A DNA stretch of 64,000 nucleotides, taken from the NCBI GenBank assembly GCA_002684495.1, contig NYVG01000007.1, forward strand, positions 139,959 to 203,958, given 5' to 3'. Positions within the stretch are counted from its first letter, which is position 1. Each line of letters opens with the position of its first letter. A model generated the notes under the pieces. The model saw nothing but the letters and a program-made list of their open reading frames with translations, was not told where the DNA came from and did no database searches. The stretch is from Gammaproteobacteria bacterium. GTDB taxonomy: Bacteria; Pseudomonadota; Gammaproteobacteria; Pseudomonadales; Azotimanducaceae. Made by a program: the position numbers and the translations under genes. This document shows, in pieces, positions 1 through 64,000 of the stretch.

Positions 1-1
1 A

Positions 2-250
2 CCATCATTCAATGATCAGTTGTTTCGTGCGATCAGCTTGGTGTGCATGATGCCAAAGAGCAAATCTAACGATAAGGTGATCGCTAAGCGCCGCGCTGCA
101 GTGGAAAATTTAGTGTCCACGACAAACTGGAGTGATCGCTTCATTAATGCCGACGAATTTCCGAATGTAGTCGAGGCCAGCAAAGTAAGAACCTTCAGAC
201 TGCCGCCAGTGCCTGCGCTGAATAAAAACCAAACAGAACTGGTAGGTTAG
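2..250 (+). CDS. C-terminal end of an unidentified protein (partial)
   Basis: The reading frame is open from the left edge of the window to a TAG at 248-250, so this is probably the last 82 residues of a gene that begins outside. A TTG at 20 could serve as a start, but nothing resembling a ribosome binding site precedes it. The visible part is basic and polar (KSKSNDK, AKRRAAVENL) and ends in a proline-rich tail (RLPPVPALN). I see no signal peptide, membrane segment or catalytic motif and do not recognise the family. It is followed by about 108 bases without a gene and then by the convergent dioxygenase gene. Confidence 0.4.
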   Translation, partial: PSFNDQLFRAISLVCMMPKSKSNDKVIAKRRAAVENLVSTTNWSDRFINADEFPNVVEASKVRTFRLPPVPALNKNQTELVG

Positions 251-358
251 GCCAACCCAACTTGGTAGCGTTCGCTAAGTATTAGCGGCTCGGCCTGTAA
301 GCCAATTACCTAACTACGCCTTAGGATCATGCAGCCTGTATAAGGTAAGCGAGCGCGG

Positions 359-1246
359 CTAACTATCCCCTTGCTGGTGTTCAAAAATCGACTTATATCG
401 AGTCTTTGACCAATCCGGCGGCATCAGCACCGGCCGGGGGTCGAACTGCGCCCACCGCGCAGGTTCACCGCGAACAATAGTTTCAGCGTACTTCCCGCCT
501 CTGGTTAGATCGGTAATTGGCAATGCATGGGCCGCGGCATAGGCGCACAACAATAACGGCCGCGGTTTTTCACTGTTGTTAGGCGGCGAGCCGTGGACAC
601 AGCGGCAATTGTGAGCAGTAACGCTGCCTGCCGGGCCACCCAAATAAACAGCGGTTTCTATACCCAACCCCGGTACTTCGCTATCTCGTATGTTGCCGGT
701 CCAATTGCCTTGGGTATCGTATAGATCATACAGGGGACCACTATGACTGCCGGGAATAACGCCCATGGGCGCCATAGCCTCCGTAACATCGTCCAGATAT
801 ACCCCAAGAGTGAGCACCTGATAATTCGTATGCGGCCAGAATTGAATATCCTGGTGCCACTTAACCTCTTCGCCGCCACCACCCCACTTAAAGTTCAATT
901 TGGCGTGATGGAATTTAACATCGGGTCCAAGCAGGTCTTCAGCGATGTCTACAAACGGGCCGCTGCTGGCAAAGGCCCAGTACTCGTCGTGATGATCCAC
1001 AGGAGAATTCAGTCGCCGCAGACGCGGATTATCGGCGCTGTGGTCGGGCTCTAAGTCAAAACGCTTGTCTCGGTGCTCGCTGGAATAATCTCGACTGATC
1101 TCCACGAACTCTGCCGTAACTCGGTTAAGGCGTTCTAGCCAATGCTGATCGATCAGCCCTTCCGCGCCAATGAAGCCATCTCGGAAGTACGCCTCACGCT
1201 GGGTTTGAGTCAGTATCTTTGCCGGTCGTCGAAGAATTTCCTGCAT
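359..1246 (-). CDS. phytanoyl-CoA dioxygenase (PhyH) family protein
   Basis: A 295-residue protein of the non-haem Fe(II)/2-oxoglutarate dioxygenase superfamily, PhyH branch. The iron-binding HxD is seen as WHQDIQFW (His131, Asp133). The distal histidine is probably His218 in RCVHGS, followed by the 2-oxoglutarate-binding Arg in EKPRPLL. Such enzymes hydroxylate small molecules or acyl chains, and the substrate cannot be read from sequence. It is the last gene of a minus-strand operon after a Gfo/Idh/MocA oxidoreductase and a TIM-barrel isomerase, so it probably acts on the same sugar- or cyclitol-like compound. ATG at 1246 is preferred, although a GTG lies directly before it. Its product is only distantly similar to the second PhyH-like protein at 59892. 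Confidence 0.85.
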   Translation of the reverse strand: MQEILRRPAKILTQTQREAYFRDGFIGAEGLIDQHWLERLNRVTAEFVEISRDYSSEHRDKRFDLEPDHSADNPRLRRLNSPVDHHDEYWAFASSGPFVDIAEDLLGPDVKFHHAKLNFKWGGGGEEVKWHQDIQFWPHTNYQVLTLGVYLDDVTEAMAPMGVIPGSHSGPLYDLYDTQGNWTGNIRDSEVPGLGIETAVYLGGPAGSVTAHNCRCVHGSPPNNSEKPRPLLLCAYAAAHALPITDLTRGGKYAETIVRGEPARWAQFDPRPVLMPPDWSKTRYKSIFEHQQGDS

Positions 1247-1264
1247 CACTAAACCACCAGAGTT

Positions 1265-2320
1265 TTAGTCCAATCCCAATATCCGTCTGTTCGCCAGCGC
1301 ATCTATACCAGCGGCAGCAAAATCATCAAAGGCCTTGTCGGTCACACGAATGATGTGGTCGCGAATAAATTCAGCCCCCTCTCGAGCACCATCTTCTTGG
1401 TGCTTTAAGCAGCATTCCCATTCCAGCACTGCCCAACCCTCAAAGTCATAGCCAGCAAGCTTAGAAAAGATACCTTTGAAATCAATTTGCCCATCACCTA
1501 GCGAACGAAACCGGCCGGGACGCTGTAGCCAATCCTGGTAGCCGCCATAAACGCCGCTACGACCATTGCCATTAAGCTCAGCATCTTTAACGTGAAACAT
1601 GCGAATACGCTCGTGGTAATGATCGATAAAACTTAGGTAATCCATACCCTGCAGAGCAAAATGACTGGGGTCGTATAAAATGTTGGCGCGCGCATGATCA
1701 CCTACTGCGTCTAAAAAGCGCTCGAACGTTATGCCGTCATGCAGATCTTCGCCGGGATGGATCTCGTAGCAGACATTAACTCCCTGCTCTTCAAAAGCAT
1801 CCAATATCGGCCGCCAGCGCTTGGCTAATTCGCTGAAGCCCTCCTCAACAAGACCCTGGGGGCGCTGAGGCCAGGGATATAAATAAGGCCACAACAATGC
1901 GCCGGAAAAAGTCGCATGCTCGGTGAGCCCAAGATTCCGACTGGCCTTGGCTGCCAACTTTACTTGCTCAATGGCCCATTCCGTACGGGCAGTTGGATTG
2001 CCGCGGAGCGCTGCTGGCGCAAAGCCGTCAAACATCTCGTTGTAAGCTGGGTGCACCGCCACCAATTGACCTTCGAGGTGGGTCGACAACTCGGTGATCT
2101 CAACGCCATGCCCAGCCACACGCTCGTTTAACTCCTCACAGTAGTCCTTACTTTGCGCCGCCAACCCCACATCGATGAATGCAGGATTACCAATGGGCAC
2201 TTGCATGCCGACAAAGCCCAGTCGCGCTGCCCATTGGGCCATCGCATCTATGGTGTTAAACGGTTCATCGTCCGCCATGAATTGGGCTAAAAAAATTGCC
2301 GGTCCCTTTAGAGTTCGCAT
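1265..2320 (-). CDS. sugar phosphate isomerase/epimerase (AP endonuclease 2-type TIM barrel)
   Basis: A 351-residue protein of the xylose isomerase-like TIM-barrel superfamily that includes IolE, IolI and related epimerases. Metal-site signatures are visible: CYEIHPGEDLHDG (Glu and His ligands), LYDPSHF (Asp/His), MFHVKDAE (His/Asp) and a late VLEWECC (Glu). The length is at the upper end for the family. It sits 17 bases downstream of the Gfo/Idh/MocA gene and 18 bases upstream of the PhyH gene, all on the minus strand. This is the usual context for isomerisation or dehydration of an oxidised sugar or inositol derivative. A purine-rich GAAGCGAGAAG precedes the ATG. The exact substrate is unknown. 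Confidence 0.85.
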   Translation of the reverse strand: MRTLKGPAIFLAQFMADDEPFNTIDAMAQWAARLGFVGMQVPIGNPAFIDVGLAAQSKDYCEELNERVAGHGVEITELSTHLEGQLVAVHPAYNEMFDGFAPAALRGNPTARTEWAIEQVKLAAKASRNLGLTEHATFSGALLWPYLYPWPQRPQGLVEEGFSELAKRWRPILDAFEEQGVNVCYEIHPGEDLHDGITFERFLDAVGDHARANILYDPSHFALQGMDYLSFIDHYHERIRMFHVKDAELNGNGRSGVYGGYQDWLQRPGRFRSLGDGQIDFKGIFSKLAGYDFEGWAVLEWECCLKHQEDGAREGAEFIRDHIIRVTDKAFDDFAAAGIDALANRRILGLD

Positions 2321-2337
2321 ATTACTTCTCGCTTCAT

Positions 2338-3465
2338 TTATTCAAACGGCAGCCACTGCCCGCCCGCCTTGGAACTCGCGACTACTTGTTCAATAAAGCG
2401 CATGCCGCGCACCCCATCAACAATTGTTGGAAAGTCTGCCGCCGCGGAGTCGCCCTTTAGCGTCAGGCAAAAATCCTTATAAAGTTGCGCAAAAGCCTCT
2501 AGATAACCCTCTGGGTGCCCTGCTGGTATGCGTGTGGCGGCGATAGAACCTGCAGTTGTGCCCATGCCTCCGGCACGGTGCACAGTGGCCGGCTTGTCGG
2601 CATGACGCACAACGAGTGAATTCGCATCGCCCTGTTGCCATTCCAAACCCGCACGGGTGCCAAAGACCTGCAAGCGCAGGTCATTCTCTTTACCCAAGGC
2701 AATTTGACTGGCGCTGATTACGCCTTTGGCACCGCCATGAAACCGCATTAACACATTGCCATCGTCGTCCAGTTCGCGCCCATCAACAAAGGTCGTCAGG
2801 TCAGCACACACCTGGGCTATGTCTAAGCCGGTGACGTAACTGACAAGATTTTCAGCATGACTGCCGATATCACCAAAACAGCCGGCAACCCCTGCACGCG
2901 TTGGATCGGTACGCCACTGCGCCTGTTTGTTGTCAGCCTCCGATCGCGCCAGCCAACCTTGCAAATACTCACAATTGACCCTGCGGATAGTGCCTAAGGC
3001 ACCACTGAGTACCAGTTCTCGCGCCTCGCGAACCATGGCGTAACCGGTGTAATTATGGGTTAGGCCGAACGTTAGATTGGTGCCTTGAATAAGCTCTTGC
3101 AGGTCCAAGGCCTGCTGCAACGAAAAGGTTACTGGTTTATCGCACATGACATGAAAACCCGACCGCAACGCTGCCTCGGCAACAGGAAAATGCAGGTGAT
3201 TTGGCGTGGCAATCACCACAAAATCCATGCGCTGTGCTGCGGGCAACTGTTGCTCTGCTTGCAACATCGCACTGAATGAGGGGTACGCACGCGACGCTGG
3301 CAAATGATAGATGTCGACCCCAGCATTGCGCGACTGCACAGGATCTGCGGAAAAAGCGCCGCAGACCAACTCCGCTAAGCCATCAAGCTCGGCCGCCATG
3401 CGATGCACCTGACCGATGAACGCACCGGGTCCGCCGCCCACCAAGCCAAACTTAAGTTTCGCCAC
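2338..3465 (-). CDS. Gfo/Idh/MocA family oxidoreductase
   Basis: A 375-residue NAD(P)-dependent dehydrogenase. The N-terminal Rossmann fold opens with [14 protein letters not shown], the glycine-rich dinucleotide loop. The family's Lys motif appears as CDKPVTFSL, and a C-terminal alpha/beta substrate domain follows with [10 protein letters not shown] (the catalytic Asp/His region). Members oxidise or reduce sugars and cyclitols such as myo-inositol or glucose. The GTG start at 3463-3465 is supported by a good AGGAG six bases upstream. It is the promoter-proximal gene of the minus-strand operon and is divergent from the isomerase at 3577. The shared 111-base intergenic region contains a near-palindrome that could be an operator. 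Confidence 0.88.
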
Positions 3466-3534
3466 AAGCGCTCCTTTTGTTAACCATAATCACCTCTCCA
3501 GCACTGCAATTTAACATCGCAACAATCATGATGT

Positions 3535-3549
3535 CCGAGCAATGTTCGG
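3535..3549. promoter_or_regulatory. near-palindromic operator candidate between divergent operons
   Basis: CCGAGC-AAT-GTTCGG forms two 6-base arms around a 3-base centre, with one G/T mismatch-type pair. It lies 27 bases upstream of the ATG at 3577, in the region shared by the two divergent catabolic operons. Position and symmetry suit a dimeric repressor, but no regulator gene is adjacent and no second copy was found. Confidence 0.25.
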
Positions 3550-3576
3550 GTTACGATACTGCCTAGGGAGGAAATT

Positions 3577-4347
3577 ATGACAACCACGATTCCACCAATT
3601 TCTGTGCAGTTGTACAGTGTGCGCGAGGCATCAACCAAAGACTTCGATCAGGTTTTAGACCTTATCGCGAAAATTGGCTTTAAAGGTGTGGAGCCTTTCA
3701 ACTTATTTTTTAAGACCCCTGAGGATTTTAAAAAACGGGTGGACGACCTGGGCATGGAGGTATCGTCTACCCACTTTCCTTGGGTGAATCGCAGCCGCGA
3801 TATCGGCCAAGTGGCGGATATCGTAAATACCCTGGGCTTGTCGCGCGTCCCAGGCGGTTTCGGCCCAGACGATTTCAAAGATATGGACGCGCTAAAACGC
3901 ACCATCGACAACACCCAGAAGCTTGTAGACGCGCTAAAGCCCTATGACAAGACGCTGTTCTTGCACAATCACTACTGGGAATATCAACCCATCGATGGGC
4001 GTCCCGGCTACCACTACCTGCAGGACGCGGTGCCTGAGGTCGAATTCGAGATCGATACCTACTGGGCAGCTAACTTTGGCAACAATGATCCGGCGGCAGA
4101 GCTGTCCAGAGTGCGGGAGCGCACGCCGTTAGCCCACATTAAGGATGGCCCATTGGTTAAAGACCAACCCCATGTCGCCGTAGGTTCCGGCGCGATGGAT
4201 TTCGAATCCATTTTTGCGGCCGTTGATCCAAATGTTTTTGAGTGGGCCGTAGTTGAACTCGACAACTGCGCAACCGACATGTTCACTGCCTTGGCGATGA
4301 GTTATAAATATCTGACCGAAAACAATATGGCGATTGGCAATGTCTAA
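3577..4347 (+). CDS. sugar phosphate isomerase/epimerase (TIM barrel)
   Basis: A 256-residue xylose isomerase-like TIM-barrel protein, shorter than its paralogue at 1265. Metal-site residues are visible in LFLHNHYWEY (His), FEIDTYWA (Asp), AHIKDGP (His/Lys/Asp) and VVELDNC (Glu). It opens with ISVQLYSVR, typical of IolE/YcjR-like epimerases. A strong GGAGG lies 6 bases before the ATG. It leads the plus-strand arm of the divergent cluster, and its stop overlaps the start of the aminotransferase by 8 bases, so the two are probably translationally coupled. It may act on a keto-sugar or keto-cyclitol made by the divergent Gfo/Idh/MocA enzyme. Confidence 0.87.
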   Translation: MTTTIPPISVQLYSVREASTKDFDQVLDLIAKIGFKGVEPFNLFFKTPEDFKKRVDDLGMEVSSTHFPWVNRSRDIGQVADIVNTLGLSRVPGGFGPDDFKDMDALKRTIDNTQKLVDALKPYDKTLFLHNHYWEYQPIDGRPGYHYLQDAVPEVEFEIDTYWAANFGNNDPAAELSRVRERTPLAHIKDGPLVKDQPHVAVGSGAMDFESIFAAVDPNVFEWAVVELDNCATDMFTALAMSYKYLTENNMAIGNV

Positions 4348-5494
4348 AATCCAATACGACTTCGGCAGCGGCCGCTCTGACCCAAGCACCTTCCCTGTTG
4401 CAGGATTACAGGCAGCAGCGACTAAGGTCATTGCCGAGCAGGCCCAAGAACTTACCGAATACCCGGGCAACCTTGGCCATCCGGGCATGCGCAAAGCCAT
4501 GGCTCTGCGGGAGAGCGAGCGCGAAGGGGTTAGCGTAGATCCGGACCACCTGATGCTGACTAACGGGTCAATGCAGGGGGTGACGCTAAGTGCTGAAGCG
4601 CTGCAGGAAAATCATGGCGACACAATTTTAGTGGAAGAGTACAGCTACCCTGGCACTCTGAGCGCATATCGTAACTTGAAACTGGACATGGTCGGCATTC
4701 CACTGGACGAGGGTGGCATGCGGCCGGATAAAGTCGAAGAGCAGCTGGAGCGGTTAAGCAAAGAGAACCGGCTGCCCAAGTTCATCTACACCATAAGCAC
4801 TTATCAAAACCCTACTGGCTTTGTCATGCCGGTCGCGCGACGACGGCAAATTATCGCGCTGGGCCAACGCTACAACGTGCCGATTATCGAGGATAATTGC
4901 TACGCCGACGTTCATTACGACGGGCCTCTGGAACCGGCGTTTTATGCGCTAGACGACGACCCGAATATTATTTACCTGTGTTCGCTGTCTAAGATCTTGG
5001 CGCCCGGACTGCGCCTGGGCTATATCTACGCTAAACCACCGATGTTGGATCGCTTGTTAGCACGCCGCAGCGACGCTGGCAGCAACACCTTAGCAGCGGC
5101 CATTACCGCAGAATTTTATAAGGACGGGATTGCCGCTCACGCGAAGGTTGCAAATCCAGTGCTGCAAGAAAAACGCGATCTCACACTGCAAGGGCTAGAA
5201 GAAGAACTAGGCGATATCTGCGTGTGGTCAGTACCCGTGGGCGGACTGTTTATTTGGGTTCGCCTGCCTGAGGATGTCGACCGCCAGAAGCTTATGGCTA
5301 TGAGCAGAGAGCAAGGCGTTGCGTATCTACCGGGCCAGTCATTCCACTTCCAACGCCGAGACGTACCGTATCTGCGACTGGCTTTCGGCCATTTAACACC
5401 AGATCAGATCAGCACTGGCTTACCCATTTTGGCACGCTGCATTAAAACCTGCCGCGGCAGTAATGAGGGGCGTGATTTCGATTCTTTGTTTTAG
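4340..5494 (+). CDS. PLP-dependent aminotransferase, class I/II fold
   Basis: A 384-residue fold-type I aminotransferase. The PLP-binding Lys is in LCSLSKILAPGLRLGY. The cofactor-contacting Asn and Asp/Tyr occur in STYQNPTG and EDNCYAD, and the substrate-carboxylate Arg in YLRLAFG. The sequence resembles the aminotransferase module of MocR and 2-aminoadipate-type enzymes but lacks an N-terminal helix-turn-helix. The ATG at 4340 lies within the stop of the upstream isomerase, so I prefer it to the TTG at 4334. In this cluster it may transaminate a keto-sugar or an amino-cyclitol. That is inference; an amino acid substrate is equally possible. Confidence 0.87.
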   Translation: MSKIQYDFGSGRSDPSTFPVAGLQAAATKVIAEQAQELTEYPGNLGHPGMRKAMALRESEREGVSVDPDHLMLTNGSMQGVTLSAEALQENHGDTILVEEYSYPGTLSAYRNLKLDMVGIPLDEGGMRPDKVEEQLERLSKENRLPKFIYTISTYQNPTGFVMPVARRRQIIALGQRYNVPIIEDNCYADVHYDGPLEPAFYALDDDPNIIYLCSLSKILAPGLRLGYIYAKPPMLDRLLARRSDAGSNTLAAAITAEFYKDGIAAHAKVANPVLQEKRDLTLQGLEEELGDICVWSVPVGGLFIWVRLPEDVDRQKLMAMSREQGVAYLPGQSFHFQRRDVPYLRLAFGHLTPDQISTGLPILARCIKTCRGSNEGRDFDSLF

Positions 5495-5523
5495 CACCGC
5501 AACAACTACCTAGTGAGGGCAAT

Positions 5524-6000
5524 ATGGCTGAAAAACTCAACCCAGGAGATTCGTTTCCAGAGATCACGCTAGCCACTACCAATGGCGACACTATCCAACT
5601 GCCGGCCAATTTGCAGACACCATATACCGTCGTACTTTTTTACCGCGGACACTGGTGACCCTATTGCCGCCGGTTGCTCGCCGGCTATAACGAACGCCGT
5701 GCTGCGTTTGCTGAACAGGGTGCGACGATCATTGCAGGTACTGTCGATGATTTGGCAAAAACCTCGGAGGTAGCCAAGGGTCTGGAAATCCCTATAGCCT
5801 ACGGCGTCACTCGTGACCAAGGTGATGCACTTGGCGCTTGGTGGGATGAGCGACGGAACTTTATCCAACCGAGCGAATTTGTGCTGTCGCAGAATGGCCG
5901 AGTGATGTTTTCCACCTACAGTAATTCACCCGTAGGTCGCATGGACCCGGCGGAAACGCTGACCCTACTGCAATTTTTGAACGCCCAAAGAGCCAAGTAG
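5524..6000 (+). CDS. peroxiredoxin-like AhpC/TSA selenoprotein with in-frame TGA (Sec45)
   Basis: Read through the TGA at 5656-5658, the frame encodes a 158-residue thioredoxin-fold AhpC/TSA-type protein. It begins MAEKLNPGDSFPEITL, has the beta-strand VVLFYRGHW, then U45-P-Y-C48. In this family the position is normally the peroxidatic Cys of a CPYC motif, so the redox centre here is UxxC. Both sides of the TGA are in frame and match the fold. The downstream half alone, from a start at 5674, would lack the active site. A GTGAGGGC ribosome binding region precedes the ATG. The likely role is thiol-dependent peroxide reduction. It is 29 bases after the aminotransferase and probably in the same transcript. 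A sequencing error or pseudogene is unlikely given the hairpin after the TGA and the second case at 42438. Confidence 0.88.
5669..5685 (+). promoter_or_regulatory. bacterial SECIS-like hairpin of the peroxiredoxin-like gene
   Basis: The bases GCCGG (5669-5673) and CCGGC (5681-5685) pair perfectly. A T-G pair inside them leaves a 5-base apical loop TGCTC with G at its second position. The loop starts 16 bases after the TGA at 5656-5658. Bacterial SECIS elements lie inside the coding region just downstream of UGA, with a short apical stem and a G early in the loop, so placement and shape fit. Part of this pairing also encodes conserved protein sequence, which limits the inference. Confidence 0.6.
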
Positions 6001-6018
6001 AAATACTGAGATAGACGG

Positions 6019-6948
6019 CTAGCTCGCAGATCCAGTCGCCATCCGTAACACCGATGGATAACCCGGCTGGATCTCCATTTTTTCGCCCAGCCCTTTATCC
6101 AACAAAAATCGGTGTGCCAGCGGCAACCGATAATGCGGGCAGTTCACTATCAGATGATGCTCTAAATGGTAGTGCACATGATAGGGCGCAATAAAAGCTC
6201 GCTCCAACCAGTTCGCCTTAGTGGTGCGCGTATTACGTAGACGATCATTATTATCGGGTACGACAGCATGTTCGCCGATATTACGAATGCGTACCACCAG
6301 CCGATACCAAGTCAGGGAAGGCACCAGCCACAGCAGAAAGTACAAATACCAAACTCCCGCCGCGGTAAAACCGGCAAGAAAACCCAGATTGATCATTATA
6401 TTGGGGCCCAACCGGCTCCAGCCATTGGCAAGCCGCGCCGTCCATGTGTCACCAGCAAACGCACTGGAGCACAAGCGTGCATATTGTTTAACGCCGGTTT
6501 GGCTACTGATATCGCGCCACATTTTGCGTCTCAACGAGCGTTTACTTACAGGAAAGGGGGCTGACAACGGTAAGTCCGGGTCATTCTCCTGCTGCGTATT
6601 CACATGATGTTGGACATGATACTTGCGGTAAGCGTCTATGGAGGAATCCGTATGCGGCCGGTTCAACAACCACTGCGCAGCCCAGTCATTTAGTTTGCGA
6701 TTGTTGAACAGGGACACATGGGCGGCGTCATGGGTCAGCACAAACAAGCCGAGTTGCCGTGTGCCTATGATCATAATCCCAAGCAATATGGTCACAGGGT
6801 TGGTCCAGAGACCTACCACCACCCAAGTCGCCACAATTACCGTCCAGCAGTGCGCGATAGACGCCGCGCCGCGCCAGTCAGAGACTTTACGCAGTTGGGC
6901 TATTTCTGTAGCAGAAAAAAAATCGCTGGGACGTTGCAGGTCGCTCAT
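6019..6948 (-). CDS. membrane fatty acid desaturase family protein
   Basis: A 309-residue integral-membrane di-iron desaturase or hydroxylase. The three histidine boxes are complete: HDAAH, HVQHH and HLEHH. Hydrophobic segments flank the first box (WTVIVATWVVVGLW and the following stretch) and occur again in the middle (FLAGFTAAGVWYLYFLLWLV). Such enzymes introduce double bonds or hydroxyls into acyl chains or carotenoids at the cytoplasmic membrane. It is convergent with the peroxiredoxin-like gene, stands alone, and is separated by about 180 bases from the metallo-hydrolase gene transcribed away from it. Acyl substrate and regiospecificity cannot be read from sequence. Confidence 0.88.
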   Translation of the reverse strand: MSDLQRPSDFFSATEIAQLRKVSDWRGAASIAHCWTVIVATWVVVGLWTNPVTILLGIMIIGTRQLGLFVLTHDAAHVSLFNNRKLNDWAAQWLLNRPHTDSSIDAYRKYHVQHHVNTQQENDPDLPLSAPFPVSKRSLRRKMWRDISSQTGVKQYARLCSSAFAGDTWTARLANGWSRLGPNIMINLGFLAGFTAAGVWYLYFLLWLVPSLTWYRLVVRIRNIGEHAVVPDNNDRLRNTRTTKANWLERAFIAPYHVHYHLEHHLIVNCPHYRLPLAHRFLLDKGLGEKMEIQPGYPSVLRMATGSAS

Positions 6949-7129
6949 AGGCCGATTTTACCCCTGATTATTGCTGCCGCAACCCAATTAAACATCCATA
7001 AATTGTGGCCTTCCCAGCCATTTCAGCCACTCCTATCCGGAAGCAACCCTGGGGCAATCCCGTGGCTGCAACATAAGTTCAGCCAACGCAACAAGAATCA
7101 AAGCCGGTGAGACGCTATACTTACTGGAT

Positions 7130-8260
7130 ATGAATTTAAAAAATAATAACGACACACAGCAAATCAGGTACCCCATTGAGCAACAGCCGGCCCCTGGCGA
7201 GACCCTAGAGATCGCATCTGGAGTGCGCTGGCTATCTATGCCGATGCCAGGCTCATTGGGATTCATCAACTTATACCTGCTTCGTGACCACCACGGTTGG
7301 TGGATCGTCGATACGGGCCTGAGTAATGACCAAACAGCACAACTTTGGCAGCGCGTGTTCGCAGATGAGCTAGCGGGCGAGCCGGTGGTCGGCGTGATCT
7401 GCACCCATATGCATCCGGATCATATCGGTCAAGCACGTATGATTACCGAACACTTTCAGTGCCCGCTGTATATGACACGCAGCGAGTACTACCAAGCTCG
7501 TACCTTCGCCAACAACGCCGGCGACAGCCATTCCAGCTGGATCGGCAAACGCTTCTATCAGCGTGCAGGTATGCCCGCGGGTTATCTAGAAGAAATCGGC
7601 AAGATGTCGTCGCAGCGCGCCAGCGAGGGTATGTCTATGCCCATATTGCCTGGTGGCTATGAGCGCTTGGTTGATGGTCAGGTGTTGAGCATTGGCGACA
7701 ACGACTGGCGCGTGGTGGTCGGCTCTGGGCACTCCCCAGAACACGCATGCCTGTACTGCGCCAACCTTAAGGTGCTTATATCCGGCGATCAGATCTTGCC
7801 CATCATCACGTCCAACGTCAGTGTCCATCCATCAGAGCCCAATGCAAATCCGCTGAAGGATTGGATGGAATCCCACGATCACCTGCTGGAAGTGATTCCA
7901 GATGATACATTTGTGCTCCCGGCCCATAACTTACCGTTTTACGGCGTGCGGGCACGGTTACGCGACCTTATCTCGCATCATGACGACCGTATGCTGGCCA
8001 TTGAGGAGGCATGTGCAGAGCCGCAAGTTGCGAAAGATCTGTTGCCGGTATTGTTTAATAGAAAACTCGACCCGCGCCAGACGATGATGGCCTTAGGCGA
8101 AGCGATTGCCCACGTGCACCTGTTGATTCATCGCAATAGACTCGAGCGTATTTCCGGCGAAGACGGCATCGATCGATTTCGAGCGATGGACCCCAGCCTA
8201 GCCAGACGTGCCCATCCAGACGGCCACGAGGCACCGGACGAAGCGCCAACTTACGTATAA
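7130..8260 (+). CDS. MBL-fold metallo-hydrolase
   Basis: A 376-residue protein with the metallo-beta-lactamase fold. The metal motif HxHxDH is CTHMHPDHIG, with later ligands in GSGHSPEH and SGDQIL and a terminal PAHNLPF. The extra C-terminal 100 or so residues, with a helical region rich in His and Arg, resemble the winged-helix tail of LACTB2/glyoxalase II-like hydrolases. These cleave thioesters, phosphodiesters or lactones, and the substrate here is unknown. It has its own upstream region, divergent from the desaturase. The small membrane-protein gene follows after 10 bases. Confidence 0.85.
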   Translation: MNLKNNNDTQQIRYPIEQQPAPGETLEIASGVRWLSMPMPGSLGFINLYLLRDHHGWWIVDTGLSNDQTAQLWQRVFADELAGEPVVGVICTHMHPDHIGQARMITEHFQCPLYMTRSEYYQARTFANNAGDSHSSWIGKRFYQRAGMPAGYLEEIGKMSSQRASEGMSMPILPGGYERLVDGQVLSIGDNDWRVVVGSGHSPEHACLYCANLKVLISGDQILPIITSNVSVHPSEPNANPLKDWMESHDHLLEVIPDDTFVLPAHNLPFYGVRARLRDLISHHDDRMLAIEEACAEPQVAKDLLPVLFNRKLDPRQTMMALGEAIAHVHLLIHRNRLERISGEDGIDRFRAMDPSLARRAHPDGHEAPDEAPTYV

Positions 8261-8270
8261 CTACGGATCT

Positions 8271-8534
8271 ATGAGCCAACCACCGCAACCCGATCTGAGC
8301 CAGCGCATCGCCGGGTTTTCCTTCCGGGTATTGCGTTGGAGTCGGGACAAGCTGCCACCAGGTGTGCGCAGCATCTTGGGCTTGTTGTTTATGGTCGGCG
8401 GGGTCTTTGGGTTTCTACCTATCCTCGGTTTTTGGATGCTGCCACTAGGTGCGGCATTAATCGCACTGGACCTGCCCTTTACGCGCAAGAAAATAGAGAT
8501 CTGGATGGAGGCTCTGAAAAAGAGAGCCGGATAG
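8271..8534 (+). CDS. small membrane protein, unknown function
   Basis: An 87-residue protein starting at ATG 8271, 10 bases after the hydrolase stop. A longer GTG-type start overlapping the hydrolase is unlikely. A basic, amphipathic N-terminus (RVLRWSRDKLPPGVR) is followed by a long hydrophobic hairpin, ILGLLFMVGGVFGFLP and LGFWMLPLGAALIAL, and a basic C-terminal tail (RKKIEIWMEALKKR). This gives two closely spaced membrane segments. It resembles the short PGPGW-type putative transmembrane proteins of Proteobacteria, but the match is by eye. Function unknown. Confidence 0.65.
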   Translation: MSQPPQPDLSQRIAGFSFRVLRWSRDKLPPGVRSILGLLFMVGGVFGFLPILGFWMLPLGAALIALDLPFTRKKIEIWMEALKKRAG

Positions 8535-8687
8535 CGCGGTTGTTGGTCATATATCTCAGCCGTCTCCATCGCTTGCAACAACAGTTGTGGCCGCATCAAG
8601 CCTCGGCCGCTTGCCTTCCCCCAAGCAAACCGGCAAAGTTTTAGCGTGACTGGCGGCAATCAAGCCCACTGTATAAGGGGAGAAGAT

Positions 8688-10145
8688 ATGAGCGATCTAG
8701 CATTTTTATCGGCTACGGAATTGGCCGCCAAAGTTGCTGCGAAGGAAATTTCTGCGGTAGAGCTGCTACAGATGTACCTGCAGCGTGTCGACACTTATAA
8801 CCCAGATTTAAATGCGCTGTGTGTCGACATTCGCGACCAAGCCATGACCGACGCTGAAGCCGCAGATGCCGCACTGGCCGAGGGACAGTCCTTGGGCGCA
8901 TTCCACGGCGTACCAATGACCGTTAAAGAGTCCTATAACGTTGCCGGCACAGCCACCACCTGGGGCAATCCAGACTGGCGCGACAATGTCACGACTGAGG
9001 ACGCTGAGTGCGTGAAGAAGCTAAAAGGTGCGGGGGTCAATGTTTTTGGCAAGACTAATGTGCCGCTGTCGTTAGCAGACTTTCAGAGCTATAACGAAAT
9101 CTACGGCACCACCAACAACCCGTACGATCATGGACGCATTCCTGGCGGTTCATCTGGCGGTTCTGCAGCAGCGCTGGCTGCCGGACTAACCGGTCTGGAA
9201 ATTGGCTCAGATATTGGCGGCTCTATCCGTAACCCCGCGCATTTCTGCGGTGTATTCGGTCATAAACCCACCCACGATCTACTTTGGATGCGCGGTCACT
9301 CTGCGCCTGGCGACATGCGCTCCACCCCTGATATTTCGGTAATTGGACCATTGGCACGCTCGGCGGATGACCTGTATTCGGCGATCAAAATAATGGCCGG
9401 CCCTGATGAGATTATGTCTAGGGGCTATCAGCTGAACCTGCCTGAACTTGGCGATCGACCCCTGTCGGAGCTCAAAGTTGGCGTTTGGAAAAACGACGAA
9501 GCCGCCCCGGTTGCCCAAGAGGTTGAGGCGCGCGTGGATCTTGTGGCCGCTGCACTGAGCGATGCGGGCGCGCAAATTACCGAGGAAGCTAAACCTGATT
9601 TTAGTGCAGACCACAGTAACGAGGTTTATCAGCGCCTCCTGCATGCAACCATGGCGTCAAGAATGCCACTGGAAAATTACGAAAGTCTTAAAGCCTATGT
9701 GGCCAACGAACTTGATCCAGAGGATAACAGCAGCACTGCGCAAACACTGCGGGCCCAGGTGGCAAGTTTCAAAGAGTGGAGTCAGGCCAATGAAATGCGT
9801 CACCAGCTGCGCTGGCGTTGGCACGAGTACTTTAAGCAATATGACATTTTGCTCACGCCCATGATGGCCACCGCCGCGTTCCAACATGATCAGCGTCCGT
9901 TTGCCGAACGCTCTCTACAGGTAGATAACCAAGAACGACCCTATTTCGAGCAGGTGTTTTGGGCCGGTTTAACCGGTGTGGCTTACCTGCCGTCAACAGT
10001 GATTCCAACAGGTCTGAATGACATAGGTTTACCTATTGGCATACAAATCATTGGCCCACAATATGGCGATTTAATTACTATCGGAGTGGCGCAGAAGTTG
10101 GAACGAATGGGCTTCGCTTTTCAAGCACCTACTGCTTACCAATAA
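8688..10145 (+). CDS. amidase signature family hydrolase
   Basis: A 485-residue amidase with the full Ser-cisSer-Lys triad: Lys80 in MTVKES, cis-Ser155 in GGSSGGS, and nucleophile Ser179 in SDIGGSI. Such enzymes hydrolyse carboxamides, including aryl and fatty amides and peptide amides. The ATG at 8688 follows AGGGGAGAAG and is preferred to an upstream GTG at 8646. The residues after the nucleophile (RNPAHFCGVFGHKP) are typical of 6-aminohexanoate hydrolase/GatA-like members. Tandem glutamyl-tRNA amidotransferase partners (gatB, gatC) are absent, so this is a catabolic amidase rather than GatA. It is the first of three paralogous amidases within 17 kb. Confidence 0.9.
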   Translation: MSDLAFLSATELAAKVAAKEISAVELLQMYLQRVDTYNPDLNALCVDIRDQAMTDAEAADAALAEGQSLGAFHGVPMTVKESYNVAGTATTWGNPDWRDNVTTEDAECVKKLKGAGVNVFGKTNVPLSLADFQSYNEIYGTTNNPYDHGRIPGGSSGGSAAALAAGLTGLEIGSDIGGSIRNPAHFCGVFGHKPTHDLLWMRGHSAPGDMRSTPDISVIGPLARSADDLYSAIKIMAGPDEIMSRGYQLNLPELGDRPLSELKVGVWKNDEAAPVAQEVEARVDLVAAALSDAGAQITEEAKPDFSADHSNEVYQRLLHATMASRMPLENYESLKAYVANELDPEDNSSTAQTLRAQVASFKEWSQANEMRHQLRWRWHEYFKQYDILLTPMMATAAFQHDQRPFAERSLQVDNQERPYFEQVFWAGLTGVAYLPSTVIPTGLNDIGLPIGIQIIGPQYGDLITIGVAQKLERMGFAFQAPTAYQ

Positions 10146-10174
10146 GCCCCAACAGTAAACATGACTCACTCACT

Positions 10175-11113
10175 ATGACTACTGCGTTAGCGCATCCAAA
10201 TATTGCTCTGGTGAAATATTGGGGCAAGCAGAGCAAAGCCGGGAATATGCCAGCTACGCCAAATCTGTCCATAACGCTGTCAGAATTGAGTGCTGTTACG
10301 ACGGTTAGCGACAGCGACCATTTTCAATTTCATTTGAATGGCAAACAGGTGGATGATCCGAAAGTCAGCGCGCTTATGAGCACAATGACCGATACCTTCA
10401 ATCTCCCGCCCTTGCACATCGACAGCACTAATAACTTCCCGACCAGCGCCGGTCTTGCATCCAGTGCTGCCGGGTTCGCGGCTTTAGTCACTGGTATTGA
10501 TGCCCATTGCAATCTCGGCATGGACGCAGCCTTGCGCTCTGAATGGGCGCGCCGCGGTTCAGCCAGCGCGGCTCGGTCAATATGCGGCGGCTTTGTAGCA
10601 TTGGTGCCACCCGACTGGCAGGCGCAAAGTTTAGCACCCATAGATCATTGGCCACTTGAGGTCGTGGTAGCCATTACCAGTCATGGCGCCAAGGGGGTCA
10701 GCTCTACCGAGGGTATGGAGCGTAGTCGCTTGACATCACCGTTCTATAACCAATGGCTGCGCAGCGCGGGCGACGACTATGCAGAAGCCTCGGGCGCCAT
10801 TGCCATCCGCGACTTTGCAAAACTCGCGGAAGTCGCAGAACTGAGCTGTCTGAAAATGCACAGCCTTATGCTTACCAGCAGCCCGGCCCTTAGTTATTGG
10901 ACCCCGGCCAGCATTGCCTGCATGGATCGCATTCGCGCGCTGAGAGCACAAGGCGAGGCGGTTTTTTTCACCGTCGACGCCGGACCGCAGATCAAGGCGG
11001 TATGCCTGCCCGAGAGCAGAGGGGCAGTGGCGCAGGCATTATCGGAAGTCCCTGGCGTACTGGAGATCCTATGTTGCCCGCTGGGCGAAGGTGCTCGGAT
11101 CATCGATGACTGA
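10175..11113 (+). CDS. mvaD: diphosphomevalonate decarboxylase
   Basis: A 312-residue GHMP-superfamily enzyme that converts mevalonate 5-diphosphate to isopentenyl diphosphate with ATP. The family signature is clear: NIALVKYWGK near the N-terminus, the phosphate loop TSAGLASSAAGFAAL, the GVSSTEGM motif, and FFTVDAGPQ near the C-terminus. One variation is in the usual GSGSACRS motif, which reads GSASAARS. It leads an operon and is followed after 18 bases by phosphomevalonate kinase, then the HMG-CoA reductase-mevalonate kinase fusion. Genes for several steps of the mevalonate pathway are therefore together. An upstream in-frame ATG at 10160 is possible but less likely. Confidence 0.93.
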   Translation: MTTALAHPNIALVKYWGKQSKAGNMPATPNLSITLSELSAVTTVSDSDHFQFHLNGKQVDDPKVSALMSTMTDTFNLPPLHIDSTNNFPTSAGLASSAAGFAALVTGIDAHCNLGMDAALRSEWARRGSASAARSICGGFVALVPPDWQAQSLAPIDHWPLEVVVAITSHGAKGVSSTEGMERSRLTSPFYNQWLRSAGDDYAEASGAIAIRDFAKLAEVAELSCLKMHSLMLTSSPALSYWTPASIACMDRIRALRAQGEAVFFTVDAGPQIKAVCLPESRGAVAQALSEVPGVLEILCCPLGEGARIIDD

Positions 11114-11131
11114 CCAATACCCAAGGGCACA

Positions 11132-12091
11132 ATGCGCGTAACCGCTCCCGGCAAAGTAGTTTTATTTGGTGAGTACGCGGTACTCACGGGCGCCCCTGCC
11201 GCAGTTATGGCCCTAGACGCCTACGCTTCGGTGAATCTCGCTGCAAGTCATAATGACCAATGGCACTTCAGCAGTGACGGTTTTATAAGCACACCGCACA
11301 GCTCGAGCGGTCACGAACTACCTACCGGTGCCAGCGCCGGCTTTACCACAGCAGTGCTCAACCATTGGGGCTATGCTTCATTACAGGAAATCAGCCAAGC
11401 GCCACTGCAAATACACACCGATACAACAGCGTTTTATCAGCAGCAGCAAAAACTCGGACTCGGCTCCTCTGCAGCGGCATGCACGGCAACCTATTTTGTC
11501 TTGGCACAGCTACTCGAGCGCAGGCCCAACTTAACCGAAGCCCTTGAGATTCACCGCAACTGGCAAGGCGGCAAAGGCAGTGGCTTGGACGTTGCCAGCT
11601 GCTGGTCTGGCGGGGTTATTCGCTTTCAAAACGCCGCAGCCAAAGAACTACCTTGGCCCGACGAACTAAGGTGGCAAATCGTATGGAGCGGCGCCAGTGC
11701 AATGACCACTGATCATATTGCCCACTTTGATCAGTGGTACAGCCGAGGCGAGATCGAGCCACTGAACCAACTCAGCGCCCTCAGCAATGATCTTTGTAAG
11801 ACACCCGACTTAACCCTATTGCAGGCCTATCAGCAGGCGCTGATGGATTTGGATAATTCTGCCAATCTGAAAATATTTTCCGCAGAGCACCAAGAGTTGG
11901 TTAAAATTGCCGATTCCAAGGGACTTGTCTATAAACCCTGTGGCGCAGGCGGCGGCGACATTGGCATAGCATTTGCGGACCATACTCAGCGGCCTTCAAT
12001 TCTCGAAGATTTTCGCGCAGCAGCTACCGCTGCGGGATTTTATTGCCCAACATTGGAGATGGCTCAACATGGCGTCCGATTCGCCCAGTAA
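11132..12091 (+). CDS. phosphomevalonate kinase (GHMP family)
   Basis: A 319-residue GHMP kinase, expected to phosphorylate mevalonate 5-phosphate to the diphosphate. It begins APGKVVLFGEYAVLTG, has the ATP phosphate loop LGLGSSAAAC in the middle, the conserved GKGSGLDVASC, and the C-terminal CGAGGGDIGIAF. The combination of this N-terminal motif and the SGLDVA segment is characteristic of bacterial and yeast-type phosphomevalonate kinases rather than mevalonate kinase. It lies between mvaD and the fusion gene. Its last 23 bases overlap the start of the fusion, which suggests coupled translation. Confidence 0.88.
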   Translation: MRVTAPGKVVLFGEYAVLTGAPAAVMALDAYASVNLAASHNDQWHFSSDGFISTPHSSSGHELPTGASAGFTTAVLNHWGYASLQEISQAPLQIHTDTTAFYQQQQKLGLGSSAAACTATYFVLAQLLERRPNLTEALEIHRNWQGGKGSGLDVASCWSGGVIRFQNAAAKELPWPDELRWQIVWSGASAMTTDHIAHFDQWYSRGEIEPLNQLSALSNDLCKTPDLTLLQAYQQALMDLDNSANLKIFSAEHQELVKIADSKGLVYKPCGAGGGDIGIAFADHTQRPSILEDFRAAATAAGFYCPTLEMAQHGVRFAQ

Positions 12092-14351
12092 CCCGAATAC
12101 CGAATCTTCCGACCTAGACAAAGGGTCGTCACGCATTGCCAACTTTTTTCGCATGCCTGTGGGCGAGCGTATCGCAGCCCTGCACCAGCGCGGCCTTCTG
12201 AACAGCGACGACGTGCATCAGCTGGTGTCAGCGAATCACCAACTTCAGGTCAACGTTGCGGACAAAATGATTGAAAACGTCGTGGGTGTTTTTGGCTTAC
12301 CCATGGGCGTGGCGCTGAATTTTTTGATCAACAATCGTGACTACGTAATACCCTTAGTCGTGGAAGAACCATCGATTGTCGCGGGTCTTTCTGGCGCTGC
12401 ACGGCTGGCGCGCCTGGGTGGCGGCTTTGAATGCGAGCCAGTGACACCAATTCTCATTGGGCAGGTCCAGTCCGTGATTGAGGGCGATGCAAAGACCGCT
12501 ATGCAGGCCTTGATTGATCATAAGACCGATATTTTGGCGCTGGCCAATAGTTTGCACCCCAAGATGGTCGCCCGGGGCGGCGGTGCTGTGGACATCGAAG
12601 TTTTTCACCACCAAGCAGAATATGATGGCCGACAGATGGTGGTTATGCATCTACTAGTCGATACCCGAGATGCCATGGGGGCCAATCTGGTCAATACCAT
12701 GTGCGAAGGCGTCGCTTCCTTAGTCGAGACGCTTACCCATGGCAAAGTATTTTTACGCATTTTGTCGAACCTGACAGATCGCGCGATCGCCCGGGCACGG
12801 GTGCGTATCCCAATTAAAAATCTTGAAGGCAAGGGCTATAGCGGCGAGCAAGTTCGCGACGGCATTGTGCTGGCTAACGATTTGGCTCTGGCCGACCCTT
12901 ATCGGGCCGCCACACACAATAAAGGCATTATGAACGGTGTCGATGCCGTAGCACTGGCAACCGGTAATGACTGGCGCGCCATAGAGGCAGCTGCACACGC
13001 CTATGCCGCACAGAGTGGCCGTTACAAGGCTCTAACAATTTGGCGCAAAGACGAATCCGGCGCCCTTGTGGGTGAAATTAACATTCCGCTGAAAGTAGGT
13101 ACCGTCGGAGGCTCATTAGAGACTAACCCAAGCGTGCGTATTAACCACCGCCTATTGGGCTCTCCTGGCGCGTCGGAACTTGCAGGCATTATGGCAGTGG
13201 TAGGATTGGCACAAAATTTTGCTGCCCTGCGTTCCTTGGCCACCAATGGCATCACCCAAAACCATATGAACCTGCATGCGCGCAGTGTGGCAAGCACGGC
13301 GGGCGTCAGCGAAGAGCACTTTGAAACTGTGGTTGAAGGCCTCATCGAATCCGGCGAAATCAAAGTCTGGAAAGCCCAGGAAATTGCCAAGAACCTGGCT
13401 CGCCAGGTCGTGCGGCCTGAAACATCGGAGCGAGAGTCCGCCTGCGGCAAGATCATAATGCTGGGCGAACATGCGGTAGTTTACGGCCGGCCAGCCATAG
13501 CCCTGCCTATTCCTCTGGCAGTCGAGGCCGCGGTGCGCAAGGAGCCAAGTAATATTGGCAACGGCATCAATGTGGTGATTCCGCGCTGGGGCCTAGAACA
13601 AAAGGTGAGCGCCAGCACTCCGGGTATCGCTGGCATTATGGCCAATCTCATTGAGCAAATGGGCTTAAACGATGAACACATGACTATTGAGGTGTTCCCA
13701 CATGTTCCGCGCGCCATGGGTTTAGGTGGCTCTTCCGCACTGGCTGTAGCGATCATTCGCGCATTAAACCGCACCTATCAACTAGCCTTACCTGAGGTGC
13801 AAATTAATGCCTTAGCGTTCGAATGCGAACAAGCCGCACACGGTCAAGCCTCTGGCGTGGACAATACCGTTGCCACCTACGGCACCCCCCTGTACTACCA
13901 GCGCCAGGGCGATGAACCCAGGTTCGAGACCTTGAGCCTGGGCCAGCCTTTAGAACTGGTTATCGGCATGACCGGTAAAGAAAGTCTCACCGCCGAGACC
14001 GTGGCACGCGTGCGCAGCTCCTGGCAGCAATACCCTGAACGTTATGAAACTCTCTTCGACCAAATCGGCACTCTTACCCAATCAGCGCGCACTGCGTTGC
14101 AAGGCGGCCAACTGCAAGAGCTGGGCGAGCTGATGAATCTCTGCCACGGCTATTTAAATGCACTGCAGCTATCCACACCGAAGCTCGAAGACTTGGTCCA
14201 TATGGCCCGCAGCAATGGCGCTGTGGGGGCTAAACTGACCGGCGGTGGCGGTGGCGGTTCCATGGTTGCACTGTGCCCAGATAGCAGCGAGCGCGTCAGC
14301 AATGCCATGCAAGCTGCCGGCTACAAAACCCTGAGTGTTACTCTAGACTAA
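12069..14351 (+). CDS. fused class II HMG-CoA reductase and mevalonate kinase
   Basis: A 760-residue protein with two complete enzymes. Residues about 20-450 are a class II HMG-CoA reductase: Glu100 in VVEEPSIVAG, the DAMGAN cofactor motif, Lys285 in NKGIMNGVD, Asp301 in TGNDWRA and His399 in QNHMNLHAR. These match the spacing of the Pseudomonas mevalonii enzyme. After a short linker, residues about 456-760 form a mevalonate kinase: GKIIMLGEHAVVYG, the phosphate loop GLGGSSALA (551-559), Asp598 in SGVDNTVA, and the AKLTGGGGGGS motif. It would make mevalonate from HMG-CoA and phosphorylate it. The ATG at 12069 is 23 bases inside the phosphomevalonate kinase gene. Neither half is truncated and no stop or frameshift separates them. 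Confidence 0.93.
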   Translation: MASDSPSNPNTESSDLDKGSSRIANFFRMPVGERIAALHQRGLLNSDDVHQLVSANHQLQVNVADKMIENVVGVFGLPMGVALNFLINNRDYVIPLVVEEPSIVAGLSGAARLARLGGGFECEPVTPILIGQVQSVIEGDAKTAMQALIDHKTDILALANSLHPKMVARGGGAVDIEVFHHQAEYDGRQMVVMHLLVDTRDAMGANLVNTMCEGVASLVETLTHGKVFLRILSNLTDRAIARARVRIPIKNLEGKGYSGEQVRDGIVLANDLALADPYRAATHNKGIMNGVDAVALATGNDWRAIEAAAHAYAAQSGRYKALTIWRKDESGALVGEINIPLKVGTVGGSLETNPSVRINHRLLGSPGASELAGIMAVVGLAQNFAALRSLATNGITQNHMNLHARSVASTAGVSEEHFETVVEGLIESGEIKVWKAQEIAKNLARQVVRPETSERESACGKIIMLGEHAVVYGRPAIALPIPLAVEAAVRKEPSNIGNGINVVIPRWGLEQKVSASTPGIAGIMANLIEQMGLNDEHMTIEVFPHVPRAMGLGGSSALAVAIIRALNRTYQLALPEVQINALAFECEQAAHGQASGVDNTVATYGTPLYYQRQGDEPRFETLSLGQPLELVIGMTGKESLTAETVARVRSSWQQYPERYETLFDQIGTLTQSARTALQGGQLQELGELMNLCHGYLNALQLSTPKLEDLVHMARSNGAVGAKLTGGGGGGSMVALCPDSSERVSNAMQAAGYKTLSVTLD

Positions 14352-14354
14352 GTG

Positions 14355-14600
14355 TTAGCTGGCAGCGAAACTGCTGCGCGCGCTGACCTCACCGTACCAA
14401 GGCTCGACATTGGGCAGATCCGGTAGCTCCACCATTTTGACCATGCGCGCAAAATCTCATGCCACGGCTAACGATATATCGGCGCTACTGATGTGCAACG
14501 CACCTGCGGCTTCGACACTGGGTTGGCATTCAAGACCTTTTTCAGCCATAAAAATATGCACCCGACGCGCGTTCGGAGAAGGCGATTCGTACAATTTCAT
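14355..14600 (-). pseudogene. glutathione S-transferase remnant (internal deletion plus TGA)
   Basis: The only item in the 349-base gap between 14351 and 14701. Read on the minus strand from ATG 14600, the frame gives a good GST N-terminus (MKLYESPSPNARRVHIFMAE). It then jumps after about 30 residues to a typical GST C-terminal helix (ISSADISLAVA), a TGA at codon 48 (14457-14459), and DFARMVKM...WYGEVSAR. About 130 residues of thioredoxin fold and helical domain are missing, yet the frame is kept throughout. The TGA does not fall at a catalytic position, so I read this as a recently decayed gene and not a third selenoprotein. Confidence 0.7.
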
Positions 14601-14700
14601 AAGCGCTTCCTAAAATGCGATCGTCAGACCCAAACCAAACATTATTGATCTTCACACTAGGCACGAGGATGATGAGAAAGGAGAAAAAAGGAGAGGAACA

Positions 14701-15798
14701 ATGACAACTACGGCACGAGTAGTGGTGCTGCCACAACACAGTTCAGAGCTCAAAATTGAAACCATAGAACTACCAGAGCCAGACACCGAGCAGGTTGTGG
14801 TCAAACAGTTCGCCTCCGGAATCTGTCATTCGCAACTGCACCAAATCCACCGCCCAAGACATAACCCGGTCATTCTGGGCCACGAATCAACCGGTGTCGT
14901 GACCCAGGTGGGCAGTGCGGTCAAGCATGTAGTTCCCGGTGACATAGTCATGGTCACCTGGGTACCACGCAATATACAAAACGAAACCAAGCCGCCTGTG
15001 GCAGCCCAGCTCGAAGTCAGCGAGGGCATTGCAAAGTCCCAGAACGTGTTCACTTGGGCTGACCACACCATCGCTGACCAACAATACGTTGTGAAGGTTG
15101 ACCCCAACGTTGATAAAGATGTTACTGCCATTATCGGCTGCGCAGTTATGACCGGCGCAGGCGCGGTAATTAATACCGCAAAGGTGCAAAAGGGCGAGAG
15201 CGTAGCCGTTTTCGGCGTCGGCGGCGTCGGTCTGTCCGCAGTCGTCGGCGCGCGTATGGCAGGTGCCGATCCGATCATTGCGGTGGATCTTGATGACCAG
15301 AAACTTGCTTTCGCGAAACAATTTGGCGCTACTCACGGCATTAATGCGGGCGATGAGGATCCGGTCGCAGCTATTCACACACTGACCGCAAAGCAAGGTC
15401 AGTTCAATTTTCAGGGCCAAGCTGTTTCCGGAGCAGATTACGCCTTCGACTGCATCGGCATTCGCCAAACTATGGAGCAAATCGTACCCGCCTGCCGCAG
15501 CGGCTACTTCGGTGCACGCGAGGGTGGTACGGCAGTGCTCGTGGGTGTGCCTACAACACCGGTGGAACTGAACGCCGCGGACGTATTGGTAAACGAAAAG
15601 CGTTTTGTTGGCAGCATTGGTGGCTCGTGCGCACCAGACCACGACTTTCCAAAATTCCTAGAGTGGCAGAATAACGGCGACCTGGATCTGGACGCCATGG
15701 TCACTGCCCGATACTCGATTGACCAAATCAACGAGGCTGTTGCGGCCCTAGAACAGGGCGAAATAAGCGGCCGCGCCATCCTCGAATTTGATCACTGA
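14701..15798 (+). CDS. zinc-dependent medium-chain alcohol dehydrogenase
   Basis: A 365-residue MDR-superfamily dehydrogenase. Catalytic zinc ligands are seen in SGICHSQLHQ and VILGHESTG. The coenzyme-binding loop is VFGVGGVGLSAV, followed by an acidic VDLDD that favours NAD. The structural zinc lobe with four cysteines, normally just after the GDIV motif, is absent: that stretch reads TWVPRNIQNETKP and has no Cys cluster. It therefore differs from the class III enzyme at 26803. A very strong AGGAGAGG sits 5 bases before the ATG. It is a single-gene unit, divergent from the GST remnant. The alcohol substrate is unknown. Confidence 0.87.
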   Translation: MTTTARVVVLPQHSSELKIETIELPEPDTEQVVVKQFASGICHSQLHQIHRPRHNPVILGHESTGVVTQVGSAVKHVVPGDIVMVTWVPRNIQNETKPPVAAQLEVSEGIAKSQNVFTWADHTIADQQYVVKVDPNVDKDVTAIIGCAVMTGAGAVINTAKVQKGESVAVFGVGGVGLSAVVGARMAGADPIIAVDLDDQKLAFAKQFGATHGINAGDEDPVAAIHTLTAKQGQFNFQGQAVSGADYAFDCIGIRQTMEQIVPACRSGYFGAREGGTAVLVGVPTTPVELNAADVLVNEKRFVGSIGGSCAPDHDFPKFLEWQNNGDLDLDAMVTARYSIDQINEAVAALEQGEISGRAILEFDH

Positions 15799-15803
15799 TG
15801 GGC

Positions 15804-16298
15804 TTACTTTGGCTCTAGCGCGCGCCCTAGCAAGGCTATCGCGGCTGAAGCGAACTCACGCATATTGCGCTGCCGATCGTTATGACCGGTGATAACGGTA
15901 GTCGAGACCGGGTTTGGCCCGGCAACAGCGATGACGCTAGTGCCAGCTGCGACTCCATAGGGCGCCCCTGTGGGCCCGGCAATACCCAACTCTGCTAAAC
16001 CCCAAGTGCTGTCTAATTGCTCTTGCGCAATCTGCGCAAAGCGCATGGCCATGGCTTCGGACATGGGCTTGAGATCGGCTACCGTGTGGCGATTCATGCC
16101 CAACCAATGTCTGCGGCTGGGCAGCGAATACGGTACCGTTGCACCCTTAAAATAAGCAGAGGCGCCAGGCACTGCTAACAACGTTGCGGCAATTAAACCG
16201 CCCGTCGAGGTTTCGCTGACAGTGATGGTATCACCGCGGGCGATTAAGCCCGGTCCCACAACTGCCGCTGCGTCCAGTAGATCGTTGTTCTCTGCCAT
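15804..16298 (-). CDS. CinA family protein (PncC-like NMN amidase domain)
   Basis: A 164-residue protein equivalent to the C-terminal domain of CinA, the nicotinamide mononucleotide deamidase (PncC) fold. Landmarks are VSETSTGGLIAATLLAVPGA, YFKGATVPYS, and GIAGPTGAPYGVAAGTS. The catalytic Ser region ESCTGG of PncC reads ETSTGG here, so the usual Ser position holds Thr. Activity is plausible but not assured. The ATG overlaps the stop of the upstream membrane hydrolase (TAATG), so it is last in a four-gene minus-strand operon. A second CinA-like domain occurs at 47873 as part of a fusion. Confidence 0.82.
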   Translation of the reverse strand: MAENNDLLDAAAVVGPGLIARGDTITVSETSTGGLIAATLLAVPGASAYFKGATVPYSLPSRRHWLGMNRHTVADLKPMSEAMAMRFAQIAQEQLDSTWGLAELGIAGPTGAPYGVAAGTSVIAVAGPNPVSTTVITGHNDRQRNMREFASAAIALLGRALEPK

Positions 16299-17308
16299 TA
16301 TTTTGATACCTCTGCACAACCCCGCCCCAGTAGCAAATCAGTGAAATGTGCTAACTCCTCGGCGCCCACCTGGCGCGAAGCCCACCAACCGACATGATCA
16401 TTGGGTCGAGTGACATCTACCTTGATACCCCACATAGCGTCGATAGAATCCGGGATCATGCTATAGCGCATATCGATCACCCTTCCCGCCTCGTCTTGAG
16501 CCAAATAATCATCAGAAAACCAGCGAAACCGTTCTATGTCGCGCGCCTGCTGACTGTCTTGGGCGAGTTCAGCAAAGCTATTCTGTTTGTTAAATCGCTC
16601 GATACTGGTGCCTTCGCACCAGTACGATGTCAGGCCAACCCGCACCGCATCGACATGATAAACCCCTTGGTTTTCGTAAATCGATTTAAACAACATCACA
16701 TTGCCAAAGCTGGGCCTCACCGAAAGCCTACCAGGCGTATGGCCACGTAATTTTGCCTGATGCTCCGCAATGGCCATGGCGCGCTCCTGTTGCACCCAAC
16801 CCATTGTCAGATAAAACAGCGCCCAAGCCATAGCGAAGATGCCTAACAGACGTTTACCCTGCATTGCCGCTGCAATAACAAGGGCCAGAATCGGCAGAGT
16901 GAACAATGGATCGACAATGGATGAGTTATTCCACGCAACGCGCTCATCGCTAAAAGGCCAGAACAATTGCGTACCGTAGGACGTACACGCATCCAGCAAA
17001 CCATGGGTGGCATAGCCCGCTAGGCAGGCCAAATAAGTTTGCCGCCATGACAACGTTTTACGCGCCAACGGGTAAAGTGGCCCCGCCACGAACAATGCAC
17101 CGAAGGGTATAAACACCAGAGCGTGGCTGAATTGACGATGAAACTCGAGAAACAACAACGGGTCAGTATTTGACTGGATAAGTACATCCAAATCCGGTGC
17201 CAAGCCCGCAAGCGCACCGAGCCAGGCCACCGTAAATAGCTGCTTTTTACGATCCTGAGTAGACGTTGCTAATGCCGCGCCCACTGCGCCTTGGCTAATT
17301 GGATCCAC
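16298..17308 (-). CDS. membrane-bound metal-dependent hydrolase (YdjM/DUF457 type)
   Basis: A 336-residue polytopic protein of the inner-membrane putative hydrolase family that includes YdjM and YbcI. Conserved polar motifs sit at the membrane edge: MDPISQGAVGAALA, GLAPDLDVL, FHRQFSHALVF and THGLLDACTSYGTQLFWP. Together they give a His/Asp set suited to metal binding. Several hydrophobic segments fill the first 200 residues, and a soluble C-terminal domain of about 130 residues follows. Some relatives occur in phospholipid or envelope contexts, but the substrate is unknown. It lies between a PH-domain protein gene and the CinA gene and shares a base with the latter. Confidence 0.8.
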   Translation of the reverse strand: MDPISQGAVGAALATSTQDRKKQLFTVAWLGALAGLAPDLDVLIQSNTDPLLFLEFHRQFSHALVFIPFGALFVAGPLYPLARKTLSWRQTYLACLAGYATHGLLDACTSYGTQLFWPFSDERVAWNNSSIVDPLFTLPILALVIAAAMQGKRLLGIFAMAWALFYLTMGWVQQERAMAIAEHQAKLRGHTPGRLSVRPSFGNVMLFKSIYENQGVYHVDAVRVGLTSYWCEGTSIERFNKQNSFAELAQDSQQARDIERFRWFSDDYLAQDEAGRVIDMRYSMIPDSIDAMWGIKVDVTRPNDHVGWWASRQVGAEELAHFTDLLLGRGCAEVSK

Positions 17309-17329
17309 AAATACACTCCATATTCTTAT

Positions 17330-18826
17330 CTACATCCACGACTTTGGGCGCGCTTCAACCAAATACAGGGCGTAATCCGCCAACTGCCGTGCCATATGTG
17401 CCGAAAGGTAAGGTATCGTGACAGTTCTTGAGGCCAGCACCAATCGTAGGTGCGCAACCTGGCGGTGCTGCATAAAGTGCGTTTGCACGAAGTTTATACG
17501 CTGTATTTTAGCCAAGGGTACGACCACATAAGATCGCCCTATAAGCCCTCTGCGCAAGATCAGATGCTCTTTATTCACCGCCACACCGAGGATGCGCCAG
17601 CTGCAATAGGCCGCCCAACCCAACAACGCCGTGATAACGCTCGCAATCGCCACCACCCATGGAGGAAAATTCACAGCCAACATTAACAACAGTGGCAAAC
17701 CTATGACTGCCAACCAATACCAGCGCTTGCGCAAATACAACGAATTCACTGCACTGTAAGGCTCCGTGGCAATCGATGTGTAGGAGCAGTCGAGGGCGTC
17801 TTCAACCAGCATTTGGCTTTGCGCCATGGTAACTGCGGGCACCAGTAATTTTTGATCGCCGTTACCACCGCTGAGTGCATGGGCAATTTGCTCAAATTTG
17901 ACGTTAAATCGCGAGAAATATCGTGCGATCCAATTCTGCTGAATGGCGACGGTTTGAATGCGCCGCTGTCGTACGTGCAACTCCCGCCGACTCAACGCCC
18001 CATGGCCAACAGCAAAACCATCCGGAATCCGACTCAACTGAAAGTTTTTATAAATCAACAGCGATGCCAGCACAGATAAACCCAGCATCAATGCAACACC
18101 GATCAGCAACAACACAAAGCCAATAAGCCAAATCTGTACCGCCGTGGCTTCCAGCACACTGTCCGGGAATAGGGCAACCACGGCCTCCGAACTTAATTGA
18201 GACGACTCTGGCAGTTGGCTATAGACGCCAAGTAATCCAGCTAGAACTAGCCAAGCTTGATTACTGCTCAGACCGTGAATGACTATATCCCTTGTACTCC
18301 GCTGAATCAGAACAACATCGTCCTGAACAAGCTCTGCAGAATCAGAAGCTTGCACAGTCAAGCGGGCATCCACTATCCGTTGCCGCAACGACTCTGCCAA
18401 TGTCCCTTCTAACGCCGCAAGCGTCACCTCTTCTTCACTAGAGCCCGCACTGTCGATGGCCAAGGAGGCCAAGCCTAGCGGTTTAAAGTAAATGGGGCGG
18501 ACTACAGATACATTCTGAATACGCGAAAAATCCAAATCCAGCTGAGCGCGTTGGAAAACCCCCTGTCTTACGATCAGACCAGACTCAGACCACCGGTAGT
18601 CGAAACGACGAACGAACAAAAACGCATACACGAGAATTGATGCGATGGCGGCGCACAACAAAAAGGCCGGCACCCAGAGACTGTCTGCTTGCAGGGTCGC
18701 AATCAATATAGGGGCCAGAGCATAGGCACTGGTGAAGATCTGGCGCAGGCTACGGGCTGCGAAATACACCACTGCCCAATTTGAAAGTTTCGACCATACA
18801 TGGTCCGCATCAGCTACGAGCAACAA
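17330..18826 (-). CDS. large PH-domain membrane protein (YdbT-like)
   Basis: A 498-residue protein with repeated bacterial PH (bPH2) modules between pairs of membrane segments. The repeat can be seen as YRWSESGLIVRQGVFQRAQ, then a similar hydrophobic pair with GFAVGHGALSRRELHVRQRR, then HLILRRGLIGRSYVVVPLAK, each followed by a conserved RIQ or KIQ segment. This is the architecture of Bacillus YdbT. The first codon appears to be TTG at 18826, directly after the TAG of the upstream gene, with no in-frame ATG nearby. It is co-transcribed with the smaller YdbS-like gene, as is usual for this pair. The role is unknown, possibly envelope-related. Confidence 0.82.
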   Translation of the reverse strand: MLLVADADHVWSKLSNWAVVYFAARSLRQIFTSAYALAPILIATLQADSLWVPAFLLCAAIASILVYAFLFVRRFDYRWSESGLIVRQGVFQRAQLDLDFSRIQNVSVVRPIYFKPLGLASLAIDSAGSSEEEVTLAALEGTLAESLRQRIVDARLTVQASDSAELVQDDVVLIQRSTRDIVIHGLSSNQAWLVLAGLLGVYSQLPESSQLSSEAVVALFPDSVLEATAVQIWLIGFVLLLIGVALMLGLSVLASLLIYKNFQLSRIPDGFAVGHGALSRRELHVRQRRIQTVAIQQNWIARYFSRFNVKFEQIAHALSGGNGDQKLLVPAVTMAQSQMLVEDALDCSYTSIATEPYSAVNSLYLRKRWYWLAVIGLPLLLMLAVNFPPWVVAIASVITALLGWAAYCSWRILGVAVNKEHLILRRGLIGRSYVVVPLAKIQRINFVQTHFMQHRQVAHLRLVLASRTVTIPYLSAHMARQLADYALYLVEARPKSWM

Positions 18827-18827
18827 C

Positions 18828-19358
18828 CTAACCCTGAGTAGATTGGGCGTCGAGCAGACGTTGTCGCAACTGCTCAGCGGTAGCGACGTTCAAACCCGGG
18901 ATTGTGAATGTCTCGGTTTCAGTGCCGGCACTAAAGATACGCAGCCCCGCCAACTCCAGATACTTATCAACCGGCCCTCTGGCCACCTCAATATGTTGCA
19001 ACCGCACAAGGGGTTGGATGATTTGCTTGCGCCAAAAAATGCCTTTGCGCAAGGCAATGTCATGTTCTCTGAGGGCATAACCAGAACGCTGGCAGGACCA
19101 ATAAGTGAGTGCTGGAAACACTGGCAATACCACTAATATGCTCAAGCCGCGGCGCCATTCCTCAGGCAAAAACAGCCAGACAACCGCAAAAGCCACCACG
19201 GCGACAACGATCATCCAGACCAGAACTAGGACGAATTGGGCGAGCACATAGCGCCGTTCAAGAGGCACAAAATCAATGGACTGGATAGCTGGTAATTGCG
19301 CAATGTCGACGCTGAGGTTAGTGAACAAAGCCCATCTCCGGTAGCTTTTAAGCCGCAC
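18828..19358 (-). CDS. small PH-domain membrane protein (YdbS-like)
   Basis: A 176-residue protein with two adjacent membrane segments (FVLVLVWMIVVAVVAFAVVWLF and a following GLSILVVLPVFPALTYW). One bPH2 module follows: GYALREHDIALRKGIFWRK then PLVRLQHIEVARGPVDK. It ends immediately before the start of the larger PH-domain gene, so the two are one operon. Pairs of this kind are common in bacteria and are thought to form a membrane complex, but no biochemical role is established that I can name. The start is probably ATG 19358 with no strong ribosome binding site. Confidence 0.82.
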   Translation of the reverse strand: MRLKSYRRWALFTNLSVDIAQLPAIQSIDFVPLERRYVLAQFVLVLVWMIVVAVVAFAVVWLFLPEEWRRGLSILVVLPVFPALTYWSCQRSGYALREHDIALRKGIFWRKQIIQPLVRLQHIEVARGPVDKYLELAGLRIFSAGTETETFTIPGLNVATAEQLRQRLLDAQSTQG

Positions 19359-19427
19359 AGTGTGCCGCCTACCAAAGCTGATGGCTAGGCTGGTCGCAGA
19401 TCTTTGTAACTAAGCGAGCAGGCTTGC

Positions 19428-19991
19428 TTACTGCAAATTGCCCTCTGCACTGCCCTGGGTACAGGTAACCACCGCTACAAATTCTCTACCAATGGCTAAG
19501 CTATGGCTCAAGCATGGATCAAAAGGTCGGTAGGTCACCGTTCGGCCTAACAAGGCAATGCCAATATAGCCGCGCATTTGCAATTCGCCTCTCTGATTAA
19601 CCTTCATCGTTGAGGAATAGGTATTACCTGATCTGGGGTCATAAATTTCGCCATGCCAAACACCCTTATCAAAGCGATAGTCCACCAGCATATTAAGGCC
19701 CATTAGATATCTTGCGCGCAACTGCGGATCTGGGTTTTGATCATCTCGCCGCGGTGTGCCCACGGGCCATGCGCTTTTCTCACCCTCTAGATAACGCAAC
19801 TCTCCAGGCCGAAATGCAATAATTTTGGCCTCTAAAGTTTCACCGACCTGCTCAACCCAAAGTATTGATCCATCGTCACGCCAAAGACCGGTAACATCTT
19901 CTGGAGCCGCAGCTGACGCATAGGACATGGTCCCAAGAAGGATGCTCAGCAGGCCAACATTGGACAAGGGTTTCAAATAGCGCACGCTCAA
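19428..19991 (-). CDS. exported DUF2147 domain protein
   Basis: A 187-residue secreted protein. The N-terminus has a signal peptide, with basic residues then VGLLSILLGTMSYASAAA and a cleavage-like ASAAAPED. The mature part matches DUF2147: DVTGLWRDDG, KGVWHGEIYDPRSG, YSSTMKV, LQMRGYIG and LLGRTVTYRPFD. Members are small periplasmic beta-barrel-like proteins of unknown function. After DUF2147 the tail continues with two Cys (FDPCLSH, VVTCTQG) that could form a disulfide. It is a single gene. A short inverted repeat at 19412-19429 overlaps its stop but has no T run. Confidence 0.8.
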   Translation of the reverse strand: MSVRYLKPLSNVGLLSILLGTMSYASAAAPEDVTGLWRDDGSILWVEQVGETLEAKIIAFRPGELRYLEGEKSAWPVGTPRRDDQNPDPQLRARYLMGLNMLVDYRFDKGVWHGEIYDPRSGNTYSSTMKVNQRGELQMRGYIGIALLGRTVTYRPFDPCLSHSLAIGREFVAVVTCTQGSAEGNLQ

Positions 19992-20080
19992 CTCCTGCTC
20001 ATTTTATTGCTTGTATTTTCGACTCCGAGATTCAGAGTGCCAGAGCTATCGGCACATATCGCGAAAATCCGCCAAGGTCT

Positions 20081-21475
20081 TTACGGCATCGGATAGTCCA
20101 ATGGACCAAGAACGCGTTCAAACATAGCACCGGCCGCCAACAAACCAGACTCATTAAAGCGCGCGCCGATAAGTTGCACTGATTGCGGCAGGCCATCGCT
20201 GTCTAAGCCTGCCGGTACGTTGAGGGTCGGGTGCCCTGAGTAGTCGAAGGGCGCGGTGAAAGACAAAAATGGCGCAGATTCAGGTTCTAGGCCACCTTGC
20301 TCCATCTGCGCAACAGATGGCCCAGCAATTGGCATGGTCGGTGCCAGCAGCACGTCTACTTCAGTGAGGACCCCATCAAGCTCAGTGCGGAACCGATCAC
20401 GCAAGTTCTGCAATTGCGCATATTCGTCAGCTGACACGGTACGACCAAGTTCTAATAGCCACGTCAGTCCAGGGCCATATCTGTGTGATTGTTGAGGGTA
20501 CATGTTTGCATGGGCACGCATACACTCTACCGCACAGCTTTTACCCCAATCCACGGCCAACTGGTAATAACTTGGTGGCATCGTGACCTTTCGAACCTCG
20601 ACTTTGGTCCCTGCTCGGGCAAGGGCATCAGCAAGAACTTGGGTAACCGCAGCAGGCACACCCGCACTAATGTAAGTCTCATCTATGCCCACAATCACAG
20701 GTTTGTTGGATGGCTGCAGGTACGAAAGATAGGACGGCACCGGCATGTCGGCGCTATTGGGATCTTGCGGGTCATAACCGGCAATGGCCTGGAGCATCCG
20801 CGCGGCATCCTCAACACTGCGAGTCATTGGGCCAATATGATCCAAACTATTCGCCAGCGGAAAGGCCCCGTGGAGACTGACTCTGCCATAGGTCGGTTTC
20901 AAACCCACCAAACCATTGCATGCGGAGGGAAAGCGAATACTGCCGCCGGTATCTGAACCCAAGGACGCGTAGGCAAGGCCTGCTGCTACGGCCACACCAG
21001 ACCCCGAGGACGACACACCGCTCCAAGCATCTGGCGCCCACGGATTTACCGGCGCTGTAATTGAGGGGTGATGGCTGCCATAGGCGCCTTCGGTAAGTTG
21101 GGTCTTACCGATAATAACCGCACCAGCAGCACGCAGCCGGGTAACCACAGTAGCGTCATAATCTGGCTTAAAATCGCGCATGACATCAGTGCCGCTAGCG
21201 GTTTCAACCCCAGCGGTAAACAGCAAATCCTTGATCGCGATGGGTACACCGTGCAGTACACCAAGCGGCGCACCGTTCTGGCGTGACTCATCACAGGCCT
21301 GGGCCTCAGCCAGTGCAGTATCGGTAAGCAGTCGGGCATAGCTCTGGTAGTTACCGTCATGCTCTTCGCAGCGTCGAAGCATACTGCGGGTCACATCTAA
21401 ACTTGCAAGCGCACCACTCTTTACCTGTCGGCACAGCCACGACAGTGATTGGGAATGCAAAGGCGATTGACTCAT
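20081..21475 (-). CDS. amidase signature family hydrolase
   Basis: A 464-residue amidase with the catalytic Lys in VPIAIKDLLF and nucleophile Ser in SDTGGSIRFPS. The glycine-serine loop is variant, GVSSSGSGVAV instead of GGSSGGS, but keeps the serines. The sequence after the nucleophile (ACNGLVGLKPTYGRVSLHGAFPLA) is GatA-like. No gatB or gatC is nearby, so a catabolic amidase is more likely. It is 30 bases downstream of a BCCT transporter on the same strand. The pair may import and hydrolyse a quaternary-ammonium or other small amide, which is inference from context only. Confidence 0.88.
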   Translation of the reverse strand: MSQSPLHSQSLSWLCRQVKSGALASLDVTRSMLRRCEEHDGNYQSYARLLTDTALAEAQACDESRQNGAPLGVLHGVPIAIKDLLFTAGVETASGTDVMRDFKPDYDATVVTRLRAAGAVIIGKTQLTEGAYGSHHPSITAPVNPWAPDAWSGVSSSGSGVAVAAGLAYASLGSDTGGSIRFPSACNGLVGLKPTYGRVSLHGAFPLANSLDHIGPMTRSVEDAARMLQAIAGYDPQDPNSADMPVPSYLSYLQPSNKPVIVGIDETYISAGVPAAVTQVLADALARAGTKVEVRKVTMPPSYYQLAVDWGKSCAVECMRAHANMYPQQSHRYGPGLTWLLELGRTVSADEYAQLQNLRDRFRTELDGVLTEVDVLLAPTMPIAGPSVAQMEQGGLEPESAPFLSFTAPFDYSGHPTLNVPAGLDSDGLPQSVQLIGARFNESGLLAAGAMFERVLGPLDYPMP

Positions 21476-21505
21476 ACCACTTTAATCTATGACTTTTCCG
21501 CGTAT

Positions 21506-23083
21506 TCAGTCAGCTGCAATTGCAGGACTGGCTTGGTTCGCTGTGTCTGCTCGCAATGATTTATAGAGGGACATAGTCAACAACACGATCACCGCAAATA
21601 ACGGGACCGAGACCAGTGTCACCGCCGACTGCAATGGTTTTAGTCCACCCAGATATACCAGCGTGATCGGCAACAGCCCAAGCAGAAACGCCCAGAACAC
21701 ACGATGCCAGCGGGCTGGATGCTGAGTGGGCAGCAATTCCTCTGTGGCCGAGGCCGCCAAGGTATACGAAGAGGAGTCATAACTGGTCGCGGCGAAGATG
21801 ACGCAGACGACGGTAAACAGCACCAATACCAGTTTCGGCCAGGGCAGCGTGCTGAGCACACCGACGATAGCACTCGGCGCGCCGGCACTATTCATGGTTT
21901 CGAGCACCGGGTACATGCCATTCAGCTCAAGATAAATGGCGTAATTGCCGAGTACTGAGAAGAACACCACACTGCCTAGGGTGCCATAGCCAATACAACC
22001 AAGTATCATCTGTCGCAAAGTTCTGCCACGGGATATTTTACAAATAAAAATGCCCATGTACGGGCCTAATGCCAACCACCATGCCCAATAAAAAACCGTC
22101 CATGATTCAACAAAACTCGACGTTTGCGACGCATCAGCCCACGTGCTCATGCGCACAAAGTTCTGCATCATATGACCCACCGATTCGAAGCCTAATTCGA
22201 CAATGAACAGAGTTGGTCCCACCAGCAAAATAAACAGTAATAACGCGAAGGCGAGACCCACGTTCCAATCACTAAGGCGTTTAATGCCGCGTTCCAGGCC
22301 AAACCAAACGCTGGTGGCAAAAATTACCGTTACGACAAAGATAACGATTAGATCAAGGCTAAAACCCCATGCTGCTCGATCTAGACCAAACAATTCAGTC
22401 ATGCACATGCCAATCAGCGGTACAGCCAAACCAATACCGGTACTGCAGGCGCCTACTAACCCAATGACGAAGAGCAAATCGATAATGCGGCCCAGCAAAC
22501 CGTTCGCCTGGCGTCCAATAATTGGCTCGCAGGCTTCGCTCAAACGTAAAGATTTAGCACCCCGCACATAGTAACTGTAGCTCACAGCCACACCGGGCAG
22601 GCAATAGAGCGCCCATCCGATTAAACCCCAGTGAAAAATAGGGTAACTGACCGCCCAATTAAGGGCCTCTGGAGTACCCGCAGCCACCGAAAATGGCGGA
22701 CTTTCGTAGTAATGGGCCCATTCCACAGTACCCCAGTACAAAATACTGGTGCCAATGCCGCCACAAAATAACATCGCCGACCAGCTGAAGGTGGAGAAGT
22801 CGGGTCGTGTATCGCCAAGTCTGATATCGCCATACCGACTCAGCGCCAGGTACAGGAGGAATATCAGCGTCGCCACCGAGCCTATTAAATATAGGATGCC
22901 AAAATTATGGGTCAGATAATCAAAGGCTTTACCCAAGATCCGTTGTCCATCTTCAGGATACAGGGCTAGTGGCAAGCACAATGACAGGATAATAATTACG
23001 CTGCCAAAAAAGATCGGCCGATCCAACCCATGCCCGAAGCCATGCTGCGGTTCTGGTATAGGTTTCGGTTGAGATTCTTGCAT
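21506..23083 (-). CDS. BCCT family transporter
   Basis: A 525-residue betaine/carnitine/choline-type transporter, hydrophobic throughout and consistent with 12 membrane segments. The family hallmark is present as WTVFYWAWWLALGPYMGIF followed by KISRGRTLRQ, together with GTSILYWGTVEWAHYY in an early helix and the SYDSSSYTLA segment late. The tryptophan box is close to that of BetP/BetT-type members. Long N- and C-terminal osmosensing tails are absent. Substrates of the family carry a quaternary ammonium or a dimethylsulfonio group. Co-transcription with the amidase at 20081 hints at uptake of an amide-bearing substrate. Confidence 0.9.
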   Translation of the reverse strand: MQESQPKPIPEPQHGFGHGLDRPIFFGSVIIILSLCLPLALYPEDGQRILGKAFDYLTHNFGILYLIGSVATLIFLLYLALSRYGDIRLGDTRPDFSTFSWSAMLFCGGIGTSILYWGTVEWAHYYESPPFSVAAGTPEALNWAVSYPIFHWGLIGWALYCLPGVAVSYSYYVRGAKSLRLSEACEPIIGRQANGLLGRIIDLLFVIGLVGACSTGIGLAVPLIGMCMTELFGLDRAAWGFSLDLIVIFVVTVIFATSVWFGLERGIKRLSDWNVGLAFALLLFILLVGPTLFIVELGFESVGHMMQNFVRMSTWADASQTSSFVESWTVFYWAWWLALGPYMGIFICKISRGRTLRQMILGCIGYGTLGSVVFFSVLGNYAIYLELNGMYPVLETMNSAGAPSAIVGVLSTLPWPKLVLVLFTVVCVIFAATSYDSSSYTLAASATEELLPTQHPARWHRVFWAFLLGLLPITLVYLGGLKPLQSAVTLVSVPLFAVIVLLTMSLYKSLRADTANQASPAIAAD

Positions 23084-23142
23084 GTTGTATCGCTATTGTT
23101 TCGCTTCGGCCGCTTTGCGCTCTACACTAAAGGGCCACAAAG

Positions 23143-24144
23143 GTGGATTGCAAGTTGACACCACGAGCACAACTAGAACCCAACAACGAGGAGAGCAGCA
23201 TAAGCGATCTTGCCGACACTTTAGAGTTTCGCCACATGGGCTACAGTCTGTTTACCCGCCTGTGGCCGGCTACTACGCCTCGTGCTCGCGCCAGTGTACT
23301 CATCGCTCATGGCATGGGTGAACACAGTGGTCGTTACCAAGCGCTGGCGCAAGTTCTCAACGGCGCCGGCTATCATGTGCTCACCCCTGACCTACGCGGA
23401 CACGGCCGCAGTCGGCCCGAGTACTGTGCACCCGGCGACATGGGCTATGACGGTTGGCAACGCAGCCTCTTAGATCTGCACTTACTACAGCGATGGCTCA
23501 GCAACCGTTACGCGAGACCGGTTGTTTTGATCGGCCACAGCATGGGAGCGATGCTCGCGCAGCAATATCTCGGCTACTTCGGTCATACCTTAGCTGCCTG
23601 CTTACTCAGCGGTTCCACCGGAGCACTGCCCGCGCTAACTACTCTGGGTGGTGAGTTATTAGCGACCTTCGACAGTCAACGTCTCGGACCCCACGCCCAG
23701 AGTCCGTTGCTCAGAGACAACTTGTTCGCAGCCAACAATAAGCGCTTCGAAAATCTCCCAGACGCAGCTACCCAACAGGGTTTCGGCTGGCTAAGCCGTG
23801 ACCCAGAACAGGTCGCAGCGTACATAGCCGACCCACTGTGCGGCGCCGTCTTGTGCAGTAGTAGCTTGGCCGGAATGTTCGGTGGTCTGCGTCGTGGCTG
23901 CCGTGCCAGCCATATTGCGTGCATCCCGAAAGATCTGCCCATTCGCTTTATCAGCGGCACAGACGACCCCGTGCACAATAACGAGCACGGCATTCGTCGT
24001 CTCATACGTCGCTACGAAAAAGCCCAACTTAATGTCTCCCACCAATTCTATTCGGGGGGGCGCCATGAGATGTTCAACGAGACCAACCGTGCAGAAGTAT
24101 TCGATGATCAGCTGGGTTGGCTTGAGGAGATAGATTTTGCCTGA
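23143..24144 (+). CDS. alpha/beta hydrolase, monoacylglycerol lipase-like (S33)
   Basis: A serine hydrolase of the lysophospholipase/serine aminopeptidase S33 type. The oxyanion region is LIAHGMGEHSGRY, the nucleophile elbow is LIGHSMGAMLA, and the acid and His occur in SGTDDPV and GGRHEMFNE. The start is uncertain. An in-frame TTG at 23143 gives 333 residues, but the best ribosome binding site (GAGGAG, 23188-23193) lies 6 bases before an ATA codon at 23200. That ATA would give a 314-residue protein beginning just before the conserved region. The 3' end overlaps the start of the next amidase, so the two are probably coupled. Likely substrates are monoacylglycerols or short esters. Confidence 0.82.
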   Translation: MDCKLTPRAQLEPNNEESSISDLADTLEFRHMGYSLFTRLWPATTPRARASVLIAHGMGEHSGRYQALAQVLNGAGYHVLTPDLRGHGRSRPEYCAPGDMGYDGWQRSLLDLHLLQRWLSNRYARPVVLIGHSMGAMLAQQYLGYFGHTLAACLLSGSTGALPALTTLGGELLATFDSQRLGPHAQSPLLRDNLFAANNKRFENLPDAATQQGFGWLSRDPEQVAAYIADPLCGAVLCSSSLAGMFGGLRRGCRASHIACIPKDLPIRFISGTDDPVHNNEHGIRRLIRRYEKAQLNVSHQFYSGGRHEMFNETNRAEVFDDQLGWLEEIDFA

Positions 24145-25576
24145 CCACAACCCGGCGCCATTATGGGACGACGCGCTAACACTGTGCCGCGATTTACAAC
24201 GCGGCACCATCAGTGCGGTGGATCTGATGCGCAACGTTTACGCCCGCATCCAGGCCGTTAACCCTACCGTCAATGCGCTCGTGAACCTACTTGATGAACA
24301 GGAGGCATTGGCTCTGGCAGAAGCCGCCGATCAGGTACCTATTGCTGAACGCGGACCACTACACGGCCTGCCGATGGCGCCGAAAGATGCGGTAGCCGTG
24401 CGTGGCTTTCCAACGACTTGGGGATTTAAACCCTTTGCAAGCAGAATTGAAGAACACGACAGCACTCTGGCTAAACGTATGCGTGACGCGGGCGCCATCT
24501 TCATCGGTCACAGCAACATGCCTGAGTTTGGTTTGGGCTCGAATACATTCAATGCGTTATTCGGTGCCACACTCAACCCCTACGACACCAGTAGAAGTGC
24601 TGGGGGCAGCAGCGGCGGTGCGGCCGTTGCTTTGGCCACCGATATGCTGCCTCTGGCTGATGGCAGCGATATGGGCGGGTCTCTACGGAACCCGGCCAGT
24701 TTCTGCAACGTAGTAGGATTTCGTCCCTCAATAGGTCGTACGCCTATAAGTCGCGGCTTTGGCTGGTACGGTCGATTGGTCACCTCTGGTCCAATGGCAA
24801 AAACAGTGGCCGATACCAGTCTTTTGATGTCCGTTTTGGCGGGGCCGGATGCCACTGATCCATTAACGCTCCCAGAGTCTGGTGACTATTTTCTAGACGC
24901 GCTGGTGCCGGCCCAAATTGACGCCACTCAGCCTATTAAAGTTGCTGTGAGCGAGGATCTGGGAACTCTGCCAATCGATTCTAGCGTACGCTCGGTAATA
25001 CAGAATGCCGCACAAGTGTTTAGCAATCTCGGTGCGCAGGTTGTCCAAGACCACCCTAACCTCGCGGGCGCAATGGAAGTTTTTCAGACCCAGCGAGCAG
25101 CCGGTTTACGCACCCTTGGCCGGAGCCTGGATCTGGCGATTCCAAATTGGCGCGACGACGCCAAAGACACCGCGATCTGGAATATAGAGCGGGGCTTTGC
25201 CCTAACAGCTAACGAACTGCTAAATGCGGAGCAGCTGCGCACTAAAATCTATGCCGATACCGCAGCATTCTTTCAGCGCTACGATGTGTTGGCCTTACCC
25301 GCAGCCCAGGTACCGCCCTTTGCAATCGAGCAAGCATGGGTTAGCGAGATTGACGGTATTAACTTAGAGACCTATATCGACTGGATGGCCGTGTGCTGCA
25401 TGATTACCGTTACCGGCTTACCGACGCTGTCGATCCCAGCGGGGTTTACCTCAGCGGGCTTGCCCATCGGCGTGCAACTTGTGGGCAAACCCAGAGGTGA
25501 CCTAGCGTTGCTCAAAATCGCTCATTGTTTCGAGCAATCCACGCAGTTTTATAAACAGCGACCAAGTATAATCTAG
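24137..25576 (+). CDS. amidase signature family hydrolase
   Basis: A 479-residue amidase. The catalytic Lys is in PMAPKDAVAV, the cis-Ser in GGSSGGAAVALA, and the nucleophile in SDMGGSLRNPAS. It is closest in style to aryl-acylamidase and 6-aminohexanoate-cyclic-dimer hydrolase members. Translation starts at a TTG at 24137, inside the 3' end of the lipase-like gene, with GAGGAG just upstream (24125-24130). It is thus translationally coupled to that hydrolase. The pair could act on an ester and an amide of the same compound. Paralogous to, but clearly different from, the amidases at 8688 and 20081. Confidence 0.88.
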   Translation: MPDHNPAPLWDDALTLCRDLQRGTISAVDLMRNVYARIQAVNPTVNALVNLLDEQEALALAEAADQVPIAERGPLHGLPMAPKDAVAVRGFPTTWGFKPFASRIEEHDSTLAKRMRDAGAIFIGHSNMPEFGLGSNTFNALFGATLNPYDTSRSAGGSSGGAAVALATDMLPLADGSDMGGSLRNPASFCNVVGFRPSIGRTPISRGFGWYGRLVTSGPMAKTVADTSLLMSVLAGPDATDPLTLPESGDYFLDALVPAQIDATQPIKVAVSEDLGTLPIDSSVRSVIQNAAQVFSNLGAQVVQDHPNLAGAMEVFQTQRAAGLRTLGRSLDLAIPNWRDDAKDTAIWNIERGFALTANELLNAEQLRTKIYADTAAFFQRYDVLALPAAQVPPFAIEQAWVSEIDGINLETYIDWMAVCCMITVTGLPTLSIPAGFTSAGLPIGVQLVGKPRGDLALLKIAHCFEQSTQFYKQRPSII

Positions 25577-25599
25577 CGTCTGAATTATTCATTGCTGCT

Positions 25600-26046
25600 A
25601 TGACACCAAAGCCTCAAGAACTGCCCAGACTTTACTCGATGTTCAGTATCGGCCTAGTAACCTTTTTCTGTTCGTTGCTTGCTGGCGGCTATCTGTTGTA
25701 CGCCAACTACAAAGCCTTAGGCATGCGCAAGATGGCGCATTACATCCTAGCTGCAACCGTCATGGTCTTCGCTGTATTTTTATGGGCACTGTCTGGCTAT
25801 ATCGAAGGTGCCAGTAGCGCTGAAGAAATGCCACAACTGCCAATCACGCTCAATTTAGTCGCTGCTGTCGCCCAGGCCATTGTCGCTGTAGTGGCAACCC
25901 AATTTCTTCAGGGCCCCATGTTCGCCACCTTTAAAGAGATGCAGGGGAATTATCATTCAACCTGGCAAGCCTTGTTTATCGGCCTGTGCGCGGCTTTTTT
26001 AATATCTATGCTTATGGCTCTAATCGCCGGCCTTATCCGGTTATAG
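25600..26046 (+). CDS. uncharacterised four-helix membrane protein
   Basis: A 148-residue protein with about four hydrophobic segments: SIGLVTFFCSLLAGGYLLYA, YILAATVMVFAVFLWALSG, TLNLVAAVAQAIVAVVA and LFIGLCAAFLISMLMALIAG. Short polar loops separate them and a soluble stretch (FLQGPMFATFKEMQGNYHS) precedes the last. It lies 23 bases after the amidase and may be in its transcript. I do not recognise the family. The layout resembles small inner-membrane proteins of unknown function, and there are no catalytic motifs. Confidence 0.6.
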   Translation: MTPKPQELPRLYSMFSIGLVTFFCSLLAGGYLLYANYKALGMRKMAHYILAATVMVFAVFLWALSGYIEGASSAEEMPQLPITLNLVAAVAQAIVAVVATQFLQGPMFATFKEMQGNYHSTWQALFIGLCAAFLISMLMALIAGLIRL

Positions 26047-26071
26047 ACAAGCTGCCTTAAGTTAACTGCCG

Positions 26072-26749
26072 TCAGTGCGACTCCGCATGCGGCTCTGGGA
26101 CGCTGAGAAAACGTTTTTGAAAATCCTCTTTTGAGTTGATGCGCGGATAATCCGCATCCGGCACATCGATCTGCAAAAATTCGCATAACGGCGCCCAACC
26201 GTCACCTGGCTCGATGACCAACAATTTGCTGCGCGGTACGCTATTGATCACCTCCTGATTATGGCGCTCGAAACAATTGATCACATGTTGCTTTTCATCC
26301 ATGCGCATGCCGAAAACGCCATCCCAAATCACTTCGTAAAGCATCTTGATGCGATCTTGGCCCTGGCTTTCAACTTCGCCCCGCTGCTCCGCTGCCGCAA
26401 GATCCATGCGCCCTCGTTCTGAAGACAGCCAAATGGTCTGCATAACACTGGCATACCACTGCTCGGCGTCGCGCCGCGTCAAAATAACTTTAGCGTCTGG
26501 AAAAACCTTCAATTGTTGTCGCCAGAAATTACAAGACGGCCAGTCCACTGCCGCCTGATAGCCGACAAATAGCGTTTCCCAATCCACGCTCTGACCCGCG
26601 GCAGCCGCCCGCCATTGCTCTACATGGTGCGGCACCAGGGGCATTTCCATCATGTGGTAACACTTATCGAAGCCCAGGCGTTCTAACGCCAACTTCAACG
26701 ACAAAGTACCCGTACGACCAAATCCAGCCCCAATTACCTTAAGCCCCAT
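26072..26749 (-). CDS. sulfotransferase-family P-loop protein
   Basis: A 225-residue protein of the sulfotransferase superfamily. The N-terminal PAPS-binding loop is VIGAGFGRTGTLSLKLALE, and the 3'-phosphate region is VILTRRDAEQWYASV. The C-terminal half has VINSVPRSKLLVIEPGDGW, which belongs to the same fold. It matches the group of short sulfotransferase-like proteins found in many bacteria and fungi, annotated as family members without a known acceptor. It lies 53 bases after the class III alcohol dehydrogenase on the same strand, but co-transcription is uncertain. It is convergent with the membrane protein at 25600. Confidence 0.82.
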   Translation of the reverse strand: MGLKVIGAGFGRTGTLSLKLALERLGFDKCYHMMEMPLVPHHVEQWRAAAAGQSVDWETLFVGYQAAVDWPSCNFWRQQLKVFPDAKVILTRRDAEQWYASVMQTIWLSSERGRMDLAAAEQRGEVESQGQDRIKMLYEVIWDGVFGMRMDEKQHVINCFERHNQEVINSVPRSKLLVIEPGDGWAPLCEFLQIDVPDADYPRINSKEDFQKRFLSVPEPHAESH

Positions 26750-26802
26750 AGCATCCTCGCTTACTGCTAATATTTTTTGTTAGTTAAGTTGATTGACTCA
26801 AT

Positions 26803-27939
<1,137 letters not shown>

Positions 27940-28137
27940 TTATGTTGCGTGAACCATTCTACTTATCCTGGTCGCGCCCCGGGACTCCCCACACGTATAC
28001 CTTTAACCCCAGAGCCACCAGTAAGCACCGCTTAGCATTTGCAACAAGCTCTGCCCTTGAGTCAATTACAACTGATAGACTTGGCATATGACAATGGCAG
28101 TTCTCCATTTATTGCAAATTATTAGGCACGACAACAC

Positions 28138-29898
28138 ATGCGCCTAGGCCTACGCATACGTCGAGGTCTGCGTGACTGGCGCAGCGCAGTTCCGCTGGCA
28201 GATATTGTCAGCAATTACCAACGCAGCGATTTTGGCCATGACGCAATGGCCGGCCTTATTGTCGGCATGGTTACCATCCCACAAGCTGTTGCCTACGCCC
28301 TTTTAGCAGGCGTTCCACCCCAATCGGGTCTGTATGCCTGCCTATTACCTATGGTGATCTATGCGGTATTCGGCAGCTCCAAACAACTGGTAGTTGGCCC
28401 AGTCGCAGTGGCTGCGCTGCTCGTGACAGCAACAGTTAGCGAGTTGGCGCCCCGCTACAGTGAAGCCTATTTGGGCATAACAACACTTTTGTGTTTGCAG
28501 GTTGGGCTACTTTTGGGCGTATTGCGCATCACTAGAATGGGCGGTTTGGTGACGCTGCTGAGCCATCCGGTGATAAACGGCTTTGTCACCGCCGCAGCGA
28601 TTCTAATCATCATTAGTCAATTGCCAAGCCTTACCGGTATTGCGGTGCCGGACAATACAAATCCAAGCAGCGCACTGGCAGGGTTGGTAGCAAAAATCAC
28701 ATTGATGAATCCATATGCCCTGAGCTTTGGTGCTGCTGCGTTACTCTTTCTCGTGGTCAGTCGCCCGCTGATTGGCAGATTTTTGCATGCCTTAGGGATG
28801 CAAGAGGCCCGGGACCACCCGCTCGCACGTATTGGTCCGATGATTTGTGCTGGGCTTGCAAGCTTAGTGGTTATCGCATTCAACTTAGAAAGCAATCTAA
28901 CCACCGTTGGTATAATCCCCACGGGGCTGCCAGAACTAACCCTGCCACCTATGTCTTTGAATATTTGGCTAGAGTTACTGCCGGCGGCCCTGATCATTGC
29001 AGTGGTCACCTATGTTGAGAGCTACTCTATTGGCACCACCCTAGCTACTCGAACCAATGATCGCATCAACGCCAATCAAGAATTACTGGCCTTAGGATTG
29101 GCTAATATCAGTGCGGGTTTTACCGGCGCTTACCCCGTGGCAGGTTCATTTTCTCGGTCTAGCGTCAACTTTGCTGCCGGCGCCCGCACTCCAGCCAGCT
29201 CATTGGTTTGTACCGCTGTGGTGGTGCTAACGTTGCTGTTCTTTGCAAATATGTTTGTCAGTCTACCTAACGCGGTATTGGCGGCAATCGTCATGACCTC
29301 AGTGTTTGGACTCATCGACTTCAGTAAAATTCGCGCTAACTGGACGATTTATCGAGACGACTCGATTACCGAATTCGCTACCATCGCCTTTGTTCTGATC
29401 CTTGGCGTCGAACTGGGCCTGCTCGCTGGCGTAGCATTATCCATCGCGTTATTTATCCGCAACTCTAGTCAGCCAAACATTACTCAGGTCGGGCGCCTCG
29501 GCGACAGCGAACAATTTAGGTCCGTTAAACGCTACCCAGTGCAATTGCATGGACAAATTCTCGCATTACGTATCGACGAAAACATTTATTTCGCCAACGC
29601 CGCACAAATTGAAGACAAGCTGCTACGCCGGGTTGCCGGGCGCCACGGCACTAAGCATTTATTAATAGTCTGCAATGCGGTAAACCGCATCGACGCAACC
29701 GGTCTTTCGATGCTATTACGCGTCGATCAGCAACTGCAAAGCATGGGCGTGCAGCTGCATCTCAGCGACATTAAAGGCCCGCTCATGGCACAGTTGGAAA
29801 CATCCCAACTGCCCACGGGTATCAGCGGCGAGATGTTTTTTACTGCAGACCAAGCGTTTAAGGCTCTTACTGGCAGTGCGCTGGAAAAAACATGTTAA
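28138..29898 (+). CDS. SulP family anion transporter with STAS domain
   Basis: A 586-residue SLC26/SulP-type transporter. The membrane region includes GLIVGMVTIPQAVAYALLAG, GLYACLLPMVIYAVFGSSKQ, the VESYSIGTTLATRT segment and NISAGFTGAYPVAGSFSRSS, all typical. A cytosolic STAS domain occupies about residues 455-565, including the VNRIDATGLSML motif with its conserved Asp-Ala-Thr. Family members carry sulfate, bicarbonate or dicarboxylates. The substrate is not evident, and no carbonic anhydrase or sulfate-assimilation gene is adjacent. The stop overlaps the start of lptG by 7 bases, an unusual pairing that suggests co-expression. Confidence 0.92.
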   Translation: MRLGLRIRRGLRDWRSAVPLADIVSNYQRSDFGHDAMAGLIVGMVTIPQAVAYALLAGVPPQSGLYACLLPMVIYAVFGSSKQLVVGPVAVAALLVTATVSELAPRYSEAYLGITTLLCLQVGLLLGVLRITRMGGLVTLLSHPVINGFVTAAAILIIISQLPSLTGIAVPDNTNPSSALAGLVAKITLMNPYALSFGAAALLFLVVSRPLIGRFLHALGMQEARDHPLARIGPMICAGLASLVVIAFNLESNLTTVGIIPTGLPELTLPPMSLNIWLELLPAALIIAVVTYVESYSIGTTLATRTNDRINANQELLALGLANISAGFTGAYPVAGSFSRSSVNFAAGARTPASSLVCTAVVVLTLLFFANMFVSLPNAVLAAIVMTSVFGLIDFSKIRANWTIYRDDSITEFATIAFVLILGVELGLLAGVALSIALFIRNSSQPNITQVGRLGDSEQFRSVKRYPVQLHGQILALRIDENIYFANAAQIEDKLLRRVAGRHGTKHLLIVCNAVNRIDATGLSMLLRVDQQLQSMGVQLHLSDIKGPLMAQLETSQLPTGISGEMFFTADQAFKALTGSALEKTC

Positions 29899-30968
29899 CG
29901 ATTGACCGCTACCTGACAGGACGCAGTCTGCGTGCCATTGCCCTAGTGGCGGCTAGTTTGACCAGCATGATGCTCCTATTCGCTCTATTCGATGAGCTGG
30001 CGGAGGGTGCTGACCGTTATGGTTTCGACGACGCCTTGAATTATCTTTGGCGTACCTTACCCCGACGACTTGACGACTTACTTTTGTACAGCGTTTTTAT
30101 TGGCTACTTAGCCGCTCTGGGGCAACTGGCAGAGCAGGGCGAACTAACCGCCTTGCGCGCGGCGGGGACATCACCTGGGCGCCTGATCGCAGCGCTGACA
30201 CCCTCACTTCTGCTGTGCTTAAGCCTGAGCTTCGCTCTCAGTGAATACCTTGCGCCAAAGGCCGAACAAGCCGCAGAAGTGGCTAAGCTGAATGCGCAAT
30301 ATGGCCGCGATGCGCTGCAAAACAAAGGCGGATTTTGGATTCGTGATGATCAGTTATACATGCAGATTCAAGCCATAAGCGACGATAACGGCGGTACGCT
30401 TTGGGGCCTGCGTCAATATTGGCTGGATTCGAATCAGCAGTTGGTGCGCAGCGTAGACGCAGACTTTGCCAACTTTGACGCCAGCAACGAGCTTTGGACT
30501 CTATACAACGTGCGCGAATCTCGGTTATCCGCGCAAATGACGACAGTGGAAAATTTTGCACAATCGGTATGGACCAACGCCATAACCCCTCAACTACTGG
30601 CTAACCAAGCATTTTTGGAACCGAAGAAAATGTCCCTGCACGGCCTCACCGATCAGATTAATTTCTTACAGCGGCAACAACTGCAGGCGACCAATTACCA
30701 ATTGGCTTTGTGGACTAGATTACTCAAGCCCTTCAGCTATTTCGGCTTGGCCTTGCTCGCATTGGCTATTGTTCTGGGCCCAATGCGCAGCACCGGTCTG
30801 GGTCCGCGTGTAGCACTTGGGCTATTAGTGGGCCTAACATTCAAGTATTTGCAGGATCTGTTTGCGCCTATGGCGGTAGTTTTTGCCCTGCCCGCCGCCT
30901 TGGCGGTGGCCTTGCCGATCGGCGCTTATACGCTATGCGGTTTCCTGCTCATTCGCCGTTACGCGTGA
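29892..30968 (+). CDS. lptG: LPS export ABC transporter permease LptG
   Basis: A 358-residue permease of the lipopolysaccharide export (LptB2FG) complex. Six membrane segments are arranged three before and three after a periplasmic jellyroll domain (about residues 125-265). The N-terminal segment, the EQGELTALRAAGTSP loop that contacts LptB, SEYLAPKAEQAAE before the periplasmic part, and the C-terminal LGPMRSTGLGPRVALG match LptG better than LptF. The length is that of E. coli LptG (360). The usual upstream partner lptF is missing. Instead the gene overlaps the SulP transporter by 7 bases. It also overlaps the convergent enoyl-CoA hydratase by 20 bases. Confidence 0.87.
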   Translation: MLTIDRYLTGRSLRAIALVAASLTSMMLLFALFDELAEGADRYGFDDALNYLWRTLPRRLDDLLLYSVFIGYLAALGQLAEQGELTALRAAGTSPGRLIAALTPSLLLCLSLSFALSEYLAPKAEQAAEVAKLNAQYGRDALQNKGGFWIRDDQLYMQIQAISDDNGGTLWGLRQYWLDSNQQLVRSVDADFANFDASNELWTLYNVRESRLSAQMTTVENFAQSVWTNAITPQLLANQAFLEPKKMSLHGLTDQINFLQRQQLQATNYQLALWTRLLKPFSYFGLALLALAIVLGPMRSTGLGPRVALGLLVGLTFKYLQDLFAPMAVVFALPAALAVALPIGAYTLCGFLLIRRYA

Positions 30969-31788
30969 CCTCATCTACTAAATCAGCAACACGCATCTCG
31001 CCCTCGCGAGTTTGACCACCCATCGCCATAAACCTTCCCATGGCGCCTTGCGCCTCAGCCGTCCGTAACGAACGCGAGAACAAATACGCCTCCTCCGAAA
31101 GGCCCTGAGCCAAGGGCAATTCTGCGGCATTAACAGATGCTTTCGCCAAACGCACGGCGGGTTGCGGGAAACGGCCAATGCGCTGGGCTAAATCGCTGAC
31201 CGCCCGATCAATATCCGCTGCCGCAAAAATGCGATTTAGGTAGCCCCACCGCTCGGCCGTTTCTGCGTCAAGATCTTCGCCACCAAGCACAATTTCCATA
31301 GCACGACCGCGACCTACCAGTCGAGGCAACCGCTGGGTACCGCTGCCGCCGGGTAAAATTCCCAAAGGCACCTCCATCTGATTAATAATGGTTTGGCCAA
31401 TCACCCCAAAGCGCATGTCCATACTTGCAACCAATTCGCTACCACCACCGCCAACACGGCCCTCGATCTGCGCGATAGTGACTTTATTCATCGTACGCAA
31501 GCGCTCGCACATGAGATGAAATGGGTTGAGTTCAGAACTTCGCTCGGCATCGCCTTCGGTGGGGAATTGCAGAATTGCTTCAACGTCAAAATGCGCCAGG
31601 AAAAAGTCTGGATTGGCACTTTTTAACACCACCACCGACAAGTCAGGGTCGCGTTGTAACTCTTCTACCAACTGCGTGAGTTCCGCATACAGAGCCAGTG
31701 TAATGATATTTATTGGCGGGTTATCGATGGTCACCGTGGCGACTCGTGACGCAACCTCAACGGTCAATAAATTAAAATCTGTTTTCAT
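30949..31788 (-). CDS. enoyl-CoA hydratase/isomerase family protein
   Basis: A 279-residue crotonase-fold protein. Oxyanion-hole and CoA-binding segments are visible as DFFLAHFDVEAIL and QIEGRVGGGGSELVASMDMRFG, followed by PLGILPGGSGTQRLPRLVG. The Glu usually at the second catalytic position of hydratases is not clearly at its place (GGSGTQRL), so it could be an isomerase or a divergent hydratase. It is transcribed toward lptG and overlaps it by 20 bases at the 3' end. It is a different paralogue from the one at 36939. Confidence 0.83.
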   Translation of the reverse strand: MKTDFNLLTVEVASRVATVTIDNPPINIITLALYAELTQLVEELQRDPDLSVVVLKSANPDFFLAHFDVEAILQFPTEGDAERSSELNPFHLMCERLRTMNKVTIAQIEGRVGGGGSELVASMDMRFGVIGQTIINQMEVPLGILPGGSGTQRLPRLVGRGRAMEIVLGGEDLDAETAERWGYLNRIFAAADIDRAVSDLAQRIGRFPQPAVRLAKASVNAAELPLAQGLSEEAYLFSRSLRTAEAQGAMGRFMAMGGQTREGEMRVADLVDEVTRNGE

Positions 31789-31845
31789 AGCAAATCCCTC
31801 TTAGTTTCTCTTTATTTGCGCCATGCCCCTGCGCATACTCCCCCC

Positions 31846-33117
31846 ATGAACGATACTACGATTTCTCGCCGCCAACGCAGCTACACCCTATTCCTGCTGG
31901 TCATAGTTTTTACTGCCAGTCATGTCGACCGGCAGATTGTGGCCATCTTACAAGAGCCGATTAAGCAGGCCTTCCAAATCAGCGACACGCAACTGGGTTT
32001 GCTTACCGGCTTCATGTTCGCGCTGTTTTACGCCACTCTCGGCATGCCCATGGCCATGTGGGCGGATCGGCATAATCGCCGCAATCTGATTGCCTTCTCC
32101 ATTTCCTTGTGGAGCGCTATGACGGTTTTCTGCGGCATGGCGGTGCAATTCTGGCAGCTGCTGTTGGCCCGCATTGGTGTCGGCGTTGGCGAGGCCGGAT
32201 CAAACCCACCGTCCCATTCAATCATCTCCGACTTGTACAAGCCCGAGGAACGGGCAACCGCTATTGCTATCTTCGGACTCGGCGTTAACTTCGGAATCAT
32301 GCTCGGCTATTTGATAGGCGGCTGGGTGAATGAATGGATTGGCTGGCGCTGGGCATTCGTGGTCGCAGGGGTTCCTGGTTTGATCATTGCGGTAATCGTA
32401 CGCATGACAATGATCGAACCACCCCGGGGTTATGCCGATGGTTTGGCGGAACAACCAACGGCTCCGCCCTTCTGGTCAGTGGTGCGATATATGCTAAATA
32501 GCACAGCTACACGCCACTTGGTGATCGCCAATAGCCTAATTTCCATGGCTGGATATGCAGCCATCGCTTGGGCACCGGTATATTTTCAACGAGTGCATGG
32601 CTTCAGTACCGCTGAGTCCGGCACCTTCCTCGCTCTAGCTATAGGTGTCGGCGGCGGGCTTGGCACTTTTTTTGGCGGTTATTTTGCAGATCGCTGGGCG
32701 CGCGTCTCTGAGGGCTGGCGAGCATGGATCGTGTGCGTGACTACAGCAATCTACCTGCCGTCAGCGGTAATGTGCTACATCACCGCAGATCCAGTTTGGG
32801 CCGTCATCTGGTTTATCGGCCCGGCGGCATTAGGCGGCGTCTATATCGGTACCAATTTCGCGATCTTGCAGTCTCTTGCACCGGTGGAAATGCGTGCGGT
32901 CATGGCGGCCATCAACTTGTTCATTCTGAATATTGTTGGCCTAGGCCTTGGGCCAGTCGGTGTAGGCTTTATTAGCGACCTGACTGCGCCTGAGTACGGG
33001 ATCGAGAGTATTCGCTATGGGTTATTGGCAACGTTGGTTGTGATGGCTTGGGGCGCCTTACACGAGGCTAAGGTTGGTGTATTACTGCATCGCTCCCATG
33101 GCAGTGCGAACGCATGA
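31846..33117 (+). CDS. MFS transporter (spinster-like)
   Basis: A major facilitator superfamily permease of about 423 residues with 12 predicted membrane segments. The N-terminal signature is FTASHVDRQIVAILQEPIK, the loop 2-3 motif is MAMWADRHNRR, and the fifth helix has GVGEAGSNPPSHSII. This pattern is typical of the spinster/proteobacterial group that often transports organic acids, aromatic acids or unknown metabolites. ATG 31846 is chosen over TTG 31816 because the TTG would add a short proline-rich extension. No catabolic partner is adjacent on the same strand. Confidence 0.88.
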   Translation: MNDTTISRRQRSYTLFLLVIVFTASHVDRQIVAILQEPIKQAFQISDTQLGLLTGFMFALFYATLGMPMAMWADRHNRRNLIAFSISLWSAMTVFCGMAVQFWQLLLARIGVGVGEAGSNPPSHSIISDLYKPEERATAIAIFGLGVNFGIMLGYLIGGWVNEWIGWRWAFVVAGVPGLIIAVIVRMTMIEPPRGYADGLAEQPTAPPFWSVVRYMLNSTATRHLVIANSLISMAGYAAIAWAPVYFQRVHGFSTAESGTFLALAIGVGGGLGTFFGGYFADRWARVSEGWRAWIVCVTTAIYLPSAVMCYITADPVWAVIWFIGPAALGGVYIGTNFAILQSLAPVEMRAVMAAINLFILNIVGLGLGPVGVGFISDLTAPEYGIESIRYGLLATLVVMAWGALHEAKVGVLLHRSHGSANA

Positions 33118-33123
33118 GGACAG

Positions 33124-33159
33124 CGGTGCGGATGCAGCCACGCTGCCCTATCCGCACCG
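33124..33159. terminator. long hairpin between convergent MFS and clpP genes
   Basis: CGGTGCGGAT (33124-33133) pairs with ATCCGCACCG (33150-33159). An inner GCAG/CTGC stem and a 5-base loop (CCACG) lie inside. The hairpin sits between the stops of two convergent genes, where a bidirectional terminator is expected. No run of T follows, so termination efficiency is uncertain. Confidence 0.5.
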
Positions 33160-33174
33160 AACTATATTGAGCGC

Positions 33175-33774
33175 TTAACCCACCTCGTCTATGTCATTGA
33201 TGATTTTGCCGACAAGACCGTATTCCACGGATTCCTCAGCACTCATCCAATAGTCGCGCTGGGTATCTTCACCAACACGATCTACCGACTGGCCGGTGCG
33301 CTCAGCAATAATTCCATTAATGCGTTCCCGCGTCTTGAGAATTTCCCGGGCATGTATCTCTATATCTGCCGCGTCGCCACCGAAACCGCCACTGGGCTGA
33401 TGAATTAAGAATCGTGTATTCGGCAGCGCAAAACGATTGGCTTTGTCTGCAGCAAGGTAAATGTGCGTGGCAATGCTGCCCACCCAACCCGTGCCGATGA
33501 TCCGCACCTCAGGTTTGATGTAGCGTATGAGGTCAAAAATTGTATCCCCGGACTCGACGTGGCCACCTGGGGAACCAATGTACAGAGTAATCGGATCATC
33601 GGACTCAAACGCTAATGCCAAAAGCTTCTCTGCCATGCGCCGCGCCACGTCCTGATTAATCTCGCCGAACAGCGTCAACGTACGGTTCTGCAACAGTACA
33701 TTTTCGAGCCGATTATAGTTTTTCGCCGCGTCAGCGATCGATTGATCGTCCTTTTCTGCATCTGCGCGCTGCAT
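33175..33774 (-). CDS. ClpP-type serine protease
   Basis: A 199-residue protein with the ClpP/crotonase-like protease fold. The triad can be placed by spacing as Ser100 in GWVGSIATHI, His125 in FLIHQPSGG, and Asp174 in DTQRDYW. These are 25 and 74 residues apart from the Ser, as in E. coli ClpP. The region around the Ser differs from the usual GQAASMGAFLL, so it is a divergent paralogue (ClpP2-like). The conserved SPGGHVESGDTIFDLI and the tail SAEESVEYGLVGKI are normal. No clpX or clpA and no tig is nearby, in contrast to the canonical tig-clpP-clpX locus. It is a single gene on the minus strand. Confidence 0.88.
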   Translation of the reverse strand: MQRADAEKDDQSIADAAKNYNRLENVLLQNRTLTLFGEINQDVARRMAEKLLALAFESDDPITLYIGSPGGHVESGDTIFDLIRYIKPEVRIIGTGWVGSIATHIYLAADKANRFALPNTRFLIHQPSGGFGGDAADIEIHAREILKTRERINGIIAERTGQSVDRVGEDTQRDYWMSAEESVEYGLVGKIINDIDEVG

Positions 33775-33918
33775 AGCCTTACTCCATGTTTGCCCCGAAC
33801 CGCACCGGTGGCATTGTTTTAGTCATCTCAGAGCTGTGGTTCAGCGCCGTCGGTAGAGATTGCCCACCTGATGGTGTAGCTTCATGAGCCTATCCTATGG
33901 ACGAAAGGGGAAATTTCA

Positions 33919-34848
33919 ATGCCATTGGCCAATGAATACCAGGTGATGTTTGAACAACTCGCGGCGGCTGGCCCGGCACCCAGTGTCCGCGATCTACCCG
34001 TTGCAGATGGCCGCGAACTATATCGCGCTGCTCGAGCTGTGAATCCGGACCTACCGATTCACAAGGTTAGCGATACAACAATACCCGGACCCGACGGCGC
34101 TATCCCGATACGTATTTACCAACCCCAAGGCGACGGCCCTTTTGGCGTTTTAGTATATTTCCACGGCGGCGGCTGGGTGATTGGTGACCTGGATACGGCA
34201 GATGCTGTTTGCCGCGAGATCGCTACCTTGGCCGAGTTAGTCGTCGTCTCGGTAGATTATCGACTCGCTCCTGAACACGTGTATCCAGCCGCTGTAGAAG
34301 ACAGTTACGCGGCCTTACAGTGGGTATACACGAATCTCGAAACGTTACAGGGCAATGGCAAGATCGGCGTATGCGGGGAGAGCGCTGGCGGCAACTTAGC
34401 CGCAGTGATTGCACAACAAAGCCGCGACCAAGGAGGCCCACCCATCGCTTTCCAATGCCTACTGTATCCGGTAACCGATGCCGAAATGGGCCGCCCTTCC
34501 TACAGTGAAAACGGCAGCGGTTATCTGCTCGAAACAGCCACAATGGAATGGTTCTGGGACACTTACTGTCCAGACCCGGAGCAACGCCTACAATCCGACG
34601 CGAGTCCGCTGCGGGCAAAAAATTTAGCCCAGTTACCCCCGGCCTTGGTGATCACGGCAGAATTCGACCCGCTAAGGGACGAAGGCAATGCCTACGCCCA
34701 GGCTTTGCAAGCGGCTGGCAACACCGCCACGCTGCTGTGCTGCGATGGCTTAGTGCACGATTTTTTCAGCACTGCAGGGGTTTTCGAGTGTTCCAGAACG
34801 CCCTTTGAAAAGACCATTACCGCAATGCGCGGACACTTAAATACCTAA
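33919..34848 (+). CDS. alpha/beta hydrolase of the hormone-sensitive lipase family
   Basis: A 309-residue esterase. The HSL-family oxyanion motif is VYFHGGGWVIGD, the nucleophile elbow is CGESAGGNLAA, the acid is in EFDPLRDEG and the His in GLVHDFFS. Such enzymes hydrolyse short- to medium-chain carboxylic esters and are common in aromatic or terpenoid degradation gene sets. It is followed by a YciI-like gene and an SDR gene on the same strand with short gaps, so the three may be co-transcribed. A purine-rich GAAAGGGGAAA precedes the ATG. Confidence 0.88.
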   Translation: MPLANEYQVMFEQLAAAGPAPSVRDLPVADGRELYRAARAVNPDLPIHKVSDTTIPGPDGAIPIRIYQPQGDGPFGVLVYFHGGGWVIGDLDTADAVCREIATLAELVVVSVDYRLAPEHVYPAAVEDSYAALQWVYTNLETLQGNGKIGVCGESAGGNLAAVIAQQSRDQGGPPIAFQCLLYPVTDAEMGRPSYSENGSGYLLETATMEWFWDTYCPDPEQRLQSDASPLRAKNLAQLPPALVITAEFDPLRDEGNAYAQALQAAGNTATLLCCDGLVHDFFSTAGVFECSRTPFEKTITAMRGHLNT

Positions 34849-34896
34849 ACTAAACCAGACATTTTCGTCTTAACCTGCGTCACTGGAGGATTTTTC

Positions 34897-35172
34897 ATGC
34901 TTTTTGTCATCATTGCTAAAGACCATGCTGATAGTACCGAGCTGAGAGCAAATACCCGTCCTAATCATCTTGAATATCTCAGCAGCCATGCTGTGCACTA
35001 CGCAGGCCCCGTGCTCAGCGACGACCAAGACCAGCCGATCGGATCAATCGTCGTTATCGACGCAGCCGATTTAACTGCCGCCAGAGACTTCGCGGCAAAT
35101 GATCCTTACACCGTAGCTGGCCTATTCGCAGAAGTCAGCGTACACCCGTTCAAACAAGTGATCCCAGGATAG
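34897..35172 (+). CDS. YciI family protein
   Basis: A 91-residue ferredoxin-like alpha/beta protein of the YciI family. Landmarks are MLFVIIAKDH at the start, RPNHLEYLSSH, YAGPVLSDD, GSIVVIDA and the typical ANDPYTVAGLF near the end. The paired His (RPNHLEYL) and Asp (SDD, NDP) residues form the proposed active-site pocket. It lies between the esterase and the SDR, 48 and 5 bases away. Members are widespread, and a few are dehydrochlorinases or accessory enzymes. The function here is unknown. GGAGG precedes the ATG. Confidence 0.85.
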   Translation: MLFVIIAKDHADSTELRANTRPNHLEYLSSHAVHYAGPVLSDDQDQPIGSIVVIDAADLTAARDFAANDPYTVAGLFAEVSVHPFKQVIPG

Positions 35173-35177
35173 TCATT

Positions 35178-35897
35178 ATGCAAACAGCAATTATCAGCGG
35201 CGTCGGACCCCTTGAGGGGCTGGGCGCACAATTAGGTGTTCGGTTCGCTCAAGAAGGTCTGCACGTGCTAGTGGCTGGGCGCACCGAACAAAAGTTGGAA
35301 ACCGTCGTGGCCGCAATAAAGGCTGAAGGCGGCAGCGCCGAGGGGGTAATCGCTGATGCCACAGACGAAGCCGCAACCGAGGATTTATTCGCCAGAGCCG
35401 GAGATCAACTTGAATTAGCGATCTATAACACCGGCAATAATACCCCTGGCCGAATCATTGATATGAGTGCAGATTTTTTTACCGAAAGCTGGCGCGTATG
35501 TTGTTTCGGCGGCTTTTTATTTGGCCGTGAGGCAGTAAAGAAATTCACCACGCGGGGTACAGGGGGCACATTATTGTTCACCGGAGCCAGTGCATCACTG
35601 CGGGGGCGCGCTAATTTTGGCGCGTTTAACTCATCAAAAGGCGCGTTACGAAATTTAGCTCAAGCCATGGCCAAAGAATATGCCGAGGACCGCGTACACG
35701 TCGGCCATGTCGTCGTCGATGGGCCCATCGCCGGTGAAAAAATTAAAGGCAGATTTCCTGAGTACGCAGAAAAATTAGGCGAGGACGGCATGATTAACAT
35801 CGATGGTATCGTCGATGGCTTCGTGTACCTTTATCGCCAACCGCAGCAGGCTTGGACCTTTGAATTAGACGTCAGGACGTCCAAGGAAAAGTGGTAA
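35178..35897 (+). CDS. SDR family oxidoreductase, catalytic Tyr replaced
   Basis: A 239-residue short-chain dehydrogenase/reductase-like protein. The coenzyme loop is degenerate but recognisable as GVGPLEGLGAQLG, and the NNxG-type segment is YNTGNNTPG. The usual YxxxK appears as FNSSK, so Tyr is replaced by Phe while the Lys and the Ser (FTGASAS) remain. A subgroup of SDRs carrying Phe here, followed by HVVVDGPI, is known. Its members may use other residues or have non-canonical activities. It starts 5 bases after the YciI gene, probably in one transcript, and is convergent with the MaoC genes. Confidence 0.83.
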   Translation: MQTAIISGVGPLEGLGAQLGVRFAQEGLHVLVAGRTEQKLETVVAAIKAEGGSAEGVIADATDEAATEDLFARAGDQLELAIYNTGNNTPGRIIDMSADFFTESWRVCCFGGFLFGREAVKKFTTRGTGGTLLFTGASASLRGRANFGAFNSSKGALRNLAQAMAKEYAEDRVHVGHVVVDGPIAGEKIKGRFPEYAEKLGEDGMINIDGIVDGFVYLYRQPQQAWTFELDVRTSKEKW

Positions 35898-35941
35898 CCC
35901 GCCGCCAGCGCGACGAGTTACTACCACAAACTCAGGCGTTG

Positions 35942-36349
35942 TTAGTCAACCCGAGCGTTCGCATAACCTGATAACACCACCGCACCGTCTTGGTTAGTGG
36001 TCACTACACTCAGCGTCACAATGCCATCGGTAACGTCATCAACGGTGGCTGTGGAGTTTAGTGTGTCCCCAGGCCAAACCTGACTTGTGAAGCGAACACC
36101 GTATTTGGTTAGGCGCCCATCGCCTACATAGTTAGTGATCATGCGACCGGTCATACCCATAGTTAGCATGCCGTGAGCAAAAACTGATGGATAGCCTGCC
36201 ATTTCTTTAGTGAACTTTTCATCACTGTGAACAGGGTTGTAATCACCAGAGGCTCCCGCGTACATAACGATCTGGGTACGGGTTAAATCTTCAACCAAAC
36301 ACTCGGTATAGGTATCGCCTACGTTTAAATCTTTTGCTGCTAATGCCAT
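35942..36349 (-). CDS. MaoC family dehydratase (hot-dog fold)
   Basis: A 135-residue hot-dog domain protein. The (R)-specific hydratase signature appears as YAGASGDYNPVHSDEKF, with the catalytic Asp and His five residues apart, then AHGMLTMGMTGRMITNY. Members hydrate enoyl-CoA or enoyl-ACP. It is the second of a tandem pair, 9 bases after the FAS1-like hydratase gene, and probably forms a heteromeric enzyme with it. The pair lies just beyond an enoyl-CoA hydratase gene on the same strand, so it probably belongs to a beta-oxidation-like route for a branched or steroid-like acyl chain. Confidence 0.87.
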   Translation of the reverse strand: MALAAKDLNVGDTYTECLVEDLTRTQIVMYAGASGDYNPVHSDEKFTKEMAGYPSVFAHGMLTMGMTGRMITNYVGDGRLTKYGVRFTSQVWPGDTLNSTATVDDVTDGIVTLSVVTTNQDGAVVLSGYANARVD

Positions 36350-36358
36350 GTTGCCCCC

Positions 36359-36856
36359 TTATTGATCCACCGGACGTTCGGTGCGAACGCCGACCCCACG
36401 CGCAGTAATTACCAGTTCACCGTTCTGATCGCGATATTCGGTAACCGTTTCCGAGAACACCAGCTTACCCGAGCGCTTGCCCTCTTTTTCCCAGGTCTTC
36501 CCAGGTTTGACTTCAGCAGTTAATACATCGCCGGGGCCAATATGCCGGTGGTATTCAAAATGCTGCTCAGCGTGGAGGCCACCACCGCCCCCACCGCCAC
36601 CACCACTGCCGGCTTCCCGTTTGATGCCAGTCGCTTCTTTGCCCGATCCAAACCAATCTTCGCCTATCTTCGGGCGCAGAAAGTAATCCGGGTCAAATTG
36701 TGCACTGGACTGCGCAAATGTCGGAGGCGCAATCACACGACCTGGTTCGGTACTCGCTGCATAGTCCTCGTCATAATAAATCTCATTACCATCGGCGATG
36801 GAACGGGCAAACATCATGATATGACTGCCTTCCACCGGAAATTTTTTCACTGCCAT
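36359..36856 (-). CDS. MaoC/FAS1-like dehydratase with polyglycine tract
   Basis: A 165-residue N-terminal MaoC-like hot-dog protein that usually partners a second MaoC domain. Landmarks are HIMMFARSIAD, APPTFAQSSAQFD, LHAEQHFEYHRHIGPGDVL, and TVTEYRDQNGELV. Between residues about 80 and 92 an insertion of about nine consecutive Gly (after REAGS) extends the short Gly segment normal for the family. The DNA there is a GGC/GGT-type repeat on the coding strand, so length polymorphism by slippage is possible. It is first of the MaoC pair and downstream of the enoyl-CoA hydratase at 36939 on the same strand. Confidence 0.83.
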   Translation of the reverse strand: MAVKKFPVEGSHIMMFARSIADGNEIYYDEDYAASTEPGRVIAPPTFAQSSAQFDPDYFLRPKIGEDWFGSGKEATGIKREAGSGGGGGGGGGLHAEQHFEYHRHIGPGDVLTAEVKPGKTWEKEGKRSGKLVFSETVTEYRDQNGELVITARGVGVRTERPVDQ

Positions 36857-36938
36857 TGGTGTCCCTTCCTGTTAAACGAACACTGATTAATAACGCGAGT
36901 AGCCGATTAAATCAATACGCCAACCCGCTTGCCGATGC

Positions 36939-37730
36939 CTATTTCCCCTTAAATTCAGGTGTGCGCTTCTCTAAAAATGCGCTGATCCCCTCTTGCTTAT
37001 CTGCCGTTTGTACGAGCGCCCCTTGGGCGTACTTCTCAAACATCAAAGCCCCCGCCAGGCTCGCCTCCATACCGAAGTGCACCATGGCTTTCATGGTGCG
37101 GGGCACAAAGGGTGCAAACGATGCAAGATGCTCGGCCATGCGCTGCGCTTCGGCCAGCAATTGCGATGACTCTACAATGCGCGTAATCAAACCAATCTGC
37201 AGAGCGCGCTCGGATTCTATTGCTTCGCCCATCAGCATCATCTCCATCCCCCATCCCCGGCCCACTATGCGCGGCAACCGCGCTGTGGCACCACCGCCGG
37301 GGATAATGCCGAGTTTGCCTTCCGGTGTAGCAAATCGGGAGCCTGGAGTGGCAATGCGCAAGTCGCAGCCCAACGCCACCTCTAGCCCACCGCCCATGCA
37401 AATGCCGTCTATGGCGGCGATAGTTGGTTTTGGCGTCCGCTCTAGCTTTTCCGCGAAGCCTTGGACTATTGGTTCTAGAGCCTTCTTAAAGTCACGGTCA
37501 ACAACTTCCCCTAAATCCGACCCGGCGGCAAAAGCTTTGCCACCCGCCCCAGTGATCGTTATTACCCGAACCTCGTCGTCTGCCGCCGCCACATCTGCGG
37601 CTGTGTGCAAATCGTCCAAAGTCGCCAAAGAAATAGCATTGTGCTTTTCTGGCCGGTTGATGGTAATGAGCGCCATGGGACCCATGGCTGAATACAGTAC
37701 GTTTTCCAACTCAAGCTTATCTTGCATCAA
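36939..37730 (-). CDS. enoyl-CoA hydratase
   Basis: A 263-residue crotonase-fold enzyme. The oxyanion/CoA segments are GKAFAAGSDLGEV and AIDGICMGGGLEVALGCDLRIA. A following region reads PEGKLGIIPGGGATARLPRIVG with Glu in the PEGKLG turn. It resembles short-chain enoyl-CoA hydratases of fatty acid or branched-chain degradation. It lies immediately upstream of the tandem MaoC genes, and the strand and 82-base gap allow one transcript. The strong terminator at 37824-37858 separates it from the two-component system upstream. Confidence 0.88.
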   Translation of the reverse strand: MMQDKLELENVLYSAMGPMALITINRPEKHNAISLATLDDLHTAADVAAADDEVRVITITGAGGKAFAAGSDLGEVVDRDFKKALEPIVQGFAEKLERTPKPTIAAIDGICMGGGLEVALGCDLRIATPGSRFATPEGKLGIIPGGGATARLPRIVGRGWGMEMMLMGEAIESERALQIGLITRIVESSQLLAEAQRMAEHLASFAPFVPRTMKAMVHFGMEASLAGALMFEKYAQGALVQTADKQEGISAFLEKRTPEFKGK

Positions 37731-37823
37731 TGCACCTTACTTCTTATGAACCAATATCGTTGATGAAATAATGCACAGGTGCAAGGGCATGGCTGACTCT
37801 AAGCCAATATCTGAAGGACAAAA

Positions 37824-37858
37824 AAAACCGCCGGCTTGGAGAGGAAACCGGCGGTTTT
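37824..37858 (-). terminator. Rho-independent terminator
   Basis: AAAACCGCCGG (37824-37834) and CCGGCGGTTTT (37848-37858) form a perfect 11-base-pair stem around a 13-base loop. On the minus strand the stem is followed by eight consecutive T, so it should terminate transcription coming from the OmpR/EnvZ operon or from the RNA candidate at 37863-37945. On the plus strand only four T follow. Confidence 0.85.
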
Positions 37859-37862
37859 AAGG

Positions 37863-37945
37863 GGGCTCTGCTGCTTGGCGGTCCAAATTTGAACCCAGAA
37901 CCCCTATGAGAAACCACTGAACTTAGTAACTCTTTTGCAGAGCCC
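37863..37945 (-). ncRNA. structured RNA candidate upstream of the terminator
   Basis: On the minus strand, GGGCTCTGC (37945-37937) pairs perfectly with GCAGAGCCC (37871-37863) and closes an 83-base region. Inside is a second hairpin, GGTTC-AAATTT-GGACC. Five bases after the closing stem the strong terminator begins, so a transcript of about 125 bases ending in an oligo-U tail is expected. No reading frame of note is present. A weak -10-like TATTCT lies upstream, about 25 bases before the closing stem. It could be an independent small RNA or the structured 3' UTR of the envZ-like gene that ends at 38002. I cannot assign it to a known family; it is not tRNA, SRP RNA, 6S RNA or 5S rRNA. Confidence 0.4.
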
Positions 37946-38001
37946 TACACGACTCTCACGCCGACTAGAATACAAATCCATCGTTACGAAAAAATTACTT
38001 C

Positions 38002-39360
38002 TCAAAGCATTTTTGTGTCAATTTGTAACAACCTGCCCCTACGAGGCACCTTTTCAGAACTATTCGCAACAAACGACAACGTAAACTGCGCGCCCGGCAA
38101 TGGCGCTTTTTGCGCCGCGTCGGCAACCTCGATTGTCCAGCCATGGGTCTGACACAGTTGGTCAACGATGGCCAATCCGAGACCGCTGCCTCCGGTGGCT
38201 GCACTGCGGGAACTGTCAAGACGAAAAAACGGCTGAAAGATCTGGCTACGCTGCTGCTCTGGAATCCCTGGACCATTATCGACAATCGCCACTGCCGTCG
38301 CGCGAACAATCAGCCGCACCTCGCCCCCATGCTTGATGCCGTTGGAAATCAAATTTGTCAGCACTCGACTGAAAGCGTTCGGCGCTAAAACTACGCGATG
38401 CTCTCGAGAAACCTCCGCTGTTAGCGCGACATCTTGTTCAAAGGTGCTGAGAATATCTTCGATAAATGTTACCAGTTCGAACTCCTGATCTTTTTCGCTG
38501 GCACCTTTTGCGAAACGCAGCGCGTCACGAATGAGCTCATCCATAGATTCCAGGTTATGCTCGAAGCGTCGAACCAATGCTTGATCAACGGAATCAGGCA
38601 GCAGAGCAAGGGCAAGTCGCATACGCGTGAGCGGGGTACGCAGATCATGGGAAATGCCCGCCATAAGCGTCGTACGATTCTCCAACAATACGGATATCTC
38701 AGAGGCCATGGTGTTAAAATTGCGCGCTAACGACACCAATTCGCGCGGCCCAGTCTCAGCCAGGGGTTCGATATTCTCTACGCCGCGAAAACGTTCCGCC
38801 TGGGTAGCAACCTTGACTAGTGGGCGGGTAACCCGCTGTACAACGAACAATGAGGTGAAGAAAACGATCGCGGCACCCAAACCGACAATGATTATGGCAA
38901 CGTAAAGGGGCTGAGTATCCCGTCGATCTGGTGCAACGCCTATTTGCAACTGGTATTCCGCCATGGGCACCTCGACCCATATAAGATCATCGCCCTCGAG
39001 CAACACAACGTCTATGCCCAGGCGGTTTTGCAATTTTTGCTGCAACAGTACGATAGGCGTTTGGGCGCCCTCGTACGCGGGCAGCTGCTGCAAAGCCGAA
39101 CTAATAATCAGGTCATGATTTTGTGCGAGTTCGAGTTCAAAATAAGGCCGCGCCGCCGGCGGCAATTCCACCCAGGTTTGTGCCGATAACACGAGTAATG
39201 CCGCCTCATCATCAGCGGAGCGCTCAGCAATGGGGTCGATCACGAAAGCGTACAAAGCGATGGTCGAAATCACCGCAATAAGCATCGAACTCACACCGAG
39301 GGTCAGGTTGGTGCGCCCAAGCAACGAGGCAGGCGCACGCAACGGCGGCAGTTTAGTCAT
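38002..39360 (-). CDS. EnvZ-like sensor histidine kinase
   Basis: A 452-residue membrane sensor kinase. A transmembrane helix near residues 20-42 (GVSSMLIAVISTIALYAFVI) and another near 155-175 bracket a periplasmic domain of about 110 residues. HAMP follows, and His238 lies in the dimerisation motif GISHDLRTPLTRMRLAL. The ATP lid has NLISNGIKHGG, VDNGPGIP and GGSGLGLAIVDQL. This is the EnvZ architecture. The gene overlaps the response regulator by 8 bases, so the two form one operon. It probably phosphorylates the adjacent regulator in response to envelope or osmotic conditions. The inducing signal is unknown. Confidence 0.88.
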   Translation of the reverse strand: MTKLPPLRAPASLLGRTNLTLGVSSMLIAVISTIALYAFVIDPIAERSADDEAALLVLSAQTWVELPPAARPYFELELAQNHDLIISSALQQLPAYEGAQTPIVLLQQKLQNRLGIDVVLLEGDDLIWVEVPMAEYQLQIGVAPDRRDTQPLYVAIIIVGLGAAIVFFTSLFVVQRVTRPLVKVATQAERFRGVENIEPLAETGPRELVSLARNFNTMASEISVLLENRTTLMAGISHDLRTPLTRMRLALALLPDSVDQALVRRFEHNLESMDELIRDALRFAKGASEKDQEFELVTFIEDILSTFEQDVALTAEVSREHRVVLAPNAFSRVLTNLISNGIKHGGEVRLIVRATAVAIVDNGPGIPEQQRSQIFQPFFRLDSSRSAATGGSGLGLAIVDQLCQTHGWTIEVADAAQKAPLPGAQFTLSFVANSSEKVPRRGRLLQIDTKML

Positions 39361-40069
39361 CTGGATTGGGGCAGAACATATAGCCCTTGCCCCAGATTGT
39401 TTTGATTAACAGAGGGTTAGCAGGGTCAGCCTCAAGTTTTGAGCGCAGCCGAGTTACCCGGACGTCAATTGATCGATCAAACGGTGATCGTTCCGCGCCA
39501 GTAAGCAGATCCAAAATGCGATCTCGATGCAGCACTTTATTCGGATGCGAGACCAAGATCGCCAATAAGTCGAACTCTCCGGAGGTCAGCGAAACGCCTA
39601 CACCATTTTGCGTGAGCCGGTGGGACGCTAGATCCAGGCTGAATTCGCCAAATTGAACCTTCGATGGCGCAGCATCCACACTGGACTCGCCACGCCCACT
39701 ACTACGCCGTAACACTGCGCGCACACGGGCCAGTAATTCGCGCGGATTGAAAGGTTTCGATAAATAATCGTCTGCACCCACTTCCAAACCAACAATACGG
39801 TCAACGTCATCGCCTTGGGCAGAGACGATAATGATGGGTAGATTCTGGCGCTTTTTTAAGCGCTGAGCGATCGACAAACCATGCTCTCCAGGCAGCATTA
39901 GATCTAGGATGAGCAAATCGACCTGATGCTGATTGAGATAGGCGTCCATCCTGTCGCCGCAATCCACTGTTGCAACATCAAAGCCTTGTTGCTGCAAATA
40001 GGCTTGGGTTAATTCTCTGAGCTCTGGATCGTCATCGACGACCAGCAGATGTGCGTGTTCCACATCCAT
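39353..40069 (-). CDS. OmpR family response regulator
   Basis: A 238-residue DNA-binding response regulator. The receiver domain has acidic residues Asp12-14, phospho-acceptor Asp56 in LILDLMLPGEHG, and the Lys of SKPF. The C-terminal winged helix has SGEFDLLAILVSHPNKVLHRDRILDLLTG and ends SKLEADPANPLLIKTIWGKGYMF, which is very OmpR-like. ATG at 40069 gives the standard length. A longer frame starting at 40180 overlaps the upstream gene and is rejected. It is cotranscribed with the EnvZ-like kinase, and the start is one base after the stop of the small exported-protein gene, so the three form a unit. Confidence 0.9.
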   Translation of the reverse strand: MDVEHAHLLVVDDDPELRELTQAYLQQQGFDVATVDCGDRMDAYLNQHQVDLLILDLMLPGEHGLSIAQRLKKRQNLPIIIVSAQGDDVDRIVGLEVGADDYLSKPFNPRELLARVRAVLRRSSGRGESSVDAAPSKVQFGEFSLDLASHRLTQNGVGVSLTSGEFDLLAILVSHPNKVLHRDRILDLLTGAERSPFDRSIDVRVTRLRSKLEADPANPLLIKTIWGKGYMFCPNPDD

Positions 40070-40070
40070 A

Positions 40071-40766
40071 CTAGGGCTGTGGCTCAGAGCTTGATGAGCT
40101 CTCGCCTCTACTGTCTTGCAGCTTGGCGACTGCTGCCCGATTCGCTGCAGTGCTATGACGCCGTTCAAATCCAGTACCAAACCGGATCTTAGTGCGCATC
40201 ACCCGCCGCGGTGGAGTCAACGCTGATGTGCTAAGAGCGCCTTGGTCGCCGACTTTCTGATTCGGTGACTGATGCGCTCCGATGCGTACTGATTTTGCGG
40301 GCGTAATGGTGGTTTGGCGCGTAACCTGGCGCCCACGCGGAGTGATTTTTATAGTCTCTGTCTCTGTTACAAGGCTGCCGTCTGGCCGCCGCACAGTGCG
40401 CCCGTAGCTCTGTTGGGCCATTACTTGATTCAGCACAGAGGCGCCTTTTGACCCAGCCTTATCCGCAGGTACCGCGCTCTGTGATACATCAGTGGCTTTT
40501 GCCGACTTCATTCTTGATCGAATCTCGGACAGCAACAGCCGTCTTTGGGTAGGTGTTAACGAAGCCCAATTTTTGACCATTTGGGTGAGCTCAGCGTCAC
40601 TATTATCACGGTAGTTCGTGTGCTCAGCTTGGTCTAACTGAGCAAGATCTCGTTGTTCAGCGGACACAGTACTCGCCAATACCAGCAGCAGGACGCAGGT
40701 CGCCCAGCGCCAGTAACTCCGGCGCCTGGTGTCTAAAGCTTGTATCGTGTTGGCGCTATTTAACAA
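40071..40766 (-). CDS. exported or membrane-anchored protein upstream of ompR-like gene, unknown function
   Basis: A 231-residue protein with a signal peptide or N-terminal anchor (basic RRRSYWRW then ATCVLLLVLASTVSAEQ). The mature part has a helical region QMVKNWASLTPTQRRLLLSEIRSRM that is reminiscent of DUF3106-type WxxLxPxQRxxLL repeats. A low-complexity basic part follows (TETETIKITPRGRQVTRQTT), ending in a Ser-rich tail. It ends one base before the regulator, so it is likely made and controlled with the OmpR/EnvZ pair. It might be an accessory envelope factor for the kinase, but I recognise no defined family. Confidence 0.65.
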   Translation of the reverse strand: MLNSANTIQALDTRRRSYWRWATCVLLLVLASTVSAEQRDLAQLDQAEHTNYRDNSDAELTQMVKNWASLTPTQRRLLLSEIRSRMKSAKATDVSQSAVPADKAGSKGASVLNQVMAQQSYGRTVRRPDGSLVTETETIKITPRGRQVTRQTTITPAKSVRIGAHQSPNQKVGDQGALSTSALTPPRRVMRTKIRFGTGFERRHSTAANRAAVAKLQDSRGESSSSSEPQP

Positions 40767-40897
40767 AAGCTGTTACCCAAGACTAAGTATAGAGGTACCT
40801 TGCCACAGTCTCGCATTTTCAAAGAGCTGTGTTACCTGCAAATTTCTTCCGGGTTTCATTTTGTATCAAGCGCAATAGGCCTTGCAAGGCAGTATGC

Positions 40898-40927
40898 GCC
40901 GGTCTCTAGAAAACCCCGGAGACCGGC
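40898..40927 (-). terminator. hairpin downstream of the thiolase gene
   Basis: GCCGGTCTC (40898-40906) and GAGACCGGC (40919-40927) form a 9-base-pair stem with a 12-base loop, 26 bases beyond the thiolase stop on the minus strand. No T run follows on that strand, so it is a weak terminator candidate or an mRNA-end stabiliser. Confidence 0.4.
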
Positions 40928-40952
40928 AACATAAAGGACGTAACGGCGCGGA

Positions 40953-42143
40953 TTAATTGACTTCGAATAATCCTGCAGCACCCTGACCGCCACCTATACA
41001 CATGGTGACCACACCGTACTTCTGATTGCGGCGCTTGAGCTCGCGCAAAATCAGACCCGTTTGACGCGAACCAGTCATACCAAAGGGGTGTCCAATGGCA
41101 ATGCTTCCACCCAGAACATTGTACTTTTCGTTATCAATGTTCAGTGCGTCGCGACAGTATAGACACTGAGACGCAAAAGCTTCGTTGAGTTCCCATAGGT
41201 CGATATCGTCAATGCTCAGTCCTGCGTTCTTTAACAGGCGCGGAATAGCAAATACTGGCCCAATGCCCATTTCGTCGGGCTCACAACCAGCAATTGTAAA
41301 GCCACGGTAAACACCCATCGGAGTCAGACCCAAGGCCGCTGCGCGGTCCGCACTCATAAGCATAGTCATTGAAGCGCCATCAGACAGCTGAGAGGCGTTA
41401 CCCGCTGTTACCGAGCCATCATCCTCAAAGGCTGGTGGCAGTGACGCCAGACCTTCCAGCGTAGTATTTGTGCGGTTGCACTCATCCTTATCAACCCACA
41501 CTTCTTCGTGGCTCTCTTCGCCTGTTTCTTTATTTACCTTGAGCATGGTCGCATTCATGCCAACGATCTCTTCGGCGATCTTGCCTGATTCAACCGCAGC
41601 TGCGTAACGCTGCTGGCTTTGCAGTGCATATTCGTCCTGCATCTCGCGGGTAACCTGATAGCGTCGTGCCACAACTTCCGCGGTATTACCCATTGCCATG
41701 AAAATTTCTGGCTTTTCATCAACCAAGCGCTGATTTTGCTTGGCTTTGCCTGGCTCCTGGCGCGTACGCATTGAGATCGAGTCAACCCCACCGGCAATGG
41801 CGACTTCAGTCTGCCCTGAAGCAATCTGATTCGCGGCGATAGCTATCGCTTGGAGGCCGGATGAACAAAAACGATTAATACTTACACCCGCTGCAGTGAT
41901 AGGCAGCTTTGATAAAACCACAGCAAGCCGTGCAATGTTGCCATCCTGCTCACCGGCGTGGGTTGCGGCACCCACTACTACGTCTTCAACTTCGTCCGCT
42001 CCAACGTTGGGGTTACGGTCGAGTAATGAATCAATACAGTGCGCCAGCATGTCATCAGAGCGCGTTAAGTTAAAACTACCGCGGAAGGCTTTGGTCAAAC
42101 CAGTCCGAACACTATCGACGATTACAACGTCTCGCATAGTCAC
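40953..42143 (-). CDS. acetyl-CoA C-acyltransferase (thiolase)
   Basis: A 396-residue thiolase. The nucleophilic Cys is in [11 protein letters not shown], the His in [15 protein letters not shown], and the second Cys in [11 protein letters not shown]. The pattern fits a beta-ketoacyl-CoA thiolase of the FadA/AtoB type, which either cleaves 3-ketoacyl-CoA or condenses acetyl-CoA. It stands alone, and the adjacent genes do not form a fad operon. It could in principle supply acetoacetyl-CoA for the mevalonate pathway at 10-14 kb, but the sequence gives no support for that over a degradative role. ATG at 42143 or at 42137 are both possible. Confidence 0.9.
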
Positions 42144-42437
42144 ATCCTCTTTCTTTCAATTTACGACTGCATTTGTTTGCGAGGCTACAGCGACTGCAGA
42201 CAAACGACGTCTTTGGAAGAGATGGCAACCCTCATGGAAGCCAGTTTAGATAGGCGCGATCTCATCCCCCAAGGCGGGCAATGATAACCACTAGACCATG
42301 GCTCCGCTAGTCTCGGTTACAGACTGAGGTTAGCCGATAAAAGGCAAAACCAGGGATTCACCTTATGGCCCAGCAGCGTTAGCATCAGACACCCGCCTGC
42401 GGGCAACGTTAAATTTCTGCTGTTACTGGGAGAACCA

Positions 42438-42917
42438 ATGAGTGACTTTTACAATATGGCTATGAACGATATTCATGGCGCGCCAACGCCGTTAAACAAA
42501 TTTGCCGACACCGCCTGCTTGGTGGTTAACGTCGCCAGTCGTTGAGGCCTCACCTCACAGTACGCCGGGTTGCGTACTCTGCAAGAAAACTACGCTGATC
42601 GCGGATTTAGCGTATTAGCCTTTCCATGCAACCAATTTGGTGGCCAAGAACCTGGCAGCAATGAAGAAGTGTTTGCATTTGCGGTAGATAAATATCAGGC
42701 AAACTTTCCCATGTTCGCAAAAATCGAAGTCAACGGATCCGGTGCCTGCGAGCTTTACCAATGGCTGAAAGCGGCTAAACCGGACGAAGAGGGCGGCACT
42801 GATATTCCGTGGAACTTCACTAAGTTCCTCATCGACAAATCCGGACAGGTGGTCGCGCGCTTCAGTCCGCAAACCTCACCAGAGGAACTCAACGACGCCA
42901 TCGAGGCTCTGCTGTAG
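42438..42917 (+). CDS. glutathione peroxidase selenoprotein with in-frame TGA (Sec36)
   Basis: Read through the TGA at 42543-42545, the frame encodes a 159-residue glutathione peroxidase family protein. It contains LVVNVASR, U36, GLTSQYAGLRTL, AFPCNQFGGQEPGSNEEV and PWNFTKFLID. The catalytic tetrad of the family is complete, with Sec36, Gln70 in GGQEPG, Trp125 and Asn126, at spacings matching animal GPx4. In most bacteria this position is Cys. The ATG has GGGAG upstream. Without readthrough, the longest protein would start at 42570, losing the active site. It reduces hydroperoxides using thiols. A 7-base-pair SECIS-like hairpin follows the TGA. This and the gene at 5524 are two independent selenoprotein candidates in the window. 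Confidence 0.93.
42559..42578 (+). promoter_or_regulatory. bacterial SECIS-like hairpin of the glutathione peroxidase gene
   Basis: AGTACGC (42559-42565) and GCGTACT (42572-42578) form a perfect 7-base-pair stem with the 6-base loop CGGGTT, which has G at its second position. The loop begins 20 bases after the TGA at 42543-42545. Position, stem and loop fit the bacterial SECIS model, in which SelB binds an apical hairpin just downstream of UGA within the coding region. Confidence 0.75.
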
Positions 42918-42947
42918 ATACAGCCGTTACGTTCAAGGACTAAGGCA

Positions 42948-43781
42948 ATGAGCAACGTGATACTAGACGGACTATGTTTCGGCGAAGGCCCAAGGTGGCG
43001 CGATGGCCACCTTTGGATGTCGGATATGCATGATCAAAAGGTGCTGAAAGTGGCCCCATCCGGAACATTTGACGTAGTGGTTCAGCTCGCTGACGACCAG
43101 CCCTCAGGTTTGGGATGGCTACCCAATGGGGATTTATTGATCGTTGCAATGTCGAGTCGCAGGCTGCTGCGCTTCGACGGCACCGAAATCAGCGTCCACG
43201 CAGACTTGAGTGAGTTAGCAAGCGGAATCTGCAACGATATGGTGGTAGACAGCATCGGGCGCGCCTATGTGGGCAATTTCGGCTTCGATTTGCACAACGG
43301 TGCACCACAGCGTAATGCCGAATTGATCTTAGTTGAACCAGACGGCACAGCGCGCTGTGTTGACGACGGGGTATTGTTTCCGAATGGCACTGTCATTACT
43401 CCTGACGACGCCACCCTGATCGTCGCAGAGACCTTTGCCGGACAACTGACAGCTTTTGATCTAGACGCTACCGGCGAACTGAGCAATCGTCGGGTATGGG
43501 CACAACTGCCAGAAGGAGCGGTACCTGATGGCATATGCTTGGATGCAGGCGGTGGTATATGGAGCGCATCCCCCAGTACCAATAACTGTATCCGTCAGAT
43601 CGAGGGCGGTGAAGTTACCCACGAGATAAAGCTCGACCGCGGCGCATTTGCTTGCATGATTGGCGACGGCCAGCTGTACATCCTGACATCGACAACATCA
43701 AAACCCGACCGCTGCAAAACCAAGCGAGAGGCGCGAGTAGAAGTTTATCCAGCGCCCTATGCCGCTGCGGGACGTCCGTAA
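42948..43781 (+). CDS. SMP-30/gluconolactonase/LRE family protein
   Basis: A 277-residue six-bladed beta-propeller lactonase-type protein. Metal ligands are placed at GEGPRW (Glu), a central CNDM (Asn), and VPDGICLD (Asp). The repeated propeller strands are visible. Such enzymes hydrolyse sugar lactones or related esters. It is 30 bases downstream of the glutathione peroxidase gene and 18 bases upstream of an acyl-CoA dehydrogenase gene on the same strand, so a transcript with mixed functions is possible. It might act on sugar lactones formed in the cluster at 1-6 kb, but the distance gives no support. Confidence 0.85.
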   Translation: MSNVILDGLCFGEGPRWRDGHLWMSDMHDQKVLKVAPSGTFDVVVQLADDQPSGLGWLPNGDLLIVAMSSRRLLRFDGTEISVHADLSELASGICNDMVVDSIGRAYVGNFGFDLHNGAPQRNAELILVEPDGTARCVDDGVLFPNGTVITPDDATLIVAETFAGQLTAFDLDATGELSNRRVWAQLPEGAVPDGICLDAGGGIWSASPSTNNCIRQIEGGEVTHEIKLDRGAFACMIGDGQLYILTSTTSKPDRCKTKREARVEVYPAPYAAAGRP

Positions 43782-43799
43782 TTAATTCAGCAGAACACT

Positions 43800-44957
43800 A
43801 TGACCCAAATCTTCGAAAACTACTCATCACCTTGGCTAAATGACGAGCTCAGCCTCCTCAGAGACGCTGCAGCAAAGTTCTTCACAACGGAGTTAGCACC
43901 AGCAAACGAGCGCTGGATTACTCAGGGTCAGGTCGATCGAGCTGCCTGGACCAAGGCCGGCGCAGCCGGTTTCTTATGCGCTGAAATACCAACCGAGTAC
44001 GGCGGCGGTGGCGGCGATTACCGCCACGAAACGGTCATCATGGAGGAGCAACTACGCGCCGGAGTAAACGGCCTGGGCAGTCAAGTACACAGCCAAATCG
44101 TTGCGCCTTATTTCTTGCACTATGGCACTGAGGAGCAAAAGCAGCGCTGGCTGCCGAAAATGGCCAGTGGTGAGATGGTTGGCGCCATCGCCATGACCGA
44201 ACCCAATACTGGCTCTGATCTGCAAAGCATTCGCACTACTGCGATTCGTGACGGCGATGAGTACGTTGTCAACGGTGCTAAAACGTATATCAGTAATGGC
44301 CAGTTATGCGATCTGGTCATTGTGGTCGCAAAGACCGACCCCGATAAAGGTGCCAAAGGCATTTCTCTGATCGTGGTCGAGACAGACACTCCGGGGTTTG
44401 AGCGCGGCCGTAATCTGAAAAAAATGGGCCAAGAGGCGGCGGACACTTCTGAAATGTTTTTCAGCGATTGCCGGGTGCCGGTAAGCAATGGACTCGGCGA
44501 GGCGGAAGGTCAAGGCTTCATTCAATTAATGACCCAATTACCACAAGAACGGCTAAATATTGCCCAAGCCGCGGTGGTAGATATGGAGCGTGCGCTCGAG
44601 ATGACCATCGAATTTGTTAAAGAGCGTAAAGCCTTTGGGCAACGGGTACTAGACTTTCAAAACACCAAATTCAAACTTGCAGAGTGTAAGACCGAGGCGC
44701 TTATTGCCAGAACCTTCGTTGACCAATGCGTTGTCAAACACTTGGCTGGCGGATTAGATGCCGCCACTGCATCAATGGCCAAGTATTGGACCACGGAGAA
44801 ACAGAACCAAATCATCGACATCTGCCTGCAACTGCACGGCGGTGCTGGTTATATGGATGAATACCCGATTTCGCGCATGTATCGTGATGCCCGGGTGCAA
44901 ACGATTTACGGCGGCACCAACGAAATAATGAAGGAGCTGATCAGCCGTACACTGTGA
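43800..44957 (+). CDS. acyl-CoA dehydrogenase
   Basis: A 385-residue FAD-dependent acyl-CoA dehydrogenase. FAD and substrate motifs are IAMTEPNTGSDLQSIRT, the conserved QLHGGAGYMDEYPISRMYRD region, and the C-terminal TIYGGTNEIMKELISR. The Glu of GTNEIM is the likely catalytic base, as in many medium- to long-chain enzymes. It begins 18 bases after the SMP-30 gene. No electron-transfer flavoprotein gene is adjacent. It introduces the first double bond in beta-oxidation, and the chain-length preference is not evident. Confidence 0.92.
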   Translation: MTQIFENYSSPWLNDELSLLRDAAAKFFTTELAPANERWITQGQVDRAAWTKAGAAGFLCAEIPTEYGGGGGDYRHETVIMEEQLRAGVNGLGSQVHSQIVAPYFLHYGTEEQKQRWLPKMASGEMVGAIAMTEPNTGSDLQSIRTTAIRDGDEYVVNGAKTYISNGQLCDLVIVVAKTDPDKGAKGISLIVVETDTPGFERGRNLKKMGQEAADTSEMFFSDCRVPVSNGLGEAEGQGFIQLMTQLPQERLNIAQAAVVDMERALEMTIEFVKERKAFGQRVLDFQNTKFKLAECKTEALIARTFVDQCVVKHLAGGLDAATASMAKYWTTEKQNQIIDICLQLHGGAGYMDEYPISRMYRDARVQTIYGGTNEIMKELISRTL

Positions 44958-44995
44958 TTTGAATTTCCCAACCTATTCTTAACGAGATACATTCT

Positions 44996-45607
44996 ATGCT
45001 TCGCCAACTTCTATCAACCACTGGTGGCCATGTAAAACTACTGATCCTCTGCGCCACCTGCATGGGTTCATTATCTGCGAACGCCGACTGGCAGCTGGTC
45101 AACCAGGATTCACAGCTAAGCTTTGTGTCCATCAAAGCCGCCCATATTGCCGAGCGACATATGTTTACGGCCCTTAGCGGCAACGTTAAAGAAGATGGCA
45201 CCGCGCAACTCTCGGTTGATCTTGGCAGTGTCAACACCGGCATCGAAATCCGCGACCAACGTATGCGCGACTTGCTTTTTAGTGTCGCTGATTTCCCCAG
45301 CGCCGACTTCACCATGGCCTTAGATTTAGCCCCGGTTAGCGCATTGGCCATCGGCGCCCAGACCAATTTATTGGTGCAGGGGAAATTGCGGGTGCAGAAG
45401 ATCGTGGTGGATGTCGAAACCGAAATCTCTGCGGTTAAGCTTGCTGACAATCGCCTGGTGGTGGCGACGACACAGCCATTGTTACTGAGCGCTTCTGCGC
45501 TTGGGCTTGCTGATGGGGTTGAGCGGCTACGCGCAATCGCTAACTTACCCTCCATCAGCCTAGCGGTTCCTGTGACCTTCCAGTTGCTATTTGAAAAGAC
45601 GCCGTAA
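44996..45607 (+). CDS. exported YceI family protein
   Basis: A 203-residue secreted protein. The signal peptide is LLILCATCMGSLSANA, with cleavage expected after ANA. The mature part is YceI-like: WQLVNQDSQLSFVSIK, AERHMFTALSG, LGSVNTGIEIRDQRMRDLLF and FPSADFTMAL. Such lipocalin-like beta-barrels bind polyisoprenoids or other hydrophobic molecules in the periplasm. An isoprenoid ligand would connect loosely with the mevalonate operon, but that is speculation. It follows the acyl-CoA dehydrogenase by 38 bases. Confidence 0.87.
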   Translation: MLRQLLSTTGGHVKLLILCATCMGSLSANADWQLVNQDSQLSFVSIKAAHIAERHMFTALSGNVKEDGTAQLSVDLGSVNTGIEIRDQRMRDLLFSVADFPSADFTMALDLAPVSALAIGAQTNLLVQGKLRVQKIVVDVETEISAVKLADNRLVVATTQPLLLSASALGLADGVERLRAIANLPSISLAVPVTFQLLFEKTP

Positions 45608-45627
45608 CACCACGACCGCTTAACGAT

Positions 45628-46887
45628 ATGCGCAAATATTGGGCCTTTTATTGGCCCCTAGCGCTCACAGCGATCGGCATGGTTTTGTCGATCCAGTTTC
45701 AAAACGCCACCCTCGCACGCTACCCCGATGCCATTACCGAGCTGGCCATACTGGCTCTGTCGCTAGGGGTGTTTAGCTTCTTCAACGCCAGCCAACAATT
45801 CATCGCCCAACTGTCGAATGTTTATGCGCGCAGCAAAGAAGGCAGCCGCCGCGCTTGGCGATTTGTAGTCGCCGCGAGTTTAGTCATCACCGCACCACTG
45901 TTTTTCCTCGCGACCACGACTATCGGCGCATCTTTGATCGAACTGATTTTTAGTATCGAACCTGCAGTAGTCGACCGAGTTAGAGAGTACTTACTACTGC
46001 TCTGCCCCCTTATTTTTCTGAACGGACAACGTCACTACTTCACCGGGTTGCTCGCCCAAGCTCAGCTTACCGGCTGGATCACTCTATTCAATTTCGTCTA
46101 CCTAGGTACTGTTATTACAGCCTTAGTGAGCGGCTTCGCATTGGGTGCTCCGGCAGTCTTGGTAGTGGTGGGCGCAGAGACCTTTGCTGTGTGTTTATTG
46201 ATCGCCTTGTTACTGTTCGCCTATCGCTACTTCTATACCCTGCCTGCGACACCCGAGCACGGTGATGTCGAATACCGAGAGCTGGTCAAATTCTTTATCC
46301 CGGTCTCTACCACTGGCGTCATGTTCGCGCTGTCACGACCGCTATTATTTGCCTTCGTTGCGCGCATGCCCGACGGCTTGCTCACTATTGCGGCTCTGCG
46401 CGTAGCTTTCGATTTCAGCATGATCTTTCAGCAAGCGGCGAATCAGTTTCGCCATTTCTTCATAACCTTCGGCTTCACGGATCTGCAAAACAAGATTCGT
46501 TTTATGATCGTAATTTGCTGCGGCCTGACAGGCTGTATGCTGTTTTTCACACTGACTGAGCTTGCTGATCTGGTCTGGATCAAATCCATGGGGCTGTCCA
46601 CAGAACTGACCAACCTGGCCATAGATGTCACTTTGATCATGTGCCTGATGCCGGCAATTATCATTTACCGAAACTACTACCACGGTCGGTTAATGATGGA
46701 ACGCAAAACCGGCGGTATGGCCTACGCCAGTATCATCCGAGTTATCGGTATCTTCGCCGCCGCACAAGCTCTTTTTGCGCTGCAATGGCTGAACCATGCC
46801 AGTGCCGCATGCGTGTTGATCCTCGGGTTTGCTATCGAGGCTTACTTTGCACGCCTTGCAGTGCATAGGGTGAAAAAAGCCAACTGA
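45628..46887 (+). CDS. multi-pass membrane protein, MOP-flippase or ANK-like
   Basis: A 419-residue integral membrane protein with about 12 hydrophobic segments and short loops. The opening (YWAFYWPLALTAIGMVLSIQFQNATL), the FNASQQFIAQLSNVYARS loop, and a repeat of the same theme after residue 220 (VKFFIPVSTTGVMFALSRPLL) suggest an internally duplicated MATE/MOP-type fold. The overall pattern resembles progressive ankylosis (ANKH)-like proteins, which export pyrophosphate or ATP. This assignment is by eye and uncertain. It follows the YceI gene by 20 bases and differs clearly from the MATE pump at 48977. Confidence 0.6.
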   Translation: MRKYWAFYWPLALTAIGMVLSIQFQNATLARYPDAITELAILALSLGVFSFFNASQQFIAQLSNVYARSKEGSRRAWRFVVAASLVITAPLFFLATTTIGASLIELIFSIEPAVVDRVREYLLLLCPLIFLNGQRHYFTGLLAQAQLTGWITLFNFVYLGTVITALVSGFALGAPAVLVVVGAETFAVCLLIALLLFAYRYFYTLPATPEHGDVEYRELVKFFIPVSTTGVMFALSRPLLFAFVARMPDGLLTIAALRVAFDFSMIFQQAANQFRHFFITFGFTDLQNKIRFMIVICCGLTGCMLFFTLTELADLVWIKSMGLSTELTNLAIDVTLIMCLMPAIIIYRNYYHGRLMMERKTGGMAYASIIRVIGIFAAAQALFALQWLNHASAACVLILGFAIEAYFARLAVHRVKKAN

Positions 46888-46975
46888 GGGCACAAACCGG
46901 CTTAAATTATCCACTGACAGCGAACAGTGGCTTATACTAGGCAAACGTTATCTACGCCTATGGAATATCAGATTT

Positions 46976-47863
46976 ATGCAGGGCCCAACCTCGCACACTT
47001 ACTTTTCACAACGCTTACGGCTGCATTATGTGGACTGGGGCAATCCAGACGCACCGCCTATGATCTTGATTCATGGTGGGCGCGATCACTGCCGTAACTG
47101 GGACTGGGTCGCTGAGCAATTTCGCGACGACTACCACATCATTGCCCCAGACCTGCGGGGCCACGGAGACAGTCAGTGGATGGTCGGTGGAGCCTACAGT
47201 CAGATCGACTACGTTTATGACATTGCGCAATTATTGCGGCAAAAACAGATGTCGCCAGTAACCATCATTGGTCACTCGCTGGGCGGTTCTATTTCTCTTT
47301 TGTACACAGCGCTGCATCCGGAGAATGTGAAAAAATTAGTGTCCATCGAAGGTATGGGACCGCCGCCTTCAATGCTTGCTGAGCGCGTCAACCAGCCGCC
47401 AGAAAAACGTTTGCATAACTGGTTTTCGGATCTGCGCAAATCATCTGGTCGCATCGTCAAACGGTACCCCACTTTAGAAGACGCCTTCCAACGCATGCAG
47501 ACCGAAAATCCGCATCTCTCCGAGGAGCAAGCACGGCATCTGACGATCCATGGCAGCAATCAGAACGAGGACGGCACCTTTAGCTGGAAATTCGATAATT
47601 ACGTGCGTAATTTTTCACCCATCGGGGTTCCATTCGACGAAATCTCCAAGCTCTATGGCAGCATTACTTGCCCCACCTTATTAGTTCGTGGTCTGGAATC
47701 TTGGGCCTCTGACCCAGTAGCCGACGGTCGCACCAAGGCCTTCAAGTGTCCAGTTGAGGTGGTTGCTTTTGCCAACGCTGGGCATTGGGTGCATCACGAT
47801 CAACTGGACGGTTTCGTTGAGCGAGTAAAGGACTTCTTCGATGACGACCAAAAAACCGGCTAA
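46976..47863 (+). CDS. alpha/beta hydrolase
   Basis: A 295-residue alpha/beta hydrolase-fold enzyme. The oxyanion motif is LIHGGRDHCRNWD, DLRGHGDSQW follows, the nucleophile elbow is IIGHSLGGSISLL, and the catalytic His is in FANAGHWVHHD. The fold is that of epoxide hydrolase, haloalkane dehalogenase and ester hydrolases. The nucleophile is Ser, which favours an esterase or lipase over a dehalogenase. It is 10 bases upstream of the CinA-like/nucleotidyltransferase fusion and could share its transcript. Confidence 0.85.
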   Translation: MQGPTSHTYFSQRLRLHYVDWGNPDAPPMILIHGGRDHCRNWDWVAEQFRDDYHIIAPDLRGHGDSQWMVGGAYSQIDYVYDIAQLLRQKQMSPVTIIGHSLGGSISLLYTALHPENVKKLVSIEGMGPPPSMLAERVNQPPEKRLHNWFSDLRKSSGRIVKRYPTLEDAFQRMQTENPHLSEEQARHLTIHGSNQNEDGTFSWKFDNYVRNFSPIGVPFDEISKLYGSITCPTLLVRGLESWASDPVADGRTKAFKCPVEVVAFANAGHWVHHDQLDGFVERVKDFFDDDQKTG

Positions 47864-47872
47864 GACCGCCCA

Positions 47873-48961
47873 ATGACAGAGCGCGCCCTACGCCTGCATG
47901 CCTCGCGTTGGCAGGGTGTGCTGTATCTCACCGGCGGTGGCAGCCTGTTGCTGAGCGATCTTCTGAGCATACCTGGCGCTTCCAATACCGTGCTCGAGGC
48001 TACAGTACCCTACGCCTCACAAGCACTGTCAGAGCTGCTCGGCAGCGCACCAGATCAGGCCGCAACCGCGCAAACCGGCCGCGCCCTATCAACGCGCGCC
48101 TACCAGAGAGCTCGGGATCTGGGCGCCACCCAAGCTTTCGGCATTGGTTTGTCGGCAAGTCTATCTAGTTCATCGCCCAAAAAAGGTCAGACCCGCGCCC
48201 ACTGGGCGATACAAACGGCTGCAAAAAGCACCTGTTTTGAACTGTTGTTGGACAATGCAGATCCACGCTCTGAGCACGAACTAAAACTGAATGAGGCGCT
48301 CTGGGCGACCATTGAACTGGCCCTGATGGGCACCGGGGGGCAACACCAAGCAGGCCAAATCGAAACCCACGAATACTCCGCCCCGGCAGCTTGGCAGCCG
48401 CTGCTTACAGCGGCTCCCTACGCTACCTGCACCCACCAACACGACGGTCGTCTGCTGCTGCCTGGCTCTTTCAATCCCGTGCATGACGGCCATCGGGAGA
48501 TGTTAGCAGTCGCTGAGGCGGTGACGGGGCTAACCGGCGCTTTTGAGTTAACCCTGCGCAACGCCGACAAACCTGACCTAGACTACCTCACTGTGCATGA
48601 GCGTCTGGCCATGCTGGCCAACACGCCAGTCTGGCTCACCAATCTAAGCAACTTTGAACAAAAGGCCGAGCGGTTTCCTGATACAACATTTGCCCTCGGC
48701 ACCGACACCTTGAGCAGAGTCGCAGAACCACGGTTTTATGCCGGCGACGCAGCCCGCATGCTAGAGGCATTCGGCAGACTCGCGGCACAGGGAACTCGTT
48801 TTCTGGTGTTCGGACGGCGTTTACAGGAGCACTTTGTTGAATTAGCCGACCTAGACTTACCTACTGAACTCGCAGAGCTATGTCAGGCCGTGCCCACTGA
48901 ACAATTTAGCAATGATCTTTCGTCTTCGGCTATTCGTGCCCAGCAAAAATCAGAGTGGTAG
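47873..48961 (+). CDS. CinA-like domain fused to NadD/PPAT-like nucleotidyltransferase
   Basis: A 362-residue protein with two domains. Residues 1-160 follow the CinA/PncC C-terminal fold: YLTGGGSLLLSDLLSIPGA, TVPYASQALSELLG, and GIGLSASLSSSSPKKGQTRAH. The PncC catalytic Ser region (ESCTGG) reads LYLTGG, so the nucleophile appears lost. Residues about 195-362 are a nucleotidylyltransferase of the cytidylyltransferase-like family. LLPGSFNPVHDGHREML holds the HxGH signature (HDGH), and a late LSSSAIRA matches the ISSTxIR motif. Adenylyltransferases of NMN or nicotinate mononucleotide use this fold. A role in pyridine-nucleotide metabolism or metabolite repair is inferred. The next gene on the opposite strand is a MATE pump. 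Confidence 0.78.
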   Translation: MTERALRLHASRWQGVLYLTGGGSLLLSDLLSIPGASNTVLEATVPYASQALSELLGSAPDQAATAQTGRALSTRAYQRARDLGATQAFGIGLSASLSSSSPKKGQTRAHWAIQTAAKSTCFELLLDNADPRSEHELKLNEALWATIELALMGTGGQHQAGQIETHEYSAPAAWQPLLTAAPYATCTHQHDGRLLLPGSFNPVHDGHREMLAVAEAVTGLTGAFELTLRNADKPDLDYLTVHERLAMLANTPVWLTNLSNFEQKAERFPDTTFALGTDTLSRVAEPRFYAGDAARMLEAFGRLAAQGTRFLVFGRRLQEHFVELADLDLPTELAELCQAVPTEQFSNDLSSSAIRAQQKSEW

Positions 48962-48976
48962 CACCCTAGGCCGTGG

Positions 48977-50395
48977 TTATTGATAAGTTGGATTGGGCAC
49001 AATTTTCTTCCATTTACCCTTACGAAAACGCCAGATCAGCAGAGTGCCTTTTAAAACATAGTCGCCGACCAACGCAGCATAGACCCAAAAGACCGCAAGT
49101 TGCAGATAGACCGCGAGGGCGGCAAGGCCACAACGCATCACCAACAAACCCAGCACCGTTGCAATAAGCGGAAATCGAGTATCGCCAGCGCCCCGCAGGG
49201 ATCCACCAATGGCGAATTCTACGGCTAACAACGGCATCATCGCTCCAAGCAGATATATAAACTGCACCGTATATTCGATGGTCTTGGCATCATCGCCAAT
49301 AAAATAGGCGGCCAATTGTTGAGCGAACACCGCAATCAATAAGCCAAGGACACCCATGGATGCCATTGCCAGCCACATTGAGCGCCAGCCACTGCGACTA
49401 GCCGCTTCCGGATCTTTCGCCCCTAAATGCTGGCCAACCAAAGTTGACCCAGCGATGGAAAAACCAAAGCCCACCGTCATACACACGGCGAGTATGTTGA
49501 CGCCAATGTTATAGGCCGCAAACGCCTCGGTGCCGTAGGCATTGCCGATTAGCATCAGAAAAATAAAGAACCCTAATTGAAAGACCCCCTGTTCTAACGC
49601 TGCCGGATAACCAATATCTAGCAACGCGCGCAGCCGTGCGCGCCGCCACCATCCGCCCGATATATGGCGGACACGGAACTTTTGCCGCACCCATAACGCC
49701 AACAACACAGCAGAACCGAAGCTGAAAGAAATGCCAGCGGCTATCGCCGCTCCAGCGACACCCATGGCCGGCAGGCCCCAAAAGCCAAAAATAAACACAT
49801 ACAACAGAGGCAAATTGAGCAGATTCACACCACCACTGATCCATAACGGCGACCATGCGTCACCCGATGCTCTGAGCGCCGCACTCAAAACAAACATTGC
49901 AGCAAATGCCAAATTAAAGATCGACAGCCAGCGAATATTTTGCGCGGCAAGGTCCAAGGTAACTGGATCCAAACCGAATACCGACGCCACCGGTGACGCG
50001 AGGAAAAAGCCCAAGAATGCGATCGCGAAGGAAAAAACCGCCGCTAACACCAAGGAAGCCATAGTTACGCGACTGGCCTCATCGTAGTCCCCAGCACCCC
50101 ATGCGCGAGCCACTAGGGCTGTAGTACCAGCACTAATCGCCATCAAGATAGCCTGCATGGCAAAAAAGATTCTTTGTCCGGCACCTAATGCGGCAAGCGC
50201 CTGAGCGCCCAGCTCGCCGACGAATTTAGTCTGCACCATCCCCACAACGGTATAGCTGAGATTGCCGAGGATAGATGGCAATGCCAGTTGCCAGATCGAC
50301 GGTCGGGCCAAGGCATCGAGGGAAGAATCGGTGACATCTGCAGGGCTGCTGGGGTTCTGTTTTTGTCCTTGTGATGTCACAGCGTTGCCAAGCAA
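48977..50395 (-). CDS. MATE family efflux transporter
   Basis: A 472-residue multidrug and toxin extrusion protein with 12 hydrophobic segments in two similar halves. Typical segments include IWQLALPSILGNLSYTVVGM, GTTALVARAWGAGDYDEA, the GLPAMGVAGAAIAAGISF motif, and in the second half AGSTLVGQHLGAKDPEAA. Proton- or sodium-coupled export of cationic compounds is expected. It is convergent with the fusion gene at 47873, with only 15 bases between stops, and stands alone on its strand. Confidence 0.9.
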   Translation of the reverse strand: MLGNAVTSQGQKQNPSSPADVTDSSLDALARPSIWQLALPSILGNLSYTVVGMVQTKFVGELGAQALAALGAGQRIFFAMQAILMAISAGTTALVARAWGAGDYDEASRVTMASLVLAAVFSFAIAFLGFFLASPVASVFGLDPVTLDLAAQNIRWLSIFNLAFAAMFVLSAALRASGDAWSPLWISGGVNLLNLPLLYVFIFGFWGLPAMGVAGAAIAAGISFSFGSAVLLALWVRQKFRVRHISGGWWRRARLRALLDIGYPAALEQGVFQLGFFIFLMLIGNAYGTEAFAAYNIGVNILAVCMTVGFGFSIAGSTLVGQHLGAKDPEAASRSGWRSMWLAMASMGVLGLLIAVFAQQLAAYFIGDDAKTIEYTVQFIYLLGAMMPLLAVEFAIGGSLRGAGDTRFPLIATVLGLLVMRCGLAALAVYLQLAVFWVYAALVGDYVLKGTLLIWRFRKGKWKKIVPNPTYQ

Positions 50396-50520
50396 AAAAC
50401 GTTCGCTAGTTTACTACTAACCCGGGCTGCTGTCGGCATGAAGATCCCAGAACTCCAAACCGACTATTGCTTCAATAGGCAACTCTCCGGACAATATGGG
50501 CAGACTTACAGGGGGACGAT

Positions 50521-51390
50521 ATGGATCTTGGAAAATTAGGCGTTTGGTATTTTTTTGATGGTATTGAGACTGATCAGGCTACTGTAGCCGCACAACGGAT
50601 CGAATCAATGGGCTACGGCACACTGTGGCTACCGGAGACCGTAGGCAAGGATCCGCTTACGACCGCTAGTTGGTTTCTAGCCAATACCAAAACTCTGAAT
50701 CTAGCCACCGGTATCGTGAACATCTACAACCGCGAACCCGGCGTTATGCTGGCCGCGCAACGCACGCTAGCTGAGCAGTCCTCAGGGCGTTTCGCGCTGG
50801 CCATGGGGGTATCTCACAAACCCCTCGTTGAAGGCGTTCGTGGACTGGAATACGGACCGCCCGTCGCGACGATGCGCAGCTATTTAGAAAAAATGAGCGC
50901 TTCCATCTACAACGGACCTGCCCCAGCCGAGACCCCAATCACCTTAATCGCCGCACTTGGGCCAAAAATGCTGGAGCTGGCAAGGGAACAGACCGATGGC
51001 GCACATCCCTACTTCACGTCGCCAGAGCACACCGCAATGGCACGGGGAATCCTCGGCCAGGGACCAAAATTATGCGTAGAGCAAAAAGTTATTCTCGAAA
51101 CCGATGCCAGCAAAGCTCGCGAACTGGCTCGACCGGTAGCTAAGATCTATCAAAAACTACCGAATTACCGCAACAATTGGTTGCGCATGGGTATGACCGA
51201 ACAGGACATTGACGATCTAAGTGATCGGTTCATCGACGCGACTTTTGCTTGGGGCAACGCCGACGCCATAAAAGCTCGGGTGCAAGAGCATATCGACGCT
51301 GGCGCCGATCATGTATGCGTTCAACCGGTCAATCCTAATGGTCAGTTCGGCGACCTACATTGGGACTGCCTGGAGGCGATTACAGGCTAA
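50521..51390 (+). CDS. LLM class (luciferase-like) flavin-dependent oxidoreductase
   Basis: A 289-residue bacterial-luciferase-like TIM-barrel monooxygenase or reductase. Landmarks are MGYGTLWLPET, TATGIVNIYNR-type substrate region (LATGIVNIYNREPGVM), LAEQSSGRFALAMGVSHKPLVEG, and GADHVCVQPVNP near the C-terminus. Relatives in actinobacteria are annotated as F420-dependent. F420 is unusual in Gammaproteobacteria, so FMN is at least as likely. It has its own upstream region (AGGGGGACG before the ATG) and converges on the nitronate monooxygenase. Confidence 0.82.
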   Translation: MDLGKLGVWYFFDGIETDQATVAAQRIESMGYGTLWLPETVGKDPLTTASWFLANTKTLNLATGIVNIYNREPGVMLAAQRTLAEQSSGRFALAMGVSHKPLVEGVRGLEYGPPVATMRSYLEKMSASIYNGPAPAETPITLIAALGPKMLELAREQTDGAHPYFTSPEHTAMARGILGQGPKLCVEQKVILETDASKARELARPVAKIYQKLPNYRNNWLRMGMTEQDIDDLSDRFIDATFAWGNADAIKARVQEHIDAGADHVCVQPVNPNGQFGDLHWDCLEAITG

Positions 51391-51407
51391 AGCCCAAGGC
51401 ACTGGGA

Positions 51408-51426
51408 TCGGGCGCCATGCGCCCGA
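51408..51426. terminator. hairpin between convergent LLM and nitronate monooxygenase genes
   Basis: TCGGGCGC (51408-51415) pairs perfectly with GCGCCCGA (51419-51426) around a 3-base CAT loop. It lies between the stops of two convergent genes and could end transcription from both sides. The following T content is only moderate. Confidence 0.55.
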
Positions 51427-51442
51427 CTGCTTTGTTGCCGAT

Positions 51443-52564
51443 TCAGCGCAGCAGGTTGGTTGTACGAGACAACGCCTGTTCCGCGCCGTAAACCAGTTCG
51501 TCGAAAATTTCTTTCGCTGGTCTAACCGCCTTGATCATACCGATACCCTGGCCTGCAAACCCTGGGTTGATGTCCCCCCGGCCGTCACGATTAGCCGCCG
51601 CCATCACCGGCCCCGAGACCATACCCTGATAGGGCATTGGTAACGGATCGACATCCTCGCGCACCCAATGCTCGGTCCACTTTGAGCGAATTATGCGCGC
51701 GGGCTTACCCGTTACGGTACGCGATACCGAAGTGCCTTCTTCAGTAGAATCAACAATGGCCTGTTTTTGAAAATCAAAGATATTTGCTTCTTCTGATGCC
51801 AAAAATGCCGAACCGACCCATACCCCTTCCGCGCCAAGCATGAGTGCGGCAGCCACCCCGCGGCCATCAGTAATACCACCAGCGCCAAGCACCGGCGTAT
51901 CGCCAACTGCATCAACAACTTGGGGTATCAACGCCATGGTCCCCACTGGGGAGTTATGGCCACCGCCATCATGTCCTTGGGCAACGATGATATCTAGACC
52001 CGATGACTTAACTTGAATCGCGTGGCGCACGGCACCAACAACGGCCATGACCTTTGTGCCATTGGCACGCAGCTCGGTCATCCACGGTCCTGGATTACCC
52101 AATCCTGAGGCATAAACAGGTACCCGCTCCTGAATGATGACTTCCATCTGAGCCTCAAAAAATTCCGCGGTAAAGAGCGGCGGACCGTCGCGCTCTACCC
52201 GCTCTTCCGGGTCAACCTTTACTGGGTCAAGGCCCTCCTTGGCCATAAACTCAGCAGCAAAATCTTTGCGTTCTGGCAACAGGTCAGCCGGTGTTGGCCC
52301 TTCCATTTCATCATAGTTTGCACGCCGCACGGATGCTGGCAATAAAGTATCAACCCCGAACGGTTTGTCTGTTAGTTCGCGGGTTTCGCGAATCCATCGG
52401 CGCAGTTGTTCAGGACCACACCCTGCTGCACCGAGAACACCAAGACCACCCGCATTCGACACCGCCGCCGCCAACGCTGGGCAACTCGCACCGCCCATAC
52501 CCGCCAAGACGATAGGTTTTTCGATTTCCAAGATTTCACATACGCGACTGTTTAGATTCATCAC
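51443..52564 (-). CDS. nitronate monooxygenase (2-nitropropane dioxygenase family)
   Basis: A 373-residue FMN-dependent TIM-barrel enzyme. Cofactor and substrate landmarks are VLAGMGGASCPALAAAVSNAG, GLGVLGAAG, VAQGHDGGGHNSPVG with the likely catalytic His, and GAGGITDGRGVAAALMLGAEG. Members oxidise nitroalkanes or propionate 3-nitronate, and many homologues have unknown substrates. It overlaps the stop of the flavin reductase gene by 4 bases (ATGA), so the two are coupled. The reductase may supply reduced flavin, although such enzymes often bind FMN tightly. Confidence 0.88.
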   Translation of the reverse strand: MMNLNSRVCEILEIEKPIVLAGMGGASCPALAAAVSNAGGLGVLGAAGCGPEQLRRWIRETRELTDKPFGVDTLLPASVRRANYDEMEGPTPADLLPERKDFAAEFMAKEGLDPVKVDPEERVERDGPPLFTAEFFEAQMEVIIQERVPVYASGLGNPGPWMTELRANGTKVMAVVGAVRHAIQVKSSGLDIIVAQGHDGGGHNSPVGTMALIPQVVDAVGDTPVLGAGGITDGRGVAAALMLGAEGVWVGSAFLASEEANIFDFQKQAIVDSTEEGTSVSRTVTGKPARIIRSKWTEHWVREDVDPLPMPYQGMVSGPVMAAANRDGRGDINPGFAGQGIGMIKAVRPAKEIFDELVYGAEQALSRTTNLLR

Positions 52565-53061
52565 ATCCCTCCAAATACTCCAAAGCCACTACGGAAATAC
52601 AATAACGGCGATGCATCCCCGTTGACTAGGCTAACATCTTTGACCTCACCGACGGCAATGAAGTGGTCGCCGGCCTCATGTTCAGCGTGCAGCAAACATT
52701 CTACGTAAGCGAGGCTACCCGCTATGATAGGAGCACCGGTAATGCCGCTGCGCCAATCTATGTCTGCAAATTTATCCGCTCCCGATTGCGCCATGGCCTG
52801 ACAAATCGCCATTTGCTCAGCAGCCAAGACATTGATGCAGAATCCCCCCGCCGCGCGAATCCGTGGCCAACTCGAGGACGACTTGCCGGGGCATACCGCA
52901 ATCAGCGGCGGCTCGAGGGATAACGACACAAAGGACTGCGCGGTAAAACCCACCGGTACTCCGTCATCAAGGCCGGTTACAACGGTCACTCCGGTGCAAA
53001 AGTTCGCCATGGCCTGTCGAAAATCGGCACTATCAAACTCAATGGCCGTCAGCTCTGTCAT
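52561..53061 (-). CDS. flavin reductase family protein
   Basis: A 166-residue flavin reductase-like, FMN-binding split-barrel protein, of the HpaC/small-component type. Motifs are FCTGVTVVTG, VGFTAQSFVSLSLEPPLIAV, a CPGKSSSSWPRI segment, and GDHFIAVGEVKDVSL at the end. It reduces FMN or FAD with NAD(P)H to supply a partner monooxygenase. It is directly upstream of the nitronate monooxygenase and translationally coupled to it. The luciferase-like oxidoreductase at 50521 could be another partner, though it is on the opposite strand. Confidence 0.88.
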   Translation of the reverse strand: MTELTAIEFDSADFRQAMANFCTGVTVVTGLDDGVPVGFTAQSFVSLSLEPPLIAVCPGKSSSSWPRIRAAGGFCINVLAAEQMAICQAMAQSGADKFADIDWRSGITGAPIIAGSLAYVECLLHAEHEAGDHFIAVGEVKDVSLVNGDASPLLYFRSGFGVFGGM

Positions 53062-53219
53062 CGCACATCCTCGTTTTTCTATTCTTTCGCTGTGCGTGGA
53101 CTATAACTCAGGTAACTGCAACTCAGGACGTTTGTTGGCGCCGCTGAGTCGATAGTACCTTGCAATTTCGCGACACAGTCGCACTATGCGTATTCAACGA
53201 GCACAATCAGGCGACCCCT

Positions 53220-53810
53220 ATGGAACTGATCATCCTACTCATCGTCGTTGCGGTATTGGCCTTCTGGGTCGTATCCATCTACAACAAATTGATAGCACTT
53301 AAGAATCGTCATGAAAATGGCTTTTCACAGATTGAAGTGCAACTGAAACGCCGTTACGACCTTATCCCGAATCTGGTCGAGACCGCTAAAGCCTATATGG
53401 CCCACGAGCGCGAAACTCTGGAAGCGGTGATCGCAGCCCGTAATCAGGCCATGGCTGGTTTAGAAGCAGCGGCAGGTAACCCCGGTGATGGCGCTGCAAT
53501 GAAAGACTTGGCCGGTGCTGAGGGTATCCTTACAAACGCCATGGGCCGCTTAAATGTGGTGATGGAGGCTTACCCAGACCTTAAAGCCAATACCAATATG
53601 ATGCAGTTGACAGAAGAACTGACGACGACTGAAAACAAAGTGGCATTCTCCCGCCAAGCCTTTAACGATCAGGTCACCGAATACAACACCTATCGCGCTT
53701 CATTTCCGCCGATACTATTCGCCAGCATGTTTGGTCATCCGACCGATGCAGAACTGCTGGAATTTGAGGACTCGGCAGAAATTCAGGCTGCACCGAAGGT
53801 ATCTTTCTAA
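53220..53810 (+). CDS. LemA family protein
   Basis: A 196-residue membrane-anchored LemA protein. The N-terminal helix is LIILLIVVAVLAFWVVSIYN, followed by the family core NRHENGFSQIEVQLKRRYDLIPNLVETAKAYM, then a long alpha-helical bundle with AEGILTNAMGRLNVVMEAYPDLKAN and a FNDQVTEYNT end. ATG 53220 is chosen because an upstream frame from 53160 lacks hydrophobicity. It lies 6 bases before an M48 metallopeptidase gene, a very common pairing in bacteria. The two may act together in envelope protein turnover. Confidence 0.9.
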   Translation: MELIILLIVVAVLAFWVVSIYNKLIALKNRHENGFSQIEVQLKRRYDLIPNLVETAKAYMAHERETLEAVIAARNQAMAGLEAAAGNPGDGAAMKDLAGAEGILTNAMGRLNVVMEAYPDLKANTNMMQLTEELTTTENKVAFSRQAFNDQVTEYNTYRASFPPILFASMFGHPTDAELLEFEDSAEIQAAPKVSF

Positions 53811-53816
53811 TAGCGC

Positions 53817-55658
53817 ATGAATTTTTTTCAGGCCCAGGATCAGGCTCGGAGTAAAACCCGACTCCTGATCTTTTTATTCGTCGCCGCGGTGGTGTCACTG
53901 GTGGCGCTGACCAATCTGTTGGTAGCGGCAGGCATGGGTTTCGGGCTCGGCCCGGACGCAGTAGCCGCACAGCCACCAGAGCTTTGGCTGTTGATCAGCG
54001 CCAGTGTGGTCGGCGTGATTGCTGTGGCAAGCCTATTCAAGTTTCTGACCCTGCGCGGTGGCGGTAAGGTAATCGCAGAATCCCTAGGTGGCCAGCCCAT
54101 TCACCAAAACACCCAAAACCCTCAGCAACGCCAACTGCTGAACGTGGTTGAAGAAATGGCTATCGCTGCGGGGCTACCGGTGCCGCCTGTTTACTTGATT
54201 CCAGAACCCAGTATTAATGCGTTTGCTGCTGGCTACAGCCAAGACGATGCGGTCATAGGCATTAACCAAGGCACTCTGGACTTACTTAATCGGGACGAAC
54301 TACAGGGCGTGGTTGCTCACGAGTTCAGCCATATTTTGCACGGCGATATGCACATCAACATTCGACTCATCGCCTTACTCAGCGGCATTCTTTTTATTGG
54401 CATGATCGGCTATGGGTTGTTGCGGGGCTCTGCGTTCAGCCGCAGCAAAGATCGGGGCCAGCAAATGGCATTCGCTGTGGGTCTTATTATTGTTGGCTAC
54501 GGTGGTACCTTCTTCGGCAATCTAATAAAAGCCGCTGTGAGTCGCCAACGGGAGTTCCTTGCGGACGCCTCCGCCGTGCAATTCACCCGCTCAAATGACG
54601 GCATTGCTAACGCGTTGAAAAAAATAGGCGGCCATGCGACCGGTTCAGAGATTCAAGCCAAGGCTGCGGACGAGTCGAGCCATATGTTCTTTGGCAGCAT
54701 CAAGTCCTTCAACCGCTTTATGGCCACCCATCCGCCGCTGGAGCATCGAATAAAGGCGCTGCAACCTCACTGGCAAGGTGCTCTGAACGAGAACAGCCAA
54801 AGTGCTGCTGTTGACGGCACTGCTGGTTTCGCTGGAACAAGCCCAACCGCTGCGACCAACGCGGACCAAGTTGTAAGTCAGATCGGCCAAGGCCAGATCG
54901 AAACTGCCGCCGCCTTGCTGCGCAGCTGCGACACAACTCTGGCCAGCGCCGCTCATGACCCTTACGAAGCTCGCGGGCTTATTTACGCCATGCTCATTGA
55001 TCCGAACCCAGAGATTGCCCAGGCACAATTAGCTAAAATTCATGCTCAAGCTGAGCCAGGGGTACCGGCCTATACCGAGCAACTGCTGCCCCTAGTGCAG
55101 GCAAGTAGTGCCAGCCAACTATTACTGCTATTGGAAATGGCGATGCCAACCCTCAAGGAATTATCATTTCCCCAATACAAGCGTTTCAGCAGCAACGCCG
55201 CGGAACTGATTGTTTTTGACCAGCGGGTGGACATATTCGAGTGGGTGCTGCATCGCGTTATGACCAAGGAATTGTATGCTCATTTTGAACGCCCCCACCG
55301 CAGCGTCGGTCGAGTCGGTTCTTTTCGCAAACTGCACAAAGAAGTGCAAAGTTTATTGTCCGTAATCGCCCATCGAGGCGCCTCAGCGGAGCAAAGTTAT
55401 GCAGCCGGCGCCGCATTATTAGACCTCGCGAGACCGCTTTCATCATTAGCCGACTTCGACTACGAACATCTGAACGAAGCTCTGGGTCAGTTACGCAATT
55501 TAAAACCTATGCAGAAACAGCAGTTACTTGAGGCCTGCGCTGCGGTCGCCCTCGCTGACGGACAGATGCACTCAGAGCAGCACGCGCTATTGCATGGCAT
55601 CGCGGCCACCCTCGACTGCCCATTGCCACTAACCAACGAGCAGCATGGCCCCACATGA
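53817..55658 (+). CDS. M48 family metallopeptidase with TerB-like C-terminal region
   Basis: A 613-residue membrane protease. Two transmembrane helices at the N-terminus (LLIFLFVAAVVSLVALTNLL and the second near residue 60) precede the zinc motif VVAHEFSHILHGD, with the later Glu in SRQREFLADASA. HtpX proteases are about 290 residues. This protein has an extra cytosolic C-terminal part from about residue 335, helical, ending in AAVALADGQMHSEQHALLHG, which resembles a TerB or tellurite-resistance-type helical domain. It follows the LemA gene, and its last 4 bases overlap cmoA. It is expected to degrade membrane proteins at the cytoplasmic membrane. Confidence 0.87.
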   Translation: MNFFQAQDQARSKTRLLIFLFVAAVVSLVALTNLLVAAGMGFGLGPDAVAAQPPELWLLISASVVGVIAVASLFKFLTLRGGGKVIAESLGGQPIHQNTQNPQQRQLLNVVEEMAIAAGLPVPPVYLIPEPSINAFAAGYSQDDAVIGINQGTLDLLNRDELQGVVAHEFSHILHGDMHINIRLIALLSGILFIGMIGYGLLRGSAFSRSKDRGQQMAFAVGLIIVGYGGTFFGNLIKAAVSRQREFLADASAVQFTRSNDGIANALKKIGGHATGSEIQAKAADESSHMFFGSIKSFNRFMATHPPLEHRIKALQPHWQGALNENSQSAAVDGTAGFAGTSPTAATNADQVVSQIGQGQIETAAALLRSCDTTLASAAHDPYEARGLIYAMLIDPNPEIAQAQLAKIHAQAEPGVPAYTEQLLPLVQASSASQLLLLLEMAMPTLKELSFPQYKRFSSNAAELIVFDQRVDIFEWVLHRVMTKELYAHFERPHRSVGRVGSFRKLHKEVQSLLSVIAHRGASAEQSYAAGAALLDLARPLSSLADFDYEHLNEALGQLRNLKPMQKQQLLEACAAVALADGQMHSEQHALLHGIAATLDCPLPLTNEQHGPT

Positions 55659-56377
55659 GTAAGGACGACATTTTTTCCACCAAACAGAATCAAATAGTCG
55701 ACTTCGTCTTCGACGAACAGGTGGTTGCAGTATTCCCCGACATGATTCGCCGTTCGGTGCCGGGGTACGAAACCGTAATACCGATGACTGGGCTGATGGC
55801 TGCGCGGAATTTAAATGATGGCGACCGCGCCTATGACCTAGGTTGTTCTTTGGGCGCAACCACTCTGGCGATCTTGCAGCAAACGTCTCTGCCTAACGTC
55901 ACTGTCGTCGGCGTTGATAACGCACCCGCTATGATCGAGCAGGCCAAAGTACAACTGACCGATCCCCGAGCACGTTTCGAGTGCGCCGACCTTACTGAAT
56001 TTGCGGTCACCGATGCCAAAGTAGTGGTGCTTAATTTTGTCATGCAATTTTTATCGCCTGCGACACGCTTGCCACTGTTAAAGCGACTGCGCTCGCAAAT
56101 GCGCAGTGACGGCTTATTGATGGTGTCAGAAAAAACTCACCAATCTGATCCTGACCTGCAGGAATTCTATGACTCTACGCATTTGGCCTGGAAACGCGCC
56201 AATGGATACAGCGCCACAGAGGTCAGCCAAAAGCGTCAATCCCTAGAAAATGTGATGCGCGTGGACAGCGAAGAAATTCACAACCAGCGCTTTGCTGAGG
56301 CCGGCTTTGCGCAGTCGCAAGTTTGGTTCAGGTGCATGAACTGGGCCTCTTTCGTTGTCAAACCACAGTTACCCTAA
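55655..56377 (+). CDS. cmoA: carboxy-S-adenosyl-L-methionine synthase
   Basis: A 240-residue Rossmann methyltransferase-fold enzyme that makes carboxy-SAM from SAM and prephenate. Landmarks are IFSTKQNQIVDFVFDEQVVAVFPDMI, the motif I YDLGCSLGATTLAIL, and VVLNFVMQFLSPATRL. It is followed by cmoB after 4 bases. CmoA supplies the donor for the carboxymethyl group of 5-carboxymethoxyuridine at position 34 of some tRNAs. The cmoA-cmoB pair is typical of Gammaproteobacteria. The start codon overlaps the M48 protease stop (ATGA), so the four genes 53220-57317 form a tightly coupled unit. Confidence 0.94.
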   Translation: MSKDDIFSTKQNQIVDFVFDEQVVAVFPDMIRRSVPGYETVIPMTGLMAARNLNDGDRAYDLGCSLGATTLAILQQTSLPNVTVVGVDNAPAMIEQAKVQLTDPRARFECADLTEFAVTDAKVVVLNFVMQFLSPATRLPLLKRLRSQMRSDGLLMVSEKTHQSDPDLQEFYDSTHLAWKRANGYSATEVSQKRQSLENVMRVDSEEIHNQRFAEAGFAQSQVWFRCMNWASFVVKPQLP

Positions 56378-56381
56378 ACCG

Positions 56382-57317
56382 ATGGTCGATCTTTACGCGT
56401 TACCCACTCAGCTTCCCGGTTGGCCATTGCACCTAATCAAAGAGCGATTCAATTCCAGTTATCACGGTGACTTTGAGCGCTGGCGCAACGCCGCGGAATC
56501 ACTGCCCAAAACGAGCACTGAGCGCCGTGTATACGACGATACAGTCACCGCAGCAATGCCATGCGATGAGAAAACGCTGGGCGCTATGGAACTGTCACTT
56601 AAACAACTACACCCGTGGCGCAAGGGACCATTTCGCTTCGGTGATTTGCGTATCAATACAGAATGGCGCTCGGACTGGAAGTGGCAAAGGATGCGCCAGG
56701 CTTTAGGCAATCTCAGCGGCCAAAGGGTACTGGACATTGGTTGCGGCAATGGCTACTTCGGTTGGCGCGCCCTGCAAGCGGGTGCGAGTGAAGTAATCGG
56801 CATCGACCCCAGCATTCTTTTTTGTATTCAGCATTATGCCATCCAAAAATTCTTCAACGACGAGAGAAACTGGGTGCTACCCATCAAGGTCCAGGAACTA
56901 CCGACTTCAGTGCAGTTCGACCTAACTCTCAGCATGGGTGTGCTCTACCACCGGCGAGACCCAGTGCAGCATGTTAGGCAACTATTCGATCTCACCGCCG
57001 TGGGCGGCCGGGGTATATTGGAGACTCTGGTGGTTACAGATGCAGAATCTCTTTACCCATCAGGCCGCTATGCACGAATGAGTAACGTCTGGTGTGTACC
57101 CAGCACCGACCAAGTCGTTCACTGGATGCAGCAGGTGGGCTTCAACCAAGTACAGATTGTAGATGTCACCACCACTACTGTGGACGAGCAACGCAGTACT
57201 GAGTGGATGCACTTTGGCTCATTATCTGGCTGCCTTGACGATCAAGACCCCTCAAAGACAATCGAAGGCCACCCGGCACCTGTGCGCGCAATTTTTATGG
57301 GCCTGCGATGCAGCTAG
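56382..57317 (+). CDS. cmoB: tRNA U34 carboxymethyltransferase
   Basis: A 311-residue enzyme that transfers the carboxymethyl group from carboxy-SAM to 5-hydroxyuridine-34. It matches CmoB over the full length: PWRKGPFRFGDLRINTEWRS, VLDIGCGNGYFGWRALQAGA, GIDPSILFCIQ, SMGVLYHRRDPVQHVR, and DEQRSTEWMHFGSL. ATG 56382 is 4 bases after the cmoA stop. A TTG at 56355, overlapping cmoA, would give 320 residues and is less likely. The E. coli enzyme is 323 residues, so the N-terminus here is slightly short. Confidence 0.94.
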   Translation: MVDLYALPTQLPGWPLHLIKERFNSSYHGDFERWRNAAESLPKTSTERRVYDDTVTAAMPCDEKTLGAMELSLKQLHPWRKGPFRFGDLRINTEWRSDWKWQRMRQALGNLSGQRVLDIGCGNGYFGWRALQAGASEVIGIDPSILFCIQHYAIQKFFNDERNWVLPIKVQELPTSVQFDLTLSMGVLYHRRDPVQHVRQLFDLTAVGGRGILETLVVTDAESLYPSGRYARMSNVWCVPSTDQVVHWMQQVGFNQVQIVDVTTTTVDEQRSTEWMHFGSLSGCLDDQDPSKTIEGHPAPVRAIFMGLRCS

Positions 57318-57380
57318 TTAAACTTTGCTTCTCTAGCACCCAGAAGGTATTTTCAGCGCTCCTAGAATCATTGCAGCATC

Positions 57381-57767
57381 ATGTTTGGAATTCTCCCATT
57401 GCAGTTTCGCTTTCGCGGCAAGGTCAGACTGATTCTCGACATTTATTATTGCTTCATTGAGAGCGCGGTCGAGCAAACCGGCGGCATTGCGCTGCATCCC
57501 ACACAAATCGCGCGGGCAACGGGCATCAGCTTTACTGAAGTGGCCAAACGCTTAGACGCGACTCCTGAGCTGTTCGTCCGCCTGCCTAAACGCGATGGGG
57601 TGACCCGGTACCGCGTCACGTCCAGCGCCAGCGCTCGCAGCGATGCAGAGATTGAGGCGCTATTGCATAAGGCCGAGCGCAGCGAGTCCATGCTGTTTTA
57701 CGCGATCGCCTTTATGGTAATGGCGATGCTGGGCATAGTCGTTTTAACCATCGCCCCAAATCTTTAG
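57381..57767 (+). CDS. hypothetical protein with winged-helix-like region and C-terminal membrane anchor
   Basis: A 128-residue protein. The middle part, LHPTQIARATGISFTEVAKRLDATPELFVRLP, followed by TRYRVTSS, has the pattern of a helix-turn-helix with a small wing. The C-terminus is a single hydrophobic helix, MLFYAIAFMVMAMLGIVVLTIA, with almost nothing after it, suggesting a tail anchor. I do not recognise the family. It follows cmoB by 63 bases and precedes an acyl-CoA dehydrogenase gene by 10. Possibly a membrane-bound regulator, which is inference from layout only. Confidence 0.6.
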   Translation: MFGILPLQFRFRGKVRLILDIYYCFIESAVEQTGGIALHPTQIARATGISFTEVAKRLDATPELFVRLPKRDGVTRYRVTSSASARSDAEIEALLHKAERSESMLFYAIAFMVMAMLGIVVLTIAPNL

Positions 57768-57777
57768 GAGCAAATAA

Positions 57778-58875
57778 ATGCCCGAATCGTTAACAGTAGA
57801 ATTAACCGAGCTACGCGATACATGCCAAGCCTTCGCCTCAACCTATCTTGTGGGTTCAGACAGCAGTGCTGAAACCCGCGCGCAGATTCGCGCTGCAGCG
57901 AAATCCGCCGGTCTTTTTGGGCTTACCCAGCCTACCCAGCAAGACAACGCGCCAACTCAATTGGCGCTGTGCGTCGCTCGAGAGACTCTCGCAGCTGCCA
58001 ATCCGAATAATATGGACAGCGTTTTTGGGCCCAGCGCCGGGGTACTTGGAGGAGTGACCGGCGCGCTGGCCCAAAGCCATTTGGAACCGCTCTTAGCTGG
58101 CGACAAGCGCGCTAGTTTCGGTTTTACCGAACCCGACAATGTGCAGCCCACCCACGGCCAAATTACTGGCGAACAACTTATCGTTAATGGCCAGAAATCC
58201 TATGTCACCGGCGGCGCTGATGCGGACTTCATCAACTGCTTAGTGCATATCGAAGGACGCGGCCCATCTATGGTGGTCATCGACACAAACAAAGACGGCG
58301 TGATCTTAGAAAAGAAATTTGTGTCGCTAGATGGTTCGCACCATGCGGCGTTCCGGTTCGAAAATGTAAGCGTGCCAAGCCATCACATCATTGGCGAGCC
58401 GGGCCAGGGCTTGCCTAAGGCCATGCGCCAAATCGGCGACACCCGTTTGCTATTCGCTGCTCAAGCAAGCGGCTATATGCTGTGGACCCTCGAATTACTC
58501 AAAGCACACCTGACCAGTGCAGACAAAAGTGGCGAGGCCCGGGGCAATAAAGATGTGGTGCGCTGGCATTATGCCAACCTGCGTATTAAAGCCTTTGCCG
58601 CTCGCAGTATGCTTTACCGAACAGCGCGACTTGCCGATGAAGGCGAAAATATCGTCAACGAGGCCATGGCCTGCAAAGTGTTTGCTACAGAAACAATTGG
58701 TGAGATGGTCGATACCGCCATTCAATTAGTTGGCGGGGTCGCGCTGGTGGAAGATCACCCGTTAGCTATCTTGTATCGCAAAGTGCGAGGCTGGCGATTA
58801 GCCGAGGGTGCCAGCGACGTGTTGCGTCTGAACATCGGGCGCGGCATTCTGGAACTGGATAGGGGCAGAATTTAG
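57778..58875 (+). CDS. acyl-CoA dehydrogenase family protein
   Basis: A 365-residue flavoprotein of the acyl-CoA dehydrogenase superfamily. FAD-binding motifs are FGFTEPDNVQPTHGQITGEQLIVNGQKSYVTGG (split here across residues about 120-150) and AIQLVGGVALVEDHPLAILYRKVRGWRLAEGASDVLRLNIGR near the C-terminus. The usual Glu of GTNEI reads GASDVL, so the catalytic base, if present, must lie elsewhere, as in isovaleryl or some long-chain types. It starts 10 bases after the hypothetical membrane protein. A substrate cannot be named. Confidence 0.82.
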   Translation: MPESLTVELTELRDTCQAFASTYLVGSDSSAETRAQIRAAAKSAGLFGLTQPTQQDNAPTQLALCVARETLAAANPNNMDSVFGPSAGVLGGVTGALAQSHLEPLLAGDKRASFGFTEPDNVQPTHGQITGEQLIVNGQKSYVTGGADADFINCLVHIEGRGPSMVVIDTNKDGVILEKKFVSLDGSHHAAFRFENVSVPSHHIIGEPGQGLPKAMRQIGDTRLLFAAQASGYMLWTLELLKAHLTSADKSGEARGNKDVVRWHYANLRIKAFAARSMLYRTARLADEGENIVNEAMACKVFATETIGEMVDTAIQLVGGVALVEDHPLAILYRKVRGWRLAEGASDVLRLNIGRGILELDRGRI

Positions 58876-58948
58876 TTCCGCCCGAAGGTCCGGAAATATC
58901 CAGCCCAAAAAATTGATCCGCAGCAATTGCACTAAAGAGCAACCGACT

Positions 58949-59275
58949 ATGAATACCCTTGCCACAAGAATAATCCGCGCCACGCCTGCTCTATCGGCGT
59001 TGTTATTAGGTGGATGCGCCTTCGTATCGCTCACTGATGCTGGTGCCAATGTGCGCCAGAGCAGTGCCGAGGACGTGAGCCAATGCAAATTGGTCGCCAC
59101 GATCTCCAGCCAAACCAAAGACACCGTTGTGCTCGACCGCAACTCAGGCAAAGTACGCGAAGAACTCATTGTTCTGGCACGCAACCGCGCGGCTGAAATC
59201 GGTGCTAACGCCATTGTTCCCGTTGCCGAGCAGCGCAACGGCAGCCAAGATTTCAGCGCCTATAGCTGTCCGTAA
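58949..59275 (+). CDS. small lipoprotein of DUF4156 type
   Basis: A 108-residue lipoprotein. The signal sequence ends with a lipobox, LLGGC, so Cys 24 or so is lipidated. The mature part reads FVSLTDAGANVR, DVSQCKLVATISSQTKD, and NRAAEIGANAIVPVAE, which matches the DUF4156 pattern seen in many Proteobacteria. Two further Cys could form a disulfide. Such proteins belong to the outer membrane or periplasm. An earlier ATG at 58913 would add a short polar extension and no lipoprotein signal. It converges on the Smr gene. Confidence 0.8.
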   Translation: MNTLATRIIRATPALSALLLGGCAFVSLTDAGANVRQSSAEDVSQCKLVATISSQTKDTVVLDRNSGKVREELIVLARNRAAEIGANAIVPVAEQRNGSQDFSAYSCP

Positions 59276-59294
59276 GAACGTTTTTCAGTTCAAA

Positions 59295-59888
59295 CTAAGG
59301 CTCGCCCTTCAGCCCAAAGCGCTCTCGATTAGCCGCCTTACCCGCGGCTGATTTTCTGATCAGAACATATACTGACCCTACACCGCCATGGTTGCGTTGC
59401 GCGGAGCAATAAGCGATAACATCCGGATGGTCTATCAGCCAGCGCGCCACGTAGCTTTTCAGTCGGCCCGGCGTAGCACTGCGTTCGCCCTTGCCGTGGC
59501 TGATCAAAACACAGCGCCAGTTCTTTGCGCGCACCTTCTGGAATAGCTGAAACACCGCCTGTTGCGCTTCCTTGACGGTTTTCTGATGCAGGTCTAGCTC
59601 GTACTCCAAAGCATAACCGCCGCGCCGTAGCTTGCTAAATACCGCGTGTTGTACTCCATCTTGCTTCCACTCCAGCATCTCTAACGGTTGCCGCGCTTCT
59701 ACTTCAGACAGGGTTAAAAAGTTGTGCTCCGCAGAGTCTTCTGCAAACGCCTCGGCAGCTCGACGGCGCTGCAACTGTTCCTCGCTGGCACCCTGCCAGC
59801 TCTTGCGAGTATCGGTACGCGGGGTGACCAGCGGCGTAACGTCCTGCATTTGCGCCGCGAATAGATCTTTGTCGTCCTCGGAGTTCAC
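59295..59888 (-). CDS. Smr domain protein (SmrA-like)
   Basis: A 197-residue protein with an N-terminal helical region and a C-terminal Smr domain. The Smr signatures are LDLHQKTVKEAQQAVFQLF, VLISHGKGERS, and RNHGGVGSVYVLI. Stand-alone Smr proteins of gammaproteobacterial YfcN/SmrA type are nickase or endonuclease-like; some link to mRNA quality control at stalled ribosomes. It lies 3 bases after the PhyH-like gene at 59892 on the same strand, so the two, and the small gene at 60682, may be one transcript. Confidence 0.88.
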   Translation of the reverse strand: MNSEDDKDLFAAQMQDVTPLVTPRTDTRKSWQGASEEQLQRRRAAEAFAEDSAEHNFLTLSEVEARQPLEMLEWKQDGVQHAVFSKLRRGGYALEYELDLHQKTVKEAQQAVFQLFQKVRAKNWRCVLISHGKGERSATPGRLKSYVARWLIDHPDVIAYCSAQRNHGGVGSVYVLIRKSAAGKAANRERFGLKGEP

Positions 59889-59891
59889 TGC

Positions 59892-60674
59892 CTATTCCAT
59901 GCGCTCGAGGGCGATACTGGGCAATCGCTCTGAGCGGGTGCCAGGTATCGGAAGATTGTTTTCAGCGTGGTAGGTGAATACCGGGGATAATTTCACCTGT
60001 TGGCTTTGGTTCTGCCCCGCTGCGTGAAACAAGCGGCAGTGAAATAATAACAGGTCACCTGCATGCAAATTCACCACCTGCGCACTCTCAATTAGGGACC
60101 TATTGGCCGCCAATTCGGGGCGCAAAAACAATGCACTATCCAATCGGCCTCGATCAATACTCTGCTTATGACTGGATGGAATGACCTGCAGAGCCCCGTT
60201 TGACGCATCCTCGTCGCCCAGCGCAAACCAGGCAGAAATTAGCTCAGGCCGATCAAAAGACCAGTAGCGGATATCTTGATGCCAAAGTGTCGCGCTGCTG
60301 AAACCCGGGTGTTTGGTCATGACACAGTTGTGGTGACATTGGGACAGCATTGGCTTTGCGCAATCGAGTAAAACCCTGAGCCAGGCATCCAGTACCGGAT
60401 GCTGAGCCAAAGATTTTAAGCTGTCGTTACGCGCATAGGCATGCAGCAAACGACGCGGAGTGTCGCCTCCACTGACATCGCGATTGGCCGGAGCACCCGG
60501 ATAACCCACGTCGGCCTCAAATTCCGCAGGCCCCACTAAGGGGTCTAGATCCGTCTGCACCACTTGGCGCAATTGCCCGCATTCTTGCCCAGACAAAATA
60601 CCTGACAGCACCACGAATCCCGCGTTCTGGAATTGTTCGACTTGGTTTCGCTCCGGAGTATGACTGCTCATCAA
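59892..60674 (-). CDS. phytanoyl-CoA dioxygenase (PhyH) family protein
   Basis: A 260-residue Fe(II)/2-oxoglutarate oxygenase of the PhyH group. The iron HxD is in LWHQDIRYWSFD, and the distal His is in CRLFHAAGQNQS. The N-terminal half has VLSGILSGQECGQLRQV, a common start of this family. It differs considerably from the product at 359, so the two are not recent duplicates. It lies between an 89-residue protein of unknown function (7 bases) and the Smr gene (3 bases), suggesting one operon. Its substrate is unknown. Confidence 0.85.
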   Translation of the reverse strand: MMSSHTPERNQVEQFQNAGFVVLSGILSGQECGQLRQVVQTDLDPLVGPAEFEADVGYPGAPANRDVSGGDTPRRLLHAYARNDSLKSLAQHPVLDAWLRVLLDCAKPMLSQCHHNCVMTKHPGFSSATLWHQDIRYWSFDRPELISAWFALGDEDASNGALQVIPSSHKQSIDRGRLDSALFLRPELAANRSLIESAQVVNLHAGDLLLFHCRLFHAAGQNQSQQVKLSPVFTYHAENNLPIPGTRSERLPSIALERME

Positions 60675-60681
60675 GACACCT

Positions 60682-60951
60682 TTAACCGCCTAGATGCATT
60701 TCAGTTTCTACCAAAGAATCGCCATTAACCGTCACCTTTAGGGCTCCGGTGGAAGCCCAATAACGGGCTTCAATGTAATGATGCTCTTCCCATTCCAATT
60801 CCACATTGGTCCACACGTATTGCGGTTCGCTGGCGCCTTGGTCACGACGCTTGCGCAGGCAATCGTCTAGATATAACTCAATAGCGCCATCATCGGTAAG
60901 CTTAAGCTCAAAGGATTTATGCCGGTGTTGAAACTGCAACGTCTGAGACAA
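60682..60951 (-). CDS. small hypothetical protein upstream of PhyH-like gene
   Basis: An 89-residue soluble protein with alternating charged and hydrophobic residues that suggest a small beta-rich fold: FQHRHKSFELKLTDDGAIEL, YVWTNVELEWEEHHYIEA and ALKVTVNGDSLVETEMHL. It contains the pattern CLRKRRDQG but no recognised motif or signal peptide. It lies 7 bases before the PhyH-like oxygenase, so the two are probably co-translated. I do not recognise the family. An AAGGAG-like site precedes the ATG. Confidence 0.65.
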   Translation of the reverse strand: MSQTLQFQHRHKSFELKLTDDGAIELYLDDCLRKRRDQGASEPQYVWTNVELEWEEHHYIEARYWASTGALKVTVNGDSLVETEMHLGG

Positions 60952-61094
60952 GGAAAACTCCTTAATGATCGCCAGATTGGATGGGCTACCATTGTAGGGA
61001 TACAGCTACGGCCGCAGCAATAACAACGACAGGTTTAGTGCCGGCAGCAAACCCACTATGATGGTGGACGCTGCCGCTAATTAGGGAGAATCAG

Positions 61095-62498
61095 ATGGTA
61101 GACACAGATTCGACCAGGGACACAGAATCACCACGCTTTGCCAAGGTATTAAAGGGGCGCGAAGTTATTGCCCTGTCCTTCGGTGCCATGATTGGCTGGA
61201 GCTGGGTACTAATGACCGGCGTATGGCTGAATGATGCCGGAACCTTGGGTACGGTCATCGCGTTCAGCATTGGCGGTCTGGCAATCGCCCTCATCGGACT
61301 GACCTACAGCGAATTGGCATCAGCGATGCCTCGCGCTGGCGGCGAGCACATCTATACCCGTCGTGCCTTGGGCAACCATTGGTCATTCGCCTGTACCTGG
61401 GCGCTGCTATTTTCTTACGTCAATGTCTGCCTTTTTGAGGCAGTGGCGCTGCCCACTGCAGTCAGTTACCTGTGGCCTGATATCAGTCTCGGGACCCTGT
61501 GGAATGTCTTGGGCAGTGACGTAGATATTGGCTTCGTGATTATCGGTTCTGGCGCCGCAGCTGTGGTTACCTGGGTCAACTATTTGGGTATTCGCACCGC
61601 AGCCCTCGCCCAAACCATCGTGACTGGCTTGATTATTTGTGCTGGCCTGCTGCTGTTTTCAGGTGCTGCATTTAATGGCCAGGTGTCCAATGCCGAGCCG
61701 TGGATCGCCACCCCAACCAGTGGCGTACTGGCCGTACTGATCATGGTGCCGGCGATGTTGGTGGGTTTCGATGTGATTCCACAATCCGCTGAAGAAATCG
61801 ATCTACCGCCGCAAAAGGTCGGCAAATTATTGGTGATTTCGGTGTTCTGCGCGGTGGCATGGTACGTGCTGATCACGCTGTCCGTGGGATTGGGTTTGAC
61901 GGCTCAACAACAAGCCGACAGCACCATGGCGACCGCCGACGCCGCCAGCGCACTCTGGAGCAACTTTGGCGGCGGTAACTGGGCCGGGGCCTTCTTGGTA
62001 CTGGGTGGCATCGGCGGCATTCTCACAAGTTGGAACGCGTTTATCGTCGGTGCCTCGCGAGTGCTGTTCGCATTAGCTGAATCAGGCCATGTACCAGCTG
62101 TATTTATGCGCTTACATCCCAAATACAAAACACCCTATGTAGGCATCTTGGCCATCGGTATTTTATCCATGTTCGCGCCATTGTTCGGTAAAACCATCCT
62201 TGTTTGGCTCATCAATAGCGGCAGCTTTGCGGTAACTATCGCCTTCGTATTTGTCGCCATCTCTTTTTTAGTCCTACGCCACAAAGAGCCAGATATGCCC
62301 AGACCCTTTAAGGTCAGCCATCCACGCTTGGTAGGCTATGGCGCGGTATTGCTGGCTCTGGGATTACTGTCGGCATTTCTGCCCTGGAGCGACAGTGCAT
62401 TAAGCTGGCCAGAGGAATGGATGACCATTGTTATATGGACCGCCATTGGACTGGTTCTGTGGCTACGCTACAGAGTCCGCAACGATGATAAGCCATGA
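61095..62498 (+). CDS. APC family permease
   Basis: A 467-residue amino acid-polyamine-organocation family transporter with about 12 hydrophobic segments. The first helix has the broken-helix signature VIALSFGAMIGWSWVLMTG, followed by MPRAGGEHIYTRRALGNH, then ADSTMATADAASALWS later. The family takes up amino acids, amines or polyamines with protons, and the substrate is not evident. AGGGAGA precedes the ATG by 6 bases. Its stop overlaps the start of the GST gene by 4 bases, so the two are coupled. Confidence 0.88.
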   Translation: MVDTDSTRDTESPRFAKVLKGREVIALSFGAMIGWSWVLMTGVWLNDAGTLGTVIAFSIGGLAIALIGLTYSELASAMPRAGGEHIYTRRALGNHWSFACTWALLFSYVNVCLFEAVALPTAVSYLWPDISLGTLWNVLGSDVDIGFVIIGSGAAAVVTWVNYLGIRTAALAQTIVTGLIICAGLLLFSGAAFNGQVSNAEPWIATPTSGVLAVLIMVPAMLVGFDVIPQSAEEIDLPPQKVGKLLVISVFCAVAWYVLITLSVGLGLTAQQQADSTMATADAASALWSNFGGGNWAGAFLVLGGIGGILTSWNAFIVGASRVLFALAESGHVPAVFMRLHPKYKTPYVGILAIGILSMFAPLFGKTILVWLINSGSFAVTIAFVFVAISFLVLRHKEPDMPRPFKVSHPRLVGYGAVLLALGLLSAFLPWSDSALSWPEEWMTIVIWTAIGLVLWLRYRVRNDDKP

Positions 62499-63127
62499 TC
62501 AGTATTTGGGGCGGCGCAACATCGAGGACTTTACGTGCACACTGGGCCTGTGAGGAACTCGAACTAACCTACACCCCACGACTCATCGGCTCCCGCACCG
62601 GGGAAACTCAGAGCGCAGAATTCAGGCGCCTTAATCCTAAAGAAAAGATCCCTGTACTATGCGATGGTGATCTGGTGCTTAGCGAGAGCGCCGCCATTGT
62701 GACTTATCTGGCCGACACCTATGGACGCGGCAAACTTGCACCACTACCGTTTACCCCGGAACGGGCGCTGTACAATCAATGGTTGTCGTTCATTCAAATG
62801 GAGTTAGACGCGCATACCCTGTATGTGATGCGCAAGCACAAAGACCTGGCAAACCTTTATGGTGGGGCACCTGCCGCTATTGAAACCGCAATCGCTGGTT
62901 TCAATAAACAGATCCGGGTGGTGACCGAGCACCTTGCTGCACGTCCTTTTTTGCTCGGGGAGCACTTTACTGGCGCTGACATTATGCTTACGTCTATTCT
63001 GACCTGGGCGCAAAACTACGGCTTTGACCTTGAATCTACACTGCAAACTTATGCGGCTGCGCAAACGGCTCGGCCCGCTTATAAACGCGCAGCAAAATTG
63101 AATTTCAGTATCAGCGCTGGCGCTTAA
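62495..63127 (+). CDS. glutathione S-transferase family protein
   Basis: A 210-residue cytosolic GST. The N-terminal thioredoxin domain has GATSRTLRAHWACEELELTYT, KEKIPVLCDGDLVLSESAAIVTYLADTYG including the cis-Pro and the SES glutathione-binding motif. The helical C-terminal domain has RPFLLGEHFTGADIMLTSILTWA. It is intact, unlike the remnant at 14355. It starts in an ATGA overlap with the permease gene. Convergent with the acetyltransferase gene, whose stop overlaps it by 4 bases. Conjugation or glutathione-linked reduction are the likely activities. Confidence 0.9.
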   Translation: MISIWGGATSRTLRAHWACEELELTYTPRLIGSRTGETQSAEFRRLNPKEKIPVLCDGDLVLSESAAIVTYLADTYGRGKLAPLPFTPERALYNQWLSFIQMELDAHTLYVMRKHKDLANLYGGAPAAIETAIAGFNKQIRVVTEHLAARPFLLGEHFTGADIMLTSILTWAQNYGFDLESTLQTYAAAQTARPAYKRAAKLNFSISAGA

Positions 63128-63609
63128 TCAGTCCCAAGAATTAACTGCATGGCTAAATTACCCCGAGCATAACGGGTGTCAGGGTTAGCCGGCAAATCCA
63201 CAAATCCAGCGTTGTGGTAGACCTTCAGCGCGGGTTTAAGAATATCATTTGTTGTCAGAGTAATACGTTTTGCGCACCGCTCTCGGGCGTACTGAACACA
63301 ACGCTCGAGTAATACACGACCAATCCCCTGACCCTGCTGTTCAGGGTCTACGGCCATTTTCGCCAACTCAAATTCAATACCCGTTGTCCTATCAGCGAAT
63401 TTCGGCACCATGGCCACACAGCCCACCACTTGAGACCCATACAAGGCGAAGAATATTTCACCACCGGGCGCTATGGCGTAATCAAAAGGGTGATCTAAAG
63501 CCCGGCGATCTTCGGCCTCTACCGCGAAATAATGTTCTATCCACTGATAGTTCAGTCGCGCAAACGCCTCTGCGTAAAGCGTATTAAACCCGACAATTTC
63601 TGGGCTCAT
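63124..63609 (-). CDS. GNAT family N-acetyltransferase
   Basis: A 161-residue acetyltransferase. The acetyl-CoA-binding motif is KMAVDPEQQGQGIGRVLLERCVQYA, preceded by the beta-strand FALYGSQVVGCVAMVPKF, with a C-terminal FVDLPANPDTRYARG. It starts at ATG 63609, which overlaps the TGA of the upstream esterase gene (ATGA), so both are coupled. A longer frame from 63636 is less likely. The substrate is unknown. Confidence 0.87.
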   Translation of the reverse strand: MSPEIVGFNTLYAEAFARLNYQWIEHYFAVEAEDRRALDHPFDYAIAPGGEIFFALYGSQVVGCVAMVPKFADRTTGIEFELAKMAVDPEQQGQGIGRVLLERCVQYARERCAKRITLTTNDILKPALKVYHNAGFVDLPANPDTRYARGNLAMQLILGTD

Positions 63610-64000
63610 GACGCTGCTGCGGGTTCCATAAGCCAATTCAGCACCTTGGCGCTGTATTCTTCAGGATAGATGTGGGATAGATCGTCTACCTCCGCATAAA
63701 CCACCTCCGCACCGGCTGCGTGTAACGCCTGCTGAGCGGTGCGAGCCACATCCACTGGAAACATCCAATCTAAGGCTCCATGAATCAGGTAAATCGGCAA
63801 ACCCGTTAATCGCTCAGCTGAGGCTGCTGCGACCAGCATCGGATGAAACGACGCCGAACAGGGTGCTAAATGGGTAAAGGCCGTGTCGTCCTGTAACCCT
63901 GCAACATAGGAGAATGTACCGCCATCGGACATACCACCCAGCAGCACTCGTTGAGGGTCAATATTCCAATGCTCCTGGGCGTAAGCCACTAATCTGTCCA
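63606..64000 (-). CDS. alpha/beta hydrolase (phospholipase/carboxylesterase type), partial
   Basis: The C-terminal 131 or so residues of an esterase that continues beyond the right edge. The nucleophile elbow is LGGMSDGGTFSYVAG. The acid region is ALDWMFPVD, and the catalytic His is in DDLSHIYPEEY. The order and the short distance fit dienelactone hydrolase, acyl-protein thioesterase or phospholipase/carboxylesterase-type enzymes. No start is in the window: an in-frame GTG at 63989 is not a start, since the open frame continues upstream (LVAYAQEHW preceded by DR). It is coupled to the GNAT gene downstream. Confidence 0.82.
   Translation of the reverse strand, partial: DRLVAYAQEHWNIDPQRVLLGGMSDGGTFSYVAGLQDDTAFTHLAPCSASFHPMLVAAASAERLTGLPIYLIHGALDWMFPVDVARTAQQALHAAGAEVVYAEVDDLSHIYPEEYSAKVLNWLMEPAAAS

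Follow-up and report, generated by a model that had tools for sequence, protein, structure and literature searches.

A fused HMG-CoA reductase–mevalonate kinase gene in a gammaproteobacterial mevalonate pathway locus, predicted to encode a bifunctional biosynthetic enzyme and recurring in several bacterial phyla

In the stretch of DNA analysed here (the window; 64,000 nucleotides of contig NYVG01000007.1, from a gammaproteobacterium of the Azotimanducaceae), HMG-CoA reductase (HMGR) and mevalonate kinase, which catalyse consecutive steps of the mevalonate pathway, appear to be encoded by one gene. Is this fusion real, what does the fused protein do, and how did it arise? The initial annotation had described a single frame of 760 residues that holds a class II HMGR followed by a mevalonate kinase, and its coordinates, frame and length were confirmed: the frame starts with an ATG at 12069, ends with a stop codon at 14349–14351 and has no internal stops. 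The gene and its surroundings contain the following features.

10175–11113, plus strand: diphosphomevalonate decarboxylase gene (mvaD), upstream of the fusion in a conserved order; TIGR01240, 225 bits against a cut-off of 171
11132–12091, plus strand: GHMP kinase gene (PF00288, 30 bits against a cut-off of 22), probably phosphomevalonate kinase, judged mainly by its position
12069–14351, plus strand: gene for the fused HMG-CoA reductase–mevalonate kinase (760 residues and a stop codon), with the fused frame kept in relatives
12120–13391, plus strand: class II HMG-CoA reductase domain, residues 18–441, with E100, K285, D301 and H399
12555–12575, plus strand: cofactor helix HPKMVAR, residues 163–169, an NADPH-like motif
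13392–13439, plus strand: linker, residues 442–457, with pLDDT below 50 at residues 447–452
13440–14348, plus strand: mevalonate kinase domain (GHMP fold), residues 458–760

Both halves of the protein were recognised almost end to end. The class II HMGR model TIGR00532 scored 382 bits (cut-off 259.95) over residues 18–404, covering model positions 19–395 of 395, and the mevalonate kinase model TIGR00549 scored 241 bits (cut-off 163.05) over residues 458–735, covering model positions 1–276 of 276. The Pfam domains follow in the order PF00368, PF00288 and PF08544, and the protein has no other Pfam domain. The reductase domain has the same fold as the unfused HMGR of Pseudomonas mevalonii (1qax, 9dcp; TMt 0.89, 48% identity), and their catalytic residues align. 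Lys285, Asp301 and His399, whose spacing had been called canonical, correspond to residues 267, 283 and 381 of the 1qax chain, and Glu100 corresponds to residue 83. We take E83, K267, D283 and H381 of the P. mevalonii enzyme to be the catalytic residues of class II HMGRs. The kinase domain shares its fold with the stand-alone mevalonate kinase of Methanosarcina mazei (6mde, 6mdf; TMt 0.86 and 0.87, 33–34% identity), and Lys461, Ser555, Glu587 and Asp598 are presumably the active-site residues in its GHMP motifs. Lys285, Asp301, His399 and Lys461 are identical in all 81 fused rows, window included. Ser555, Glu587 and Asp598 are identical in all 79 of the 81 rows that reach them, and Glu100 is identical in 78/81 (the region is absent in two rows and reads X in one). 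In eight chosen pairs from the window's genus, both domains showed 0.24–0.81 differences per synonymous site versus 0.003–0.20 per nonsynonymous site (uncorrected), and both are under purifying selection in these pairs; the 16-residue linker reached 0.31 differences per nonsynonymous site (likewise uncorrected). One chain contains a complete HMGR and a complete mevalonate kinase, and the fusion is real. At the level of sequence, it is well supported that the fused protein is bifunctional.

A related known fusion is MvaE of Enterococcus faecalis, which also joins two mevalonate pathway enzymes, including a class II HMGR (partial texts of PMC10070635 and PMC13001223). In MvaE, however, the partner is an N-terminal acetoacetyl-CoA thiolase and HMG-CoA synthase acts between the two steps, whereas here the partner is a C-terminal kinase that catalyses the directly downstream step. 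As the Pfam search found no acetoacetyl-CoA thiolase domain in the protein, it is, judged by its domains, a new combination of two known enzyme families and not an MvaE. This agrees with the initial annotation, which had set the joining of successive steps apart from the thiolase–reductase fusion and knew of no reductase–kinase fusion; our searches of open-access papers listed no description of one. The accessible part of a 2026 review names MvaE as the reductase fusion and does not mention a reductase–kinase fusion (PMC13001223). Nor does the accessible part of a 2026 preprint with a bacterial HMGR tree, from which the term 'mevalonate kinase' is absent (PMC13370337). IspDF is likewise a bacterial fusion of isoprenoid enzymes (PMC13001223, in its available part), but it joins non-consecutive steps of the MEP pathway, whereas the steps joined here are consecutive and belong to the mevalonate pathway. 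The same partial text describes HMGR as the rate-limiting step of the mevalonate pathway (PMC13001223), and an HMGR linked to the next enzyme is something that metabolic engineers may want.

The genes around the fusion belong to the same pathway. The GHMP kinase gene ends 23 bases inside the start of the fusion, in a different frame. Its product scored below every NCBIfam cut-off (TIGR00549, 66 bits; TIGR01220, 60 of 166 bits; NF040957, 49 of 500 bits), and from its position and these sub-cut-off scores it is probably a phosphomevalonate kinase (PMK). Related loci were taken as the best 80 from a scan of genome contigs, and 43 of them are fused. The order mvaD, PMK-like gene and fusion on one strand was found in 36 of these 43 loci, a count of order and not always of adjacency (in L021 the PMK-like gene and the fusion are 3.3 kb apart). 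Another locus (L008) keeps the PMK-like gene beside the fusion, but mvaD lies past them on the other strand, and six have the fusion without mvaD or PMK, two of them on contigs shorter than 4.5 kb. A promoter and terminator scan returned a number of sites no higher than in shuffled sequences. The window's own genome has one HMGR gene and a type I isomerase (150 bits against a cut-off of 106). It also has an HMG-CoA synthase homologue, which passes the Pfam cut-off (PF08540, 67.9 bits against 25.1) but neither NCBIfam equivalog cut-off (233 of 360 and 244 of 800 bits).

We consider it very likely that the gene encodes a bifunctional, biosynthetic HMGR–mevalonate kinase whose domains are tethered and whose fusion arose once, probably by loss of a stop codon. 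The N-terminal class II reductase would convert HMG-CoA to mevalonate, probably with NADPH, and the C-terminal GHMP kinase, held by a short flexible linker at the end of the reductase flap, would use ATP to turn mevalonate into 5-phosphomevalonate. From there the PMK-like protein and diphosphomevalonate decarboxylase, encoded by the two upstream genes, would lead on to isopentenyl diphosphate; the HMG-CoA synthase homologue and type I isomerase are encoded at other places in the genome. The benefit would probably be a fixed 1:1 ratio and proximity, as an ATP-driven kinase would remove mevalonate beside a reversible reductase.

Hopanoid supply was also considered as a role. Comparison with L015 proteins placed hopanoid-type genes close to the fusion in six of the 43 fused loci (L006, L009, L010, L015, L017 and L042) and in L146; L017 carries just one such gene, HpnA-like and on the opposite strand, and HpnA-like matches of 31–33% in L004 and L007 were excluded from the count. 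NCBIfam naming, which covers L015 and L146, identified HpnH in both (505 bits in L015, 418 bits in L146) and a squalene-hopene cyclase in L015 (792 bits), while the squalene synthase-like and HpnB-like genes of L015 fell below their cut-offs. The cyclase model that gave 792 bits on L015 found no hopene cyclase over its cut-off in 40 genomes of the window's genus (four had weak matches) or in 14 controls. As hopanoid neighbours occur in a minority of loci and no genus genome had a hopene cyclase over the cut-off, hopanoid supply was dropped as a general role, and it is not likely in the window's organism.

How closely the two activities cooperate depends on how the domains are joined. Structure prediction, which had been proposed as a way to look for a mevalonate tunnel, modelled two domains confidently (mean pLDDT 84.5) but left their arrangement uncertain: with a pTM of 0.55 and pLDDT below 50 in part of the linker, a fixed domain arrangement is not predicted. 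According to the accessible part of PMC10070635, class II HMGRs form dimers in which the active sites lie between the chains, and they end in a mobile C-terminal flap made up of three helices. In the model these flap helices comprise residues 395–410, 418–428 and 433–447, and the kinase is attached to the end of the flap. The initial annotation had considered product channelling plausible. In true channelling, mevalonate would be handed from reductase to kinase without release, and the kinase and flap would act as one gate. Such a mechanism would fit the consecutive reactions, the attachment of the kinase to the site-closing flap of the reductase, and the linker, which measures 16 residues between fixed columns in the window and in the other genus rows. 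It would also fit L034 and L038, two loci that group with Woeseiaceae-like rows in the careful reductase tree. In their sequences the first flap helix runs straight into the linker and kinase, so that flap helices 2 and 3 are missing, and the catalytic residues are kept. However, across all 81 fused rows the linker varies from 9 to 80 residues (median 17), which together with the uncertain modelled linker and low pTM speaks against a conserved passage. As class II HMGR active sites lie at the dimer interface (PMC10070635, partial text), a reductase domain may face the kinase domain of another chain. In addition, a fusion in L149 joins HMG-CoA synthase and a kinase, two non-consecutive steps, so a pathway fusion need not imply channelling. 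We therefore regard channelling as improbable; given the linker range and the uncertain modelled linker, a tether is a likelier arrangement than a conserved tunnel. A more specific version is less probable again: the kinase may form part of the reductase gate, so that opening of the flap is coupled to the capture of mevalonate, and it may structurally replace two of the three flap helices in the L034 and L038 lineage. If true, the protein would be a gated-transfer bifunctional enzyme and not two beads on a string. For the tethered enzyme that we favour, the natural linkers and the flap-reduced variants are a ready set for probing tethering versus flux.

The direction of the reductase reaction was assessed from its cofactor helix and from the isoprenoid genes of the genus. 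The best NCBIfam name for the reductase is 'hydroxymethylglutaryl-CoA reductase, degradative', which would suit a catabolic enzyme that oxidises mevalonate and happens to have a kinase attached. The P. mevalonii HMGR is an NADH enzyme with Asp146 (PMC10070635, in the part available). Asp175 of the fusion was dropped as an NADH determinant: Asp146 aligns with His163, and for this reason the cofactor helix was examined instead. In this helix, NADH enzymes have the motif Dx(V/L)xxxL and NADPH enzymes (H/Y)xSxxxR (available part of preprint PMC13370337), and its first residue is reported as Asp in NADH-dependent and as Tyr or His in NADPH-dependent HMGRs (available part of PMC12292504). Among the 80 readable fused rows, HPKMVAR is the commonest helix (35 rows), the first position is His in 78 and the seventh is Arg in 79, and the third position is Lys, Asn or Arg in 75 and Ser in one. 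On these residues NADPH is the likelier cofactor of the fused reductase. The third position deviates from the NADPH motif, and the fused reductase may be promiscuous for its cofactor, as the accessible preprint text reports for HMGRs that deviate from both motifs (PMC13370337). The family label 'degradative' is probably misleading for the fused clade, as its cofactor helix resembles the NADPH type; a single label currently covers a group that is probably biosynthetic and probably NADPH-dependent.

The genus genomes, which are drafts and in many cases incomplete, bear on the same question. Neither DXR (in a search that did not include DXR type II) nor IspG, which stood in for the MEP pathway, was found in 40 genomes of the window's genus, and each was found in 9 of 14 controls; 21 of the genus genomes searched have a completeness of 90% or more and a contamination of 5% or less, and neither marker was found in these. 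As DXR and IspG were not found, the mevalonate pathway seems to be the sole isoprenoid route in this genus. A type I isomerase was over its cut-off in 31/40 genus genomes, the window's own included, and a type II isomerase in 0/40. The missing MEP markers, the mvaD and PMK-like neighbours and a cofactor helix without the Asp of NADH enzymes all argue against the catabolic reading, which we consider very unlikely. DXR was over its cut-off in two of nine other fused genomes from the class and phylum samples. Among 12 fused genomes reached from the best 80 loci, it was present in four, all Cryobacterium, and not found in eight (of unstated completeness), which include Dyella monticola. As DXR is present in some fused genomes and not found in others, the fusion occurs both with and, seemingly, without the MEP pathway. 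Some Gammaproteobacteria, namely the window's genus, may have swapped the MEP pathway for these genes, and D. monticola, judged by DXR, perhaps did likewise.

The fused frame recurs widely. Both domains lie in one open frame in the 43 fused loci among the best 80 (L002–L039 and L041–L045), including L042 and L044, which run off their contigs only after the junction. The other 37 show no fusion, with L078 uninformative because its contig ends before the junction, and in nine of them (L040, L046–L052 and L054) a separate kinase gene adjoins the reductase. Such neighbours show what an assembly or frame artefact might have joined, but recurrence in these 43 loci, with named strains such as Dyella monticola and Cryobacterium among them, and in 29 of 30 fetched genus loci (the window's own among them; L107 is cut by a contig end) rules out chance or an artefact for practical purposes. 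A frameshift or stop at the junction, residues 440–456, had been named as a possible objection; the junction reads through in those 29 genus loci and in L002, which comes from another assembly and encodes a protein 99% identical to that of the window. In a sample of relatives (58 genomes, 37 of the window's genus), the reductase was present in 32/37 genus genomes, and the remaining five are no more than 82% complete. In the class-level sample, 27/369 genomes had a reductase over the cut-off, nine of them fused, window's own included. In the phylum-level sample, a mevalonate kinase passed the cut-off in 4/398 genomes; it is fused to HMGR in the window and in G789, to HMG-CoA synthase in a third genome, and it is unfused in the fourth. 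By record title, the fused loci belong to Pseudomonadota, Actinomycetota, Calditrichota, Acidobacteriota and Planctomycetota (L025 has no phylum), with the Nakamurella and Planctomycetota cases each a single metagenome bin. Mapping the joined domain order, which the initial annotation had advised, thus revealed a wider spread than its account had conveyed. In the record named UBA4421 (L019), the reductase and kinase domains are identical to those of L093, from the window's genus.

Phylogenies of the two domains were used to trace the origin of the fusion. A quick reductase tree of 115 rows excluded all but seven of the genus loci L082–L111, the window copies L001, L105 and L147, the loci L136, L145 and L176, and rows with fewer than 300 aligned residues. 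For a careful reductase tree of 92 rows, 23 of the 115 were dropped (near-copies, two long branches and others for speed). The 67 saved kinase rows also excluded unfused hits below 100 bits and hits with fewer than 200 aligned residues, and the careful kinase tree dropped five of them (three near-copies and the long rows L043 and L036). In the careful reductase tree, all 56 fused rows lie on one side of a branch with support of 100/100 that is present in 100% of 200 bootstrap trees, and the quick tree has the same single fused group with 60 rows. The nearest unfused reductases are those of the Myxococcota loci L040 and L053 (join 97/88). In the careful kinase tree, the unfused L040 falls inside the fused rows, with two changes in all 200 bootstrap trees, on a very long branch (length 4.4) whose join lacks strong support (82/66). 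The quick kinase tree without L040 places the fused rows in one group at 100, and when phosphomevalonate kinase rows were added to a quick kinase tree, the 58 fused rows again formed a single group (support 87). From the reductase tree, the fusion apparently had a single, old origin; the kinase tree is less clear.

L040 offers a possible picture of the state before fusion, as its reductase is followed by one stop codon and then by the kinase in the same frame. Loss of this stop would yield a fusion, and we infer that the fused gene probably arose in this way from adjacent reductase and kinase genes; alternatively, L040 could be a product of fission. After one such event, the gene would have spread across phyla along with its neighbours. 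Nature appears to have fused HMGR and mevalonate kinase once and to have kept the fusion across phyla. Five Cryobacterium rows join Salinisphaera-type rows in both the reductase tree (100/98) and the kinase tree (99/100), which points to transfer between phyla.

The fused reductase-kinase gene occurs in several Cryobacterium genomes (L030, L033, L035 and L041), where DXR, the marker enzyme of the MEP pathway, is also present. Their fused proteins have long, Ala/Pro-rich linkers and cluster with Salinisphaera-type sequences, and this clustering points to a likely transfer of the fusion between phyla. DXR, the sole MEP marker sought in the draft genome of Dyella monticola (L010), was not found there, so in this strain the MEP pathway may have given way to the fused mevalonate genes. 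Hopanoid-type genes adjoin the fusion in this and six other loci (L006, L009, L015, L017, L042 and L146). NCBIfam confirmed both a squalene-hopene cyclase and HpnH in L015, and HpnH in L146.

Two fused proteins are shorter in the reductase flap, the mobile C-terminal three-helix part. Sequence comparison shows the first flap helix, then a linker of 9-13 residues, and then the kinase:

L034:5959-8118, fused protein without flap helices 2 and 3
L038:2292-4367, fused protein without flap helices 2 and 3

Another genome from the window organism's class, 1.5 Mb in size, carries a different fusion:

L149:193-2463, HMG-CoA synthase and mevalonate kinase in a single protein

Both domains score above the cut-off (TIGR01835, HMG-CoA synthase, 443 bits; TIGR00549, mevalonate kinase, 170 bits). 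Unlike the window fusion, this protein joins non-consecutive steps of the pathway.

Among the other genes of the window are:

45628-46887, 419-residue protein resembling the ANKH (progressive ankylosis) family
8646-10145, amidase-family protein, strand opposite to the second
20081-21475, second amidase-family protein, strand opposite to the first, below the NCBIfam cut-offs shown

The ANKH-like assignment comes from a weak PF07260 match (25 bits, cut-off 22). The two amidase-family genes, approximately 10 kb apart, flank the mevalonate genes, one on each side.
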